Assembly: GCA_003226295.1 (NCBI GenBank)
Contig: CP029803.1
Span: 1,296,211 to 1,360,210, forward strand
Origin: Candidatus Moanabacter tarae
GTDB lineage: Bacteria > Verrucomicrobiota > Verrucomicrobiia > Opitutales > UBA2987
Direction: 5' to 3'
DNA length: 64,000 nt
The number at the start of each line of letters is the position of its first letter. The first letter of the stretch is position 1. The translations under genes were made by a program, and so were the position numbers. This document shows, one piece after another, positions 1 through 64,000 of the stretch. A model generated the notes under the pieces. The model saw nothing but the letters and a program-made list of their open reading frames with translations, did not search any database and had not been told where the DNA came from.

Positions 1-30
1 TCCATCGGTGGAACCCGAACAACCTCTCGC

Positions 31-1992
31 TTATTCCTCGGAATAAGTCTCCTTTAACGAATCAATCACATCCGGCTCAGCAAGTGTTGTTACGTTACCC
101 AAAGCACGACCCTCAGCAATATCACGGAGGAGTCTTCGCATGATCTTTCCAGAACGGGTTTTCGGTACATCAGCGGAAAAAATAATTTTCTCGGGAAGGG
201 CAAATTTTCCAATCTTCTTGGCCACTAAATCGTTCAGCTCGCCCTTTAACACATCGTCAGCATTGAAGCCTTCTCGGACAATAACAAAGGAAACAAGTCC
301 CTGCCCTTTTATGTCGTGCTTCACTCCAACCACCGCAGACTCTGCAATCGCAGGATGTTCCACATATATACTCTCTAATTCAGCTGTCCCGATCCGATGA
401 CCTGACACATTAACCACATCATCAACCCGGCCGACAATCCAATAATATCCGTCCTCATCCTTTCGGGCACCATCTCCCGGAAAATAGTAATTCCCCTCCC
501 ACTTTGGCCAATAAGTTTCCTTATACTTTTCCGAATCTCCGTAGATCCCACGGAGTATTCCGGGCCAAGGGTTTCTGATTGAGAGAAGGCCTGCAGTTGC
601 TTCTTCTCCTGATTCCGTGAGAATTGCTGGTTCAATCCCAAAAAAAGGTAGAGTGGCGCTTCCCGGTTTTGTAGGGGTAACACCTGGAAGAGGAGAAAGA
701 AGAATTCCTCCAGTTTCGGTCTGCCACCAAGTGTCAACGATAGGACATTTTTCTCCCCCGATTTTTTCATGGTACCACATCCAGGCCTCTGGATTGATCG
801 GTTCACCAACTGTACCGAGGAGTCGAAGAGAAGAAAGGTCTTTTTTCGCAGGCCACTGATCACCCCACTTCATAAATGCTCTAATCGCAGTCGGTGCCGT
901 ATAAAAAATGGTTGCCGAGTACTTCTCAATGATTTCCCAGAATCTACCTTCGTCTGGCCAATTTGGGGCTCCCTCGTAAATAAGCACAGTAGCCCCGTTC
1001 TGCAACGGTCCATAGACAATGTAACTATGTCCGGTAATCCAACCTACGTCTGCGGTACAGAAGTACACATCTTCTGGTTTAAGATCGAATATATACTTGG
1101 CAGTATGATAGGTGTAGACCATATAACCTGCCGTCGTGTGAATTATCCCTTTAGGCTTTCCCGTCGTCCCACTAGTATAGAGTAAGAAAAGCATATCTTC
1201 ACTATCGCAGTGTTCCGGCTCACATTTTCTCGGCTGATCCATCGCTAAATCATGATACCAGTAGTCCCTCCCATTCTGCATTTGGCAGGCGAATGGCTCC
1301 TTTTCAGGATGCCTTTGTACCACGACAACGCTCTCAACACACGGACATTCCGACACGCCCTCATCCACAATATTCTTGAGCGGAAGCACCTTACCGCGAC
1401 GCCACCCTCCGTCAGCAGTGATCACACATTTTGACTCGCTATCAAGGACTCTGTCTTTAATCGACTCCGCTGAAAATCCTGCGAATATTACCGAATGAAC
1501 TGCACCGATTCGAGCGCAGGCAAGCAGGGCAATCACAAGTTCGGGAATCATGGGCAAGTATATGGCTACTCGATCACCCTTGCCCACTCCAATTGCCTTG
1601 AGACTATTGGCGAAGACACAAACCTCTCTAAAAAGATCAGAGTAGGTCAAAACACGCTCTTCGCCCGGTTCCCCTTCCCAGATAATTGCTGCTTTATTTC
1701 GAGTCGCACTTTTCAAGTGAGAATCGACACAGTTGTAACAGATATTAGTGCGCCCTCCTGTAAACCATTTAAAGAACGGCTTGTCCGAAGAATCTAGGAC
1801 GGTTTCCCATTTCTTAAACCATTGAAGCTCTTCTGCTACTTTTGACCAATATGCCTCAGGATCATCGAGGCTTTGGCGATAAAGCGCTTGATACTCTTCC
1901 ATACTCCCAATATGGGCGGATTTGGAAAAACTCTTCGCAGGCGGAAATTTTCGATCCTCCTTTAAGATGGTATCCAGTTGCTGCGTTTTCAT
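31..1992 (-). CDS. acs: Acetyl-CoA synthetase
   Basis: This enzyme activates acetate with ATP and CoA to acetyl-CoA through an acetyl-AMP intermediate in the cytoplasm. The 653-residue length is normal for Acs. The adenylate-forming P-loop [11 protein letters not shown] lies at residues 272-282. The C-terminal motif [10 protein letters not shown] carries Lys616, the equivalent of the acetylation-regulated catalytic lysine of characterised Acs enzymes. The N-terminal region with YWSKVAEE and the WFTGG segment is also typical. An AGGA ribosome-binding site sits about 7 bases before the ATG. The gene is divergent from queA across a 226-base intergenic region and appears to stand alone. The family assignment is secure; propionate use cannot be excluded. 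Confidence 0.97.
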
Positions 1993-2218
1993 ATTTTGAT
2001 CCTGAAAGAAAGATAATCACCCCCAAAGGGAGTGCAAATTAAATCTCTACATCGGAAATTCCCCGAGTATGAGAAATTGATCTACTGTTAAATTGTTAAT
2101 CAACAGATAATTTAAAACCTTCGCAAATCTTCCTATTTCTCGTAAAATGTTCCACTTAGCATCTCAATCTCTCTAAAAACTAGTCCCCTAGCAGAAGGGG
2201 CCAAATAATTACAGGAAG

Positions 2219-3313
2219 GTGAACACCCGACTCTTTGACTACGAGATTCCAGAAAGCTCTATCGCTCAGTTTCCTACACTAAACAGGGGAGATGCGAAGC
2301 TATTGGTCGTCGATCGAAAAACGCAAGAGATCACCACCAACCGGTTTCACGATTTTCCTTATCTGGTACCGAAAGGAAGTGCTTTATTCCGAAATAACGC
2401 TCGTGTATTACAAGGCCGAATTCGCGGCAATCGTCCGTCAGGCGGAAAAGTCGAATGCCTTCTATTACGTCCTGGTAGAGACAGGGATAACTGGTGGTGC
2501 CTTCTTCGACCTGGGCGCAAATTGGGTCCAGGTCGAACATTTGAAAAAAGGGGAAGCTTCCATGCTCAGGTTCTGGAAAAGAAACCCTCTGGAGAATTCT
2601 TAGTCAAATTCAACCTAAAAGATGGAGGAGACGTACCTTCGATGGCAGAGAAGGAAGGCGAAGTGCCGCTACCTCACTACATAAGGAGAGATCAACAGTA
2701 TAAGAAAGCAGTTGAGGATCGGGAACGTTATCAAACTGTCTATAGCGATCCTGAGAAAACCGTAGCTGCAGCTGCTCCAACTGCTGGTCTCCATTTTACA
2801 GAATTCATCCTGGAGGAACTCTATAGAAAAAAAATTCAGAGTTTCGACCTTACTCTCCATATCGGACTTGGGACTTTCCACCCAATTAACACCGATACAA
2901 TCGAAGACTATAGTATTCATCGGGAAGCTTATGAAATTCCTCCGGACACTTTGCAGGCTCTCAAAAAACAGAGAATAGGTCCGAGAATCGCAATTGGAAC
3001 AACAACTGTTCGAGCACTAGAGGATCTCTCGTTTAAAACTCAACACAAGTCCATCGGTCCAACTTCGAAATTGGGAAGCGATTCAATTTCGGCCGAGGCA
3101 AGTCTCCTGATTTACCCTCCCTTTGAGTTCCAACTCTGCCAAGCGCTTTTGACCAATTTCCACCTGCCTCGATCGACTCTAATGTGCCTTGTTGCAGCAT
3201 TTCTTACTCCCGGATCAACTGACGGAATTAGTTGGTTGAAAGAAATCTACCACGAGGCTTTAGCGATGAACTACAGATTCTATAGCTACGGTGACGCTAT
3301 GCTTATCCTATGA
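2219..3313 (+). CDS. queA: S-adenosylmethionine:tRNA ribosyltransferase-isomerase (QueA)
   Basis: QueA transfers and isomerises the ribosyl group of SAM onto 7-aminomethyl-7-deazaguanine in tRNA, giving epoxyqueuosine. The 364 residues begin TRLFDYEIPESSIAQFP, the classic QueA N-terminus, and contain the conserved AAAPTAGLHFTE block (about residues 183-194), HIGLGTF and TNFHLPRSTL near the C-terminus. The apparent start is GTG at 2219, with an AGGAAGG purine run immediately upstream that overlaps it closely. This weak spacing leaves the exact start slightly uncertain, although homology supports a start within a few codons. It is transcribed away from acs, and no other queuosine gene is in the window. 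Confidence 0.95.
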   Translation: MNTRLFDYEIPESSIAQFPTLNRGDAKLLVVDRKTQEITTNRFHDFPYLVPKGSALFRNNARVLQGRIRGNRPSGGKVECLLLRPGRDRDNWWCLLRPGRKLGPGRTFEKRGSFHAQVLEKKPSGEFLVKFNLKDGGDVPSMAEKEGEVPLPHYIRRDQQYKKAVEDRERYQTVYSDPEKTVAAAAPTAGLHFTEFILEELYRKKIQSFDLTLHIGLGTFHPINTDTIEDYSIHREAYEIPPDTLQALKKQRIGPRIAIGTTTVRALEDLSFKTQHKSIGPTSKLGSDSISAEASLLIYPPFEFQLCQALLTNFHLPRSTLMCLVAAFLTPGSTDGISWLKEIYHEALAMNYRFYSYGDAMLIL

Positions 3314-3453
3314 GTAACATTAACATATCGTCGTCCTTATAGAGTAACGAATTCCCGATGGTCTGAATCCACAATTATACCCTAAAAGTCTCTGTTTAAT
3401 TCAAGTACTTTTTCAGTTTGCAGAAATTCGCTTACTCATCATTGTTATACATA

Positions 3454-4044
3454 ATGAGAAGCAAATGCATAACATCCCTTATTCGAATTTTTAGTATCGC
3501 AATCAGCCTTTGCGCATTAAGTCAGTCACTTCGCGGTGTTGAGGAGATCTATAAAGCCGATCCTTCCCATTCAGGAATTGGGTTCAAAGTACGGCATTTT
3601 TTTAGCTCTGTTCCGGGCATGTTTACTGATTTTGAAGCCACCATCATAAGGGACACTGAGAATTCGGAAAACAATAGCATTGATGCTGTTATCATCGTTG
3701 AAAGTATCAACACCAACCATGCGAAGAGAGATAAACACCTACGGAATGAGGACTTTTTTGACGAACCGATACATCCTACCATTACCTTCAAAAGCACTCG
3801 GTGGGAGGAGGTTAAGGAGAATCAATTTACGGTCACAGGAAACCTTAAGTTGTTGAATGTAACTAAAGAGATAATCCTCGATGTTCGGCTCACTGGAGCC
3901 GGTCCAAATCATCGCGGCGTTTTTCTAACCGGATGGGAAATGGAAACAACACTAGATCGTCGCGATTTTGGTATAACCTACGGGCAAGATATTATTGGAA
4001 ACGACGTTTCTGTAGAAATCTCTATCGAGGCGCAGAAACAATAA
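3454..4044 (+). CDS. YceI-family secreted lipocalin-like protein
   Basis: YceI proteins are periplasmic lipocalin-fold proteins that bind polyisoprenoids or other amphiphiles in the characterised members. After a hydrophobic signal peptide (about residues 1-27 from the ATG at 3454) the mature part starts YKADPSHSGIGFKVRHFF, the standard YceI opening. It continues with the LRNEDFFD and HPTITFKST motifs and the C-terminal RRDFGITYG block. An upstream in-frame TTG at 3418 would add 12 residues, but the ATG places a basic MRSK stretch directly before the hydrophobic core, so I prefer it. The next gene is on the opposite strand. Ligand and role are unknown. Confidence 0.88.
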   Translation: MRSKCITSLIRIFSIAISLCALSQSLRGVEEIYKADPSHSGIGFKVRHFFSSVPGMFTDFEATIIRDTENSENNSIDAVIIVESINTNHAKRDKHLRNEDFFDEPIHPTITFKSTRWEEVKENQFTVTGNLKLLNVTKEIILDVRLTGAGPNHRGVFLTGWEMETTLDRRDFGITYGQDIIGNDVSVEISIEAQKQ

Positions 4045-4205
4045 TCTTCTTGGGTAAACTGATTTCAAATAACCAATCTAATCCTCAGCATAGTTACCCA
4101 AACCTATTTATCTCGATTCAAAGGAAGGTGGAGACCTCGCTCGAGAGTTCTGAAATTTTTGATTCGACCCGGCAGGGCTTGATCCTGTTTTGTTGTTGGA
4201 CAATC

Positions 4206-4616
4206 CTAGCCACGACTAATGGGCCGGACGTAACGGAAATCGAAATAGTACAGCAATGAATCGAATTCTCTCCTTGTCAGACGACCCGCATACTTGCCTA
4301 TGTCCAGCTGATCAGAGATTGCCTTGGGAAGATTCCGAGGCAGATTCTTCTTATATCGCTCCAGAGAATGAAGCTGTTTTTCCAACAGTTTGACAGAGTA
4401 AACAGTATCAGGAAGACCTATTTCCCCAAGGAAAATACTCCGCCCGGTAGTGTATTTTTCAGTATCAAAGAAAACCGTATGAGTTCCTTCAAGTTTTGAA
4501 GGGGATCCTACGGGAGCAGCTCCGGATGAAAAATCATTCGAACTCGAAGCCTCAGCACGAGAATTCGTGTTTAGCGTGATAATTAAAGTTAATGCACAGA
4601 ATATAATCTTATCCAT
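4206..4616 (-). CDS. Small secreted protein of unknown function
   Basis: I do not recognise this 136-residue protein. It starts with a probable signal peptide (MDK followed by a hydrophobic stretch to about residue 21, then a Ser/Ala/Glu-rich segment). The remainder is rich in charged residues with FDTEKYTTGRSIFLGE near the middle and a C-terminal tail RREFDSLLYYFDFRYVRP. No catalytic motif or transmembrane segment beyond the leader is visible. It is convergent with the YceI gene. Coding is supported by the signal peptide and the uninterrupted frame, but a spurious reading frame is possible. Confidence 0.5.
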   Translation of the reverse strand: MDKIIFCALTLIITLNTNSRAEASSSNDFSSGAAPVGSPSKLEGTHTVFFDTEKYTTGRSIFLGEIGLPDTVYSVKLLEKQLHSLERYKKNLPRNLPKAISDQLDIGKYAGRLTRREFDSLLYYFDFRYVRPISRG

Positions 4617-5044
4617 AGGATTCTAATTGAGGACTAATGGCTTTCGGACGAAATCTCCTTTAAGTTACCACAAGCAATGAATGTTGTCACTCTTCGAATT
4701 AAACTTGGGGTTTATTTGTCTACAGGGACGGGAAGACTATCCCCAAATCACATCTCTATAGCTTCTCGTGCGATAATAAATTTAGGTGATTAAACCGATC
4801 TGGATAAGAGACCATCCGGCTGCGAGGTAGTAATTCGATCCAAAATTTTCAGGATAAATTCCCTTTCCCGTGGTTAACAATTGGGGTATGAATACAATTC
4901 CATCAGTCACCAAGCGAAAAATCCAGTTGTGAATGAAGTTAGAGAACCACTTAGATCAAAGGCCCCTAAAATCTCCATACCTGAGAACGTGGGATGTTTT
5001 TATGTTAAGCTTATGCCTGCGATAATTTAAATATGGGCGAGTGA
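4617..5044. other. Intergenic region, no gene seen
   Basis: These 428 bases separate the small secreted protein gene (leftward) from the glycosyltransferase gene (rightward), so promoters for both probably lie here. I see only frames shorter than about 30 codons, and no tRNA, strong hairpin or convincing promoter hexamer pair. Confidence 0.5.
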
Positions 5045-5785
5045 ATGATTCAGGTTTTTCATCCCAGTGAGGAAAACGAATTGGTAGACTCCAAACTCAA
5101 CTATGCCGACAACACGGGGGCAAAAAGGCTGTCTCTAGTTTCAATTGTGATACCGGTATTCAATGAAGCTATTCTTCTGCCTCATACACTGGACAGTATC
5201 GATGCCAGCCCTGGCGAGAAAGAGGTAATAGTTGTGGACGGTGGAAGCCTCGACGGCACAAGGGAATACGCTGAACAGCGGGGAGCGATGTTGATTTCAT
5301 CGCCTGTTTTAAATCGGGCTCAACAGATGAACCTAGGGGCTAAGGCAGCAAAAGGGGACGTCCTCCTTTTTCTGCACGCTGATACACTTTTGCCTCAAAC
5401 AGCTCTTCAAGAAATCCAAAAAGTTCTTCTCGAACACAGGATTGTAGGGGGCGCTTTCTCTCGCCATTACGATCATCCATCCCTCTTTCTCCGGACCACC
5501 TGCTTCTTGGCCAAAATACGAAGCCGCTTGTTAGGCTGGTATCTTGGAGATCAAGGGATATTTGTCCGAACTTGCGTATTCAAAGAGATTCGGGGTTTTC
5601 GGCACATTGAGAACTTCGAAGATTTGGAATTTTCCCGATCTCTTAGAAGTTTTGGACATACCGTCACACTAAATTCCTGTACTCTTTCATCAGGTCGCCG
5701 TTTTGGACAATATCCAATCCTCCGAACACTCAAAGACGTAATTCTTACCTTGAAGTATCTAAGACAGAACAAATCAACGAGATAG
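5045..5785 (+). CDS. Family 2 glycosyltransferase, TIGR04283-like
   Basis: A GT-A fold glycosyltransferase of about 246 residues. It has VSIVIPVFNEA at the start of the nucleotide-binding domain (about residues 32-42), VIVVDGGSLDGT, the NRAQQMNLGAKAA segment and the metal-binding LFLHADT motif. The later GDQGIFVR and NFEDLEFSRSLRSFG blocks match the group annotated as TIGR04283, often found near radical-SAM or selenium-related genes; no such partner is present here. The first 30 residues precede the fold and carry no signal. The gene stands alone before the TVP38-like gene. Donor and acceptor are unknown. Confidence 0.87.
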   Translation: MIQVFHPSEENELVDSKLNYADNTGAKRLSLVSIVIPVFNEAILLPHTLDSIDASPGEKEVIVVDGGSLDGTREYAEQRGAMLISSPVLNRAQQMNLGAKAAKGDVLLFLHADTLLPQTALQEIQKVLLEHRIVGGAFSRHYDHPSLFLRTTCFLAKIRSRLLGWYLGDQGIFVRTCVFKEIRGFRHIENFEDLEFSRSLRSFGHTVTLNSCTLSSGRRFGQYPILRTLKDVILTLKYLRQNKSTR

Positions 5786-5914
5786 AGCCTTGAGGTTACA
5801 ACCAGAGCTTCCCATCCCCTAACCGTAATGGGTTTAGAGTTATCCCAGACAGGGTAAAAATAGAGACATCTGGATAACCAACAAAGTGGAATTAACGGAG
5901 TAAATTAAAAAAAA

Positions 5915-6634
5915 GTGGGGCCAAGTAAGAATTTACCAATTAAGGGCGCACTCGTTTTAGCAAGTCCCATCGTAATCATAATTCTGGGCCGCCTATTTCT
6001 AATGGGAAACTCTCTTGAGTCATTTAACCTATGGGTAGAAGACCTTGGGGAATGGGGATACATCGCCTTCTTCGGGATATATGTTTTATCAACTATTTTT
6101 CTTCTGCCTGGATCCGTTCTAACCCTTGGAGCCGGTTTTTCCTTTGGTATTGTAGTCGGCTCATTAGTTGCTTCCATAAGTGCCACTGTGGGTGCATCTT
6201 TGGCATTCCTAATTGCTCGATATCTTGCGCGTGATACTATTTTAAAAAAATTAAATCGAAACGTGAAATTTGCCGCCATCGACTCAGCCATCGGAAGGGA
6301 AGGAGGAAAAATTGTCCTCCTTCTAAGACTGAATCCCATTTCACCATTCAATGCTCTAAACTATTTCCTCGGTTTAACCGCCATTAGATTCTGGTCCTAC
6401 TTGCTAGCAAGCTGGATTGGAATGATTCCGGGTACCATACTCTATGTTTATCTCGGTGTAGCGGGGAAAGCGGGACTGGAAGCTGCTTCCGGAGGACAGG
6501 GAAGAAGCACACTGGAATATATCTTTCTAGGAATTGGTCTTATCGCGACTCTAATCCTTACAATATACATTGCTCAGATCGCAAGGAAAGCCCTACAGGA
6601 GTCAGAACTCCATGGAAGCTCCATTGAACTATAG
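5915..6634 (+). CDS. TVP38/TMEM64 (VTT domain) inner-membrane protein
   Basis: A 239-residue polytopic membrane protein of the DedA-like VTT superfamily, whose members are implicated in lipid scrambling or membrane homeostasis. Visible hallmarks are a first hydrophobic helix near residues 8-28, the re-entrant FLLPGSVLTLGAGFSFG segment (about residues 64-80), FLIARYLARD, and LLLRLNPISPFNALNYFLGLT followed by another hydrophobic helix and WIGMIPGTILYVYLG. The start is GTG at 5915; a GGAG lies about 14 bases upstream, so initiation is not well supported by a ribosome-binding site. It lies 60 bases ahead of the DUF547 gene on the same strand and may be cotranscribed with it. Confidence 0.9.
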   Translation: MGPSKNLPIKGALVLASPIVIIILGRLFLMGNSLESFNLWVEDLGEWGYIAFFGIYVLSTIFLLPGSVLTLGAGFSFGIVVGSLVASISATVGASLAFLIARYLARDTILKKLNRNVKFAAIDSAIGREGGKIVLLLRLNPISPFNALNYFLGLTAIRFWSYLLASWIGMIPGTILYVYLGVAGKAGLEAASGGQGRSTLEYIFLGIGLIATLILTIYIAQIARKALQESELHGSSIEL

Positions 6635-6694
6635 TAAACAAATGCCTGTTCACCTGAACTTCAGGTTCAGATCTAAAATTCAGGCAACGAAAAC

Positions 6695-7483
6695 GTGAAA
6701 TCAAAGAAGCTATTAGGATATCTTGTGTACACCCTAGTTTTTCTAACTCCATACTCATTTGGGGCTTCTGAACTCAGGATTTTGCCAAAAATCGACCATT
6801 CTGCCTGGAGCGAGCTCCTGTCTGACTATGTCAATACCCTGGGCCTTGTTGACTACGGAAGATGGAAATCGAATCACTTGGATCTAGCAAAGCTGGACCG
6901 ATATCTGGATCAATTCAAAGCTGAAGCTGATCCCTATGCAAAAGGCTTGGGCTTAGCCGTTTCTCTCGTAAACGCTTACAACGCTTTTACCGTTCAATGG
7001 ATTCTGGATAACTATCCAACTGAAAGTATTCGCGAGCTAAAGAACTCATGGACGGGAAAACGATACTCAATTGGAGGAAAGCTGCTTTCCTTAGATAACA
7101 TTGAAAATAATCATTTGCGACCGCTCATAGGGTGGCAAGTCCATGCCTTGATTGTCTGTGCCGCGCGAAGCTGTCCTCCTCTCAGAAATTCTGCCTATAG
7201 CGAAGTGAGGTTCGAAGCGGAAATCGAGGAGGCGTATCGAAATTGGCTTAGTAGGAGCGATCTAACTAAGTTCAATATTCCAGCGGGAAAAGTTGAACTC
7301 CCAATGATCTTTAAATGGTTCGCTGAAGATTACGAGCATGGGTCCAGCGTAGATGAAATCCTTCGTAATTATTCACCTGAAAGTTACAGAGAATTCGTTG
7401 AGTCGGGCAGCTACAAGATTGTCTACAAAAAATATCATTGGGGCCTTAACGATCAATCAGAATTAGGAAAATTCTATAAATAG
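6695..7483 (+). CDS. DUF547-domain secreted protein
   Basis: A 262-residue exported protein with a signal peptide (MKSKKLLGY then a hydrophobic core, cleavage after about residue 23) and a DUF547 domain. Family hallmarks are VDYGRWK, NAYNAFTVQWIL (about residues 91-102) and the Cys-containing CAARSCPPLRN block (about residues 151-161). DUF547 has no firmly established reaction. It often sits beside TVP38-like membrane proteins, as here, where it follows that gene by 60 bases; the pair may act together at the envelope. The start is GTG at 6695. The product name is secure; the function is unknown. Confidence 0.87.
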   Translation: MKSKKLLGYLVYTLVFLTPYSFGASELRILPKIDHSAWSELLSDYVNTLGLVDYGRWKSNHLDLAKLDRYLDQFKAEADPYAKGLGLAVSLVNAYNAFTVQWILDNYPTESIRELKNSWTGKRYSIGGKLLSLDNIENNHLRPLIGWQVHALIVCAARSCPPLRNSAYSEVRFEAEIEEAYRNWLSRSDLTKFNIPAGKVELPMIFKWFAEDYEHGSSVDEILRNYSPESYREFVESGSYKIVYKKYHWGLNDQSELGKFYK

Positions 7484-7860
7484 AATCTCGTCGATTGCAG
7501 CATAGTTGCTCGACAACAGCAGGGCCAATTCAAGTCCAGGGATACGGCTTTTGCCTCCACCCTGGTTATAAAGTTTAGATTCTGTGCTATCTTAATCCAA
7601 TGAGACTGGATTCAATCAACATCAACGATGATTCTCGATTTAGCCCCAAATAGCCAGACTACCTTCACAGATACCGGAAGATTAAAACTGCCAGGGAACC
7701 TTATCAGTGTGAAAACTGGAAGTGGCAAATAGAGTTTCCTTATTAATACTGGTGCCGCAAAACAAGCGGCTCATACATTTATGACGCACAATCCCCTGTT
7801 CTAAAAGAGGGCACTCGCCTTACTCGTTTCGATAATTACCTCAAGACCCCGTTCGTCGCC
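7484..7860 (+). other. Intergenic region, possible decayed coding remnant
   Basis: This 377-base stretch lies between two convergent genes. From an ATG at 7600 one plus-strand frame reads like coding sequence interrupted by two in-frame stops. After the second stop comes a protein-like run including TSGSYIYDAQSPVLKEGTRL, which continues into the 3' end of ruvC. I do not recognise it and give low confidence that it is a pseudogene. A CCAGGG/CCCTGG imperfect hairpin near 7536-7563 may act as a terminator for the DUF547 gene. Confidence 0.25.
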
Positions 7861-8448
7861 TTACAAATGAACTGGCCGATGGGTGAAAGCGTGGCAAATC
7901 GCCACCGCGGCTGCATCCGCTTCATCCGATTTTAGCACATCGTTAAGTCCCATCAAACTACGCACACTTCTGGCTACTTGTTCCTTACTCGCCCTTCCGA
8001 ATCCAGCTACTGCCTGTTTTACCCGAAGAGGAGCGTACTCAAAAACCGGTTTCTCCTTAAGGACAACAGCAGCCATTGCTGCCCCCCGAGCCGCACCAAG
8101 AACTAATGCTGTTCTTGTGTTTTGAACATAAATCGGCTGTTCCATAGCTACATGATCTACCTGCACCTCCCCCAACAATTCTCCAACGACCTTACATATA
8201 TTTCCTATACAAATTGGCATCGGGATGCTGGATTTCAGCCTGATTGTGTGGCTTCGCAAAAGCTCTATGCCTGAATCTCTAAAACTCAGAATGCTCAGTC
8301 CAGTTCCTCGAAGGCTCGGATCGATTCCCAACACAACTCCTAGGTAGGGTTTATGGCGAATCGATTCCATCTCGCCTATCCACTCCGGAGCTTGTCCTCC
8401 CCGTTCTAATCTGTCTGCCCATAGGGCTCTCACTGATCGGCGCGGCAT
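7861..8448 (-). CDS. ruvC: Holliday junction endonuclease RuvC
   Basis: RuvC resolves Holliday junctions by paired nicking during recombinational repair. The RNase-H-fold core begins VLGIDPSLRGTGLSIL with the first catalytic Asp. It continues with the MEQP glutamate, ARGAAMAA and a C-terminal DEADAAAVAICHA block carrying the remaining acidic residues. The 195-residue protein has about 38 extra N-terminal residues, starting MPRRSVRALWADRL, before the usual start. I keep the long start because the leader is protein-like and basic, and I recall similar leaders in Verrucomicrobiota RuvC. It lies downstream of recF on the same strand, 88 bases away. ruvA and ruvB are not in the window. Confidence 0.93.
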   Translation of the reverse strand: MPRRSVRALWADRLERGGQAPEWIGEMESIRHKPYLGVVLGIDPSLRGTGLSILSFRDSGIELLRSHTIRLKSSIPMPICIGNICKVVGELLGEVQVDHVAMEQPIYVQNTRTALVLGAARGAAMAAVVLKEKPVFEYAPLRVKQAVAGFGRASKEQVARSVRSLMGLNDVLKSDEADAAAVAICHAFTHRPVHL

Positions 8449-8536
8449 CTCCGGAGAATATCTATTAGCTTACGGAGATGCTGTCGAGGCCTGAATAATA
8501 ATTTAATTGAAAATCATGAGTTAAGAAGAGTATCGA

Positions 8537-9613
8537 TCAGGAAACAGACAGTCGACCGTTATCAATCGAAAAGATGTTCCAGTTACAGCCCAATTCAGAC
8601 GGAGGAGGACTAGTCCCGCTTGCAAAAACTTGAAGCTCGGGTGACAAGGCTTCCCAGAAGCGTGCTCGACAAAGAGGATCAAGTTCCCCGAGGACATCAT
8701 CGGCCAGTACCACAGGCTTAATACCGCTACATTCAAACCACCATTTGCACTGGGCAAGCCTAATAGCGATGGCGAGACCACGCTGCTCTCCTTCAGAAGC
8801 AAAAGCTTGGACTTCACGTCCTCCCAACTGAAAGATTAAGTCATCCCTATGGGGACCTACTGAAGTCGCCCTAATCTCTTGATCCCTTCTTTTTCTCTCC
8901 CGCATTAAGGTAGCGAAGTCCGATTCTGAATCTCCCCAAACCTCGGTCGAATACTCAAGCCGTGGCTCTATTCCCCCATCTGTTAGCTTAGAATAAAAAT
9001 CTATCACTTCATCATTGAGAGAACGAACAGCGGAACGCCTTTTTTGTATAACTTGGATCCCGCATGATGTTAAGATCTTCTCAAAAGATCTCAGTAGACC
9101 ATCGTCTTCTCCTTCTCGTAAAAGATGATTCCGCTCACGAAGTGCCCGATGATATTGGCGGAGACAGTTGAAATAAACGGGATCCGTAGATGAAAGAGTG
9201 AGATCTAGGAATCTGCGTCTACCCGCGGGCGCGCCTCTAATAAGTTGAATGTCATCTGACGAAATAACAACAGAGGGGAAGCGGCCCAGGTGCTCACTTA
9301 GCCTTAAGACAGGATCTCCATCAACCTTGATATCACTAGCACCGGGCTGCAGGGAACAGGCGATCTCGATCAAACCTTTCCCCTCATAATCCAGAACATA
9401 CCTTATCTGGGCTCGGTTTCGCCCAATAGCAACAAGCTCCCTCCGATCTGATGTTCGAAAAGACCGGAGAGCTGAAACAAAGTTTAACGCTTCAAGAAGA
9501 TTGGTTTTCCCTTGACCATTCCTGCCAAGGAAAAACTGATGAAGCCCCTCGAATTCGAGATCGATAAACTTAAAATTACGGAAATCTTCGACCTTTAGAG
9601 AGAGAAATTTCAC
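8537..9613 (-). CDS. recF: DNA replication and repair ATPase RecF
   Basis: RecF is an SMC-like ATPase that helps load RecA at single-strand gaps. The 358-residue protein starts MKFLSLKVEDFRNF and has the Walker A GRNGQGKT at residues 30-37. The signature region FASEGEQRG and the Walker B VVLADDVLGELD are near the C-terminus, and the length is normal. Its ATG overlaps the stop region of the upstream LysM lipoprotein gene by 4 bases, which suggests translational coupling. Unlike the classical arrangement, dnaA, dnaN and gyrB are not adjacent; ruvC follows instead. Confidence 0.95.
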   Translation of the reverse strand: MKFLSLKVEDFRNFKFIDLEFEGLHQFFLGRNGQGKTNLLEALNFVSALRSFRTSDRRELVAIGRNRAQIRYVLDYEGKGLIEIACSLQPGASDIKVDGDPVLRLSEHLGRFPSVVISSDDIQLIRGAPAGRRRFLDLTLSSTDPVYFNCLRQYHRALRERNHLLREGEDDGLLRSFEKILTSCGIQVIQKRRSAVRSLNDEVIDFYSKLTDGGIEPRLEYSTEVWGDSESDFATLMRERKRRDQEIRATSVGPHRDDLIFQLGGREVQAFASEGEQRGLAIAIRLAQCKWWFECSGIKPVVLADDVLGELDPLCRARFWEALSPELQVFASGTSPPPSELGCNWNIFSIDNGRLSVS

Positions 9614-10377
9614 GGAATTCTCAACTCCTCACCAACTTTTAAATCGTGTGGACTCTCGAGAAGACCTTTATTCGCCTGATAGATGTCCATCCATCGGGCG
9701 GCACTGCCATAAAGCTTTTCACTGATTAAACTAAGATTATCCCCAGGCTCAACAACGTAAGCAGTAGGCCTCGATACCGGTGCCTGGGAATCAAATCTCT
9801 CGTCTTCTCTCCTTTCGTCCACCTCCAATTCAATCTCTTCAGAAACAGGGGGGGATTTAACATCCCTCCCAATAACCGATTCCGGCTGCTTACCCAATTT
9901 TGTTTTTGCGGCCAAGAGCTGGCGCTTGAGCTCAAGATTCTCCTTTTGGACTTGTTCGACTAGCTCTAAGAGATCCAATCTCTCCAACGGATCCTCGAAT
10001 GGCTTGGCCGGGAAAATCCTTGCGAATTCCTTCATGGAAGTCTCGATCAGCTGTCGCACCCGTTCTGCTCGTGCTGACTGAGGATCTGTTTCAAGGTATT
10101 TCCGAAAGTGGTAAATCGCTGAAATCGGATCCTTCAAATGCTGTAAATAAAGGTTACCTGCCTGAAGCTGTGATTGCGGTGCATCCCTTCGCCTTTCAAT
10201 TACGATAAGAAAAGCATTCAACGCCTCATGATTTCTTCCTTCCTTAAGTAGTTGCAATCCCCTTTCATAGTCTCCGTCTCGGATCTCAGGAGGCGCAGAA
10301 TTCAAATTTTCCGGACACCCGATAACGGCGATAAAAAGAAAAGCTGTGAGCAGTCCAAGAATTATATTACGGATCAT
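9610..10377 (-). CDS. LysM-domain lipoprotein with TPR-like repeats
   Basis: A 255-residue predicted lipoprotein. The leader MIRNIILGLLTAFLFIAVIGC has a lipobox-like VIGC, putting the lipidated Cys at residue 21. Residues about 37-110 look like two TPR-type helical repeats (ERGLQLLKEGRNHEALNAF and following). A coiled-coil-prone segment around residues 130-165 and an acidic linker come next. The C-terminus is a LysM domain (YVVEPGDNLSLISEKLYG to VGEELRIP), which binds peptidoglycan in other families. It probably sits in the envelope as a structural or tethering protein. It overlaps recF by 4 bases. Confidence 0.85.
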   Translation of the reverse strand: MIRNIILGLLTAFLFIAVIGCPENLNSAPPEIRDGDYERGLQLLKEGRNHEALNAFLIVIERRRDAPQSQLQAGNLYLQHLKDPISAIYHFRKYLETDPQSARAERVRQLIETSMKEFARIFPAKPFEDPLERLDLLELVEQVQKENLELKRQLLAAKTKLGKQPESVIGRDVKSPPVSEEIELEVDERREDERFDSQAPVSRPTAYVVEPGDNLSLISEKLYGSAARWMDIYQANKGLLESPHDLKVGEELRIP

Positions 10378-10414
10378 ATACCCAAGTTACACAGGGTAGT
10401 GGATCAAAATAAAG

Positions 10415-10445
10415 ACTGAAGTCTAAGAGATTTATAGACTTTGGC
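10415..10445 (-). terminator. Possible weak terminator after fumC
   Basis: An AAGTCTA/TAGACTT 7-bp stem with a 9-base loop, read on the minus strand, is followed by a T-rich run. It lies downstream of the fumC stop and ahead of the LysM gene. The stem is short and AT-rich, so the call is tentative. Confidence 0.25.
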
Positions 10446-10671
10446 CTTTAGCGCACGTAGAAAATGATAGACTACCACTCGTTAGAAATTCCTAATCAAG
10501 AAATTTCTTTAGTAGGCCTTGGTGTCAATTCTCCTACATCTGTAACTGGCGTCAGTCTTCCCCAGAATCAACAAAACAAACTAATTGGAACTTCTGAAAG
10601 CGATATCTAGGAGTCGATAAACAAACTCACAATTTAACTTCTTGTTGAATCTTCAGTTCAACTGATCATAT

Positions 10672-12045
10672 TTAAACCATACTCGTGGGATCGAGAGCTT
10701 GATCGATCGTTTCTTCATCGAGCCATCCTTTTTCAAGAAGAACTTGGCGCAGAGTTTTGTTTTCTGAATAAGCAATTTTTGCTACTTCGGCAGCCCGATC
10801 GTAGCCGATATGGGGATTCAAAGCCGTTACTAACATGAGTGAATGTTCGACTAAATTACTGCATCTTTCCTTATTCACTTCGATCCCATCGATACAACGG
10901 TCCGCAAAAACCTGGGCCCCACGACCAAGACAACCAATAGCCTCGTGCAAAGAATAAGCAATCAGAGGGATTGTGACGTTGAGCTCGAAATGACCATCTC
11001 TCCCGCCAACAATCACCGAATGACACAAGCCCATGCTGTAAATCGCGACCTGAATCAGCATTTCACTCATCACCGGGTTCACCTTTCCAGGCATGATAGA
11101 GGATCCAGGCTGGGTTGCCGGAAGATTTAGCTCGCCCAATCCAGACCGTGGACCTGAACCTAACATTCGTACATCATGGGCTATTTTAGTGAGACTGGCA
11201 GCAATAGTATTGAGGTGGCCGGCAACTTCAACAGCATCATCCCTGCCCCCTTGTGCTTCAAAATGATTATCTGCTTCCCGGAACTTAATCCCAGTTTCCT
11301 CGCTTAATAGTGCGACTACTTTTGCCGCGAATTCAGGATGGCAATTGATTCCCGTCCCAACAGCAGTTCCTCCGATCGCTAGCTCCTGGAGAGCCTCGAT
11401 AGCTCGATTCGCTCTCTCCACACTCTTGTTCACTTGGGTAGCATATCCTGAAAATTCCTGTCCAAGGGTGAGAGGAGTAGCATCCATTAGGTGAGTTCGA
11501 CCAATCTTTACGATCCCATTCCACTGCTCCGCTTTCTTCAATAGCGAAGATTCCAACTGAATGAGGGAAGGCACTAGAATGTTATTTAATGCTACCGCAA
11601 CGCTAACATGCAGTGCTGTCGGCACTATGTCATTAGAAGACTGACCCATATTAACGTCGTCATTGGGATGAATAGGAATACGCGATCCAATCTGTTCACC
11701 TACCATCTGACTGGCGCGGTTAGCAATTACCTCATTGATATTCGTGTTAGATGACGTCCCCGAACCAGTCTGAAATACATCGACTGGAAACTGCTCAGCT
11801 AATCCCCCTTCGGCTATCTCTCTGGCAGAAGATCTTATCAACTCCGCCTTATTCGGGGCCAGCTGCTTTAGATCTTCATTTGCAGTTGCGCAGGCCGATT
11901 TTACAAGACCTAGACCTCGTATGAATCCCTCCGGCATTCTATGACCACTGATAGGAAAATTGAGGACCGCCCGCTGAGTAGAAGCCCCGTAGAGCGCTTC
12001 GTCTGGGACCTCCATCTCTCCCATGGAATCCTTTTCCTTTCTCAT
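10672..12045 (-). CDS. fumC: Class II fumarate hydratase
   Basis: FumC interconverts fumarate and L-malate in the TCA cycle, without an iron-sulfur cluster. The 457-residue protein has the fumarase/aspartase superfamily signature GSSIMPGKVNP at residues 314-324, TGSGTSSNTNINE at about 93-105 and GRTHLMDATP at 182-191. All are typical of FumC rather than aspartase, which has different substrate-loop residues. The start follows the stop of the HtrA-like gene by only 3 bases, so it is most likely the distal gene of the sigma-factor operon; an internal promoter cannot be ruled out. Confidence 0.96.
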   Translation of the reverse strand: MRKEKDSMGEMEVPDEALYGASTQRAVLNFPISGHRMPEGFIRGLGLVKSACATANEDLKQLAPNKAELIRSSAREIAEGGLAEQFPVDVFQTGSGTSSNTNINEVIANRASQMVGEQIGSRIPIHPNDDVNMGQSSNDIVPTALHVSVAVALNNILVPSLIQLESSLLKKAEQWNGIVKIGRTHLMDATPLTLGQEFSGYATQVNKSVERANRAIEALQELAIGGTAVGTGINCHPEFAAKVVALLSEETGIKFREADNHFEAQGGRDDAVEVAGHLNTIAASLTKIAHDVRMLGSGPRSGLGELNLPATQPGSSIMPGKVNPVMSEMLIQVAIYSMGLCHSVIVGGRDGHFELNVTIPLIAYSLHEAIGCLGRGAQVFADRCIDGIEVNKERCSNLVEHSLMLVTALNPHIGYDRAAEVAKIAYSENKTLRQVLLEKGWLDEETIDQALDPTSMV

Positions 12046-12048
12046 TCC

Positions 12049-13209
12049 TTAATCTTCCTCCGTCGATTCTCTATCATTATTTCCTTCTTTTCCTGAGACA
12101 ACATCGTCAATTTCTGATTCACCTTTTTCATTCCTCAAAAGCGGAGCCTCTAACACTGCTTCGCCTGTTCCTCTGTCATTGGGTTCTTCAAAGGAAAGAC
12201 GCCGCAACGGCTCATCCTCAGGCCGAGCAATGACAGGAACTGTAAAATCAAGTAACTCTCCATCTCGACGTACTCGAACTCCGACGAACTGATTTTCGCG
12301 TAGATAGAAAACCGCTTCACTGACATCACTTACGTCTCGGATTTCACTATCTCCAAGTGCAACAAGAACATCACCGGAGAGTAATCCAGCCTCCTCAGCC
12401 GGAGTTTCCGAAGTTACCTTTTCAATAACCACCTGGGAACCTTCCTTTCTAGAACTTAAGGGCTCAACTTCGATTCCTATCCATCCGTAGTTGATCTTTC
12501 CAGAAAAGTGAAGATCGTCACGAATCCTGAGCGCAGCACGAGCAGGTAATGAATAGGATCCCTGAACTTCAACCGGGAGCGCGTAAACCAAGATACCCAC
12601 TAACTTTCCGTTAAGATCAAGCAGAGGCGATCCCCCCTCACCTGGCCCACCAGGTATGTCGGTTCTAATATAGGGTACGGGAAAGATATTAGACCCAAAA
12701 CGGCTCTCTGTACCAGTAACAAGCCCGAGGGAAGGACTCGGTTTAAACTCGAGAAGAGCGCTAATCCTTAGAACCATTGTGCCTGCAATAGGCAACTCAG
12801 GGGAATCTGTTAGATGGAGGAATCTGAAGTTAGATGGAATCGACAAAACCCTAAGTAGAGAGATATTAGTATAGGAATCACCTCCTAGCATTTCCGCCGC
12901 ATAGGAAATTTCTCTGTGCACAATCCAAATACGGTCAGCACCTGACGTCGAATTTGCGTTAGTCATGACGTGTCCATCACGACTGATGAAAAACCCGGTT
13001 CCTATGTCCACACGAGTTTTACCCCCTTCTCCTGCGTTTTCGAAGGCGGCACTGACTCGGACCACGGCATCGCGATTCTCCTCATACACCTCTTGGATTC
13101 GTCGTTGAAGACTTAGGAAATCTCCTTCGTCTTGAGCCTCCACTAATCCAAAAAGACAGAGTCCTAGAAATGCCAGATAAACCCATCGGGTATAGAATAA
13201 GCTAGCCAT
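12049..13209 (-). CDS. HtrA/DegP-like trypsin-fold pseudoprotease with PDZ domain
   Basis: The fold is HtrA-like: a signal peptide (MASLFYTRW then a hydrophobic core ending VEA), a trypsin-like domain with GTGFFISRDGHVMTNAN, and a PDZ domain (IGIEVEPL through DVLVALGDSEI). An acidic C-terminal tail follows. Aligning it to active HtrA shows all three catalytic positions changed. Counting from the longest frame, the His of TNAH is Asn134, the Asp before the ALL motif is Asn163, and GNSGGP reads GEGGSP so that Ser is Gly240. I therefore infer a non-catalytic sensor or chaperone. I chose ATG at 13209 because AGGA lies 8 bases upstream; the open frame extends back to 13353. Confidence 0.85.
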   Translation of the reverse strand: MASLFYTRWVYLAFLGLCLFGLVEAQDEGDFLSLQRRIQEVYEENRDAVVRVSAAFENAGEGGKTRVDIGTGFFISRDGHVMTNANSTSGADRIWIVHREISYAAEMLGGDSYTNISLLRVLSIPSNFRFLHLTDSPELPIAGTMVLRISALLEFKPSPSLGLVTGTESRFGSNIFPVPYIRTDIPGGPGEGGSPLLDLNGKLVGILVYALPVEVQGSYSLPARAALRIRDDLHFSGKINYGWIGIEVEPLSSRKEGSQVVIEKVTSETPAEEAGLLSGDVLVALGDSEIRDVSDVSEAVFYLRENQFVGVRVRRDGELLDFTVPVIARPEDEPLRRLSFEEPNDRGTGEAVLEAPLLRNEKGESEIDDVVSGKEGNNDRESTEED

Positions 13210-13385
13210 CAGCAAATTCCTAGAAAGACAATACAAACCCCAAAAATAAGAGTCTACCTTAAGATGTCTCACGTGCAGTCGCTCGATACTCATCAGAATC
13301 GTTACGATATACAACTTAATTCCAAGTCTGGAACCATTAGAAAAAAGAATCAACGGGTTGCGAGCCAGATAGATTCCCCAAATTC

Positions 13386-13967
13386 CTAAAAGTACTGCAA
13401 CGAAGGTGCCGAAACGAATCGCACATCATCACGTACAGGAATTCCCTGAATATTCGAAGGCGGCCGAGACTCAGGGATGGAGGACAATGCAGTAAACGTG
13501 CGAGGCATTAGGTTTTTCTGATAGGAAAGTTCCTTTTCTTGCAGCACCTCAATGACTTCGATAACGAAAGTTTTTTGGAGTCTCGGAGAACGGAATATCG
13601 TAAAGTTTTGGGATTGTCGCGACTCAACTAATTGCGGTCCAGTCGACAGCTCAACTGGTTTTGCACCAGCTACCCTGTGTTCCAGCGCCTCATGCTCCTT
13701 TATCGCTGCTCCGTTTTGAAGAACAATGTAGACCAAAGCCGCTACTGCCGCAGCAGTAACAGAGACAGAAGTCGCTAAGCGGATGAAAAGCATCCGAAAG
13801 CGAGAAGGGTTCCAAGGTTCCTCGCTCACCAAAGCTTGCAAAGTTCTCCGGCGCAAGTCCCGATCAAAGTCCTCCCAAAATTTCACCGATGGCCGCTCAT
13901 TCCGTTTCAGCCGGAGGACATCCTCGAGGCTTACTTTCGGGCGGCTTTCTTTAAGATGACTATTCAT
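13386..13967 (-). CDS. Probable anti-sigma factor, single-pass membrane protein
   Basis: A 193-residue protein encoded 16 bases after the ECF sigma factor. It has a basic cytoplasmic N-terminus of about 60 residues (including LRLKRNERPSVKFWEDFDRDLRR), one transmembrane helix at about residues 63-84, and a periplasmic region of about 110 residues. No zinc-binding HxxxCxxC motif is visible, so it would be a non-ZAS type. I infer an anti-sigma role from topology and position, not from a recognised domain. It would tether or release the neighbouring sigma factor in response to an envelope signal. Confidence 0.7.
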   Translation of the reverse strand: MNSHLKESRPKVSLEDVLRLKRNERPSVKFWEDFDRDLRRRTLQALVSEEPWNPSRFRMLFIRLATSVSVTAAAVAALVYIVLQNGAAIKEHEALEHRVAGAKPVELSTGPQLVESRQSQNFTIFRSPRLQKTFVIEVIEVLQEKELSYQKNLMPRTFTALSSIPESRPPSNIQGIPVRDDVRFVSAPSLQYF

Positions 13968-13983
13968 TCGAAACCTGGAACTC

Positions 13984-14616
13984 TTAATCTATGTAGGCCT
14001 GTAAATAAGCCTGGAGCTGTTGCTTGGCGTAGTGAAGTCGTGATCGAACTGTTCCTATGGAGCAGTTCATGACCTCCGAAATCTGTTGATGACTAAGCCC
14101 TTCAATTTCAAAAAGCACCACTACTGCTCTATGTTTAGGAGACAATTTATGCAGTGCTTCGTTCAATTTTTCCTGAAGTTCGCCGAGAAGAACGGATCGA
14201 TCAGAATTCGTCCTAGTCACTAATGCTTCGATGATTTCAGCAGAAGAAACTTCCTCGCTGATCTTTTCGAAGCTAAAGAAATGACGCATTCTATTTTTCC
14301 TTAAATTGGTCAAAGTGGTATTGATAGCAATACGATAGAGCCAAGTAAAAAAAGAAGATCTACCTCGGAAACGCTTAAGCGAGCGAAACGCCTTGATGAA
14401 AGATTCCTGAGTAAGGTCAGCGGCATCCTCACGGTTGGAGGTAAGATTGTAAATTATGGAAAAGAGCCGTTCGCGATACTTAAGCACCAAGTGATCAAAC
14501 GCTTCAACATCACCACTTTGAACTCGACGCACGTATGCAAGATCATCATCAGTCTGTTCTGCCGAGCCAAACGACCTTTGGGTTAGAGATTTTTCAACTG
14601 CCACTGATGAATGCAT
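13984..14616 (-). CDS. ECF-type RNA polymerase sigma factor (RpoE/AlgU-like)
   Basis: A 210-residue extracytoplasmic-function sigma factor. Region 2 includes FDHLVLKYRERLFSIIYNLTSNREDAADLTQESFIKAF and the helix with FRGRSSFFTWLYRIAINT (about residues 84-101). Region 4 includes LSPKHRAVVVLFEIEGLSHQQISEVMNCSIGTVRSRLHYAK, which binds the -35 element. Region 1.1 and region 3 are absent, as expected for ECF factors. It heads a run with the anti-sigma-like gene, the HtrA-like gene and fumC, resembling the algU-mucA-mucD type of envelope-stress locus. Autoregulation is likely, but I could not define its promoter. Confidence 0.93.
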   Translation of the reverse strand: MHSSVAVEKSLTQRSFGSAEQTDDDLAYVRRVQSGDVEAFDHLVLKYRERLFSIIYNLTSNREDAADLTQESFIKAFRSLKRFRGRSSFFTWLYRIAINTTLTNLRKNRMRHFFSFEKISEEVSSAEIIEALVTRTNSDRSVLLGELQEKLNEALHKLSPKHRAVVVLFEIEGLSHQQISEVMNCSIGTVRSRLHYAKQQLQAYLQAYID

Positions 14617-14881
14617 CTAGCCGCTCTTTTTAAGGATCCTCGAAGATGACGCAATCTTATTTCATCGTGAGGGCCCTGCTCCATTTCGGATCAAACTACA
14701 ACTAATTGGCCTCCAAAAATTCCTGAGAACCTACCATCCCAAAGTTAAAAATAATCCACGGGCTTTCGATCAAATTTTATCCTTAGATTATATCCAAGAC
14801 TTATCACTTTGGTCACCCAAGCCCATTTTAAAGATATATTCACCTTTTAAGTGAATATGGGAGTCCCAATGAATCACCAGG

Positions 14882-15916
14882 TTAGTGGCCAAACAGACTC
14901 TTCTCACCAAAATCTGCCACCCAATTGGAGATCTCAGATAGGAATTTGACTGGGGGATGTTTTAGGAAAGGGGCTAGGGCCGATTCAGCAAAATCCAACT
15001 CCCTTCGAAATAATGCGTTTGCTTCCTTGAAAACCCCATAATCAGCTAATAAATTTCTAATCACGCCTAGATCGACCTTCTGGCCACTCTGAAGCATTTT
15101 GATAAGGTCATTCCTTCGTCCTTTATCAAGACGCTTTAAAAGAAGGAGAACAGGGAGAGTCACTTCCTGATTGGCAATGTCCGTTCCTAGCGTCTTCCCT
15201 GTCCGCTCCTCCCTTTCAACAAAGTCGGCAAGATCGTCATAGATCTGATAAGCGATACCAAGATGCTTTCCATACGTCCCAGCAGCCTTAATAAAATCAA
15301 CTTCGTAGCCTGCGAGTTTCGCTCCAAGGAACGAGGCAACATAAAAGAGTTCAGCCGTTTTTAATTCGATCACTCGATAGTAATCCCCAACCTTGATGGA
15401 TGGATTTCCACGCTGAAAAGTTTGTATGATCTCCCCAGAACAAACCCTGCGAGTTGATGTCGCAACCGCTCTGGAAACATCAACTATAGGAAACTCGGAT
15501 GCAAGTTTGAGAGCGTGAGAAAAAAGCGCATCACCCAAAAGAATCGCGACCTTCGAGCCGTATTTTTTACTAACTGTCAGATCATTATGCCTGAGAGTCG
15601 CGCCATCAAGCACATCGTCATGCACCAGAGTTGCTAGATGGACGAATTCGATTACTGCGGCAGCCTTAACGAGATCTTTAAGCACCACATTTTCCGATTG
15701 CCAGCCAGAATAAAAGAGGAGAATTGGCCGAAGACGTTTTCCGCTGTTTTTTAGGCAAAAGGCCACCATATCCTGTATTTCAGCTTCAAATTCACCGATC
15801 TGTTCATCCATGAAACTTGATAGCTTCGCTAGATGCGGTTTTACTCGCAGCGTGATCAAACCAAGATCAGAAGAATTAGATTTCTGACTGCTCTCATTTT
15901 CTGCCCCAACAAGCAT
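14882..15916 (-). CDS. Long-chain polyprenyl diphosphate synthase
   Basis: A 344-residue trans-prenyltransferase that elongates isoprenoid diphosphates, probably for a quinone side chain. The first aspartate-rich motif is in LVHDDVLDGATLRH and the second in QIYDDLADFVE. GKRLRPILLF and GEIIQTFQRGN are also conserved. It resembles octaprenyl/heptaprenyl synthases (IspB/HepT); product length cannot be read safely from sequence. It stands alone, with no quinone biosynthesis gene adjacent. Confidence 0.93.
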   Translation of the reverse strand: MLVGAENESSQKSNSSDLGLITLRVKPHLAKLSSFMDEQIGEFEAEIQDMVAFCLKNSGKRLRPILLFYSGWQSENVVLKDLVKAAAVIEFVHLATLVHDDVLDGATLRHNDLTVSKKYGSKVAILLGDALFSHALKLASEFPIVDVSRAVATSTRRVCSGEIIQTFQRGNPSIKVGDYYRVIELKTAELFYVASFLGAKLAGYEVDFIKAAGTYGKHLGIAYQIYDDLADFVEREERTGKTLGTDIANQEVTLPVLLLLKRLDKGRRNDLIKMLQSGQKVDLGVIRNLLADYGVFKEANALFRRELDFAESALAPFLKHPPVKFLSEISNWVADFGEKSLFGH

Positions 15917-16276
15917 GTATCAAGAAACTAGCTCATTACTTTCCAAAATCAAGTTTTCTGAATCAGGGATTTCCATTCATTTAAAGAATTTTTATGCAAT
16001 GAATTTTGGATCACAGCATATCGGGAGTATATTAAATCATTTTCCCATAGAAACATCCATGACCTCATTAACCTCGTGTTCAAAACAAAATAAGGAAGGC
16101 TAACCAACCCCACTGAAACAGCCTATCTATTTCTGAAAAACATCAAGGCCTCGGTACGACCAATCAGAGCTAGACCCAAGAGAATGGAGGGACCGACGAA
16201 TGATTGATCAACAACTCACAAGCAACCGAATAGCAACTCATTTGCCCAGGAATCAAACCCTTCACACGGCGATTAT
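15917..16276. other. Intergenic region, no gene seen
   Basis: These 360 bases lie between the polyprenyl synthase start (leftward) and the 3' end of the rpsT transcript. I see a short frame from 15915 of about 62 codons that overlaps the start of the synthase on the other strand and has no protein-like features; I reject it. No RNA gene is evident. Confidence 0.5.
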
Positions 16277-16375
16277 CTAGGCCCAAGATCTTTTCTTATG
16301 CCTGTTAGACCGAGAGCGCTTTCTACGCTTGTGTTTCGCAATCTTGCGTGCCCTTGTTTTTCTCAGATTTCCCAT
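16277..16375 (-). CDS. 32-residue basic protein, AURKAIP1/COX24-like
   Basis: This frame encodes M-G-N-L-R-K-T-R-A-R-K-I-A-K-H-K-R-R and onwards, ending RHKKRSWA, 32 residues. About half the residues are Lys or Arg. It resembles the tiny bacterial proteins annotated as AURKAIP1/COX24 domain proteins, which are thought to be ribosome-associated. It starts 16 bases after the rpsT stop on the same strand, consistent with a ribosomal operon. No strong ribosome-binding site is visible, so coupling to rpsT translation is possible. Coding is inferred from composition and position. Confidence 0.7.
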   Translation of the reverse strand: MGNLRKTRARKIAKHKRRKRSRSNRHKKRSWA

Positions 16376-16391
16376 TAGCGATGCAAATAGT

Positions 16392-16646
16392 TTAACTCTG
16401 AATTTGGGCGCAACGCGCCTTGAATCGATCAGCTTTATTCCGATGGATCAAACAGTTCTTCACTGCCTTATCTAGACCGGAAACATAGGCCCGAATCGCC
16501 TTGTTTATCGTCTCGTTTTCTCCCTCTGCAATAGCCTGATCTAAATTTTTCTTTAGTGTACTCAAACGGCCCCGCGCCTGTCGGTTACGTAACTGACGCT
16601 TAGCATTTCTCCTAATGTCTTTTTTAGCTGCTTTAAGAGTCGGCAT
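16392..16646 (-). CDS. rpsT: Small ribosomal subunit protein bS20
   Basis: bS20 binds 16S rRNA and is needed for early 30S assembly. The 84-residue sequence begins MPTLKAAKKDIRRNAKRQLRNR and has the Ala/Lys-rich helical pattern of the family, including LDKAVKNCLIHRNKADRFKAR near the end. The length is typical. The 32-residue basic gene follows 16 bases later and the RNase P RNA lies upstream on the same strand. Confidence 0.96.
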   Translation of the reverse strand: MPTLKAAKKDIRRNAKRQLRNRQARGRLSTLKKNLDQAIAEGENETINKAIRAYVSGLDKAVKNCLIHRNKADRFKARCAQIQS

Positions 16647-16760
16647 AAGATGCGAAATTGGAAACGGAGAAAATGGCGGTCTCCATCCATCGTGTCAACA
16701 GGGATTTTTCCACCCATCAGATCTACGACAACACTCACTTTAAGTGTATCGTTAAGAAAA

Positions 16761-17193
16761 GAGGTCTCCGGGGAGGAATAAGCCGGATTCTGTTACCCTA
16801 ACTCGACAATTATTAGTTGCCGGGAAATAGGACGCATTTATTTATCTATCGATGAGTTACAACGATTCTCGACGAATCGAGATGCGACATACCCGAGACT
16901 TCGTTAGGTGGGCTACCTTATCTCCTATTCTGTCTTGCACCGGATTGGGTTTATCCTGCCCCCTCAGTTGCCCTCAGGGCGGTGAGCTCTTACCTCGCCA
17001 TTTCACCCTTACCTGACCTCCACGACACTGTCGTAATATGCCGGCCTGGCGGTATTTTTTCTGCGACACTTTCCGTTACTTGGGATTTACATCCTAAATA
17101 CCCTAGTTTTCACCAGGAATCCTGCCCTATGGTGTCCGGACTTTCCTTTCCCTTCTCAAGGAAGAGAACAAATGCACTCTCCCCGAAGACCTC
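16761..17193 (-). ncRNA. rnpB: RNase P RNA (bacterial type A)
   Basis: On the minus strand the conserved core elements occur in order. GGAAAGTCCGGACACC is near the 5' side, GGTAAGAGCTCACCG is in the middle, and AATCCGGTGCAAGACAGAATAGG follows. The 3' end has ACAGAATCCGGCTTAT. The termini pair as a 15-bp P1 helix (GAGGTCTTCGGGGAG with CTCCCCGGAGACCTC, one G-U), which I used to set the ends. TTTTCTTA follows P1 and may act as terminator. This is the catalytic RNA that matures tRNA 5' ends. The ends are accurate to a few bases. Confidence 0.92.
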
Positions 17194-17235
17194 CGATATC
17201 GAACCACGGACTTACTGAATTTGCAAGATAGAAAA

Positions 17236-17940
17236 CTAACAATAGATCAACCGCCCACAATTGTTACAGGAAGTGATTTCCTTGGCAATACGTGCTTCAA
17301 CTTCAAGATCCGTGGGAAGTTTTATGTGGCACCCAGTACACTTATGCTCCACCACTGGGACGACAATTGGTAATCTTTTTACCTGCGTCTTTACATAATG
17401 ATAAGATCGAAGTTCTGATTTCCCAATACCCTCCTCAGCCGTCCGAAAATCCTCCTCAGCTCCTTCCAATTCCTGAGAAAACTCCAATTTGTGCTGAGAT
17501 CGCCGCACTATTTGCTTTTCATACTCCTTAATCGTTACTTTCCGCTGAGCTTCATCGTGTTTCGCTGATTCAGTCGATTCGTCGATCATCAGCATTACTT
17601 CAATTTCCTCTTCCTCCAACGTGCTAATCTTGTCCGCAATACTGTCGATCTCGTGCTGGAGAGCACGGTATTCTTCGTTCTTTTTTACTGTCAACTGCTG
17701 GGTCTTATAGCGGTTCAATTGGTCTTCAAAAGCTCCCACCTCATTATCGAGATCTTTCCGCCTTAATTCCAACTCTTGGACAGCCTTTTTTACTGACTCG
17801 ATTGCCTTGTGCTCAGTATCAATCTTGATTTGATATCCCTCAACTTCAACGGGTATCCTTTCCAACTGTTCCAATATTCGGTCACAGCGAGCATCGCACT
17901 CTTGCAGCTTTAGGAGATTTCCTATGAACGGGTTAGACAT
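17236..17940 (-). CDS. Coiled-coil protein with C-terminal zinc ribbon (DUF164/zf-RING_7)
   Basis: A 234-residue protein made of a long heptad-rich coiled coil (about residues 10-175) followed by a C4 zinc ribbon. The ribbon has CTGCHIKLP and, about 20 residues later, CNNCGRLIYC. This is the architecture of the Chlamydia CT398 / DUF164 family, implicated in protein-protein contacts and in some cases associated with sigma-54 or flagellar systems. No enzymatic residues are visible. It is immediately upstream of rnpB on the same strand, an arrangement that may share a transcript. Confidence 0.88.
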   Translation of the reverse strand: MSNPFIGNLLKLQECDARCDRILEQLERIPVEVEGYQIKIDTEHKAIESVKKAVQELELRRKDLDNEVGAFEDQLNRYKTQQLTVKKNEEYRALQHEIDSIADKISTLEEEEIEVMLMIDESTESAKHDEAQRKVTIKEYEKQIVRRSQHKLEFSQELEGAEEDFRTAEEGIGKSELRSYHYVKTQVKRLPIVVPVVEHKCTGCHIKLPTDLEVEARIAKEITSCNNCGRLIYC

Positions 17941-18097
17941 AGTATAAATATACGAGAAATCAATGTAGGCTACAATATTCGGTTGTCCAGTCTCGTTTGT
18001 CTCTTGAAACAGATATCTATTTTCAATGTTAAATGGTGCTCCTAAGTCCTCCTCATTTGCTGTTCGCTAAATTTTGCCCCAAGAAAACTCCTAGTTT

Positions 18098-20161
18098 TTG
18101 CAAACCGTGATCAGCCTGAGAAAACCTCTCCTGAAACGAAACCCGGCATCATCGGTCATCGATTTGACCGAAGCCATTTTCGCACCACAAGGATCTTTGA
18201 AGAATCATCTGGCCTTCGACCATCGACCTCAGCAGGAACAGATGGCGATTGCTGTAGCGCAGGCGCTGACTAGCGACCAGCCTCTTGTTTTCGAGGCTGG
18301 AACTGGAGTTGGGAAAAGCCTTGCCTACTTAGTACCTTCAATCATCCAGGCCATTGAAAGCAATCGGCAGTGCATTCTCTCTACCCATACCATTTCACTT
18401 CAGGAGCAACTTATCCGCAAGGAACTAAGACACTGCCGGCGGCTTTTTAGTACCGAACAGAGTTTAAAATCATACGGAAATTTTCGATCAGCTCTCCTTT
18501 TTGGCAGAAGTAATTACCTCTGCCCTAATCGCCTGACGAAAGCCCTAACGTCCCAAAATGAACTATTCCCTAGCACCGAAATGGCCGAGCTTAAACGTAT
18601 TGTGGATTGGGCGGGAGAGACTAAGGAGGGTCTTCTCCATGAGATCACCCCAACGCCGCCTGTAAACGTATGGGAGTGGGTCAATGCAGACGCCAGCTCC
18701 TGCAATCGAAATGTCTGTAGACCCGACCATTGTTTTTTCCAAAAAGCCCGCCAGCGCCTCGAAGAGGCAAATCTGATCGTACTCAATCACAGCCTGTTCT
18801 TTTCCCTCCTGCGCTCCTCCCTAGCTGGTGATGGCCCGGGAGTCCTATTTCCTAATGACTTCGTTATCCTCGATGAAGCTCAAACCATTCCATCAATTGC
18901 TACCGAGCAACTCGGAATACACATCAGCTCCTACGGACTCAACCGCCTCCTCAGGCGCCTGTACAATCCAAACAATGGAAAGGGAATTTTTTCCCTCTGC
19001 GGCGCCCCTTCCGACAGGAAGACAGTTGAAGAAGCAATCCAGTTAAGCGACCGTTTCTTTGGCCTTATACGACAAGATCACCTATCTAGCCAAAATATCG
19101 TCCGCCTATACGAGGAGAATTGGTGCGATCCCTTTATCAATCCCCACCTTGATAAAATCATCCGAAATATTGGACACATTGCTGACCGCCACACAAAAGA
19201 ATCCGATCGGGTGGAATTGCGTGATTTAAGGAATCATCTAACACGCTATCGCAATTCTATAACTGAATGCGTTGAGCTCTCTCAACACGATCACGTCTAT
19301 TGGTTGGAGAAAACAGGACAAGTAGAGAATATCGTAAAGGTGAGAAACGCCCCCATCGATGTTTCCTCCCAACTCCGGGAGTTTGTGTTTTCTCGGCAAA
19401 CTTCCGTCATTGTTACCAGCGCCACCCTTGCCGAAAATATTCGCCTTGATAGCTTCTCGGAAAAAATTGGAGCCTCCGGTTACCCCGCTGAGAAGGTTAC
19501 CTCTCCTTTCAATTTCTCTGATCAAATGCGTATTTTTATTGCAACTGATGCACCGGCCCCTTCTCACGAACAACATAATCTAGATCTTGATTTTCTCTGC
19601 GACACGATACGGTTTTGCTCTTTGCGGGTTAAAGGTGGTAGCCTCGTTCTCTTTACTAATTACCAGTCTATGTTCGCGGTCGCCGAAATTATTCAAAGCT
19701 CCCTTTCAACCCAAAACCGATCTCTCTTCGTCCAATCCAGAGACGGTTCCCGTTCACAAATCACTTCTCGCTTCGCAAAAAAAGGAAATGCTATACTTTT
19801 CGGTACTAACAGCTTCTGGACAGGTGTAGATGTTCCTGGCTCAGCCCTATCCCAGGTTATTATTACTCGTCTTCCCTTCGAAAACCCCAATCATCCAATT
19901 ATTGATGCCAAATGCCAATGGATTCAATCCAACGGCGGGAACCCTTTCACACAACACACCCTCCCCGAAGCCGTTCTCAAGCTGAGACAAGGAGTCGGCC
20001 GACTCATCCGAAATGCTTCTGACCGAGGAACCATTACCATCATCGACTCTAGAATCCTTAACCGCCCATACGGGAAACGGTTTCTTGAAGTCCTTCCGCT
20101 CTCTCACCATATCCCTTTCAGCTGTTCTAACCGATCTGAGGTCTTTGTCCCGTTAGTTTAA
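18098..20161 (+). CDS. DinG/XPD-type ATP-dependent DNA helicase
   Basis: A 687-residue superfamily 2 helicase of the XPD/DinG group, which unwinds DNA 5' to 3' in repair. Walker A EAGTGVGKS is at residues 67-75. Four Cys positioned to bind a 4Fe-4S cluster are C142, C202, C207 and C212. The Walker B box reads DEAQ (259-262) rather than DEAH. C-terminal motifs include SATLAENIRL, FGTNSFWTGVDVPG and LRQGVGRLIRN. The TTG at 18098 is the longest start; a GTG three codons later (18107) is equally possible, and neither has a clear ribosome-binding site. It stands alone. Confidence 0.9.
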   Translation: MQTVISLRKPLLKRNPASSVIDLTEAIFAPQGSLKNHLAFDHRPQQEQMAIAVAQALTSDQPLVFEAGTGVGKSLAYLVPSIIQAIESNRQCILSTHTISLQEQLIRKELRHCRRLFSTEQSLKSYGNFRSALLFGRSNYLCPNRLTKALTSQNELFPSTEMAELKRIVDWAGETKEGLLHEITPTPPVNVWEWVNADASSCNRNVCRPDHCFFQKARQRLEEANLIVLNHSLFFSLLRSSLAGDGPGVLFPNDFVILDEAQTIPSIATEQLGIHISSYGLNRLLRRLYNPNNGKGIFSLCGAPSDRKTVEEAIQLSDRFFGLIRQDHLSSQNIVRLYEENWCDPFINPHLDKIIRNIGHIADRHTKESDRVELRDLRNHLTRYRNSITECVELSQHDHVYWLEKTGQVENIVKVRNAPIDVSSQLREFVFSRQTSVIVTSATLAENIRLDSFSEKIGASGYPAEKVTSPFNFSDQMRIFIATDAPAPSHEQHNLDLDFLCDTIRFCSLRVKGGSLVLFTNYQSMFAVAEIIQSSLSTQNRSLFVQSRDGSRSQITSRFAKKGNAILFGTNSFWTGVDVPGSALSQVIITRLPFENPNHPIIDAKCQWIQSNGGNPFTQHTLPEAVLKLRQGVGRLIRNASDRGTITIIDSRILNRPYGKRFLEVLPLSHHIPFSCSNRSEVFVPLV

Positions 20162-20609
20162 CTTTTGCAACGGCAACTTTCAGGATTAAAATCAATATTA
20201 ATTATAGCATGGAGGCGAAGATCAAGATCCGTTTCCAACTCGGATAGGAGACACATAACCCGAAGAGTCTACTACAGATAGTAAACAAGTGCCATCAGAC
20301 AATAGGAACAAATCGAGTTTGATACCGTCCGCCAAACCTTGTAGCATCAAATTCCAACTTATTCCCAGCAGTGGCATCGCCAATATTCAAACAAAGGAAG
20401 GGCTGAAATACAAAGGCTGACGTTCCCAAGAACTCAAGGATTTCATCGCCTGAATCAGATTACTTAGCAGCCCTGATAATGCAAATAGAACGGCGATCAT
20501 CGTCTACAGATTAAACAACTTGGTAACATTCTACGTGTCCTATCCCGAAAAATATCCGTTATTCTGGTAACTTCAAGTGCTCCCGAACACATCCTAAGTC
20601 AGGAATTAA
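20162..20609. other. Intergenic region, no gene seen
   Basis: These 448 bases follow the helicase gene and end at the tRNA-Ala 3' end. Frames are short and interrupted in all six readings, and I find no recognisable RNA, hairpin with T-run, or mobile-element end. Confidence 0.5.
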
Positions 20610-20682
20610 TGGAGCCGATCGGATTCGAACCGACGACTTCCACAATGCCATTGTGGCGCTCTTCCAACTGAGCTACGGCCCC
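20610..20682 (-). tRNA. tRNA-Ala (anticodon GGC)
   Basis: The minus strand folds as a 73-base tRNA. The acceptor GGGGCCG pairs with CGGCTCC including the G3-U70 pair that is the alanine identity element. The D arm contains AGCTCAGTTGGAAGAGC. The anticodon stem-loop is CCACA-ATGGCAT-TGTGG with GGC at 34-36, and the T arm has GGTTCGAATCC. The discriminator is A and CCA is not encoded. No further tRNA is adjacent. Confidence 0.96.
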
Positions 20683-21024
20683 AAAATTCTCGTGTCGCAA
20701 ACTTGTCAGTTAGTTCCCTTATAAGGTCAATATTAATTAACCCAAGGTTATGGCAATACATCCAAACAACTAACGTCAAACCCGAGTAATCGGTCTAACA
20801 GGCTACTATTTCTAATCACACATAATCTATCCCACTCAGATTATGTGTGATTAGAAACAATGAGATCTTAAGTTATTTTCTGGTACAGATATCGCCGGCA
20901 CCCTGAGCTTCTAATATTTAGCCACTGAAAGGAGAATTCCTAAATCCGAATCCTCCTATTCGGTTGACAACCTTTTTAAAAGCCGAAGCGTCCTTCTCTA
21001 AGCTTCAATTAAAGGAGGAAACTA
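20683..21024. other. Divergent intergenic region between tRNA-Ala and a sulfatase gene
   Basis: This 342-base region contains the upstream sequences of both neighbours and a perfect 20-bp inverted repeat listed separately. A TTGACA-like hexamer at 20964-20969 could be a -35 element for the sulfatase, but no good -10 sits 16-18 bases downstream, so I do not call a promoter. Confidence 0.45.
20809..20857. repeat. Perfect 20-bp inverted repeat (hairpin, 9-base loop)
   Basis: The arms at 20809-20828 and 20838-20857 are exact reverse complements. The left arm begins TTTCTAATCACACA and the loop is ATCCCACTC. It lies upstream of both flanking genes, so a terminator for either is unlikely from position alone, and no T-run follows on either strand. 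It could be an operator, a structured 5' leader, or a remnant of a mobile element. The function is unknown. Confidence 0.9.
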
Positions 21025-22509
21025 ATGCGTGCGATAATGGTCATGTTTGACTCTCTTAACCGCCACATGCTGCCACCATATGGGTGCGACTGGACCCATA
21101 CCCCTAACTTCCGGCGTCTGGCAGACCGATGTGTAACTTTCGACAATAGTTATATTAGTTCTATGCCCTGCATGCCTGCCCGAAGAGAACTCCATACCGG
21201 GCGTCCCAATTTTCTCCATCGATCCTGGGGCCCATTGGAGCCTTTTGATGACTCTGTTCCCCAAATGCTCCACCAAAATGGAACATCGAGTCATCTAATC
21301 AGTGATCACTACCATTACTGGGAAACAGGAGGCGCTAACTATCATGCCCAGTACAGCACCTGGCAGTTCAAACGAGGACAGGAGGGGGATCCCTGGATGG
21401 GACAAGTGGCCGAGCCTGTCATACCTGACGCCGAGGGACAAAACGCAGTCGATGATGTCTGGCATCGTCAGGATCGAATAAACCGTGGGTTTATGAGGGA
21501 GGTTTCTGAACAACCGCAGAGCAAGACCTTTGCGGCCGGGCTTGAATTTATTCGACGCAACTATCGTGATGACAATTGGTTCCTTCAGATCGAGACCTTC
21601 GATCCTCACGAACCTTTCTTCACCCAACGGGTATTTCAAGACCTTTACCCGGACCTTTTCCCAGAAGGCAAAGCTCCCCTATTCGATTGGCCAAAATACG
21701 AAGAGGTTAAGGAGTCGACTGATCTTGTGAAGCAGTGTCGCGGTCACTATGCTGCTCTACTCAGCATGTGCGATGCAAGCCTTGGAAAAATTCTAGACAC
21801 CATGGACAAACTTGATCTCTGGAAGGATACCATGCTCATAGTCTGGACCGACCACGGATTCCTCTTGAGTGAGCACGGTTGGTGGGGCAAGGGCCGCATG
21901 CCATGGTTCAATCATCTCGCTAATACACCTTTCTTCGTTTGGGATCCCCGTAACGGGAAGGCCGGAGAACGGCGCCAGTCCCTCGTTCAACCAGCTATTG
22001 ATCTAGGACCTACTCTTCTCGATTTTTTCGGCCTTGAGCTAACAAGCGAGATGCGAGGTTCTAACCTCAAAGATGTGATCGAATCAGACACATCCGTTCG
22101 GAACGCCGCCATCTTTGGGACCCATGGTGGTCATGTAAACGTAACCGATGGTAAATTCGTCTATATGCGATCGGCCGTTAGTCCAGAAAACACTCCGCTC
22201 TACAACTACACTCTGATGCCCGCCCACATGCGTGAAATGTTCAGACCAGAAGAATTGCAGGAAGTTGAACTAACCGGCCCTCTGCCCTTCTCCAAAGGCT
22301 GTCGGGTTATGAAGATCCCTACACGGGGTGACATGCCTAATTGGGATCAGCATACTTTTGGTACCCGCCTCTACGACCTAAAAGAAGACCCCTACCAGAG
22401 TACGCCCATCACCAACTCGACCTCCGAAGCCAGAATGATAGAACACCTCGGACAACTTATGCAGTACTATGACGCCCCTGAAGAACAATTTGAACGGCTG
22501 GGGCTTTAG
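21025..22509 (+). CDS. Type I sulfatase (Cys-type, formylglycine-dependent)
   Basis: A 494-residue alkaline-phosphatase-superfamily sulfatase that would hydrolyse sulfate esters. The formylglycine motif is CMPARRELHTGR with Cys49 in the C-x-P-x-R context. FDSLNRHMLPPYG at the N-terminus and WTDHGFLLSEHGWWGKG supply the usual metal and substrate residues. There is no signal peptide, so the enzyme is predicted to be cytoplasmic. AAAGGAGG, a near-perfect ribosome-binding site, is 7 bases before the ATG. No formylglycine-generating enzyme is in the window. The substrate is unknown; algal or host sulfated glycans are plausible. Confidence 0.93.
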   Translation: MRAIMVMFDSLNRHMLPPYGCDWTHTPNFRRLADRCVTFDNSYISSMPCMPARRELHTGRPNFLHRSWGPLEPFDDSVPQMLHQNGTSSHLISDHYHYWETGGANYHAQYSTWQFKRGQEGDPWMGQVAEPVIPDAEGQNAVDDVWHRQDRINRGFMREVSEQPQSKTFAAGLEFIRRNYRDDNWFLQIETFDPHEPFFTQRVFQDLYPDLFPEGKAPLFDWPKYEEVKESTDLVKQCRGHYAALLSMCDASLGKILDTMDKLDLWKDTMLIVWTDHGFLLSEHGWWGKGRMPWFNHLANTPFFVWDPRNGKAGERRQSLVQPAIDLGPTLLDFFGLELTSEMRGSNLKDVIESDTSVRNAAIFGTHGGHVNVTDGKFVYMRSAVSPENTPLYNYTLMPAHMREMFRPEELQEVELTGPLPFSKGCRVMKIPTRGDMPNWDQHTFGTRLYDLKEDPYQSTPITNSTSEARMIEHLGQLMQYYDAPEEQFERLGL

Positions 22510-22601
22510 GCTGATGAGTATCTTGGTATCGACTTATATTTACTTCGGGAATTCTAACAGATAGGAAACATCCTCCAATCGAAACTTGGCTTAATTAAAT
22601 C

Positions 22602-23360
22602 CTAGTCTAGCCGAAAAGTAATTCTTGGACGGTACCCGTTTCCATATGGCGTCGGCCCCAACCTCTGAACATTCCCAAGAGCTTGATTACCCTGAACCAA
22701 AGAAACCGCTTGGATCACAGAAGCATCAAAATCGACATTGCCTGAAGTACTTACAACTTCAATCTCGCTGATTCGTCCCTTGGAGTCCACCTTGAACTGG
22801 ACGGTCGCTTCCAGTCCTCCTAAATTGGTTAGCTTAGGTTTGTTCCATGATTGGTTTATCCGCTTCTTAAGGCTCAACATGTACCGCTTCAATTCGGACT
22901 GAGTCGTATCCTTAGAAACAACATCAGTCCCTTCAGTGGCATGGGAAAAATCTCGAATCCTTCCCTTCAGTGGATCGAGATCAAAACTCTTAATTGCTAC
23001 TTTCGGTGGTTTTATCTCTGCGAATTCAGCCGTATTTGGAGGACCGTGTCTTTCAAGGAATTCATCGAACGAGAGAGGCTCCTGATGGGATTCTAACTCC
23101 TCAACTCGGTCAAATTCCTCAACTTCCTCTAATCGGGGTTCCCCTATTGGATCCGCTTTCAAAGGAAGCTCAACTGAGCTGGGTGGGGAGGTAAGAACAA
23201 ACTCATGAGACTCAAATCTTTCTCTGAAAATGTTTACCTGAGAACCAAACAAAAGCGAAAAAAAGAAAACTGTGTGCAGCGTGATAGAAAAAACAAGAGC
23301 CCGTATTTGGACCCTATCTCGTCCACCGAAGCCAACACTCCAACTCGATTCCTGCGTCAT
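22602..23360 (-). CDS. TonB-family energy-transducing protein
   Basis: A 252-residue protein with a short cytoplasmic N-terminus, one transmembrane anchor at about residues 21-42 (ALVFSITLHTVFFFSLLFG) and a Pro/Glu-rich periplasmic linker. The TonB/TolA-like C-terminal domain contains RINQSWNKPKL, ATVQFKVDSKGRISEIEVVSTSG and FDASVIQAV. With ExbB and ExbD behind it on the same strand it completes a proton-motive-force-driven complex that powers outer-membrane receptors or Tol-type envelope maintenance. TonB and TolA roles cannot be separated here, as no receptor, TolB or Pal gene is present. Confidence 0.85.
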   Translation of the reverse strand: MTQESSWSVGFGGRDRVQIRALVFSITLHTVFFFSLLFGSQVNIFRERFESHEFVLTSPPSSVELPLKADPIGEPRLEEVEEFDRVEELESHQEPLSFDEFLERHGPPNTAEFAEIKPPKVAIKSFDLDPLKGRIRDFSHATEGTDVVSKDTTQSELKRYMLSLKKRINQSWNKPKLTNLGGLEATVQFKVDSKGRISEIEVVSTSGNVDFDASVIQAVSLVQGNQALGNVQRLGPTPYGNGYRPRITFRLD

Positions 23361-23463
23361 TATACGACGATCCTGAAATTTAATCTCCCTCGTTATTAAA
23401 AATCTGTAACACGCAACGCTTTCTTTCGCCTCACTCTCCGTTTCAGGTGAAAATACGATACCC

Positions 23464-23880
23464 CTAATTCACCTCAGTATCGAGGCTGATTCGTGTCAAA
23501 CGGTTCTCCTTAATCAAATCAATCACTGAAATTACACGCTGGTAGGGCAGATTTCGATCTGCACGCAGATGAATTGTCGGTGGGAATGGTTTGTTTCCCA
23601 AATCGCGCAAGCGCGCCTTTAACTGAAGCTCGTCGACAATCTCTTCACTCCAAAAAATAACACCATGGGCATTAAGGGAAATAGACTGATGGCGATCTTC
23701 GTCTGATCCTTCCATTAAATCAGCTGACTCGGTCGGGAGATCCAGATCGATTGATTGCTCTAGCAACGGAGCGGTTATTATAAATATGATAAGTAGAGCA
23801 AAAGCCAAGTCGATCAAAGGCGTCACATTGATCTCGGAAAGGGCGCCAAGACGCTTCTGGCGATGGAATGTTCGAGCCAT
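23464..23880 (-). CDS. ExbD/TolR-family protein
   Basis: A 138-residue ExbD/TolR protein. It has a short N-terminus LSEINVTPLIDLAFALLIIFIITAPLL with the essential Asp in the single transmembrane helix (VTPLIDLAFALL), a periplasmic domain, and a C-terminal region typical of the family (HLRADRNLPYQRVISVIDLIKENRLTRI). It works with ExbB/TolQ to form a proton channel. It lies 19 bases after the ExbB-like gene and 103 bases before the TonB-like gene. Confidence 0.92.
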   Translation of the reverse strand: MARTFHRQKRLGALSEINVTPLIDLAFALLIIFIITAPLLEQSIDLDLPTESADLMEGSDEDRHQSISLNAHGVIFWSEEIVDELQLKARLRDLGNKPFPPTIHLRADRNLPYQRVISVIDLIKENRLTRISLDTEVN

Positions 23881-23899
23881 TAGATTTCTATCTGCCGTT

Positions 23900-24625
23900 T
23901 TATTTTATCCCCGCGTGCCGGGATAAGTCTGATCGAGAAGAGTCTTCGTATTCAAATCTATCAGCCAAAGAACTAGCAAAGTTTTCAATTTCGGTGATCA
24001 TCAATTTCGTAAGAGTGAGTAAAAAATTGTAGCCAAATACAGAAGGGATTGCAACCAAGAGACCCGCCACAGTGGTGAGCAGAGCTCCTGAAACACCTGG
24101 CGCAAGAATCTGAATGCTTGCCGAACTCTCCATCGCGATTGACCCAAAGGCATCCATGACTCCCCAAACTGTACCGAGAAGTCCTAGGAAGGGCGCACCC
24201 GTCACAATTGAACCTAGCAGCGCCATCCTCTTCTCATACTCGATCGTCACTTCAGCCACTCCTCGTTGCAAAGCGTTTTCAACATAGCCGATTCTTGCCG
24301 AAGACGAAGCATCAGAGCGATGATACGCCCCAAGCGCTTCTTTAAGTAGAGTCGCATACGGGCCGATAGCAGTACTTCGGAATCTTGGGTCCAATCCCAC
24401 AATTGACTCTACCTTCCCTAATCTTCTATCAAGTCCCCGATTCAATGAGCGGAGACGGGAAAGATCGAGATATTTCCCGATCATGACTGTCCAAGCAATC
24501 AAACTGAATAAAACCAAAAATAAAACAATGACCTTCCCGGCCAAATTAGAGTGTTGAAAGTAAGTGAAAATGCCACCTATCAGTGGCTCACATTCCAAAA
24601 CCCATGAAACAGTTTCCCAATTCAT
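23900..24625 (-). CDS. MotA/TolQ/ExbB proton channel protein
   Basis: An ExbB/TolQ homologue, about 241 residues from the ATG at 24625. It has an N-terminal transmembrane helix (VIVLFLVLFSLIAWTVMIG) and the MotA/TolQ/ExbB signature region, with GAPFLGLLGTVWGVMDAF followed by ALLTTVAGLLVAIPSVFGYN. It heads the exbB-exbD-tonB module. The open frame extends back to a TTG at 24688. I chose the ATG because it places the usual short periplasmic leader before the first helix, though an AAGGAG lies 26 bases upstream, so the true start remains uncertain. Confidence 0.88.
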   Translation of the reverse strand: MNWETVSWVLECEPLIGGIFTYFQHSNLAGKVIVLFLVLFSLIAWTVMIGKYLDLSRLRSLNRGLDRRLGKVESIVGLDPRFRSTAIGPYATLLKEALGAYHRSDASSSARIGYVENALQRGVAEVTIEYEKRMALLGSIVTGAPFLGLLGTVWGVMDAFGSIAMESSASIQILAPGVSGALLTTVAGLLVAIPSVFGYNFLLTLTKLMITEIENFASSLADRFEYEDSSRSDLSRHAGIK

Positions 24626-24868
24626 TTCATATTCTATCGATACAAATTTCTCCTTTCTTTCATACCCGCTCCGCTGCTTGCCTAGCAACTTAAAATCGTG
24701 ATAAAGCGAAATTCGATCAATTCATGATTTAGATTGCGATCGAGGTTTCGAACTCATTTTCTTGAACCTCGGCCCAAGGTATTCGAATTGGGTAATAAGG
24801 CGTTGCTTGAATTTCGAAATCAGATACCAAATTTGTCATAGAAACAGCCGCTATAGGGTTACCGGAAA

Positions 24869-25987
24869 ATGAACTATAAGGAAATTGCTCTTCAAGAACT
24901 CGAGAAAAAGGGCAGTGCATTAAGCACGAAGAACGCCCTCGTCGGTTTCGACGGCACTGTTACGAAAACCGCTTCCCCATGCAACCTGAAATCTAATTCG
25001 CATGAGGATAACTTACCGATTGAATCCATCACCTCTTTCGCGCAGAGGATACAGGGTGCATCCGAAAAAGAAGTGGGTTTTAATCTAGATCTTCCCAGGG
25101 AACAAATCGGCGGAATAGGCCCAAGTCTAGCTCAAGCCCTTATTGCATTTGACCTCAATGTTCGTTACATTGGCGCTTTGGGACATCCTTCCATACACCC
25201 GATTTTTCAGGAGTTTGCCAAGAGAACTAATGCCGTATCACTCTGCAATCCCAGTGTGATACTCAAACTAAAATTTGACGACGGTACAATCAGTTTATCA
25301 ACCTCGAAAGATCTTTCAGAAATAACGTATGCTGGGATAGTGGAGAAACTAGGCGAGGGGGCACTTTTCGACGTTATTTCCAGAGCAGATCTCATGGCAA
25401 TGGTGAATTGGTCAGATACCCCCAATATGACAGCGATTCTATCAGCATTGCTCGACCGGGTCTTTCCAAATCTCGGACCAAGGGAACAGGGTAGGATTTT
25501 CTTCTTCGATCTCCCAAATTTAATCCACCGAACCGACGGGGATATTAATACCGCTTTATCCACCATCTCGCGATTTCGCTCTCACGGTCAAGTTACCCTG
25601 GGACTGAATCTCGAAGAAGCAAAGCGCATTTCTTCCGTCCTCGGCAAACAACTCGTCGAGGAAAATGCAGAGGGAATCAAGGAAATCATCTCCCATATTC
25701 GACAAGAGCTCTCCCTCACCTGTGTGACGGTACAATCCGAGGCATCAGCCGGTTGCACCACGAAAGAAGACACATGGTGGATCGAGGGATCCAACAGACG
25801 AGATTTTCAACTCCGAGTCGGAATTGAAAACGAATTTAAAGCAGGTTTTATAACCGCCCAACTAATCGGCTTAAGTACCCCGGCCTGTCTAACCTTGGCC
25901 GCAGCCGCGGCTGATACCTATGCTCACACTGGGAAGCATCCTTCAGTTGTCGAGGTCAATAGTCAAATTCGCGATTCGGGAACCTGA
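24869..25987 (+). CDS. PfkB-like carbohydrate kinase homologue, altered active site
   Basis: A 372-residue protein with the PfkB ribokinase-like pattern. It has the GG-rich N-terminal block REQIGGIGPSLAQALIAFDLNVRYIGALG and a C-terminal helix with FKAGFITAQLIG. The usual GAGD catalytic Asp is replaced: GAGDxFxAGF corresponds to GIENEFKAGF, with Asn321 at the base position. It may have lost kinase activity or use another residue. The stop is followed 3 bases later by tmk, so the three-gene run PfkB-like/tmk/holB is likely cotranscribed. The substrate is unknown. Confidence 0.75.
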   Translation: MNYKEIALQELEKKGSALSTKNALVGFDGTVTKTASPCNLKSNSHEDNLPIESITSFAQRIQGASEKEVGFNLDLPREQIGGIGPSLAQALIAFDLNVRYIGALGHPSIHPIFQEFAKRTNAVSLCNPSVILKLKFDDGTISLSTSKDLSEITYAGIVEKLGEGALFDVISRADLMAMVNWSDTPNMTAILSALLDRVFPNLGPREQGRIFFFDLPNLIHRTDGDINTALSTISRFRSHGQVTLGLNLEEAKRISSVLGKQLVEENAEGIKEIISHIRQELSLTCVTVQSEASAGCTTKEDTWWIEGSNRRDFQLRVGIENEFKAGFITAQLIGLSTPACLTLAAAAADTYAHTGKHPSVVEVNSQIRDSGT

Positions 25988-25989
25988 AA

Positions 25990-26721
25990 ATGGCCAAAAA
26001 GAAAACTGCGGCTAACAAAAAGGCAAAAAATGATTCACAGAGCCTTAATCGTATAGTTTCAACCACCGACAATGGAAGGGACTCTAATAAATCGAAAGGA
26101 TGGCTAATTACTTTCGAGGGTTCTGAAGGCTGCGGGAAAACCACCCAAATCGGTCGAATCGCCACTCGATTTGAAGGCTTGGGTTTCAATGTTGTAGTCG
26201 CTCGGGAACCAGGTGGTACCGAGATCGGTGAGGAGATAAGGCATCTCCTTAAATTTGCTCAACCCAGTCATGGAATCTATCCCGAAACTGAATTACTCCT
26301 TTTCGCTGCTAGTCGTGCCCAATTAGTCAGGGAAGTTTTCCTCCCCTCCTTAAAACGAGGGGACATCGTCCTATGCGACCGATTCCTTGACTCGACTACC
26401 GTCTACCAAGGGGTTGGCCGACAGATCGCCACAGACCCGGTTCATATGATCAACAACTTTTCAGCAGGAAACATAATTCCTGATGTCACGGTGGTCATCG
26501 ATCTTGCTGCAGAAATTGGTTTCGAACGAATTATGCATCGTGTCACCAGTACTCCTGATCGTCTTGAACAAGAAACCATTGGATTCTATCGCAAAGTCAG
26601 AGAAGGGTACCTCATGCTGGCAAAGGCGACACCAGACCGTTTCGTCGTCGTTGATGGAACCGAGTCCCGCGAAAGGATCGAAGAGCGGATTTGGGATGAA
26701 CTTAGTCAGCGGATTATCTGA
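25990..26721 (+). CDS. tmk: Thymidylate kinase
   Basis: Tmk phosphorylates dTMP to dTDP. The core begins at about residue 37 with WLITFEGSEGCGKTTQ (P-loop around 44-51), then REPGGTEIGEEIR and the DRF motif in LCDRFLDSTTVYQGVGR. The 243-residue protein carries about 35 extra N-terminal residues rich in Lys and Ser, which is unusual for Tmk. The start directly after the PfkB-like gene supports the long form. It overlaps holB by 26 bases, which suggests translational coupling, and this pairing is common in bacteria. Confidence 0.95.
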   Translation: MAKKKTAANKKAKNDSQSLNRIVSTTDNGRDSNKSKGWLITFEGSEGCGKTTQIGRIATRFEGLGFNVVVAREPGGTEIGEEIRHLLKFAQPSHGIYPETELLLFAASRAQLVREVFLPSLKRGDIVLCDRFLDSTTVYQGVGRQIATDPVHMINNFSAGNIIPDVTVVIDLAAEIGFERIMHRVTSTPDRLEQETIGFYRKVREGYLMLAKATPDRFVVVDGTESRERIEERIWDELSQRII

Positions 26722-27640
26722 GCACCTTCGCTACAGCCGACCGGTCGAAGTACTGGAACGCTCCCTGGAAAAGAATAGGTTGGCTCACGCTATTCTTCTC
26801 CACAGCAACAGTCTGCCAACACTTAGCGAAGTCGCCCTTGTCATCGCCCAAAACCTCCTATCCTTATCATCCCAAACTAAAGACCATCCCGATCTTTTTA
26901 CGCTTCGTCCTACGGGAAGGGGCAGACAGATAAAAATTGAAGATACGCGAAGACTCATCCGCTCGATACAGCATTCCCCTAATCAAGCAAACCACAAAGT
27001 TGCTATCATTTATGAAGCAGACCGTATGAATGCCGCTGCTGCCAACGCCTTTCTAAAGACTCTTGAGGAACCACCAGCCGACACTACGGTTCTTCTCCTC
27101 TCCACCAAACCTTATAGCCTTCTCGCAACCATTCGCAGCCGTTGCTTTAATTTTCGGCTTCCGATAGACTCTGATGGCCTGGATGACAGTCGTTGGTTGA
27201 ATTGGTTGAATGACTATGTAGGGTGGCTTGAACGATTGCTCCTTAATCCGAGAAAAGGTTCGGAAGTAGCACTGGTAATCGTTATACTCTATGGCCTCGT
27301 CTCTCGTTTTCTGGATTTACTCGAGAATCTCGCAGACGACCATTGGAAAGGTGAAAAAATCTCTCTACCAGAAGGGATTGAGGAAGAGGAAATAGATGCC
27401 ATCAAAACCGGTGTCCGGAAGGGGATCCGACACAGGATGCTCGGAGAGCTGGAACAATCCACCCGAGATTTTGCTTTAAACAAAAAACACACTCATAATT
27501 CTTTATTGTTTAGAAGACTAGCCAGCTCCACTGAAGAATTGGAGCAGGTAGTCGGCCTTCTCGAAGTCAATCTTAATGAAGGTACTGCTCTCGAAAAGTT
27601 CCTCTTAGCTTCGCTCCGGATTTGGAGTAGCCTGGAATAG
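26696..27640 (+). CDS. holB: DNA polymerase III delta-prime subunit (HolB)
   Basis: HolB is the delta-prime subunit of the clamp loader. The start ATG at 26696 gives 314 residues and overlaps tmk by 26 bases; a longer frame upstream lies entirely within tmk and I reject it. LAHAILLHSN and ARRL-type features are followed by NKVAIIYEADRMNAAAANAFLKTLEEPP and TLLLLSTKPYSLLATIRSRC, the recognisable AAA+ core. The P-loop region is weak, as in many delta-prime subunits. The assignment is strong from the core and its linkage to tmk. Confidence 0.9.
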   Translation: MNLVSGLSEHLRYSRPVEVLERSLEKNRLAHAILLHSNSLPTLSEVALVIAQNLLSLSSQTKDHPDLFTLRPTGRGRQIKIEDTRRLIRSIQHSPNQANHKVAIIYEADRMNAAAANAFLKTLEEPPADTTVLLLSTKPYSLLATIRSRCFNFRLPIDSDGLDDSRWLNWLNDYVGWLERLLLNPRKGSEVALVIVILYGLVSRFLDLLENLADDHWKGEKISLPEGIEEEEIDAIKTGVRKGIRHRMLGELEQSTRDFALNKKHTHNSLLFRRLASSTEELEQVVGLLEVNLNEGTALEKFLLASLRIWSSLE

Positions 27641-28099
27641 TCTAAGATACCATAATTTTTTCCACTCGATATTTGTACGTGCTGAAAACTTGCTCAATAA
27701 GCTCCTAGACTCTCCGATTTACTGTGACTATAAAATTATAAACCGTTATTAATAAGGCCTTTAAAATTGTCTAGATACACATTCACCCGTTCAGATAATC
27801 ACGACAAATTACTGGCCAAGAGACGGGGATTCCTTGGGAAACCCTCCAATACACCATGTAATCAATCCATCCAAAGATACAGAGTGGCAAGAGACGCTCT
27901 TTCCCAAGCCGAGCAAGTTGCCGATAAAATCACGGTTTAAGTAACTGTAAATTGTATGAGAGATTTATCTCCCCATGCTCCTATTTAGTAACATTCAGTC
28001 TTATTCTATTCGGCTGACAGGGAAACCATCTTGGGACCAATCGACATTGACTCTCCTAGCCTTCCTTTCCCACGATGGAGCTGCCGCCTCATTCCAAGT
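27641..28099. other. Intergenic region, one doubtful small frame
   Basis: This 459-base stretch holds a 57-codon frame from a TTG at 27767 to a TAA at 27940 on the plus strand, reading RYTFTRSDNHDKLLAKRRGF and ending QVADKITV. I do not recognise it and see no clear ribosome-binding site. It may be chance or a small unknown protein. The sequence upstream of mutS probably also carries its promoter. Confidence 0.3.
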
Positions 28100-30655
28100 A
28101 TGCTGAAAAACAGACGCAATCTCACTCCAATGATGGAGCAGTACCTAAAGATACGTCGAGGACTGCCCCCTGATACACTGCTGTTTTTTCGCTTGGGCGA
28201 CTTTTACGAAATCTTCCAGGATGATGCTAAAGAAGGAGCACCAATTCTTGGAATCACTCTGACTCAAAGGAACGGAATGCCGATGGCGGGCGTCCCATAC
28301 CATGCTGCTGATAGTTATGTTAACAAACTCCTCGCTGCGGGTAAAAAAGTGGCAATCTGCGACCAGGTTGAGTCTCCCAAGCCAGGGAAAATTGTTAAAA
28401 GGGCACTCACGCGAATCCTCACTCCTGGAACTGCTCTAGAAGACCATCAGATCGAATCAAACAGAAATCATTTCCTCCTCGCTCTTAACTTTGATAGGTC
28501 GAAGCTACTGGCAGCTTGGCTAGATCTAACAACCGGGGAGTTCCAAATTGCTGAGGAAGAAAATCCTGATAACCTCATGTCGGTTTTCACCAGTATCGAT
28601 CCTCGTGAAATCATTACTCCAGAATTTGGTCGCCAGGAATGGCGTAAAAACGATAAACTCAATTTATGGCTGGAACAATTTGACCGATTCTGTGATGGCC
28701 GACCTCTTTCCGAGATATCAGATTTTCATTTTGATCGCGACACCGGAAGGCAGACGGTCACAGATGCTTTAGGAGTACTGAATCTCGAAGGATTTGGCAT
28801 CTATGATGATCATCCTGCTCTGGGCTCAGCCGGCGCCCTCGTCTGTTACGCCACTGAAAGCCTTTGCGCTAAACCGAAAAACTTGGGAAAGATAAAGGAA
28901 TATCGAAGTTCGAACAGTCTCCTTCTTGACCCAGCGACTATTAGAAATCTCGAGATCTTTCAATCCGCCCAAAACACTACAAAAGGTTCCCTTTTAGTTG
29001 CTATGGACCGCACTGTGACAGCAGCGGGAGCACGCCTCCTGGAGAATTTTCTCTCCGAACCCAAGCTCGACCTCGTGGAAATGAAAAGGCGACAGCAATG
29101 CGTTGGAGAATTCCTTAAAGCTCCCCAGTGCGTATCTGAACTTCAAGAGTACCTGAAGTGTATTCGAGACCTTCCGCGGGTTATCGGACGAATGCAGAAC
29201 CGACTCAACAACCCCCGAGAGCTTGGAAGCGTACGTGATACCCTTCAACAAATTCCTCTCATTTCACGAGTTCTCAATCAATTTTCGGGAACGGTTATTC
29301 ACAATCTCTCAGAGCAGGTACGGGATTTCCCAAAGATGCGGGAGCTCCTTCAACGCTCTCTCGAAGATGAACTCCCCAGCCAGCTCCAGGATGGTGGATA
29401 CATCCGAAATGGATATAACTTAAAGCTAGATGAGTTACGAAGACTCAACCGGGAAAACAAAGCTTGGATTTCACAATTGGAGCAAGAAGAACAAAAACGA
29501 ACTGGGATCAAAAATCTCCGGATCCGTTACAACCACGCTTTCGGATACTTCTTCGAAGTCTCAAAGTCCAACCTGCATCTTGTACCCGACAACTATGTCC
29601 GTCGGCAAACCATGACCAATGCTGAACGATTTTACACTGAAGCACTCAAGGAGAAAGAGCAGGAAATCCTCCATTCTGACGAGAAAGCCATTAAACTTGA
29701 AGAATCCCTCTTCTTCGATATAGCCGCGAATATTCTAGCAGAAGCCAATTATCTTCTTATTGCGGCTAATGCCCTTGCCGAAATTGATCTTTATCTTGGT
29801 TGGTCCAAAATTGCACGAGAGTGGGACTACTGCTGCCCTATTCTGGATGACGGAAATTGTATCGAAATCGAGGAAGGGCGTCATCCCGTAGTGGAACAAA
29901 CAATGAAAGGGAAACGTTTCGGACTCGCTGGAACCCATGCTTTTGTTCCTAACGACGCGAAATTAGAATCCACGGAGGAACAGATCGTCCTCATAACCGG
30001 CCCCAATATGGCTGGGAAATCAACCTTCATCCGCCAAGTTGCACTAATCACGCTCATGGCCCAAGTTGGTTCCTGGATTCCCGCCAAAAAATGTCGGATT
30101 GGACTCGTAGATCGGATCTTCTCTCGGGTCGGAGCATCCGATGAACTTGCCCGTGGAAATTCGACGTTCATGGTGGAAATGAACGAGACTGCCAACATCC
30201 TTAATAACGCGACCGATCGTACGCTTATCATTCTCGACGAAATCGGTCGAGGCACCAGCACGTACGATGGTCTTAGCATCGCTTGGGCAGTCGTCGAACA
30301 CCTCCACGGGAAAGGGCCACGCGGTCCACGCACCCTCTTCGCGACGCACTACCATGAATTGACTCAACTTGAGAAGCTCCTCCCCAGAGTACGCAACTCC
30401 TGCGTAGCCGTAAAAGAGTGGAACGACGAAATCATCTTTGTCCGTCAAGTGGTCAATGGGTCATCCGACAGAAGCTACGGAATTCAGGTCGCCCGCCTCG
30501 CTGGTCTACCTAGTAGCGTAATTGAGAGAGCCAAGATCATCCTCGACAAACTCGAAGCCGACGACTCTAGCCATAATCTCCTGCGCAAACGGATGAAAAA
30601 AATCAAAGCATCCAGAGAAAACGATGGAGAACCGGGTCAGCTCGATCTATTTTAA
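28100..30655 (+). CDS. mutS: DNA mismatch repair protein MutS
   Basis: MutS recognises mismatches and initiates repair with MutL. The N-terminal mismatch-binding domain starts LTPMMEQYLKIRRGLPPDTLLFFRLGDFYEIF. The ATPase domain has Walker A TGPNMAGKSTFIRQ, then EMNETANILNNAT, Walker B LIILDEIGRGTSTYDG, and FATHYHELTQL. With the ATG at 28100 the protein is about 851 residues, the normal size. An upstream TTG at 28031 would add 23 residues and has a GGGA nearby, so the start is not settled. No mutL is in the window. Confidence 0.95.
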   Translation: MLKNRRNLTPMMEQYLKIRRGLPPDTLLFFRLGDFYEIFQDDAKEGAPILGITLTQRNGMPMAGVPYHAADSYVNKLLAAGKKVAICDQVESPKPGKIVKRALTRILTPGTALEDHQIESNRNHFLLALNFDRSKLLAAWLDLTTGEFQIAEEENPDNLMSVFTSIDPREIITPEFGRQEWRKNDKLNLWLEQFDRFCDGRPLSEISDFHFDRDTGRQTVTDALGVLNLEGFGIYDDHPALGSAGALVCYATESLCAKPKNLGKIKEYRSSNSLLLDPATIRNLEIFQSAQNTTKGSLLVAMDRTVTAAGARLLENFLSEPKLDLVEMKRRQQCVGEFLKAPQCVSELQEYLKCIRDLPRVIGRMQNRLNNPRELGSVRDTLQQIPLISRVLNQFSGTVIHNLSEQVRDFPKMRELLQRSLEDELPSQLQDGGYIRNGYNLKLDELRRLNRENKAWISQLEQEEQKRTGIKNLRIRYNHAFGYFFEVSKSNLHLVPDNYVRRQTMTNAERFYTEALKEKEQEILHSDEKAIKLEESLFFDIAANILAEANYLLIAANALAEIDLYLGWSKIAREWDYCCPILDDGNCIEIEEGRHPVVEQTMKGKRFGLAGTHAFVPNDAKLESTEEQIVLITGPNMAGKSTFIRQVALITLMAQVGSWIPAKKCRIGLVDRIFSRVGASDELARGNSTFMVEMNETANILNNATDRTLIILDEIGRGTSTYDGLSIAWAVVEHLHGKGPRGPRTLFATHYHELTQLEKLLPRVRNSCVAVKEWNDEIIFVRQVVNGSSDRSYGIQVARLAGLPSSVIERAKIILDKLEADDSSHNLLRKRMKKIKASRENDGEPGQLDLF

Positions 30656-30849
30656 TCTCCCCCTTTTCCCATCCCGTTAGGATTGAAAGGGAGAAAGTTA
30701 GCTAATAACTCTACCTAGCACACTTAAGGTTGTCCCTATACCTATTTATTTTACACCCTTAACAGTAATTAGGTTAGGCATATTCAATAAAACAAAGAAG
30801 CTGATAGCAAATATTTAGAGCGAATAATTCGGGTGGAAGAGCATGGTAT

Positions 30850-31221
30850 TCAAAAGGGGATATCTTCATCACGTTCGCCACCATAGTCCGTATTGTCTTC
30901 AGGAATAAAATCGACATCCGAATAATCTGTTGGATCATCAGTAGAAGAGGATTCGTCTTTCATAAATCCGATTTTCCAAGCGCTTAAATCCACAAAGTAG
31001 CGGCCTTTATACTCCCGGCCTCTGATATCGAAATTGACCCTGACTATATCTCCTTTTTTGAATTGCTTGAGCAAATCTACCTTCTCCTTAAGACAGTCAA
31101 ATTTAATCTCCTGGGGAAAGCGTTCATCGGTAGTAATAACGAACTCCCTCTTCGTAAAACCACTGGGAAACGTTTGAATATCGAAGATCTCCTTAATTGT
31201 TCCAGTATGTTCGAATGCCAT
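30850..31221 (-). CDS. DUF3127 protein with SSB-like acidic tail
   Basis: A 123-residue DUF3127 protein. The first 85 residues resemble an OB-fold, with SGFTKREFVITTDERFPQEIKFDCLKE and NFDIRGREYKGRYFVDLSAWKI. An acidic linker follows and the protein ends exactly in DEDIPF. This tip matches the conserved C-terminus of single-stranded DNA-binding proteins, which recruits repair and replication partners. I infer a diverged SSB-like role or SSB-partner mimicry. It stands alone on the minus strand, with no DNA repair gene beyond mutS nearby. Confidence 0.75.
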   Translation of the reverse strand: MAFEHTGTIKEIFDIQTFPSGFTKREFVITTDERFPQEIKFDCLKEKVDLLKQFKKGDIVRVNFDIRGREYKGRYFVDLSAWKIGFMKDESSSTDDPTDYSDVDFIPEDNTDYGGERDEDIPF

Positions 31222-31365
31222 ACCAATAAATAAAAATATTTCCTACAAGATTGTCGACTAATTCCGGGAGGGAACTCATTTAATAGAAGGCATTGACAAG
31301 AGGGAGAAACCATTGACCTAGTATTGAGAAACGAAACTATCCTGCTAGTTCCAAAGATCCTAAAG

Positions 31366-32850
31366 ATGAGCGAAGCCCAACCCAATATTCTACTGATATC
31401 AACCGACCATTGGCCAGCTGCACTCCTGGGAACGGCAGGTCACCCAGCGATACAAACCCCAACATTGGATCAGTTGGCACGGAATGGGATTCGCTTCACG
31501 AACTGTTATGCTGAATGTCCTGTCTGCATTCCAGCTCGCCGAACTCTTATGACCGGTACTAGTCCACGTATTCATGGAGACCGCGTCTTCAAGGAAAATC
31601 TATCAATGCCCGAGCTTCCAACTATGGCTCAGACATTTCGAGAGGCTGGCTATCAAGCCACGGCCGTAGGTAAACTTCACGTCTACCCCCAGCGTAACCG
31701 GATAGGATTCGATGATGTGATCTTGGATGAAGAAGGCCGAACTCAGTACGGGGTCACCGACGATTATGAAACCTATTTAGGAAATACGGGGTACGTCGGA
31801 CAGCACTTCCTTCATGGAATGGGTAACAACGAATACACGACTCGAGCCTGGCATTTACCTGAGGAGACTCACGTTACCAATTGGGCTACTAGAATGATGG
31901 CAAGGGCTATAAAACGTCGAGATCCAACCCGCCCTGGATTCTGGTTTCTTTCCTATCGGCATCCTCACCCACCTCTCGTTCCATTAGCAACCTATCTCGA
32001 TCTTTACCGTGATATTGAATTAGATGATCCTTTTGTAGGGAACTGGGCTCAGTCGTCTACTCTACCATTCCCTCTTCAAGCAAAGACTGCGCAAACCAGG
32101 GATGTAGAATTAAATAACACAGTCCGGACTAAAATGGCACGCAGAGCATTCTATGCGCTTTGCACACATATTGACCACAGCATACGAATAATAATAGGCA
32201 CTCTTCGAGAAGAGGGACTACTCGACAACTCCATAATCTGCTTCACCTCTGATCACGGTGATATGCTCGGGAACCACATGATGTGGGCTAAAAGACTATT
32301 TTACCAATGGTCAGCTAATATTCCAATGATTTTATTGGGAAGAGCTGGGGACGACAGAGTTCCAAGCAATTGCATAGATCACCGCCTAGTAGGCTGGCAA
32401 GACGTTATGCCCACCCTACTTGACCTAGCAGGCATCAAAATTCCAGATACAGTTGAAGGAATATCGATGTTAGGGGAAAAAAAACGAGCCTTTATCTATG
32501 GAGAAGTAGGAGAAGATGATCATGCCTGCCGCATGATTCGCGAAGGTCAATTTAAGTTGGTCTACTACCCAGTTGGAAACCATCTTCAGCTATTCGATCT
32601 ACAAACAGATCCCAACGAATTGAACGATTTAGCATCCACCAAGAAACATCCTGAAATACTCGCATCATTGACTAGACGCTTGGTCGCACAACTCTACGGT
32701 GACGACAAATCGTGGTTCCATGATGGCAAACTAATCGGCAAACAGGATAAGACTTTTCAGCCAAGCTCGAACCGTGATCTGACCAGCCAAAGAGGGCATC
32801 ACTTCCCGTCACCTCCCAAAACCGATATTTCCCAAATTCGATGGAATTAG
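31366..32850 (+). CDS. Type I sulfatase (Cys-type)
   Basis: A second formylglycine-type sulfatase, 494 residues from the ATG at 31366. An upstream TTG at 31324 would add 14 residues without a better ribosome-binding site. The motif CIPARRTLMTG places the formylglycine Cys at residue 54. ISTDHWPAALLGTAGHP and TSDHGDMLGNHMMWAKRLFY are the metal and active-site segments. No signal peptide is visible. It has only the general fold in common with the sulfatase at 21025, so different substrates are likely. An enolase-superfamily gene follows on the same strand after a hairpin. Confidence 0.93.
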   Translation: MSEAQPNILLISTDHWPAALLGTAGHPAIQTPTLDQLARNGIRFTNCYAECPVCIPARRTLMTGTSPRIHGDRVFKENLSMPELPTMAQTFREAGYQATAVGKLHVYPQRNRIGFDDVILDEEGRTQYGVTDDYETYLGNTGYVGQHFLHGMGNNEYTTRAWHLPEETHVTNWATRMMARAIKRRDPTRPGFWFLSYRHPHPPLVPLATYLDLYRDIELDDPFVGNWAQSSTLPFPLQAKTAQTRDVELNNTVRTKMARRAFYALCTHIDHSIRIIIGTLREEGLLDNSIICFTSDHGDMLGNHMMWAKRLFYQWSANIPMILLGRAGDDRVPSNCIDHRLVGWQDVMPTLLDLAGIKIPDTVEGISMLGEKKRAFIYGEVGEDDHACRMIREGQFKLVYYPVGNHLQLFDLQTDPNELNDLASTKKHPEILASLTRRLVAQLYGDDKSWFHDGKLIGKQDKTFQPSSNRDLTSQRGHHFPSPPKTDISQIRWN

Positions 32851-32892
32851 CTTCGAAGCCAGCGCCTTTCCTTTTTGGAGATTGATACTCAA

Positions 32893-32927
32893 TTACGTAC
32901 ATGGGCGATTCTCACCCATGTACGTAA
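32893..32927. repeat. Perfect 13-bp inverted repeat between sulfatase and dehydratase genes
   Basis: Arms TTACGTACATGGG (32893-32905) and CCCATGTACGTAA (32915-32927) pair perfectly around a 9-base loop. It lies 42 bases after the sulfatase stop. No clear T-run follows on the plus strand, so it is not a textbook terminator. It may stabilise or attenuate the mRNA between the two genes, or be an operator. Confidence 0.8.
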
Positions 32928-32997
32928 CCGCTACTAGTCTCTTAATCTCTTCTCGTTAACAACTCGAAAATAGCGTTAAAATTCGAAAGTAGCCCTT

Positions 32998-34158
32998 ATG
33001 AAAGTCACCGAAATCAAGACCTTTTTGATACACCCTGGTGCAGCCAAAAACTGGCTCTTCGTCCGGGTTGAAACTGACCAAGGCTTTCATGGATGGGGAG
33101 AAGCCTACACCCAATCCGATCGCGATCGAACGATCGAAGTCCATCTGCATCAGCTGGGGAGATATCTGGTTGGAAGAAACCCTTTTGACATAAAGCATTT
33201 CACCTACGTTGCCTACACCGATTTCGCTAGCAAACGAGGATCGATGGATCTTTTCAGCGCCATTAGCGCTATCGAGCAGGCTCTATGGGATATTGTGGGC
33301 AAAGCCCTTAATCAACCTATATACAATCTCCTTGGAGGACCATGTCGTAAACGGATTAAGGTATATGCCAATGGATGGGGTAGTTGGTATGATCCTGAAA
33401 AGCCCCTCCAACATCTTGGAGACCGTGCTTCTGCCTTAGTCGACAGAGGATTCACAGCTCTCAAGTTCGACCCGTTTCCAGGACCCTGGCGCGCCTTTAT
33501 CAGTCGCGATGATGAGGAAGTCGCCTTGGAACGGCTAAAAGTGGTGCGCGAAGCCGTCGGACCCAAAGTCGAAATCTTAGTAGAGGTCCATCGGCGTCTC
33601 TCACCCTCACATGCAATTCGAGTAGCTCGAATGATGGAAGCCTATAATCCTTATTGGTATGAGGAGCCGGTCTCGGCGCGAGATATCGATGGTCTCGTTG
33701 AAGCTAAGCGAGACATCAAGATTCCGGTGGTCACTGGAGAGGAACTTTACACCAAAACCGAGTTCCGTCCAGTATTTGAAAAACGCGCCACAGATATTAT
33801 CAACCCAGATGTTTGCAACTGCGGCGGTATTCTTGAACTGAGGGAAATCGCCGCTATGGCCGAGTCTTATCATATCTCCGTTTCGCCTCACAACTATAAC
33901 AGCACCACTATCGGCCTTGCTGCTACCCTTCAAGCCTCTGCCGGTATGCCTAATTTCCTCATTACTGAATTCTTCGTTAATTTCGAACCAATCAGTCGGG
34001 AGATCTCTGTGGTTCCGTTTGAAGTTGAGTCCGGTTACATCGAACTCCCCGCTGGTCCTGGACTCGGAATCGACCTCGATGAATCAGCCATGGAGAGACA
34101 CCCCTATAAAGAATTCGATACACGTAGCCTGATAACACCAGATAAAGAAGTGCATTAA
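32998..34158 (+). CDS. Enolase-superfamily sugar-acid dehydratase (MR/DgoD-like)
   Basis: A 386-residue member of the mandelate racemase/muconate lactonizing enzyme group, closest in pattern to galactonate-type dehydratases. The capping domain begins MKVTEIKTFLIHPGAAKNWLFVRVETDQG. The metal ligands are Glu196 (VEVH), Glu222 (YEEP) and Glu248 (TGEELY), each 26 apart as in DgoD. The catalytic His198 is next to the first ligand and a second His is in SPHNYNS. Position 196 is normally Asp; Glu there is uncommon. The gene follows a sulfatase on the same strand and fits sugar-acid catabolism, with the substrate unknown. Confidence 0.88.
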   Translation: MKVTEIKTFLIHPGAAKNWLFVRVETDQGFHGWGEAYTQSDRDRTIEVHLHQLGRYLVGRNPFDIKHFTYVAYTDFASKRGSMDLFSAISAIEQALWDIVGKALNQPIYNLLGGPCRKRIKVYANGWGSWYDPEKPLQHLGDRASALVDRGFTALKFDPFPGPWRAFISRDDEEVALERLKVVREAVGPKVEILVEVHRRLSPSHAIRVARMMEAYNPYWYEEPVSARDIDGLVEAKRDIKIPVVTGEELYTKTEFRPVFEKRATDIINPDVCNCGGILELREIAAMAESYHISVSPHNYNSTTIGLAATLQASAGMPNFLITEFFVNFEPISREISVVPFEVESGYIELPAGPGLGIDLDESAMERHPYKEFDTRSLITPDKEVH

Positions 34159-34271
34159 ACTCGGCTAACCCCAATGAAAGGCTATTAAACACAGAGATAG
34201 GAAACGAATAACCTTCTACCTTTTAACGCTCATTCTCTCTGCCCTGACTCCACCAGGTTGAGGTGAGACAC

Positions 34272-36626
34272 CTATCCGGGTTCCAATTGCTGTTGGGATT
34301 CGGCCTTTTCCTCAATCTCAGTCCAGTCCCATAGCTGCGGAATGAATTCGACTTCAGTCCACATTTGCGCCTGATCAAAATAATGAGGGCTTCCTGGGTG
34401 ACCTGATGCACCTAATGGGACGATCCATTTTGAATTTCTCCAATCGGATGAATCGAATACGTAACGAGTCACCGAGAGGCTAGTAACTTGGTATCGACTG
34501 ATTGCAGTATAACCCCCTGCCAAAGGGGTATCTGCATCGCCGTGCACAGCTAGAGAAGGAGGATCAAGCTGATTAGCCGCCTCGGGGAAGTAAACTGAAA
34601 GAGGATGTCGAGGCTTGGTTCGATGTGTTTTTCCCCATTCCCATTGCGAAGAATCCCGACCCATTCTCTCGGAAAGCAACCGGCATGCAGAGGAAAAGCT
34701 ATCTTTAAGCAAATCATCCCAAGATATTTCCCCACACAAGAGACAATCGGAACCTTCCACCAATGCCCGGTCGATTTCAGTTGCAACCATCTTGAGATGA
34801 AAATCGGCTCCCGCTGTGTCAGAGAGGATGACATCCCCATCTCTACCAAATAACGCCCGGACAACCTGCTCAATAATTTGGGCTCTAACCTCTGCATAAA
34901 TCGTTGGTTCGATCCTGTTGTGATCCATTCGGTAGTCCCATTTCTCCAGGATTGAGCACGCCTCCAAAGAAGCGGAATCGTTGCCTTTTGCTCTGATCAA
35001 TCTACTGACTAGATTACGCGCTGGAATTGAGACCTGATCGGACAGTATCGATGCCATATCTCCAACTGTTATTGCTTCCAATTCAAGGATCCTTTTCTGA
35101 ATCCGTTCCACCCGATATCCGGGCGCATATTGTATTCCAATATAATAAGGATAGTCATTTTGGGCCACCCGCTGATTACAAGTAATAGCATATCCACACT
35201 CTGGATTGATTGACCGAGGAAGGTCGTATTGCGGTATGTAGCCGCGCCATTCATTATTACCAAGGTACCCAGGAACCGCCCGCCAACCATTGGATTCATC
35301 GCGAACTGGTATCCTTCCTTCATGCAAATACCCAAAATTACCGCTGGTATCGCAGACTGCATAATTATTCACTCGATCATTCCATTTCTCAAATGCCGCG
35401 TGAAGTTCATTGACAGATCGTGATTGCATGGCGTCTCGCATAGCATCAACCCAAGGCGTACCTTCGATAAGTCCCGGATCGGATATAGCTATTCCATGCC
35501 CTTCTACCGGGTTTCCTGCTACGATGGGTCCGTGATGAGTAATCGTCACTTCTAAGTCGACTGGATTTGCTTCCTTAACCTCTAATCTTTCGCTCAGAAC
35601 GATAGCCTTTTTCCACTTGTCCTTAAATTGGAATTCCCTCTCTCCATTGACCTCTCGAAATCGCTCAATGAAAAGGTCCTGAGTATCGGCGCTACCGAAC
35701 GTCATACCCCATGCCACATGTTCATTGTGACAGAAGTGCATAACTCCCGGCATACCAGGGATAGAATATCCGATAATTGAATAATCAGGACACCTGAGGT
35801 GTGTTTGGTAGTAAACACTAGGCGTATCCAATGCGCGATGTGAGTCACCGGCCACCATTGGATGGCCAGATCGAGTGCAAACTCCTCCTACCGCAAATGC
35901 ATTCGATCCCATATCGGATTCCCCAAGCCAATTCACTTCCTCGGCAACTTTTAAGAGTTCCATCAGCCCATCCAATGGTTCCCCACGCCATTCCTCTCCC
36001 GGAGGAACGGTTATAAGGTGACCATAGGGATAGCCCTTGATGATCCTGGCAAGCGCAGAAGCGGTCTTCTGATTCTGGGCCAATCGAGTACGAAGAAGCT
36101 TGGGCTCAAATGTCCCTAATAGTGTATTCCTCATCTTATACACTACGATGCAATGCCAAGGCTCCCAGGTTTCTGGTATACAACCGAGAAGACGATATTC
36201 AATTGGGACACCTCTGCCGGACCAAGAATCATTTATCCCTGAAGACTCAATATAGGCATTTACCCCAGCAGCATAACTATCGAGCATTTTGCGAGATTCT
36301 TCGCTGCAAGTGTCGTAATCGAGCCTCGCAGTCCGACCCATTCCGACCGTCCTCATAAATCGATCTTGGCTAACTGCATCGAGCCCGATATATTCGGCCC
36401 ATCGCCCCAGGGCTCTCATTCTGTCGTAATCCATGTGCCAAAGGCGATCCTGCGCTGTCGTAAACCCCTGCGCAAAATAAAGGTCCGCTTCGCATTCTGC
36501 CCTAATGTGAGGTATCCCCCAGGAGTCGCGAAAGATCTCAACCGAGGATTTCAATGCGGCAAATCGTATTGTCGACCTAACGTCAGGAAGAGAATGATCT
36601 AGATCGTGTTGAGGAATCTTGGACAC
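34272..36626 (-). CDS. Penicillin acylase-family Ntn hydrolase
   Basis: A 784-residue N-terminal nucleophile hydrolase precursor that hydrolyses amide bonds. Ser241, in DMGSNAFAVGG, is the expected autoprocessing site and nucleophile, so the alpha chain would be about 240 residues and the beta chain about 540. The block GDSHRALDTPSVYYQTHL follows. Unlike most penicillin acylases it has no signal peptide: the N-terminus (MSKIPQHDLDHSLPD) is polar. It may be cytoplasmic, or the true start may lie elsewhere. It is convergent with the dehydratase gene. The substrate could be an N-acyl compound such as a homoserine lactone, but nothing here shows that. Confidence 0.87.
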   Translation of the reverse strand: MSKIPQHDLDHSLPDVRSTIRFAALKSSVEIFRDSWGIPHIRAECEADLYFAQGFTTAQDRLWHMDYDRMRALGRWAEYIGLDAVSQDRFMRTVGMGRTARLDYDTCSEESRKMLDSYAAGVNAYIESSGINDSWSGRGVPIEYRLLGCIPETWEPWHCIVVYKMRNTLLGTFEPKLLRTRLAQNQKTASALARIIKGYPYGHLITVPPGEEWRGEPLDGLMELLKVAEEVNWLGESDMGSNAFAVGGVCTRSGHPMVAGDSHRALDTPSVYYQTHLRCPDYSIIGYSIPGMPGVMHFCHNEHVAWGMTFGSADTQDLFIERFREVNGEREFQFKDKWKKAIVLSERLEVKEANPVDLEVTITHHGPIVAGNPVEGHGIAISDPGLIEGTPWVDAMRDAMQSRSVNELHAAFEKWNDRVNNYAVCDTSGNFGYLHEGRIPVRDESNGWRAVPGYLGNNEWRGYIPQYDLPRSINPECGYAITCNQRVAQNDYPYYIGIQYAPGYRVERIQKRILELEAITVGDMASILSDQVSIPARNLVSRLIRAKGNDSASLEACSILEKWDYRMDHNRIEPTIYAEVRAQIIEQVVRALFGRDGDVILSDTAGADFHLKMVATEIDRALVEGSDCLLCGEISWDDLLKDSFSSACRLLSERMGRDSSQWEWGKTHRTKPRHPLSVYFPEAANQLDPPSLAVHGDADTPLAGGYTAISRYQVTSLSVTRYVFDSSDWRNSKWIVPLGASGHPGSPHYFDQAQMWTEVEFIPQLWDWTEIEEKAESQQQLEPG

Positions 36627-36835
36627 TATTAATCCGTTTCGTCAAAATTATCGCTTCCTTCGACCCCAGCTAAGCTTTAATTAATCTCACATTAATCCAC
36701 CACGTCAAGTCGACCTGGAAGAACTTGGGTTGGCAAACTACCATCTTCCTCTAAATACAAGCTGAAGCAAAATCAATTTCTTAATAAAATGCCACCCCGT
36801 AACCATCCTATCAACTTCCGAGATCATCTTCAGTT

Positions 36836-37783
36836 CTAACAAACTGAGCTTAGGATTTGAAAAGCTTTCTCCTTATCGATTGCGATCTGTCTACGCAGAG
36901 CATCAAGGTGAGGGAAACGAATCTCAGGTCGTATGAAGGTGTACCACTTAACAACCAATTTTGTACCTAATTGAACATCTAAATCTTTCAAAAGGTGCAC
37001 CTCCAAAAGGGGTTCCCCCTTTTCCGAAGTAGTCGGCCTAATCCCATAGTTTGCAACACCTGGAAGGCATTTTTCGCATCCCTCTAAAACAACCCTTACA
37101 GCATAAACTCCAAAACGAGGGAACAATTCTGGAGTCCAGGAGAGATTCAAAGTTGGAAATCCGATTCCACGACCGATTTTTTGACCGCGGCAAACCCTTC
37201 CCGCGCAGGAATATACATATCCTAACAGTTGGTTTGATTCCTCGATTCGACCTGCCTGAATATGTTCGCGGATTCTCGTACTGCTGATGTCCTCCCCATT
37301 CAGTTTAATACGCTCAACACTGAAAACATGGAGCCCAAGGCGCCTGGCCTCTTTAATCATAAGGCAGACATCTCCTCTCCGATTCTTCCCAAAACGATAA
37401 TCTTCGCCCACGAAAACAGAAACTAATGTCGGAAGGGTTTGCTTCAGTGTAGTCAAGAAATCCTCCGCTTCAACCTGCGCAAATATCTGAGTGAACTCCT
37501 TTTGAATCACAAAATCTACTCCCATCTCGTAGAGAATAGACGTCTTCATTTTCGATGAGATTAAAAGCGGAGTAGGGTTCTCTGGATATAGAACGCGGCT
37601 TGGGTGAGGGTAGAAAGTGAGAATACCTGAAACATCGCCACTACGTCTGGCAGATTGTATTGCGGCCTCTATGACCGCCCGATGTCCCAGATGGACACCA
37701 TCGAACATGCCAATTGCAAGATGTAGTGGATTTTTGCCTACCTTTACCTTATCAAACTCAGTTACCGCTCCCGACTGCTTCAT
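36836..37783 (-). CDS. ribF: Bifunctional riboflavin kinase / FAD synthetase
   Basis: RibF makes FMN from riboflavin and then FAD. The N-terminal nucleotidyltransferase domain has [14 protein letters not shown] (about residues 27-40) and the C-terminal kinase domain has [11 protein letters not shown]. The [22 protein letters not shown] linker joins them. The 315-residue length is standard. It overlaps truB by 4 bases at the downstream end of the nusA-infB-rbfA operon, a linkage common in bacteria. Confidence 0.96.
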
Positions 37784-38505
37784 AGAACATTACTGGGAAC
37801 GGCCTGATATACCGGGATAAGAATTCTCTGCAGTTCACCAAATTCGGTCGATTCAAGTTCCTTGAGGGAAATGGCATCTTCGATTAGGAAGCGTTCAATC
37901 GCAGTCCTCCTAAGAGTCGCTAGATAGGCACCACAGCCTATCTTCTGTCCCAAGTCATGTACAATGGTACGCACATAGGTGCCTTTGCTACATTCGATTC
38001 GAAACTGAACTTTAGGAGACTCAAAATCCAGCATTTCGATCGAGGTTACTCGAATGAACCGGGGCTCACGCTCAATTTCTTTTCCTTTTCTAGCCAGCTT
38101 ATAAAGAGCTACCCCTTTAACCTTCTTGGCAGAGAACATGGGTGGAATCTGATACTGATCCCCTTGAAACTCACTTAATTTTTGCTCCATTTCAAATTTC
38201 GTAAGTTCCGGAACTTTATGCTCCTCTATCACTACCCCCTCCACATCATGCGAATCGGTTGACTTCCCAAGGACAAGAGATCCTTCATAGGACTTGTCTA
38301 GACTCATTAGATAGCGCGAGATTTTAGTCGCCTTTCCCACCAGAATAATAAGCAGACCCGATGCGTTAGGGTCCAGAGTCCCGGCGTGGCCTACCCGCTT
38401 CATCCTAACTTTAGCCCTGACCCGATCAACCACATCATGTGAAGTAAGACCAGCAGGTTTATCAACCAAGAGGACGCCTTCAAAATTGTGCCAAGGGGTT
38501 ACCAT
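37780..38505 (-). CDS. truB: tRNA pseudouridine(55) synthase TruB
   Basis: TruB forms pseudouridine 55 in the T loop of tRNAs. The catalytic Asp is in [23 protein letters not shown], and [19 protein letters not shown] and the [15 protein letters not shown] motif are also present. At 241 residues it is on the short side, lacking the C-terminal PUA-like extension of some homologues. It is placed between the DHH phosphoesterase gene (4 bases upstream) and ribF (4-base overlap), so translational coupling is likely. Confidence 0.96.
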
Positions 38506-38509
38506 AATA

Positions 38510-39502
38510 CTAAGAATCAGAAGAGCAAAAATGAGCTCCTAAGGTGTCTACCATTCGCGGATAAAAAGTCTCGATCGAACCAGAGCAATTAAAGCCCGCG
38601 GCGCAAGCGTGACCGCCACCGTTAAATTGCTCGGCTAGTTTATCTACTCTGTGTTTTGCATCCTTCGAACGAAAACTCCCTTTAATCAAACCCTCGCGCT
38701 CTTCAAGCAAAACACCAATTTCCACCCCATCAAGGGCTCGAGCGTAGTCGACTAGGCCCTCTGAATCCTCCTTCTGGGCTCCTAATTCTTCATAGACACC
38801 TTCTCTTAAGAATCCAACGCAAATCTTTCCATCACATTCAAATGTGAGGCTGGAGAGAAAACGCTCCAGCAATTTGAGTCTACCTACACTCTCCTGTTCA
38901 TACAAACGTAGTGAAGCGCTCGCAGCATCCGCCCCATACTCCAACAGGCGGCTTGTTATAGCAAATACCTGCTTTGTTGTTGATGGGAATCGGAACTGTC
39001 CAGTATCCGTAGCAATACCCACAAACAAAGCTTGCGCTGTGACAGCATCAAACTCGATCTGCAAATCGAAAAAGATCCCGGCCAAAATTTCCGAGGTAGC
39101 AGAAGCATGGGGAGCTACTAAATTCAACTCAGCATAGTTTCGGTTCGAAATGTGGTGGTCAATATTGACCAAAACCTTGGAGAATTCCTGCCGCAAAGGC
39201 TTCCCAATTCTCACAATATCTGCACAATCGACGCACACTGCTCCACGTCCATCGATCTCGAATTTACCATCTGCGTAAAAGGGCGTATCGCCAACAAAAG
39301 AGCTCAGAACTCGCGGAATAGGATCCGGGCTGATCGCAATCGCGTCAACACCCCGATCTCGAAGGACTCGACACAGAGCGATTTGTGAACCTATGCTATC
39401 ACCGTCCGGTCGCAGGTGTCCGAGAACTGCTAACTGCTTCCCTTCGAGTTTCTTTAGGAAACTAGGAAAGACTCGACTAAACTCTGGGAAAAAGTCGCTC
39501 AT
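38510..39502 (-). CDS. DHH-family phosphoesterase (NrnA-like)
   Basis: A 330-residue DHH/DHHA1 phosphoesterase, most like NrnA, which degrades nanoRNAs and pAp. Motifs include [39 protein letters not shown] and the C-terminal DHHA1 signature [12 protein letters not shown]. It overlaps rbfA by 4 bases and precedes truB by 4, inside the rbfA-nrnA-truB-ribF run. A nuclease or phosphatase role is well supported; preference among nanoRNA, pAp and cyclic dinucleotide products cannot be read from sequence. Confidence 0.92.
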
Positions 39503-39849
39503 ACGCTCTCCTCGTCAAATCCGAATTCGTCAATGAGAGCGTTAAGGTGGACTCCCCGTTCCAGAGCCTTGTCGTAGACAAAACTGAGGTTTGGAAGGTA
39601 CTTTAAAACGATTCTCTTCCCCAACATCCTTCTCAACTCCCGACTTTCCGCCTTAAGGAATCGGCCTGCCGACGCCGCTCTTTCGGAATCACCAACAACC
39701 GAAAAATAAACTCGAGCGTTACGAAGATCCGAAGAGACCTCGACATCCGAAATTGTGATATAAACCGATTCTGATCGGTAACGTGTATGTAATAATTCGC
39801 TGATCTCCCGTTTGACCAACTTGGATACTCGTAACATTCGCTGACCCAT
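39499..39849 (-). CDS. rbfA: Ribosome-binding factor A
   Basis: RbfA binds the 30S subunit during late maturation of the 16S rRNA 5' end and in cold adaptation. The 116-residue protein has VKREISELLHTRY near the start, ITISDVEVSSDLRNARVYFSV, and LGKRIVLKYLPNLSFVYDKALERG, all characteristic of the KH-like fold. It lies 158 bases after infB and overlaps the phosphoesterase gene by 4. Confidence 0.96.
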   Translation of the reverse strand: MGQRMLRVSKLVKREISELLHTRYRSESVYITISDVEVSSDLRNARVYFSVVGDSERAASAGRFLKAESRELRRMLGKRIVLKYLPNLSFVYDKALERGVHLNALIDEFGFDEESV

Positions 39850-40007
39850 TCCAACTCTCCTGATTTACCCCCAGCATCCTCAGAATTCAACTTAAAGTTT
39901 AATGAAGAAAGAACACACCAATTTCAATTCAGCAATTCGCACTTCTGGAATCCGATGGACTGATTTTACGATTTGCAAAACTTTTGAACTGCAAGTTCCA
40001 AAAGATC

Positions 40008-42527
40008 TCAAAGAGTTGGACGAACATTCTCAATCTCGAAACACTCAATGACGTCGCCTTCTCTGTAATCATCATAATCGACCAATCGAATACCGCATTC
40101 ATAGCCGGAGCGTACATCAGAAGCGTCATCCTTAAAGCGCTTGAGAGCGTGTATTTTGCTTTCCACCTGTATTTTTCCGTCTCGAATTAATCGTGCATTG
40201 TTATCACGCGCAATTCGTCCTTCGACCACCATACATCCGGCTACTTTACCGGTCTTTCCCACAGGAAAGACCTGACGAATATTAGCCACTCCAATTTTAT
40301 TCTCCTTTTTCTCTGGCTCAAGTGTATCCGCCATTGCCTCCCTGACCACGTCAATCAATTCGTAAATGATATTGTTGCGGTAAATATTTATTCCGTGATG
40401 CTTTGCCTCGCTTACAACCCCACTCTCCTGATTAACATTGAATCCAACAACAGCTGCTTCAGCAGCATGCGCCATCTGAACATCGTTCTTACTGATGGCT
40501 CCAACCGCAGTCTGAACAACCTCAAGGATAATCTTCTCACTCTTAATATCCTCAAGACACTCTGCCAGCGCTTCCGCTGTTCCAAATACATCTGCCTTTA
40601 ATATGACTCTAAAAACCTTCCTTTGAGACTTAGAAATGGCGTCAAAGATATTCTCTAAGGTTGCGCCTGTTTCCTCGGGCACTTCGTCCTGTCCCTGTTT
40701 TCTGATCTCCAGTTCATTCTCCTTCGCTTCGTTCCTCGCCACGCGATCATTCTTTACCCAACGAAAGGCTGCTCCTGATTCCGGAGGCCCAGACCAACCT
40801 GTGACCCGAACTGGGGTCGACGGTTCAGCCAACTTCAAATTTTGCCCCATATCGTCAAACAGAGCTCGAACCTTACAAAAATACGGTCCTGCTATTAGAG
40901 CATCACCAATCTGCAAAGTTCCATTCTGTACGATAAGTGAGGCATTAGCTCCTTGTCCAACATCCTTCTGGGCCTCAATAATTATTCCATCAACGGGAGC
41001 TTCAGGATTCGCCTTCAAATCTTCCATCACCTCAGCTTGAAGTAAAATCGTATCAAGCAAGTCGGTAATACGCTCACCTTTCAAGGCAGATATCTCTACA
41101 GTTAGAGTCTCACCTCCCCAATCTTCGGCTGCAATATTACGGTCTTGCATCTGACCTTTAACTCGGTCCACATTGGCCCCCGGAACATCAGTCTTATTAA
41201 TTGCGACCACAATCGGAACTCCCTCATCCTGAATATAGCCTAGGGCCTCGTCGGTTTGCGGCATAAAACCGTCGTCAGCCGCAACAACCAATACCGCAAT
41301 ATCAGTAATGCGGGTTCCTCGTGCCCGCATTCTGGAAAAGGCAGCGTGTCCAGGGGTATCAATAAAACTTATCTTCTGTCCGTTATGTTTAATTTGATAA
41401 GAGCCAATATGCTGTGTTATCCCACCCGCCTCACCAGCCACTACATCAGTTTTTCGAATAGTATCCAAAAGGGTCGTCTTCCCATGATCAACATGTCCTA
41501 AAATACATACAATCGGACATCTAGGGACCAGGGCTTTGGCCTCTTTCTTCTCCGGCTCCTCAATCTTTGTTTTCTCTTGTTCTTCCTGAGCTTTCTCTCC
41601 TCGATGCCGCACTTCAAGACGATAGCCGTGGTTGCGTGCCAGCCTTTGTGCAACATCTTCCTCAACCACCTGATTCATCGAGGCAAAAATTCCAAACTCC
41701 ATTAACTCTGAAATGAGTCGAAATGGTTTAAGGCCTAAATGTCCTGCAAAATCCCTCACCACGAGCGGAGGCTTGAGTTCAAGGCTCTTGAGTTGGCTTT
41801 CGTCGATAGCAACTTCTTGCTTTTGATGTTGCGAATCCGCCTTCGTTTCTTCTCCAGACTTAACTGGTTTGGGAGGCACAGCTGTCTGGGGTCTCTGCGG
41901 TCCAGTGGGCTGCGAGTCTCTGTCTGGAGGTATCCGGGCTGCTGTAGGCACCGGAGAGGATTGGGACTTGGAATCAGTTTTTGAGGGTAAAGCTACAGAC
42001 AGCGGGTCAGGTGAAATCGGTTTGAGCGGAGAACTGGAGGGCTGAGGAGGAATCATACCCGGCACCCGAGGCTTAACAACCGCCGGTTTGGGGCGTTTTG
42101 CCTGAATACGCTCCTGCCTTTCATGGTCGACTTCCTCCTTCGTCTTCACGATGGCAGCGGCAGAAGGACCTACAACCTTTTCTTCTTTGGAATTCTTGGT
42201 CAATTCGACGACTTCTGAATCTGGATCCGAAGATTCACTCTTGCCCTTATCAACTCCCTTCGAAGTAGCAGCGGCAGAAGGACCTACAACCTTTTCTTCT
42301 TTGGAATTCTTGGTCAATTCGACGACTTCTGAATCTGGATCCGAAGATTCACTCTTGCCCTTATCAACTCCCTTCGAAGTAAATTCCTCGACTAAACTTT
42401 CAGCTGATATGTTATCAACCGTACTAGATGCCGTTTTAACGACAAAGCCGCGGCTACGCAAAATCTCGATGAGTTCCGCGTTAGTTATACCCAATTTCTC
42501 GGAGAGGTTGTAGACTCTGACGCTCAC
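40008..42527 (-). CDS. infB: Translation initiation factor IF-2
   Basis: IF-2 delivers initiator tRNA to the 30S subunit. The 839-residue protein has an N-terminal IF2_N domain (residues 1-49), a long low-complexity linker, and a G domain with GHVDHGKT (G1), GGITQHIG (G2), DTPGHAAF (G3) and NKTD (G4). C-terminal domains follow, with [11 protein letters not shown] and VGFNVN. Residues 50-87 and 88-125 are an exact tandem repeat of 38 residues, explained by a perfect 114-bp DNA duplication (listed separately). It lies between nusA and rbfA on the same strand. Confidence 0.96.
42154..42381. repeat. Perfect 114-bp tandem duplication within infB
   Basis: Positions 42154-42267 and 42268-42381 are identical along all 114 bases. 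In the protein this doubles the 38-residue unit starting [20 protein letters not shown] in the linker, keeping the frame. The bases just outside the copies differ, so the boundaries are exact. Zero divergence suggests a recent duplication or strong homogenisation; an assembly artefact cannot be excluded. Confidence 0.97.
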
Positions 42528-42595
42528 GTTATCTTGGAAGTAAATTACTGTATCTCAGACTTATCCTTTTCACACAAGCAACAGGATCATGTTTT

Positions 42596-43858
42596 TTATT
42601 GATCGATCCTATTCGAACTCCGGTATTCGTTCACTTTCTCTATTATATTACTGGCCAGCTCCTCTTCAAATCCGGCGTCTATCAAGTCGCTTACCTCAAC
42701 GTCTACAAATGCCTCAGGGCTAACAATGCCGATCTCTACTAACTTCTCAGCATTATCATTCGAAATTCCCGAAACTCCATGCCATCCGGCAACCGCTGCT
42801 TGGACCCTTGCATCGAAACCTAGATCAACACGTTGTTCCTTTGAAATGTCTAACTTCCACCCTAAGAGGCGACTTGTAAGTCTGGCGTTTTGGCCGCGCC
42901 TTCCGATCGCTATTGAGAGATCGTCTTCCGCTACTTCAAACGACATTTTGAGATTCGTTTCATCAATATCAACATTGCGAGGGATGGCAGGCTTAATCGC
43001 TTCCTCAAGCATTTTGATCGGTTCGTTATAGTATCGGATGATGTCAATTTTCTCTCCTCCCAACTCCCGCACGATGCTCTTGACTCGCGCGCCACGTGCC
43101 CCAACACAGGCACCGACTGGATCGACCTTGGCATCTTTACTGTTCACAGCGATCTTAGTTCTGTAGCCGGGCTCCCGAGAGATCGCTTCTATAACTACTG
43201 TCCCATCTGCAATTTCCGTTACCTCGAGTTCGAAAAGCCTTCTCACGAACCGAACACTGGCTCGACTCAAAATCAACTCTGGGCCACGATTGGATGGTTC
43301 TATATTAAGCAGTAAACAACGGATACGTTCCCCGGGAGCGTAATCCTCCCCGGGTACCCGTTCTCTGGATGGAAGGATCGCTTCAGCTTTCCCCAAATCA
43401 ATGATTAAATCACCTCGTTCCCTCCTCCGGACAACACCCGAGAGAATATCCCCTACTGTATCCTTGTAATCATCATAAATCCGTTCTTTCTCAAACTGAC
43501 GAAGTCTATGCATAATCGATTGGCGAGCTGTCTGGGCCGCAATCCGGCCAAGGAAGGCTGGATCGATTTCCTTTTCCACCACCTGCCCAATACTAGGGTT
43601 TGAGGAATAAAGTCGCGCCTTTTCAATATGTATCTCGAACCTGGGATCACCCACCGAATCAACCACGGTCAGCTTCGCCCACGCCTTCAATGCACCAGTC
43701 TTTGGATCGATATCGATCGTTAGATCCTGATCTCCAGTGCCACCAGCCCGTTCCGCCGCACCACGTATCGCACTTACAATCGTCCCGATCATATCCTCTC
43801 GGGATATACCCTTTTCTTTCTCCATGTACTCGAGAACAGAAAGGATTTCGTTGCTCAT
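42596..43858 (-). CDS. nusA: Transcription termination/antitermination factor NusA
   Basis: NusA modulates pausing, termination and antitermination of RNA polymerase. The 420-residue protein has the NusA N-terminal domain, an S1 domain starting around [29 protein letters not shown], and the two KH domains with [30 protein letters not shown] and [19 protein letters not shown] short helical tail resembling an acidic-repeat region ends it. It begins the operon followed by infB. The rimP gene that usually precedes nusA is not seen in the 476 bases upstream. Confidence 0.96.
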
Positions 43859-44334
43859 TAATGCGGCCTTGTTAAAAGATATAATGAAAAAAAAAGCGGG
43901 CAGGAGCCCACTCTCAAGAATTTCGAGAAGCTGGAAGAGTCCGGAAGCTAGGTAAGCGACTTCTCCTTGTCAAGTTTCGTGTATTACTGCTCTTCCTGGC
44001 ACGTAATCAGTTCTAAGGAACAAGGAGCTCTTTGGGTATATTTTTTGTTGTACTTTTCCCACGACATATTCCACTCACGAAACCCCAGTTTCCGAAAAAG
44101 AACTAATAGATCCCTTTCATATCCGTTCAGTTGACCGTTGTGCTTCAGTACAAAATCTTATTTTTTTAATTTCAATTACTAATCACTAGACTGATCAGTA
44201 ATCCCATAATCCCGTCCATTACGATTCTTAATTCGCGGTTAACTCGCTCCATTGCCTTCAAGATCGTTCGATAGTCTGGATAATTGTTTAACTCCATGGT
44301 TGCATCCAAGCCAAGGGCTGCATAAACAGGAACA
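43859..44334. other. Intergenic region, no gene seen
   Basis: These 476 bases lie upstream of nusA (leftward) and of the UxuA-like gene (rightward), so two promoters are expected. There is a 68-codon minus-strand frame at 44172-44378 that I regard as chance, and A/T tracts around 43885 and 44159. No rimP, tRNA or recognisable RNA was found. Confidence 0.5.
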
Positions 44335-45270
44335 ATGAAAATTTCTGTATGGGATGGAGGGCTAACGGACTCGTACATGCGTCAAGTTTCCCAACTTGGC
44401 GCCGACGGCATCGACTTCGGAAACGGAACAGCATTCCCTGGGGTAACGGAACAAGGATACCCCGACCTCGACAAAGTCGTACGAATCAAGAAACGAATTC
44501 ATTCATGGGGACTCGAGATTAATCGAGTGACGCTACCCGACATCACTGAGAAATTCATGCAGAACCAGCCCGGAGGTGAACGAGAACTGGAGAACTCCTG
44601 TGAGGCTGTCCGGATCTTCGCCCAAGCTGGGATTCCGATTGTTCGCCAACGCTTCGCAGGGGATACCTTTGATTTATCCGAAAAATACTTATCGGTCCAT
44701 CGTGGCGGCTATACCTCAAGAGGAGAACGCCCCAACCGTTCGATCTCTCCTTCAACAGTCCCCACCTACGAAGAATTAGACCAATGGTGGGATCGGTTCG
44801 TGAAAGTCTACAACGCTCTCGTTCCCATTGCCGAAGAGACTGGAGTTCTCCTTGCCCTCCACCCCTCAGATATTCCTCATCCAAATACCCCATTCGGGGG
44901 GTTGGGGTTTCATCGTGTCATCGATGCTTTCCCCAGCGCTAACGTCGGATACCTTTACTGCTGCGGCACCCGCGCCGAAGCCGGGGGATCATCTATCGTA
45001 CTAGACGAAATTAATAACTACGGCCGCAAAGGGAAAATATTTACTGTCCATATGCGCAACGTCCGCGGAAGCCTTGCTACTGCAGAAGGGTTTGAGGAAG
45101 TCCTCCTCGATGATGGCGATATGAATATCGCAAAGATCTTTATAGAACTTAAAAAAGTCGGGTTCGATGGTTTTATCAATCCGGATCATATTCCCAACCT
45201 AGAAGGAGGCGTTGGTTTAGCCTATTCTGTCGGCTACTTGAAAGCCATACTAGCGTCGCTAGCAATATAA
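44335..45270 (+). CDS. UxuA-like sugar-acid dehydratase (TIM barrel)
   Basis: A 311-residue TIM-barrel protein of the mannonate dehydratase (UxuA) superfamily. Metal residues match UxuA: the LALHPSDIPHP block, CCGTRAEAG with the Cys, VHMRNVRGS, and NPDHIP. True UxuA is about 390 residues, so this belongs to a shorter relative and its exact substrate is not fixed. It is similar to the other UxuA-like protein at 56355. It is transcribed alone away from nusA, and the convergent SDR gene follows. Confidence 0.83.
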   Translation: MKISVWDGGLTDSYMRQVSQLGADGIDFGNGTAFPGVTEQGYPDLDKVVRIKKRIHSWGLEINRVTLPDITEKFMQNQPGGERELENSCEAVRIFAQAGIPIVRQRFAGDTFDLSEKYLSVHRGGYTSRGERPNRSISPSTVPTYEELDQWWDRFVKVYNALVPIAEETGVLLALHPSDIPHPNTPFGGLGFHRVIDAFPSANVGYLYCCGTRAEAGGSSIVLDEINNYGRKGKIFTVHMRNVRGSLATAEGFEEVLLDDGDMNIAKIFIELKKVGFDGFINPDHIPNLEGGVGLAYSVGYLKAILASLAI

Positions 45271-45394
45271 GCACATTTAACCCATATTTAGTGGGCAAGA
45301 CCTCCCCACTGATATCGCAGCGTCGCCGGTTTGCTTCCCCTGGAAGCAAATTAAAGGGTATATAACGTCCTTAAAAGACCTTTCGAAAAATGGG

Positions 45395-46141
45395 TCAGCC
45401 AGTAAAGACGGTTCCTCGCAGTAGTTTGGCCTGGTCGCTAGCCATAAATGCCACGATATTGGCAACATCTTCCGGATCGTTCAGGGTTTCAATCGCCCGA
45501 TCCACATTTGTGGTATTTCCCGTCCTTTCCGCACTGCTTTTCATCTGGCCAATTTTGAGCGGAGACTTGACCGACCCGGGAGCAATGTCGTGCACCCTAA
45601 TGCCATACTTGGGAAGTGCATTTTGCATAACCATTGTAAGGCCATGTACACCGCCTTTACTGCTTCCGTAAGCATAGGAAGAAGAGCCACCCCGCACACC
45701 GGCCCCAGATGCAGCCAATATTATCACCCCACTCTTCTGCTTTTTCATAACGGCAACTACATATTTTGACATCAAATAGGTACCACGTAAGTTGATATCG
45801 AGAACCGTATCCCAGGTTTCCTCAGGGAATTCATCCAGTTCAACAGATGCTCCCCAAAGAACCCCGGCAAAATGCAACAAGCTATCGATCCCGCCAAGCC
45901 AAGCCTCAGCTTCCGATACCGACCTTGACACCACATCTTCATCTCCAACGTCAACGTTCCAAAATCGCGCCTCTCCACCCGAGCTTCTGATAGCATCTAT
46001 CGTCTTTTGGGAATCCTTCTCATTAATATCAAAGAGCGCTACTTTTGCCCCGTCCTGTGATACCCTGAGACTTGATGCCCTACCAATACCGGTCGCTCCT
46101 CCGGTAACTATTATCCGTTTCTCTGAAAGGTTAATTTCCAT
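45395..46141 (-). CDS. SDR-family NAD(P)-dependent oxidoreductase
   Basis: A classical short-chain dehydrogenase. The dinucleotide-binding VTGGATGIGRA lies near residue 10, with NVDV later. The catalytic Ser is in ILAASGAG, Tyr and Lys are in YAYGSSKGG, and the Asn is in DINLRGTYL. The preferred start is ATG at 46141 (MEINLSEKRIIVTGG); an in-frame GTG two codons upstream (46147) is the alternative. The Asp in LFDINEK after the second strand favours NAD. It is convergent with the UxuA-like gene and its substrate is probably a sugar or sugar acid alcohol. Confidence 0.92.
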   Translation of the reverse strand: MEINLSEKRIIVTGGATGIGRASSLRVSQDGAKVALFDINEKDSQKTIDAIRSSGGEARFWNVDVGDEDVVSRSVSEAEAWLGGIDSLLHFAGVLWGASVELDEFPEETWDTVLDINLRGTYLMSKYVVAVMKKQKSGVIILAASGAGVRGGSSSYAYGSSKGGVHGLTMVMQNALPKYGIRVHDIAPGSVKSPLKIGQMKSSAERTGNTTNVDRAIETLNDPEDVANIVAFMASDQAKLLRGTVFTG

Positions 46142-46429
46142 TAGCACAAGTCCCCATTATTACTTTTGGTGTTCCACGATCCTCGTTTAACCTAGCTCTG
46201 GCTCATAAGAATAACCTTCAATCTAAATGAACAACCAGAGCATTCTTTAAAGTTTTACTTCCTAAACATAACCTTATGACCGCGAATTACTCAATTTCAC
46301 AATCATTTTAATCCAAAAATCTTTGATTGACATTCTTTTAGCTAACAAACCGGATGAATCAATCGAGACTTCTTAGCCAACCTTGCATTGAAAAACGAAT
46401 ACGGATCTGCTAAATAAAGCAATTAAGAA

Positions 46430-47485
46430 ATGATCTTCCAACCTTTTCGTGCCTCCAATGATACCCTCGACGATCCAATCGAGTTACGGCGTCGTATAGA
46501 AAACGAGGGGTATCTTTTTCTACGTAAATTCCAAGATCCGGAAAAGCTCCGGGACCTTCGTCTAAGAATTTTGGAGCGGATCGATTCCGCCAGTGATTGG
46601 ATGTTGCCCAACACCAAACTTTCAGAAGGCAAGGTTGATCCAACCAAAGCCTGCACCGAACCAGACAGAGAATACCAAGACGTCTATCATGAGGTCTATA
46701 AACTCCAGCCCTTTCACGAGATTGCCCACTCTCCAGAAGTGGTTTCGTTAATTGGCAAACTAGTCGAGTCTCAAGTATTCCCTCACCCCCATGTTATAGC
46801 AAGGCTTTGGTTTCCTAATTACAGCAAACACACCACACCTTTCCACCAGGATTTCGTTCACTTTCAAAGTAACCTTCAGATGATCACAGTATGGACTCCT
46901 CTCAGCGATTGCCCAATCGAACTGGGCCCACTGGCGATAGTGGAAGGATCCCATAGAGTTGGAGAGGTGGTAGATCACCATTTTTCTTTGGGCGCCGGGG
47001 GCCAGAAAGTTAGTGTTCCTGAATCTCGTGGAATTCCCCGCTGCAATGACTTTGAACTCGGTGATACTTTAATCTTCGGATGCCTCATGGTTCACGGAGC
47101 CCTCCCAAATACAACGAAGGATCAATTAAGAATCTCTCTGGATAACCGCTATACCAAAAAGGGGCTACCTATTTCCGAACACATGCTGACCCCTCATCTC
47201 AATAACGGACGGTTCACTTGGGAAAATGTCTACGAAGGATGGCCTGAAGATCACAAGCTCAGATATTTTTGGAAAAAAGAAAAGTTCGAAACGATTCCCC
47301 AAGACGTCAGCTTTGGTCAAAAGGCATTTGAGGAAGCGTTGGATTTAGCAGGAAAGGGCGACGAGGATGCTATATATGCCCTACAGCGTGTTGCCAAACA
47401 ACCAATTACCATTGAAACTGATCCTCGTATTCGAAACAATTCGGAACAGGCACAGCGTCGGTTAGAAGAAATTCAACCGAACTGA
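46430..47485 (+). CDS. Phytanoyl-CoA dioxygenase (PhyH)-family protein
   Basis: An Fe(II)/2-oxoglutarate oxygenase of 351 residues. The facial triad reads FHQDFVHFQ (HxD) and later MVHGALPNTT with the distal His, and the 2-oxoglutarate-binding Arg is likely in LRISLDNRY. Family members hydroxylate or demethylate small molecules and are very numerous in Verrucomicrobiota and Planctomycetes. The last 70 residues are helical and charged. It is separated by about 390 bases from the ABC exporter genes downstream. The substrate is unknown. Confidence 0.9.
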   Translation: MIFQPFRASNDTLDDPIELRRRIENEGYLFLRKFQDPEKLRDLRLRILERIDSASDWMLPNTKLSEGKVDPTKACTEPDREYQDVYHEVYKLQPFHEIAHSPEVVSLIGKLVESQVFPHPHVIARLWFPNYSKHTTPFHQDFVHFQSNLQMITVWTPLSDCPIELGPLAIVEGSHRVGEVVDHHFSLGAGGQKVSVPESRGIPRCNDFELGDTLIFGCLMVHGALPNTTKDQLRISLDNRYTKKGLPISEHMLTPHLNNGRFTWENVYEGWPEDHKLRYFWKKEKFETIPQDVSFGQKAFEEALDLAGKGDEDAIYALQRVAKQPITIETDPRIRNNSEQAQRRLEEIQPN

Positions 47486-47876
47486 GCCAAAGTGTAGATG
47501 CATGGCAAGCAATCAAGTGGCCAGTAGCAATCACAACTGAGGACCACTTTTGCCGGCCACCGGAGATGTTACGTCCCGACAAAATGAACCCTAAAATTTT
47601 CCATCGTCTTCTAAACCGGACTAGACAAGTCAGGAATTCAGCCCCCAACTCCAAATCGATTATTCGTAGGCTTCGAGCACACTTGCCTTTGTCCACCCCT
47701 TATTCATTTCAACTTAAAGCTCATTTGAATTCTGAAATATAGATTTTCCAGTTTCATAGAACTAGAGGATGATTAAGAGAAAAGATATAATTGTCAGGCT
47801 TTAGGCAAGGAGTCTTCAACCTCGCCGGAAAAGAAGCCAATAGTATATGATACGATAGGGCCCGACGAACAAAAGC
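47486..47876. other. Intergenic region, no gene seen
   Basis: This 391-base stretch ends at the first ABC exporter gene. A minus-strand frame of 96 codons at 47406-47696 overlaps the PhyH 3' end; it has no protein-like features and I reject it. The exporter promoter probably lies in the right half. No RNA or repeat was seen. Confidence 0.45.
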
Positions 47877-49673
47877 ATGAAGATCATCCTGCGAATCATA
47901 GGTATAACACTCCAGAACCGCGCATACCTTTTGGCTGCGTATGCTTCGATGTTTGGAGCGACCGCCGCCTATATGTTCTTACCAAAGTACATAGGGTCGG
48001 CAGTTGATGAACTTGCGGGGATTCTTCAGGCACCAGGGGGTTTGTCATCAAATCTAACCCCGATCGCTTTAATTATCATGGCCCTCTACATCGTTCGAGG
48101 ACTTCTCTCCTATCTCCAAATGTACTTCGGAGATGCTCTGGCTCAATTTGTGGCCTACAAAATCAGAAATGAATTCTACGATCACGTCCAATATCTGAGC
48201 TTCGGATGCCATGATCGACTCCATACCGGAAACCTAATGTCACGTGCCATTGTAGACGTTGAAAGTATCCGGCGATTCATCAATATGGGTTTAGTAAGAG
48301 CCCCTTATTACTGTGGGCTTTTCCTTATTGTCGCCGTCGTTCTGATCAGACTCGATTGGCGTTTGGGATTAGCGAGCATATTTTTCATGCCCATCGTCGC
48401 CTTCAAGACAGGAAAAGTTCGACTAAAAATGCGGGAACTTTGGCTCAGCGCCCAAGAGAAAATGGGCCAGCTAACTACCGTACTTCAGGAGAACCTCACT
48501 GGAGTCAAGGTGGTCAAAGCTTTCGCCTCAGAAAAACACGAAGAGGCTCAGTTCGAAACATATAATGCAAAGGTAGCCTCCGAAATGGTAGAGGCTGAAA
48601 AACTCCAAGCATCAAATAACTCTTTCACCCTTTTCAGCTTCCAATTCTCCATGGGAATAATCCTCTGGTTTGGGGGATGGCGGGTTATAAACGGACACAT
48701 ATCGTTGGGAGAACTAACTCAGTTCATCATCTACATGCAAATGCTTGCCCTGCCTGTCCGAATGGTTGGTTGGTTAGTTAACGCCTATGCTCGAGCCGTA
48801 GCTGCGGGAGAGCGTCTTTTCGAAATTCTCGACTCTAAGACGGAAGTTTTAGAAATAGAAAATCCTGTGGATCTGACTAGAGTAACTGGACATGTCCACT
48901 TTGAAAAAGTGAGTTTCGAGTACCAACCCGGTACCCCTACCCTAAGAGAAATCGAAATTGATGTACCCCCTGGCAATGTGGTAGCACTTCTGGGACCTCC
49001 TGGGAGCGGCAAGAGCACCATCGTTAACCTCTTATCACGCTTTTATGAATTCAAATCCGGCTCGATTCAAATTGACGGAATTGATGTCCGTGAGGTTACT
49101 CTAGAGTCCCTTCGTCGCAACATCGGGATCGTCCATCAGGACGTATTTCTATTCACAACTTCCATTCGGAATAATATTACCTACGGTTGCGAAACGGCAA
49201 CTCACGAGGATGCCATAGCAGCAGCCAAGGTCGCTCAATTACACGATTTTATTGAAAACCTCCCCCAGGGGTACGACACCATCGTTGGTGAACGCGGATC
49301 TACCCTTTCCGGCGGTCAACGCCAAAGGCTTTCAATTGCTCGGGCTGTAATCCTTGATCCTCCGATCTTAGTACTCGATGACTCAACCTCAAGCGTAGAC
49401 GCCGAAACAGAGCAGTTGATTCGCGAGGCCATGGAATCGGTTATGGAGGGGAGAACAACCTTCGTAATTGCCCACCGACTTAGTACGATTTACCGAGCTG
49501 ACATTATTTTAGTTCTGAAAAATGGAGCCATCGTAGAACGCGGAAAACATAAGGAACTTCTCAATGCTAATGGCTTCTACAAAAACATTTACGATCTCCA
49601 ACTACGACCCCAAGAAGAAGTAATGCGGGACATCAATGTCCCGGTCACACTTCGAAAACAGATAAACAGCTGA
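47877..49673 (+). CDS. ABC exporter half-transporter, degenerate Walker B
   Basis: A 598-residue fused membrane and ATPase half-transporter of the type I exporter class. Six hydrophobic helices lie in residues about 15-310. The NBD has Walker A GPPGSGKST, the signature LSGGQRQRLSIARA and Walker B ILVLDDSTSSVD, in which the catalytic Glu is replaced by Asp. The H-loop is VIAHRLS. With the next gene, which starts 3 bases later, it should form a heterodimer with one degenerate ATP site. It may export lipids, peptides or drugs. No substrate-specific partner is nearby. Confidence 0.93.
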   Translation: MKIILRIIGITLQNRAYLLAAYASMFGATAAYMFLPKYIGSAVDELAGILQAPGGLSSNLTPIALIIMALYIVRGLLSYLQMYFGDALAQFVAYKIRNEFYDHVQYLSFGCHDRLHTGNLMSRAIVDVESIRRFINMGLVRAPYYCGLFLIVAVVLIRLDWRLGLASIFFMPIVAFKTGKVRLKMRELWLSAQEKMGQLTTVLQENLTGVKVVKAFASEKHEEAQFETYNAKVASEMVEAEKLQASNNSFTLFSFQFSMGIILWFGGWRVINGHISLGELTQFIIYMQMLALPVRMVGWLVNAYARAVAAGERLFEILDSKTEVLEIENPVDLTRVTGHVHFEKVSFEYQPGTPTLREIEIDVPPGNVVALLGPPGSGKSTIVNLLSRFYEFKSGSIQIDGIDVREVTLESLRRNIGIVHQDVFLFTTSIRNNITYGCETATHEDAIAAAKVAQLHDFIENLPQGYDTIVGERGSTLSGGQRQRLSIARAVILDPPILVLDDSTSSVDAETEQLIREAMESVMEGRTTFVIAHRLSTIYRADIILVLKNGAIVERGKHKELLNANGFYKNIYDLQLRPQEEVMRDINVPVTLRKQINS

Positions 49674-49675
49674 CG

Positions 49676-51508
49676 ATGCAAAGTAGTATATTACCAGGCT
49701 CCCGCGATGGTCCTGCCAAGGAGGAAATTTTCGGCCAGGTTTACGACAAACGAGTTGTAGCCCGGATGCTACCCTATCTTCGGCCTCAATTTCGACTAGC
49801 TACGATCGCAACCGTTGCAATGCTGATCTACACCTGCACTCTAGTTGCAATCCCATACATCATAAAACACGGCATCGATGGCTACATCGTCAATGGAGAA
49901 AAAACGGATTTCCCTGGATTAACTCTCGTGTTTCTCGTGTTTTTACTTACCGCCGGAACCAACTGGGCTAGTAACTACTGGCAACAATGGGCTATGATAA
50001 AAGTCGGGCAGCGCATCTTATACAGTATGCGCCGAGACATGTTCAACCACCTCCAGAAATTGTCGCTTCGCTATTTTGAAAAAACTGAAGTAGGTCGCAT
50101 TATTTCTAGGGTGTTGGGAGATGTAAATCAACTTCAAGAATTTATGGCTTTGGTTGTAACAACCATGGGGGACTTTCTCTCCCTCATCGGAATTGTCTCA
50201 ATGTTACTCGTACTGAATCTAAAGTTAGGCCTAATTTCAATGGCCGTATTGCCGATACTCATCGTGGTCATGGGAATTTGGCAAATTTTCGCTCGCCAGG
50301 CCTTCATGCGGGTCAGACAAAGTATTGCTATAGTAAATTCTTCTCTGAACGAAAACATTAGTGGAATCCGTGTAGTGCAGAGCATGAACCGGCAAGGGCG
50401 CAACATGGTTATATTCGAAGAAAAGAATAATGAAAACCTAAAGGCTAACCTCTCCGCAACCAAGCTTAGTGCGATCCTCATGACGCCAGTTGACATCCTT
50501 ACAGGAACAGCTATTGCCGCCGCCATTTACTTCGGTGCCGGCATGGTTGCAGGCGAAACCCTGAGGGTTGGCGCCCTGATTGCCTTTATTCTCTACATCC
50601 AACGATTCTTCGACCCCATCCGAAATCTAACCATGCAATACGGGCAGTTTCAAAGATCCATGGCTTCGGGGATCCGAATCTTTGATCTTCTGGACACCGA
50701 GTTGGAGATTAAGGACACGGAAAATGCAAAAACAATTCCTCCTATCAAAGGTGAGATTGCCTTCCAGAACGTCACTTTCAGTTACATCCCGGGTGAAGAT
50801 GTCCTTAAAAATGTCAGCTTCAAAATTAATCCTGGGGAAACAGTTGCTATCGTCGGCCCAACTGGGGCTGGGAAAACGACACTGATTTCTCTGATATCCC
50901 GTTTCTATGATGTACCCCGTAGCCAAGGATCGATTCTCGTCGACGGCTTTGATATTCGAGACGTGCAGCGCAATTCTCTCGCGAGACAAATGAGTATGGT
51001 CCTACAGGAACCGTTTCTGTTTTCTGCTACCGTAGCGGAAAACATCCGATATAACCATTTAGAGGCCAGCGACCAACAGATAATTCAAGCTGCCAAGGCG
51101 GTTGATGCGGATGGATTTATTACCAAACTAGACCAAGGCTACGGTACTTACCTCGCCGAGAGAGGTGTTAATCTCAGTGTTGGACAACGCCAGTTAATAA
51201 GTTTCGCCCGGGCCATTGTAGCCGATCCGCGCATTCTCATCCTTGACGAAGCCACCGCGAATATCGATAGCCATACGGAACTTCTTATTCAGAGTGCTCT
51301 TCAGAAGCTTCTACAAAACCGGACCGCAATCATTATTGCCCACCGACTGTCTACCATTCAGGGTGCCGACAAGATCATCGTATTGCAAGATGGTGAAATT
51401 GCAGAGATTGGGAATCACTCCGAACTAATGTCTAATGATGGACTCTATAAGCACCTCTACAAAATGACTTACGCATCCATCAAGGAGCCCCCGGTCTCAA
51501 AAGCCTAA
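49676..51508 (+). CDS. ABC exporter half-transporter, canonical partner
   Basis: A 610-residue half-transporter paired with the previous gene. The membrane domain has about six helices in residues 40-325. The NBD has Walker A VGPTGAGKTT, a signature reading LSVGQRQLISFARA (Gly to Val at the third position), Walker B ILILDEATANID with the catalytic Glu, and IIAHRLS. The degenerate site of the heterodimer would combine this altered signature with the Asp-bearing Walker B of the partner, as in TM287/288-type exporters. Transport substrate is unknown. Confidence 0.93.
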   Translation: MQSSILPGSRDGPAKEEIFGQVYDKRVVARMLPYLRPQFRLATIATVAMLIYTCTLVAIPYIIKHGIDGYIVNGEKTDFPGLTLVFLVFLLTAGTNWASNYWQQWAMIKVGQRILYSMRRDMFNHLQKLSLRYFEKTEVGRIISRVLGDVNQLQEFMALVVTTMGDFLSLIGIVSMLLVLNLKLGLISMAVLPILIVVMGIWQIFARQAFMRVRQSIAIVNSSLNENISGIRVVQSMNRQGRNMVIFEEKNNENLKANLSATKLSAILMTPVDILTGTAIAAAIYFGAGMVAGETLRVGALIAFILYIQRFFDPIRNLTMQYGQFQRSMASGIRIFDLLDTELEIKDTENAKTIPPIKGEIAFQNVTFSYIPGEDVLKNVSFKINPGETVAIVGPTGAGKTTLISLISRFYDVPRSQGSILVDGFDIRDVQRNSLARQMSMVLQEPFLFSATVAENIRYNHLEASDQQIIQAAKAVDADGFITKLDQGYGTYLAERGVNLSVGQRQLISFARAIVADPRILILDEATANIDSHTELLIQSALQKLLQNRTAIIIAHRLSTIQGADKIIVLQDGEIAEIGNHSELMSNDGLYKHLYKMTYASIKEPPVSKA

Positions 51509-51639
51509 CCTAAATAAAAAATGATCTACTGAGAATGGCAGCAATAGCTAAAAGCTCTTAGCCCGGCCACTAGCAAAAGAATCCGGCCCCTTGCCTTGAA
51601 ACTCGAAAAGAAATCCGATTGCCTCAATTTAAGAGAGAG

Positions 51640-52383
51640 TCATTTCAAACAAATAATCTCTCTTTGTTCTTTTGAAAGTCGCTCACTCAACTTTTGGCTA
51701 AAGTGTAGTCCCTGGCTTCCCCAATCTGGCATATATCCTGTACTGTAGCAGAAATACAAGGTTCGGCGAGGACGACCAGAGGAATTGATTACCGAACCGT
51801 GAGTCAAGGCCTCCGTAAAGATGATCGCATCGCCGGCACGGGCCGGTACAGGAGTCAGAGCCGGATTTTCATTTGGGTGGCTTCCCCAAGGTCGAGGAAA
51901 GTTACTCTTGTGCGTCCCCGGAATGACCGCGAAACAACCATCATCTGCTTCACAGTCCAACAACGGGAAAACAACCTTTGTAAGGGTCGAAAGCATTTGA
52001 CCGTTATGGCAGCGGTACTGGCACTTAGGATTTATAGGCGTACCGTGCATATGCATGCGGGTATATCCACCTCCCCAACGATAAATTGTATAGGTGTGAT
52101 TGAGCCTGAAAGGACCTCCCGTAACCTCGGAAATTACATCCAACACAGGAGGAAGATCAATTAGGGGAAAGAATGCTGGATCGGACTCAAGTATATTCGA
52201 AATATACAGATTTTCGGGTGACTTCTCGGCACCGAGTACCAATGGGGACGGATATTTTTCGGGCTCCAGATCTTCCAAATAGTCCAATACTTTGTTGCAT
52301 GCTGTGAGAAGTTTTGGGGACAAAACATTTTCCAATAATAGGAATCCCTGGAGATCAAAAAGGTACCGTTCTTCCTCAGTCAT
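51640..52383 (-). CDS. PhyH-family oxygenase-like protein with atypical metal motif
   Basis: A 247-residue PhyH-type protein. The family pattern is clear from the GDAIIFTEALTHGS block and VIPGTHKSNF. The usual HxD motif is absent. At the expected place there is Arg-Met-His111-Met-His113-Gly-Thr, so the Asp is replaced by His113 (if His111 is the first ligand) or Thr115 (if His113 is). I recall a recurrent PhyH subgroup in Planctomycetes and Verrucomicrobiota with an HGG-type motif here. It may still bind iron, possibly more like halogenases, or be a pseudo-oxygenase. It is divergent from the TauD-like gene. Confidence 0.82.
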   Translation of the reverse strand: MTEEERYLFDLQGFLLLENVLSPKLLTACNKVLDYLEDLEPEKYPSPLVLGAEKSPENLYISNILESDPAFFPLIDLPPVLDVISEVTGGPFRLNHTYTIYRWGGGYTRMHMHGTPINPKCQYRCHNGQMLSTLTKVVFPLLDCEADDGCFAVIPGTHKSNFPRPWGSHPNENPALTPVPARAGDAIIFTEALTHGSVINSSGRPRRTLYFCYSTGYMPDWGSQGLHFSQKLSERLSKEQREIICLK

Positions 52384-52509
52384 CTTATGATTTAAATGTA
52401 AGATTGCTATACTAAATTCGACGCATCACCGATCCACAACAAAGGAAGGATACTTTTATTATTTTCCTGGAAGGCGAGCCTTTTGTAAATATATAGTCGC
52501 GGTATCAAC

Positions 52510-53373
52510 ATGGACAGCGTAAGCCTTAAATTAAAAAAGGCCACCCCTCACTGTGGAGCGGAAGTTCTGGACTTAGATCTCTCACAACCTCTCGGGGACG
52601 ACCTAGTTAGTATACTAGAACAGGCCTTAGCAGAACATGGTGTCCTCTTTTTCCGAAACCAGAAACTAGATCCAACTCAACAGAAGACGATCGGAGCATC
52701 TTTTGGAAAACTCCACATACATCCCGAATGGCCACAACTGGTTAAAGGTCATCCAGAAATTATGGAATTAGTAACAGACGAAAACTCCACATACATTGCG
52801 GGTGAGAATTGGCATTCTGATGTGTCCTGTGACATCAAACCACCTCTTGGAACGGTGTTCTATACACTCGAAGTACCACCGGTAGGCGGCGATACGCTTT
52901 TCGCAAATACATATGCGGCTTTCGAATCACTATCACTTCCCATGCAAAAATTTCTCAGCGGTCTAACGGCTATCCACGATGGGGAACATCACTATCGTGG
53001 GCGTTACATCGGGGCTAGAGCTGAAGATAAAGAATATCCAAAAGCCACGCACCCGGTCGTGCGGACCCACCCCATAAGCGGCCGAAACTCACTATTCGTG
53101 AATCGTATATTCACAACCCGAATCATTGAACTTGAGGAGCCAGAGAGTGCCGAAATTCTTGGCATGCTTTTCAATCATATTGAACAACCGGAATTCCAAT
53201 GTCGTATTCAATGGGAACCCGAATCCCTTGCCATTTGGGATAATCGTTGCGTCCAACATAAAGCCCTTTGGGATTACTTCCCTAACCGCCGCCATGCATT
53301 GCGGGTGACTATCGAGGGAGAAAAACCGTTTTTTGATTCGATGGCTAAAGGTTGTCCAGCACCTCTGGATTAA
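52510..53373 (+). CDS. TauD/TfdA-family 2-oxoglutarate dioxygenase
   Basis: A 287-residue TauD-like oxygenase. The HxD pair is in ENWHSDVSCD, the distal His region is in WDNRCVQHKALWDYF, and the Arg for 2-oxoglutarate is in RHALRVTIEG. Related enzymes hydroxylate taurine, 2,4-D and similar anions to release sulfite or phenol. The substrate is unknown here. Its 3' end overlaps the convergent D-2-hydroxyacid dehydrogenase gene by 29 bases. Confidence 0.92.
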   Translation: MDSVSLKLKKATPHCGAEVLDLDLSQPLGDDLVSILEQALAEHGVLFFRNQKLDPTQQKTIGASFGKLHIHPEWPQLVKGHPEIMELVTDENSTYIAGENWHSDVSCDIKPPLGTVFYTLEVPPVGGDTLFANTYAAFESLSLPMQKFLSGLTAIHDGEHHYRGRYIGARAEDKEYPKATHPVVRTHPISGRNSLFVNRIFTTRIIELEEPESAEILGMLFNHIEQPEFQCRIQWEPESLAIWDNRCVQHKALWDYFPNRRHALRVTIEGEKPFFDSMAKGCPAPLD

Positions 53374-54337
53374 CAACGCTTTTCCAAGGATCGCCGCGCA
53401 GGAGTGCAATAATACTGTCAGCGGCCATCAACCCCATTCCTCTGAAAGCCGTTTCACTTGCACTGCCGATATGAGCAGAGATGGTTACATTATCAAGTTT
53501 AAGTAAAGGGTCATCCATGGGAATGGGTTCAGGATCCGAAACATCGATCGCCGCCCGCATAATGGATCCGCTGGCTAATGCTTCGTACAGAGCACGCTGA
53601 TCCGTCACCGGGCCTCGGGCCATGTTGATAAATATTGACGTGGGTTTCATCAACTTGAATTCCTCCTCCCCCATGATCTTCTGAGTATCCTCGGTTAGAG
53701 GACAGTGGAGCGATAAGAAGTCAGCCTCCATAAGAAGGGCTGGGAAGTTAGGCATCCACTTTACCCCCAACTCTTGTTCAACCTCGAGCTTACGCGTCCT
53801 GGAATGATAGATTACATGCATCTCAAATCCTTTAGCCCGCCGAGCTACCTTCTGCCCGATCCCACCAAAGCCAAAAATTCCCAAAGTCTTGCCATGGACG
53901 TCCAAGCCAAGATATGGCGTCTGATCAAAGAATTTCCACTTCCCCATTCGAACGGAACGATCAGAGTAAGAGACTCTGCGAGCCGCATCGAGTAAAAGGG
54001 CGAAAGTGAAATCAGCACAAGCATCCTGTAAGATTCCAGGAGTGTTTGTTAGAACAATTCCATTACGAGTCGCAGCAACAATATCGACGTTATCGGTCCC
54101 CACCGCACGATTGCCGATTACCTTAAGCCGAGTTGCCCCGTCTAGCAAATCGGCATCAAGCTGATCAACACTCTCCGACAAGAAAGCGTCATAGAGACAT
54201 GAGTTCCTTACGATAAGGTCACGCGGTGGCGATTCATGACTTTCCCAAACATCAACCTCGAAGTTCTTAGATAGCCGATCGTAGAGCTCTTGATCATGGA
54301 AATCTCTGAGAACCCATACTCTATGTTCAGTCATCAA
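53345..54337 (-). CDS. D-2-hydroxyacid dehydrogenase
   Basis: A 330-residue NAD-dependent 2-hydroxyacid dehydrogenase. The Rossmann motif is GIFGFGGIGQ, the catalytic Arg is in NMARGPVTDQ, the Glu is in DVSDPEPIP and the His is in SAHIGSAS. These enzymes interconvert 2-oxo acids and D-2-hydroxy acids, for example glyoxylate/glycolate or hydroxypyruvate/glycerate. The upstream PhyH gene lies 60 bases away on the same strand, suggesting coexpression. Convergent overlap with the TauD-like gene is 29 bases. Confidence 0.93.
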   Translation of the reverse strand: MMTEHRVWVLRDFHDQELYDRLSKNFEVDVWESHESPPRDLIVRNSCLYDAFLSESVDQLDADLLDGATRLKVIGNRAVGTDNVDIVAATRNGIVLTNTPGILQDACADFTFALLLDAARRVSYSDRSVRMGKWKFFDQTPYLGLDVHGKTLGIFGFGGIGQKVARRAKGFEMHVIYHSRTRKLEVEQELGVKWMPNFPALLMEADFLSLHCPLTEDTQKIMGEEEFKLMKPTSIFINMARGPVTDQRALYEALASGSIMRAAIDVSDPEPIPMDDPLLKLDNVTISAHIGSASETAFRGMGLMAADSIIALLRGDPWKSVVNPEVLDNL

Positions 54338-54397
54338 TTTGTTTAATCGGAAGTTTACTATCGGTCATCAGATGCTTAAAGAAGGGAATTCTACCAC

Positions 54398-55189
54398 TTA
54401 AACTAATCTCCTAAGTGAAGAATCATCAACCGTCTTCAACGGACTAAAGTCACGATTGTTCTGGTACCATGGCCGTTCCGTGCTAGTACACGCGTTACTA
54501 ACGGCATTGTAAATCAAATAGAAAATGGCCCGCCTCCAAGGCGATATGTTATTCGTCGAACCATGAAGCAAATTGCAGTTAATAAGAGCTACGGACCCAG
54601 CTGCCCCGATCAACGGCTCAATACCACTCTCTTCGGCAAGATTCGTAAACGTCAAACGATCGATGTGATGCAGTGCATATCCTCTCCCTACCGCATCCTT
54701 GTGAAGTTTGGAGTCGAGCAGCCCATAACGCTGAGATCCAGGCAACACTAGTAATGGACCTGTCGCAGCTGAACAGTCATCAACAAAGACGGCAGCCATT
54801 ACACAGCGAGGCTCGGGCATGCCATCTATAGAATGCCATGGGGGGAAATCCTGGTGCCAATCCCATCTTGTACCCCCTCCAAATCCTGGCTTAGGGTTTA
54901 GTCGACTTTGATGAATGTAAATATCATCCTTTAAAAGCTGGTGAATCGGATCCACTAACCGAGGAAGTAGAGAAAGGCGCCTAAAAGGTTCGGAATAAAC
55001 GTGTAATCCAAATGCCAGCCTGGCCATCTTTGGATCGTCTCTCTCACGAATCACTTCCGGACCGAGCCGACTGAGAATTTCAGGAATCTCTCGATTTAGA
55101 GAACTCACCTCTTCTTCATCCAAGAAACTTGGGAACAACAGGTAACCCCGGTCCTCATATTCTGCGATTTGGGTTTGTTTAAGTTTCAT
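54398..55189 (-). CDS. Phytanoyl-CoA dioxygenase (PhyH)-family protein
   Basis: A 263-residue Fe(II)/2-oxoglutarate oxygenase. The HxD motif is WDWHQDFPPW, the distal His is in NLLHGSTNNIS and the Arg in SPWRRAIFYLIYN. It is closer to the ectoine/proline-hydroxylase-like PhyH branch than the neighbours at 51640. It sits between the two D-2-hydroxyacid dehydrogenase genes on the same strand, 194 bases from the downstream start of the next. The substrate is unknown. Confidence 0.92.
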   Translation of the reverse strand: MKLKQTQIAEYEDRGYLLFPSFLDEEEVSSLNREIPEILSRLGPEVIRERDDPKMARLAFGLHVYSEPFRRLSLLPRLVDPIHQLLKDDIYIHQSRLNPKPGFGGGTRWDWHQDFPPWHSIDGMPEPRCVMAAVFVDDCSAATGPLLVLPGSQRYGLLDSKLHKDAVGRGYALHHIDRLTFTNLAEESGIEPLIGAAGSVALINCNLLHGSTNNISPWRRAIFYLIYNAVSNACTSTERPWYQNNRDFSPLKTVDDSSLRRLV

Positions 55190-55383
55190 GATCTATTGCC
55201 TCTATCGTCATTTGAATCAAAGGGATCTACTCGATTCCAAGTCTCACTAACGACCTTCTGCTCGTCTTGACTATTTCCCAATACACGCCCTTCTTCCAAT
55301 GCTTCATCCACAGAGTTGTACTTTTTGCTCTTGAGACTCAGATTCCAACATAACACAAGATTGAATTCGGAGAGGTTCCAGGC

Positions 55384-56355
55384 TTACCTGTCTACCCGGT
55401 AAAGCGGCTCTAACCCTTGCGCCACACGGTTTAAATTCTCCGCAGCCACTCCTGCACGCTTACGAGCAGTACCGTCTGTACAACCGGCAATATGTGGAGT
55501 CGTAATCACATTAGGCAATTGATACGCAGGCAAGGAAGAGTCGGGGGGTTCATGCGAAAAAGTATCAAGGCCGGCACCACCCAATCTATTGTTAAGCAAG
55601 GAATCGCACATGGCCGATTCGTCTACCAATGCACCACGTGCCACATTGATGATACAAGCGGTCGGTTTCATCATACCGATCCGGCGAGCATCTATAATAT
55701 GTCGCGTCTCAGGCGTGAGGTGAAGATGAACCGACAAGTAATCACTCTCCGTCACTACGCGATCGATATCTTTAGGAGTCCCGATGAATTCCGGTTTCAA
55801 CTCGTCTAAAACTTCGTCTTCGATCTCCCGCACATCAATGGCTTGGATACGTATTCCAAAAGGAGAGGCCCTCCGCGCAAGATCCTGGCCGCTAGCCCCG
55901 AAACCAATTATCCCGAGCACCTTGCCAGTTAGTTCCATCCCTGTAGGCTTGTACAATTCACCTGACTTGAAATTTGAAGAAGCCTGACCGTAATAGCGCG
56001 AAAGCATCAGAATATACATCATGGCACATTCAGCCAAGGCAACGCTGCTAAACTGACCAGGGCAATTGGCAATCGCAAATCGTCTGGTCTTCATGTAATC
56101 TATGTCAACATGATCAAGCCCTGTCCCAAGTATTTGCCATAGCTTGGCATTTACAGCCGCATCGTACATCTCGCGAGTACCCATGCTGCCCCCAATGTCA
56201 AGGACTGCTTCCACTCCAGAGAACTGCTTCTCAATTGAAGCACCATAATCAATAATTTTCAGATTATGATGAGGAGATACCGCACTTATCACTTCTTCCT
56301 CCCAAACAGGTTCTATAAGTGCATGTGGAAGAAATAAAACTTTCAGTTGCTTCAT
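55384..56355 (-). CDS. D-2-hydroxyacid dehydrogenase
   Basis: A 323-residue dehydrogenase paralogous to the one at 53345 in fold. GIIGFGASGQ is the NAD-binding motif, the catalytic Arg is in NVARGALVDE, the Glu in FSHEPPD and the His in TPHIAGC. Its ATG overlaps the TAA stop of the upstream UxuA-like gene by one base (TAATG), a mark of translational coupling, so the two probably act on the same substrate series. The substrate is unknown. Confidence 0.93.
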   Translation of the reverse strand: MKQLKVLFLPHALIEPVWEEEVISAVSPHHNLKIIDYGASIEKQFSGVEAVLDIGGSMGTREMYDAAVNAKLWQILGTGLDHVDIDYMKTRRFAIANCPGQFSSVALAECAMMYILMLSRYYGQASSNFKSGELYKPTGMELTGKVLGIIGFGASGQDLARRASPFGIRIQAIDVREIEDEVLDELKPEFIGTPKDIDRVVTESDYLSVHLHLTPETRHIIDARRIGMMKPTACIINVARGALVDESAMCDSLLNNRLGGAGLDTFSHEPPDSSLPAYQLPNVITTPHIAGCTDGTARKRAGVAAENLNRVAQGLEPLYRVDR

Positions 56356-57317
56356 TATTTTGCCTCGTTTTCAACTGCCTGGATCATTGCAATAATATAG
56401 CCAAATTGAAATGCCCAGCCCTGACGAACCCGAGGAGAAAGGCCTTTGGGAGCCAAATCATCTGGATGCTTCGGCGAATGATCGGGCATGAGCATATACG
56501 GATATCCAGTGGAATGGAAAACCTTTGCCAACTCATACATATTCACGTCCCCTTCATCCGGCCAGACTTCCACAAAGTCGTTAAGCCCACCTTGGATATT
56601 TCTAAAGTGAACATTAAATATCTTCTTATTTTCCGAAAAATACTTCGCTATAGGCGGAAGCTCCTTCCCTGGGTCCTCCAAACCCTCTGCCGCCACTCCA
56701 CAGCAAAAGTTAAATCCGTGATAAGGACTATCAACCAACTCACTAAATTGTTTAAGCCCATCTAGTACGGGATAATTCCATCGTTCTTCGCCACGCAAGA
56801 CAGGAGCCGGAGGATCGGGCAGATGGCATGCCATCTGAACCCTGTACTCTTCTGCAACCGGAATAATACGCTCAAGAAAATATGCAGCTCGGGAAAAAAC
56901 CTCTTCCTTACTCACCTTCATTCCCTTGTGCAGGGCATTATTGTCATATTTTGAAAATTCGAAGGAACTTAGCTCACAACCGGCCCTACCGTATCGGGAT
57001 TCCGTCCGCTGATATCCGACCACACTGAAGTTATAATTTAGGCCTCGAAGCCCTGCCTTGCCAGCATTCTCAATCCACTTACAGACCCGATCAATATCTT
57101 CATCACGCTCTGGGTCTCGCGCCTCAGTGATGTTTCCCGAAATCGGGATATGAATCATCTCCAAATCTACCCCTTCCGAAAATGCCTCCCCACGTTGCCT
57201 TTTAATTTCTTCCAGATCGTCCGGATCGATTCTCGTGTCCATATGGGCCACACCGTGGCGTGTCAGAAACTGGAGCTCCTTTTTTGAAGTACCTATACCT
57301 TGGACGCCTACATACAT
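56355..57317 (-). CDS. UxuA-like sugar-acid dehydratase (TIM barrel)
   Basis: A 320-residue relative of mannonate dehydratase and similar to the protein at 44335. Metal-binding segments are MACHLPDPPAP, FCCGVAAEGL, NVHFRNIQGG and LMPDHSP. The Gly/Asp-rich pattern DEGDVNMYELAKVFH matches the other copy's DDGDMNIAKIF. It starts the TAATG-coupled pair with the dehydrogenase at 55384. A dehydratase acting before or after a hydroxyacid dehydrogenase is plausible, but substrate and direction are inferred. Confidence 0.83.
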   Translation of the reverse strand: MYVGVQGIGTSKKELQFLTRHGVAHMDTRIDPDDLEEIKRQRGEAFSEGVDLEMIHIPISGNITEARDPERDEDIDRVCKWIENAGKAGLRGLNYNFSVVGYQRTESRYGRAGCELSSFEFSKYDNNALHKGMKVSKEEVFSRAAYFLERIIPVAEEYRVQMACHLPDPPAPVLRGEERWNYPVLDGLKQFSELVDSPYHGFNFCCGVAAEGLEDPGKELPPIAKYFSENKKIFNVHFRNIQGGLNDFVEVWPDEGDVNMYELAKVFHSTGYPYMLMPDHSPKHPDDLAPKGLSPRVRQGWAFQFGYIIAMIQAVENEAK

Positions 57318-57774
57318 AACTTTATTTCCCTAATTTTATCTGTTGAACCTCATATTATTTTTCTGTCAAACACACCTGATCTCAGGCTGAAAGTATGTAA
57401 AGATCTCAAGATCCCGCTACGCCTGTCCAGGTCTTTCATGGTGACATCAAGCCAAATATAGGTTTGGGCTGTCACGCTTCGTTAGATCGTTTGAAGCGTC
57501 AAGGCAATCCCGCTCATTACTAATCTCTCCGTTAGGAACCAGGCTCCCGTTTCCGTATTGACCTACTTCACTCATCTCCAAGTTTAAAATAAGAATGAAA
57601 ATCACTTCTAATGCTATCAGAGACTTAGAATTAATCGGATGACTGACTTGACCCATTAGTCATATAATCTAGCTTCAGACAACTGGATACATGAATCATG
57701 TCTGTTTGCCTTACAGATTAAAATAATCCGAGATTTTAGAAGTTTTATAAATCTATAAGAGTGAAGCCTATCCA
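57318..57774. other. Intergenic region, no gene seen
   Basis: These 457 bases separate divergent genes, so promoters for both are expected. The only frame over 60 codons (minus strand, 57447-57656) has no protein-like features. No RNA gene, repeat or convincing operator was recognised. Confidence 0.5.
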
Positions 57775-58659
57775 ATGAAACTTGCTATCCACACAAGCGC
57801 TTTCAGCAAAATTGCCCTATCAAAAATACTCCCTTTTATAGCTAATGCCGGTTACGAAAACGTGGAGATAGCAGCTGACATCTCCGAGTCACACCATTTC
57901 GGCGCTCATGATGCGACAGGGCAGGAAGTAGCTAGCTTGTTCAGTCTCCTAAAGGAAGTTGGACTGAATTTAGCTGCGATTGACATCGGGGGCTGGGATC
58001 TTCCCCTCTGCATTGCTAACTTGGATGAAACAGAAAGGAAAAGTGCGGTCAAAAATACCATTCACGCTGTGGCAGTAACAAGTGATTTGGGATGTCCACT
58101 GATTACCTCTCATCTTTGGGGCCTGCCTAAAGCGAAATCACAAAAAAAAATACCCGATTTCCGATCAGCTTTCCTGCGGTCTATTGAGGATATCGTACCA
58201 ATTCTGGAAGCGCGTAATGTTGAAATGAACTTTATGCCTCATCCCGGAGGATTTATCGAAGAGTCCAATGCAACTGTTGACTTAGTTCGGGAAGCCAACT
58301 GCACCCAAGTAGGATACACCTACGGCACCAGCCATTCATTCGTGATAAATCAGCCTACTCAGACTCTGAGCGACATGATCCACTACGCAGGACAGACATT
58401 AACACATGTACTGGTTTCTGACACTCACGACGTCAAAAGAATCATTGCACCTCCTGAGGTTAAAGCCCACGAACACACCGTTCCAGGACGAGGCGACATT
58501 GATTTTTCCGCTTTAATTCTCGCCCTAAATAAAATCGATTATAACAGGTGTCTTTGTGTCCATTTAATCTCGGAGCGTGATCGAATCTTTGATGCCGCAC
58601 GAGAAACAAGAAAACAGGTGGAGCAATGGCTGATGTCTCCTGGAAACCAGCATGTCTAA
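57775..58659 (+). CDS. Sugar phosphate isomerase/epimerase-like TIM-barrel protein
   Basis: A 294-residue xylose-isomerase-like TIM-barrel protein of the AP-endonuclease 2 superfamily. Metal residues are probably in NFMPHPGGF, VSDTHDVK, HTVPGRGDIDF and the final HLISERDRI. This resembles enzymes annotated as sugar phosphate isomerase/epimerase or hydroxypyruvate isomerase-like; assignment to a single reaction is not possible. It overlaps the following ThDP-enzyme gene by 8 bases, which implies translational coupling. Confidence 0.85.
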   Translation: MKLAIHTSAFSKIALSKILPFIANAGYENVEIAADISESHHFGAHDATGQEVASLFSLLKEVGLNLAAIDIGGWDLPLCIANLDETERKSAVKNTIHAVAVTSDLGCPLITSHLWGLPKAKSQKKIPDFRSAFLRSIEDIVPILEARNVEMNFMPHPGGFIEESNATVDLVREANCTQVGYTYGTSHSFVINQPTQTLSDMIHYAGQTLTHVLVSDTHDVKRIIAPPEVKAHEHTVPGRGDIDFSALILALNKIDYNRCLCVHLISERDRIFDAARETRKQVEQWLMSPGNQHV

Positions 58660-60229
58660 AATGAATGGCGGCCAAGTCCTAGTCGAATCTTTATACAGAA
58701 ATGGTATTCGCTTTATCTTTGGCATACCTGGAGCCGGACAATACGAAGCAACTGACGCAATTTATCAACATTCAGGAATCCTCTATATCAACACTCGCCA
58801 TGAGCAAGCGGCTAGTTTTATGGCTGACGGATACGCCCGTGCTAGTGGAAAGGTTGGAGCCGCATTAGTTGTTCCAGGACCTGGATTTTATAACGCTTGC
58901 GCCGGCATCTCAACGGCACACGCTGTTTCCTCACCTATCTTGGTTATCACGGGCTTGCCCTATAGTCATCAAAAGGGTGGTCAAAAACTTGATCGAAGCT
59001 TCTTGGAGCCCCTAACGAAATGGTCCGGGAATGCTAAATCTCCCGAAGAAATACCTGGGCTTATAAATTCCGCTTTCCATCATCTTAAGAACGGTCGCAA
59101 ACAACCGGTAGTAGTAGAGATCTCAGCTAATGCCCTCGAGATGGAAACCGACTTTCAATTACTCGACCCGGAACCGGATGTGCAACCAGTCAGTAATCCC
59201 AAATTGCTTGACCAGGCGGCCTGTATTTTGGCCAACGCAGACAAACCCCTTATCTGGACTGGCGGAGGAGCCGTATATTCCGACTCTACCCAGAATCTTC
59301 AAAAACTTGCGGAACACCTCCAGGCTCCTGTTGTGACAACTGCTGGAGGCAAAGGCGCAATCTCGGACCGGCACCCACTCTCATTAGGTCTCGCCGAACT
59401 TCGCTACAAGCCACTCAACACATGGATTGATAGCTGCGATGTCATTCTGGCAGTAGGAACAGGAACTGGGTTCCAGGATAGGCTTAGCCGTCAACAGGTA
59501 GTTCGTATCGATATCGACGAAAAGGAAATCCGACGCCCAAATCATCATTCACTGGGCATTGAGGGAGACGCCTCCTACTGTCTAGATGAACTGCTTACCC
59601 GTATCCGCGAAATCTCGGAGTCCCGACCAAACATTGAGGAGGAAGTGAAGTCTATCAATGAATTACGATTTAATCCAGACGATCAGCTCCAGCCTCAACA
59701 CGACTTCCAACAAGCTATCCGTTCTGCTATTCCAGATGACGGCATCCTTGTCATTGGTATGAATCAAATGGGATACTATTGCCGGAACTATTATGCTACT
59801 TATTCGCCTCGAACACTTTTTACATCATCTTCTGAAGGCACCCTCGGCTCCGCATACCCTATCGCACTTGGTGCCAAAGTTGCCAAACCAAATAAGGCAG
59901 TTGTTTCCATTTCTGGTGATGGTGGCTTCCTTTATAATGTCCAAGAACTTGCCACCGCCGTACAACATGGGATCTGTGCCGTAGCCATAGTTTTTAATGA
60001 CAACGCTTTCGGTAATGTCCTGCGGGCACAGATCGAGCAATTCGATGGCAATATCATTGGGACAAAACTCCATAACCCAGACTTCGTTCGTCTGGCTGAA
60101 ACATTCGGAGCACGTGGTATCCGTGCCCACAATGCAGAAGAGCTAGAAACAACCTTGAGCGAGGCTTTAGTCGCAAACAAACCCACTCTTATCGAAGTTC
60201 CAGTTGGAATGATGGACAGACGTTACTAG
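58652..60229 (+). CDS. Thiamine diphosphate-dependent enzyme, acetolactate-synthase-like
   Basis: A 525-residue ThDP enzyme of the AlsS/IlvB-like group. The N-terminal domain has GIPGAGQYEATDAIY and RHEQAASFMADGYARASG with the cofactor-activating Glu. The C-terminal ThDP/Mg motif is ISGDGGFLYNVQELATAVQHG followed by NDNAFGN. Such enzymes condense or decarboxylate 2-oxo acids. It overlaps the sugar isomerase gene by 8 bases; a start at Met4 (58661) is the alternative. The isomerase plus ThDP enzyme pairing suggests carbon-carbon lyase or ligase chemistry on a sugar-derived 2-oxo acid. Confidence 0.9.
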   Translation: MSKMNGGQVLVESLYRNGIRFIFGIPGAGQYEATDAIYQHSGILYINTRHEQAASFMADGYARASGKVGAALVVPGPGFYNACAGISTAHAVSSPILVITGLPYSHQKGGQKLDRSFLEPLTKWSGNAKSPEEIPGLINSAFHHLKNGRKQPVVVEISANALEMETDFQLLDPEPDVQPVSNPKLLDQAACILANADKPLIWTGGGAVYSDSTQNLQKLAEHLQAPVVTTAGGKGAISDRHPLSLGLAELRYKPLNTWIDSCDVILAVGTGTGFQDRLSRQQVVRIDIDEKEIRRPNHHSLGIEGDASYCLDELLTRIREISESRPNIEEEVKSINELRFNPDDQLQPQHDFQQAIRSAIPDDGILVIGMNQMGYYCRNYYATYSPRTLFTSSSEGTLGSAYPIALGAKVAKPNKAVVSISGDGGFLYNVQELATAVQHGICAVAIVFNDNAFGNVLRAQIEQFDGNIIGTKLHNPDFVRLAETFGARGIRAHNAEELETTLSEALVANKPTLIEVPVGMMDRRY

Positions 60230-60297
60230 ATGAGACTTCTTTTCTTAAAATTCTAGAAAACTCCAGATCTAAAGAGAAAATATACCAAGGAACCAGC

Positions 60298-61923
60298 ATG
60301 TCTGAATTAAAGGGAAAGCCCATCCTCACACAAGCCGACCACGATCATTTCCTTGATTACGGCTATATCATTGTCCCAAACGTTGTATCTCCGGAGAAAA
60401 TCGCTGCAATCTTACCTGTACTCGAAAAAAACAATGGCAAACGAAGTGATCTTTCCGAAATACAAGACTGTGAGAGCGAACGCCTAGTAACGGCAATTCA
60501 AGAGCTATTCGGATTTGATTTGGGAATCCTTTGTAAAGAATCTGGCCGGGATATGGTTCGCCATTACGAACCTGATGCAGAATGGGGAAACCTCCCGGCC
60601 CATGTAGATGATGCCTATCCAACCATTATGCCAAACGGTTGGGCTATTGGATGCTTTCTCTTTCTAACACGAGTTAATTCTGGAGGTGGGGCGTTCATTT
60701 ATTATCCAGGCTCGCTGTGGCGAAACCGAAGCATCATGGAGTGCAATTGGCAATCCGCCAAAGATGCTGTAGCCCTTCCGAATACCTCGGGCCCTCCGGT
60801 TGAATGTCTCGCCTCACCGGGTGATGCCATTCTCTTCCACCACCTCATGAGCCACAGAGGTTCCCCTAACTTGAACGACCCGAATGCGACACGTCACGCA
60901 ATTCTGTCTCGCTGGCGACCAAAAGTTCGTCTCAGCCCAGGCCTCAAGCCATTCGAGGAAATGACAACTATCGAAAAAAGTAATTCAGCGCGGTTTGCAG
61001 CCACTCGTTCAAATCGGAAACTTCCTTTAGAGAGCGAAAGGAATGACTGTATTTCAACTCTACTACGAGAAGGATTCGATAACCTTGCCAGTATGCGCTC
61101 CTACGCTATCCTTCACTTCGACGGAAGCTCCCATATCCTCTACTGCCAAAATGACCGAAACGGGGTAAGCAATAACTCCATTCGACACATGTTCACTGAA
61201 GATCTCACGCGATGGCAACATCGACCTGATCTAAGCATCGGAGCCAACAACGTACGCACTCTGCAACTACATCAGTACGGACTGCAAATCATACTGGCAG
61301 TTACCCTAAACAACTGCACCACATTACTCTATTCATCTTTAGATCTTGAGTCATGGGAACTTATAGCAGAGGTAGAAGATTCCATGACGGCAACTCCCTG
61401 GTTCACTTATTTCAAATACGCAAGTCAGGTGGCAAAGGGGCTAACTCTCTTCTCTGTCTCCTCGGAGTGTCCGGACAAAATCACCTGCTCATGGGGAGAA
61501 AATTGGGAAGAAACCGACGAGTGGAGTGAATATTCAATCGCCGCAAGGTCACCAAAAGGCCAGGAGATCTTTGACGTTACGGTAGCTGCTCAGTATTCCG
61601 ATCGAGACTGCGCCTTTGTTGCAGACCTCTCGACAAATGGCGGAATAAGTACCCACCCCTACTATGCACTAACCAAAGACACTGGCAACGCCGGTGAACG
61701 TTTAAAACCCCTGCCATTTTCCGGGAACTCTCACCCCAGATGTATTCGTATCCTTAATCGCTCCCAAAACTACTGGATGGTAAGCTACCTTCAGCATTCA
61801 CAAGAAGGGCATGAAAAACTATTCTGGGGTACTATCGATTGGTTGAAAAACCCTCCAACTCTGGTTCAATTGAACAATCCTGAAGATCTCGATCAGGCAA
61901 GGGCTCTTGTAGGATTCCTCTAA
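60298..61923 (+). CDS. PhyH oxygenase fused to a probable beta-propeller domain
   Basis: A 541-residue protein. The first 240 residues are PhyH-like, with AHVDDAYP carrying the HxD, PGDAILFHHLMSHRGSPN carrying the distal His, and a following Arg in TRHAILSRW. From about residue 265 to the end, repeats such as SSHILYCQND, TLQLHQYGLQIILAV, LTLFSVSSE and QNYWMVSYL, rich in beta strands and aromatic residues, suggest a propeller of GH43- or sialidase-like type. The fusion is seen directly in one frame; the fold of the second half is inferred. The extra domain may bind a glycan substrate. Confidence 0.8.
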   Translation: MSELKGKPILTQADHDHFLDYGYIIVPNVVSPEKIAAILPVLEKNNGKRSDLSEIQDCESERLVTAIQELFGFDLGILCKESGRDMVRHYEPDAEWGNLPAHVDDAYPTIMPNGWAIGCFLFLTRVNSGGGAFIYYPGSLWRNRSIMECNWQSAKDAVALPNTSGPPVECLASPGDAILFHHLMSHRGSPNLNDPNATRHAILSRWRPKVRLSPGLKPFEEMTTIEKSNSARFAATRSNRKLPLESERNDCISTLLREGFDNLASMRSYAILHFDGSSHILYCQNDRNGVSNNSIRHMFTEDLTRWQHRPDLSIGANNVRTLQLHQYGLQIILAVTLNNCTTLLYSSLDLESWELIAEVEDSMTATPWFTYFKYASQVAKGLTLFSVSSECPDKITCSWGENWEETDEWSEYSIAARSPKGQEIFDVTVAAQYSDRDCAFVADLSTNGGISTHPYYALTKDTGNAGERLKPLPFSGNSHPRCIRILNRSQNYWMVSYLQHSQEGHEKLFWGTIDWLKNPPTLVQLNNPEDLDQARALVGFL

Positions 61924-62077
61924 TCCGAAATCCAGTACATGGATCGAGAAGGAATAGATTCTGATTTGAATTAGAATGAAGAATGATGCGCTGTATTTCA
62001 CTAATCGAACCATACACAGCTTTTAGATGCTATACTAGAAGCTCATTCGCAACAAGCTAGCAACCACAAGCCATCCA

Positions 62078-62977
62078 CTATTTCTGGATAATCGCCGAAA
62101 CATCCACGGGTCCCCGAATCACATCAACCGTTAGGCGATCTTCCATTTCCGGGTTTACTGCCCAAAGTATCTCCGGATCGTAAACTCGCGGAGCTTCCTC
62201 CGGCTTAGATGGCATTTGCCACTCCGGCCAAAATCGCTGAATAAGCATCTCGGCATTTTTCCAAGCAATCCGATCTTTTAAATCGTCTGAAATTGGAGCC
62301 GCCTCTATCTCATTCTGAAGGTGACGGAAATCGTAGTAAGGTTGATCGGCACCGTAAATGATCCGATCCTGTCCAACAGCATTGGCCAAGTCATGGAAGT
62401 CCCATTTCGTTCCTCGACCATCCGGAAATTGAACTACCTCAAAGACGAGATTCTCCAAATCTGATAGATGCTCAGTAGCGTATGTACTAGCATGTACAAT
62501 AAATGTTAGGCCAGGGAATGATCGCGCAATTCGACCCATCAACGGAGTATGGCAATGAAGATTGCAGAGCCCACCATAGGCAGCCGCTACCTCGATAAAT
62601 GGCAAAGAGGATTCGTTAAAAGGAGGATGGTCAACGAAGCCATCGAGCGCCAATTCCCGAAAAGCTCGGTCCAGTTCATCGAGCCCTGACTCTCCGAATC
62701 GCACCTCACTGATTCCAAGTACAAGAGGAAAGGTTTTCGGAAAGGCTGCACGAGCACCTGATGCCATCTCGTTGATAGCCCTTATGTCAGCCATGCCATT
62801 GAGGATCGGACTGCCGGTAGCAACGGGCATAGAAATACTCGCTACGGTATTAGTGGCTGCATTTCGGGCTAACGCCATCGGAAGATTGACACCCACCATT
62901 GGAGCTCGGTTAATGGTTCGTCCAAAATGGTGATGCATGTCAATGTAAGGGCGTTCGGGCGTGGAATATTTGATCAT
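62078..62977 (-). CDS. Amidohydrolase family 2 metal-dependent hydrolase
   Basis: A 299-residue TIM-barrel hydrolase of the amidohydrolase-2 group. The first metal motif is YIDMHHHFG, a later His is in NLHCHTPLMG and FIVHAST, and the C-terminal Asp is in IIYGADQPYYDF. The family includes decarboxylases and lactonases, such as those acting on gamma-carboxymuconolactone or dihydroxybenzoate derivatives; the reaction here is not determined. It lies on the opposite strand from the PhyH-propeller gene and the GH42-like gene. Confidence 0.87.
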   Translation of the reverse strand: MIKYSTPERPYIDMHHHFGRTINRAPMVGVNLPMALARNAATNTVASISMPVATGSPILNGMADIRAINEMASGARAAFPKTFPLVLGISEVRFGESGLDELDRAFRELALDGFVDHPPFNESSLPFIEVAAAYGGLCNLHCHTPLMGRIARSFPGLTFIVHASTYATEHLSDLENLVFEVVQFPDGRGTKWDFHDLANAVGQDRIIYGADQPYYDFRHLQNEIEAAPISDDLKDRIAWKNAEMLIQRFWPEWQMPSKPEEAPRVYDPEILWAVNPEMEDRLTVDVIRGPVDVSAIIQK

Positions 62978-63219
62978 GATGAAACGTAATCTATTAGTAT
63001 CAGTTCAAATGGGCAACCTAAGAACGTCCTCGATAATAAAGAATGCTTAATTGCTGTAATCTTCGTCGTTAATTTGGTCATAACTTCTGAATCAAATTGA
63101 TTATCTCTTCTAACCATTTAAAAATAATAGAAATGATTCGACTGCGGTTACGAAAAAAGAGTTTGGAGCAGGGCTGTTTTAGACATTACATTTGCGGCCT
63201 TAACTGATAATATAATTTT

Positions 63220-64000
63220 ATGCAGATTTCTCAGACAACCCCACGCAAAAGCCTCTTGGGCGATTCCACCCACCCATTTCCCATCGGAACGGAATACTAC
63301 CGTGCACCAATGCCGCCTCAGAAATTTTGGGATGAGGATTTTAAATCCATACGTAAAATGGGAATGCGCATCGTAAGGACATTCTCATTCTGGAATTGGA
63401 TGGAGCCACAGTCTGGAATCTTTGAACTTGATGACTTCGATCGAATGTTTGAGCTCGCCCAAAAAAACGATCTAAAGGTCTGGTTCGATATCACTCTAGC
63501 AACACACGGTTCTTGTCCTGAGTGGTTGTTGCGCGAGCATCCTGATATTCGAGCAGTGAAAGCAAATGGTGAAGTTGTCATGCCGTCAGCCGGCAAAGCC
63601 ATGCCTCAGGGTGTAAGAATCCAATGCTATGACCACCCGAAATGGAGAGAATATGGGGAACGACTTCTCCGCACTGTTGTTTCGCGCTACAAGGATGCCC
63701 CAAATTTGATCATGTGGGGAATTTGGGACGGAATCGGCTTATCTGGATTCGACGACGATCCGTGCTACTGTAATCACACCCTGAACCAGTACTCCCTCTG
63801 GCTAAAGGCAAAATATTCCCTCGACCAATTGAATGATCGCTTTCTACGCCGTTACCGTAACTGGGAAGATGTTCACCCTCCCAGGAACAACAACAACATC
63901 GTTGAGATGTTGCTTTATCGGCAATTTCATTACGAAAACCTTGCCAATGCCCTTAGATGGCAGGTCAAGATAGTCGAAAGCCTAGACGATCAGCACGAAG
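63220..64000 (+). CDS. GH42-like beta-galactosidase, truncated by window edge
   Basis: The frame runs from an ATG at 63220 to the last base without a stop, giving 260 residues of a larger glycoside hydrolase. The N-terminus matches GH42: GTEYYRAPMP, FWDEDFKSIRKMGMRIVRTFSFWNWMEPQSG and PEWLL. Later CYCNHTLNQYSLWLKAKYSLDQLN and RYRNWEDVHPP are also GH42-like. At the acid/base position, where GH42 has an NE pair, this reads WGIWDGIG, so the Glu appears to be Gly. A TATAAT sits at 63211-63216, 4 bases before the ATG, with no ribosome-binding site visible, so leaderless translation is possible. Confidence 0.85.
   Translation, partial: MQISQTTPRKSLLGDSTHPFPIGTEYYRAPMPPQKFWDEDFKSIRKMGMRIVRTFSFWNWMEPQSGIFELDDFDRMFELAQKNDLKVWFDITLATHGSCPEWLLREHPDIRAVKANGEVVMPSAGKAMPQGVRIQCYDHPKWREYGERLLRTVVSRYKDAPNLIMWGIWDGIGLSGFDDDPCYCNHTLNQYSLWLKAKYSLDQLNDRFLRRYRNWEDVHPPRNNNNIVEMLLYRQFHYENLANALRWQVKIVESLDDQHE

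Follow-up and report, generated by a model that had tools for sequence, protein, structure and literature searches.

The window, by which we mean the whole 64,000-nucleotide stretch of DNA that was analysed, belongs to a genome of 2.63 Mb in a single contig, and carries on its minus strand the genes sigE, anti, pHtrA and fumC in this order (Table 1). The product of sigE is certainly a member of the ECF sigma factors: the Pfam domains Sigma70_r2 and r4_2 were both detected above cut-off, its best relatives in the PDB are the sigma-H (AlgU) and RpoE chains, and its best NCBIfam model is TIGR02939 (RpoE), yet the score stays under the equivalog cut-off of that model. A scan of named genomes with sigE recovered loci in Opitutaceae, Puniceicoccaceae and other Verrucomicrobiia, and on this gene similarity the genome is placed in Opitutales, class Verrucomicrobiia. 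For pHtrA, the ATG at 13209 appears better placed as the start codon than the TTG at 13353, because it has an AGGA upstream and opens a normal signal peptide (MASLFYTRW...VEA). A sigma-70 promoter scan returned six sites, fewer than in shuffled sequences, and hence gives no information. The fumC gene ends the sigma operon in many families of Opitutales and lies directly after anti where pHtrA has been lost (L041, L045, L048, L083-L085); it thereby places a metabolic enzyme inside an envelope-stress operon.

Table 1. Genes and features of the sigma factor operon in the window
Feature	Positions	Strand	Description	Basis or remark
sigE	13984..14616	-	ECF sigma factor, 210 aa, RpoE/AlgU-like	
anti	13386..13967	-	single-pass membrane protein, probable anti-sigma factor, 193 aa	orthologues in same operon position
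anti tail PSLQYF	13389..13406	-	C-terminal, candidate PDZ ligand	
pHtrA	12049..13209	-	secreted pseudoprotease of the HtrA type (386 aa), trypsin-like fold and one PDZ	
pHtrA signal peptide	13135..13209	-	aa 1-25, ...GLVEA/QDEGD	read from sequence
pHtrA Asn86	12952..12954	-	catalytic His position	alignments
pHtrA Asn115	12865..12867	-	catalytic Asp position	alignments
pHtrA Gly192	12634..12636	-	catalytic Ser position	alignments
pHtrA Arg182	12664..12666	-	position of DegP activation-cluster Gln200	alignment
pHtrA PDZ domain	12223..12489	-	carboxylate-binding loop YGWIGIEV	PDZ_2, 54 bits
fumC	10672..12045	-	start codon 3 nt past pHtrA stop	read from sequence

The protein encoded between sigE and pHtrA matches no Pfam family above cut-off in the window. 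Its relatives in the same position elsewhere in the class carry an N-terminal zf-HC2 domain above the Pfam cut-off, which contains the zinc anti-sigma motif Hx3Cx2C (PMC7406223), and this homology makes the protein from the window a probable anti-sigma factor; the sequence-only reading had called it anti-sigma-like, a label that can be raised accordingly. In these relatives zf-HC2 is followed by a segment of the form LLxLKRxExP…F/Y, which is also seen in the protein from the window. The zinc-binding part itself is gone from the order to which the window belongs, leaving two short cytosolic helices in the protein from the window, and non-zinc anti-sigma domains (ASDs) are known (PMC7406223). 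An AlphaFold2 model places cytosolic helices at residues 14-47 and a TM helix at about residues 54-85, and leaves about 108 residues unstructured; its confidence is low (mean pLDDT 66, pTM 0.27), as expected for disorder.

Alignment of pHtrA with the canonical HtrA of its own genome, in which the triad lies in the segments TNLHVV, RTDVAVL and NPGNSGGP, places Asn86, Asn115 and Gly192 at the positions of the catalytic His, Asp and Ser. When its profile is aligned with the solved chains of DegP-like proteins, the same three residues fall there, so that the substitutions first read from the sequence hold up in both comparisons. They extend across the clade: among 61 pHtrA homologues the His is absent in all, the Asp in 60 (with Asn in 39 of them) and the Ser in 51, the nucleophile position being otherwise taken mostly by one of G, I, A, V and P and sometimes by another residue, and none of the 61 has an intact triad. 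Intact HtrAs of the phylum, 24 in number, have the His in 24/24, the Asp in 23/24 and the Ser in 24/24. In a tree of these sequences, which does not include MucD itself, one branch (SH-aLRT 100) separates all 61 pHtrAs from the 24 intact HtrAs, which fits one origin of pHtrA.

The loss is not confined to the triad. The activation cluster of DegP includes Thr176, Ser183, Arg187 and Gln200 (PMC11642142). At the position of its Gln, Arg is found in 61/61 pHtrAs and Gln in 24/24 intact HtrAs; the Val177 position is Pro in 58 of the 61 homologues, and the equivalent of Arg187 is kept in only four. By these counts the allosteric apparatus for turning on proteolysis is rewritten in pHtrA as well. Such changes bear on the notion that pHtrA remains proteolytic by means of an unusual active site: a Ser does occupy the nucleophile position in 10/61 sequences, but the His is lacking from every one of the 61 and the Asp from all save one, the ten included, and with the activation cluster also altered we regard residual proteolysis as very improbable.

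The scaffold is otherwise preserved, as had been claimed for its fold, signal peptide and PDZ domain. The trypsin-like fold and the C-terminal PDZ of active HtrA/Do proteins are both present and the His-Asp-Ser triad is missing: Pfam Trypsin_2 (50.8 bits) and PDZ_2 were detected above cut-off, an AlphaFold2 model reached a mean pLDDT of 88 and a pTM of 0.79, and its best Foldseek matches in the PDB are DegP, DegQ and DegS; DegS structures with YQF peptides are found among its matches. The x-phi-Gly-phi loop of the PDZ retains its Gly in 60/61 pHtrAs, with mostly hydrophobic flanks. Scores against specific models are nonetheless low, namely 124 bits for the Do family (TIGR02037, cut-off 416) versus 434 for the other HtrA of the genome, 71 bits for DegS (cut-off 423) and 24 bits for MamO (cut-off 800). 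No Pfam match to the MucB/RseB domain was obtained in sigE, anti or pHtrA. An apparent giant pHtrA fusion in one genome (G004, a frame of 2716 aa) was rejected, as the frame is an assembly gap of N.

Most of 52 genomes of the order have an orthologue of pHtrA, with 32-58% identity, and matches stronger than those to canonical HtrAs were noted in the wider class, in dozens of additional genomes; the named-genome scan with the single pHtrA protein as query retrieved no relatives. The sole pair with unsaturated dS (G090/G072, dS 0.25) gives a dN/dS of about 0.10, and other pairs range from 0.03 to 0.19, values that are unreliable at their dS above 1. Together, the spread of orthologues in the order and the dN/dS of about 0.1 rule out chance or pseudogene decay, and on these comparisons pHtrA is a working gene under purifying selection. 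The order sigE-anti-pHtrA is kept in most sampled Opitutales and in 24 of 25 sampled loci of the class, the exception being an incomplete locus. As regards conservation the sequence-only proposal for this lineage holds up, but its scope was drawn too narrowly, for this is no local oddity but a family of Verrucomicrobiia at large and of one genome from another class. In the latter (G157, locus L204), whose class belongs to the same phylum, the operon runs ispB-sigE-anti-pHtrA, the triad is likewise dead and anti ends in DYSF, through either an older origin or transfer. The remaining HtrAs read outside the class have intact triads and no adjoining sigE.

Departures from this arrangement were seen in several genomes. 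In a 95% complete genome (G010, locus L091) pHtrA lies directly after ispB, and sigE and anti were not found. In two others pHtrA lies apart from sigE-anti (L034/L086 in G037; L035/L087 in G051), and the anti tails are still AIF and NVF. The genomes of family f16 likewise have a pHtrA that is unlinked to sigE-anti.

A distinctive feature of the anti-sigma factor is its C-terminus. In 58 of 62 operons with an adjacent pHtrA its last residue is Phe or Tyr, and it is also aromatic in both cases in which pHtrA lies elsewhere in the genome; the remaining 4/62 tails are non-aromatic. Such a residue ends 1/83 sigE, 0/60 pHtrA, 0/13 FumC and 0/24 IspB proteins from neighbouring genes, which together with the 48 ORFs of the window (4 with aromatic ends, 8.3%) served as background, and 2/32 ORFs downstream of sigE-like genes of other, mostly proteobacterial, bacteria. 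At the 8.3% background the binomial probability of the observed ends is about 1e-57, which is a description and not a test because the sequences are related. Outside the order the ends include VHF, LSF, VAF, LAF, LRF and VDF, mostly after Y(D/E)xx. A conserved end in an otherwise poorly conserved and predicted-disordered periplasmic part looks like a short ligand motif. DegS-type PDZ domains bind the C-terminal ends of outer-membrane proteins (PMC8103513), and of nine outer-membrane proteins that were examined from this genome, eight have Phe or Trp as their last residue. Judged by its sequence, the Phe/Tyr end of anti is the signature that PDZ domains of HtrA proteins bind, and we consider it the best clue to the mechanism.

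The sigE tree requires three losses of the adjacent pHtrA, and in two of them the aromatic tail has disappeared too: the seven families of one clade (f55, f37, f44, f62, f58, f34 and f46), and likewise f51, lack pHtrA and have an aromatic anti end in 0/8. Among the named loci, a partly independent set, three with pHtrA end in LVY, FTF and IAF, and those of subdivision-3/Limisphaerales without pHtrA have non-aromatic ends. The third loss is that of the Opitutaceae (f13 in 11/11 genomes; named loci 6/6), in which pHtrA is gone and the tail stays as xKF or xRF, so that an aromatic tail exclusive to pHtrA-bearing genomes had to be rejected; another factor can use this tail, or may always have done so. 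In the same family anti is lengthened to about 270-355 aa through a longer periplasmic part (L083-L085, L099-L106, L119-L121, L123-L125). A naive Fisher test of tail against pHtrA, with f13 included, gave p 0.0005, and a test on phylogenetically independent pairs, underpowered with three pairs, was not significant; since three pairs cannot reach significance, the association is best termed suggestive.

What is understood of envelope-stress sigma signaling comes largely from Proteobacteria, in which proteolytically active HtrAs detect unfolded outer-membrane proteins. The algU-mucA-mucB-mucD system of Pseudomonas and the rpoE-rseA-rseB system of E. coli (with DegS and RseP) share with the present operon an RpoE/AlgU-like sigma factor, a membrane anti-sigma factor with a periplasmic part, a secreted third component and the involvement of an HtrA-fold protein, and the circuit resembles them in layout and probably also in purpose. 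Unlike in those systems, no RseB/MucB-like gene lies here between anti and pHtrA, the HtrA-fold gene lacks the triad, and the anti-sigma factor ends in an aromatic tail like that of outer-membrane proteins, which is absent in 30 of the 32 ORFs downstream of the mostly proteobacterial sigma genes. The likeness to algU-mucA-mucD in the sequence-only reading was apt as regards operon position, but pHtrA is no MucD that has mutated: elsewhere the genome encodes a Do-family HtrA of canonical type, and pHtrA forms a clade apart from intact HtrAs with invariant residues of its own. With DegS and AlgW it shares a single PDZ per chain and an extracytoplasmic location, and the binding of aromatic-ending ligands seen in DegS is proposed for it as well; however, these are active site-1 proteases. 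Given its missing triad and its scores far under the DegS and Do-family cut-offs, pHtrA is neither MucD nor DegS. MamO likewise combines a trypsin-like fold and a degenerate triad with a non-catalytic role and retention by selection, but acts in magnetite formation and binds metal, whereas pHtrA belongs to a sigma operon and scores weakly with the model of MamO.

A protein of this kind is more likely to sense or scaffold than to degrade, and because its neighbouring membrane partner ends in the type of tail to which such proteins bind, pHtrA probably acts in sensing or clamping and not in cleavage. The reading that we favor, with a probability a little under one half (about 0.45), makes pHtrA a co-anti-sigma factor of the periplasm that works like RseB/MucB and uses a dead HtrA as its scaffold, with a PDZ that grips the tail of anti until unfolded outer-membrane proteins displace it. 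The PDZ would bind the Phe/Tyr-ending tail of the adjacent anti-sigma factor while the body of pHtrA would clamp or shield the disordered periplasmic region against a site-1 protease, much as RseB binds the periplasmic region of RseA and blocks DegS cleavage (PMC10202637). The C-termini of misfolded outer-membrane proteins, also ending in Phe/Trp, would compete for the PDZ; once the tail is released, anti would be cut in a DegS-like step, possibly by the Do-family HtrA, and then by RseP, a homologue of which is present in the genome, and this cleavage would free sigE. We infer the tail-PDZ binding, the competition by outer-membrane proteins, the direction of regulation and the identity of the proteases from these sequence features. 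Its extension to the whole class, namely an envelope-stress circuit in which a dead HtrA would have replaced RseB, and unfolded outer-membrane proteins would turn the circuit on by competing directly with the tail, itself like theirs and held by its PDZ, for one site, is put forward more tentatively still.

Several observations count against a clamp: the genome with a pHtrA in which neither sigE nor anti was found, the Opitutaceae tail without pHtrA, the four non-aromatic tails, and the lack of significance with three independent pairs. The second of these would be accommodated if the aromatic tail were recognised by an active protease with a PDZ, the Do-family HtrA or a different one, and if pHtrA modulated this protease as an adaptor or decoy with no direct grip on anti. 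The genome does have one canonical HtrA that passes the Do-family cut-off (TIGR02037), and the degenerate HtrA MamO is known to activate MamE-dependent proteolysis (PMC4794232). Nevertheless, two other lineages lost the tail along with pHtrA although canonical-level HtrAs remain, and it is pHtrA and not the Do-family gene that is linked to sigE and anti; we consider this arrangement, the main rival of the clamp, unlikely. The genomes with pHtrA unlinked, or with no sigE and anti found, would in turn suit a general periplasmic chaperone of outer-membrane proteins that is a sigE target outside the sensor, the tail being a mimic of such proteins read by something else, and proteolytically inactive HtrA variants do retain chaperone activity and protect cells (PMC11642142). 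A mere target gene, though, is not expected to show tight three-gene linkage across most families or co-loss with the tail in two lineages, and a protein with a single PDZ is not expected, judging from the architecture of DegP, to form DegP-type cages; we hold this role to be slightly less likely still.

HtrA pseudoproteases and sigma/anti-sigma operons are already known, and as far as the open literature shows it is their combination, its depth and the tail that are new; among the open-access papers searched, none was found that brings HtrA, PDZ and a sigma factor together in Verrucomicrobia. A non-cutting HtrA appears to be in use in most of a bacterial class, beside an anti-sigma factor with the same kind of C-terminal tag. 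This offers a simple test of a pseudoprotease as a sensor, together with a natural series of losses, and it gives a conserved operon, for which no described function was found in the open literature, a likely partner. The canonical Do-family HtrA of the genome (L092; G000:C1:2560181-2565025) lies about 3 kb from bamA, a proximity that may couple the active protease to outer-membrane protein assembly. In family f30, which is probably Akkermansiaceae, the HtrA-like protein encoded next to anti has decayed further, having no Trypsin_2 match and a PDZ that is still recognised (L117, 3572-4450; L118, 3506-4372), and the anti tails of these two loci are IEM and QEF.
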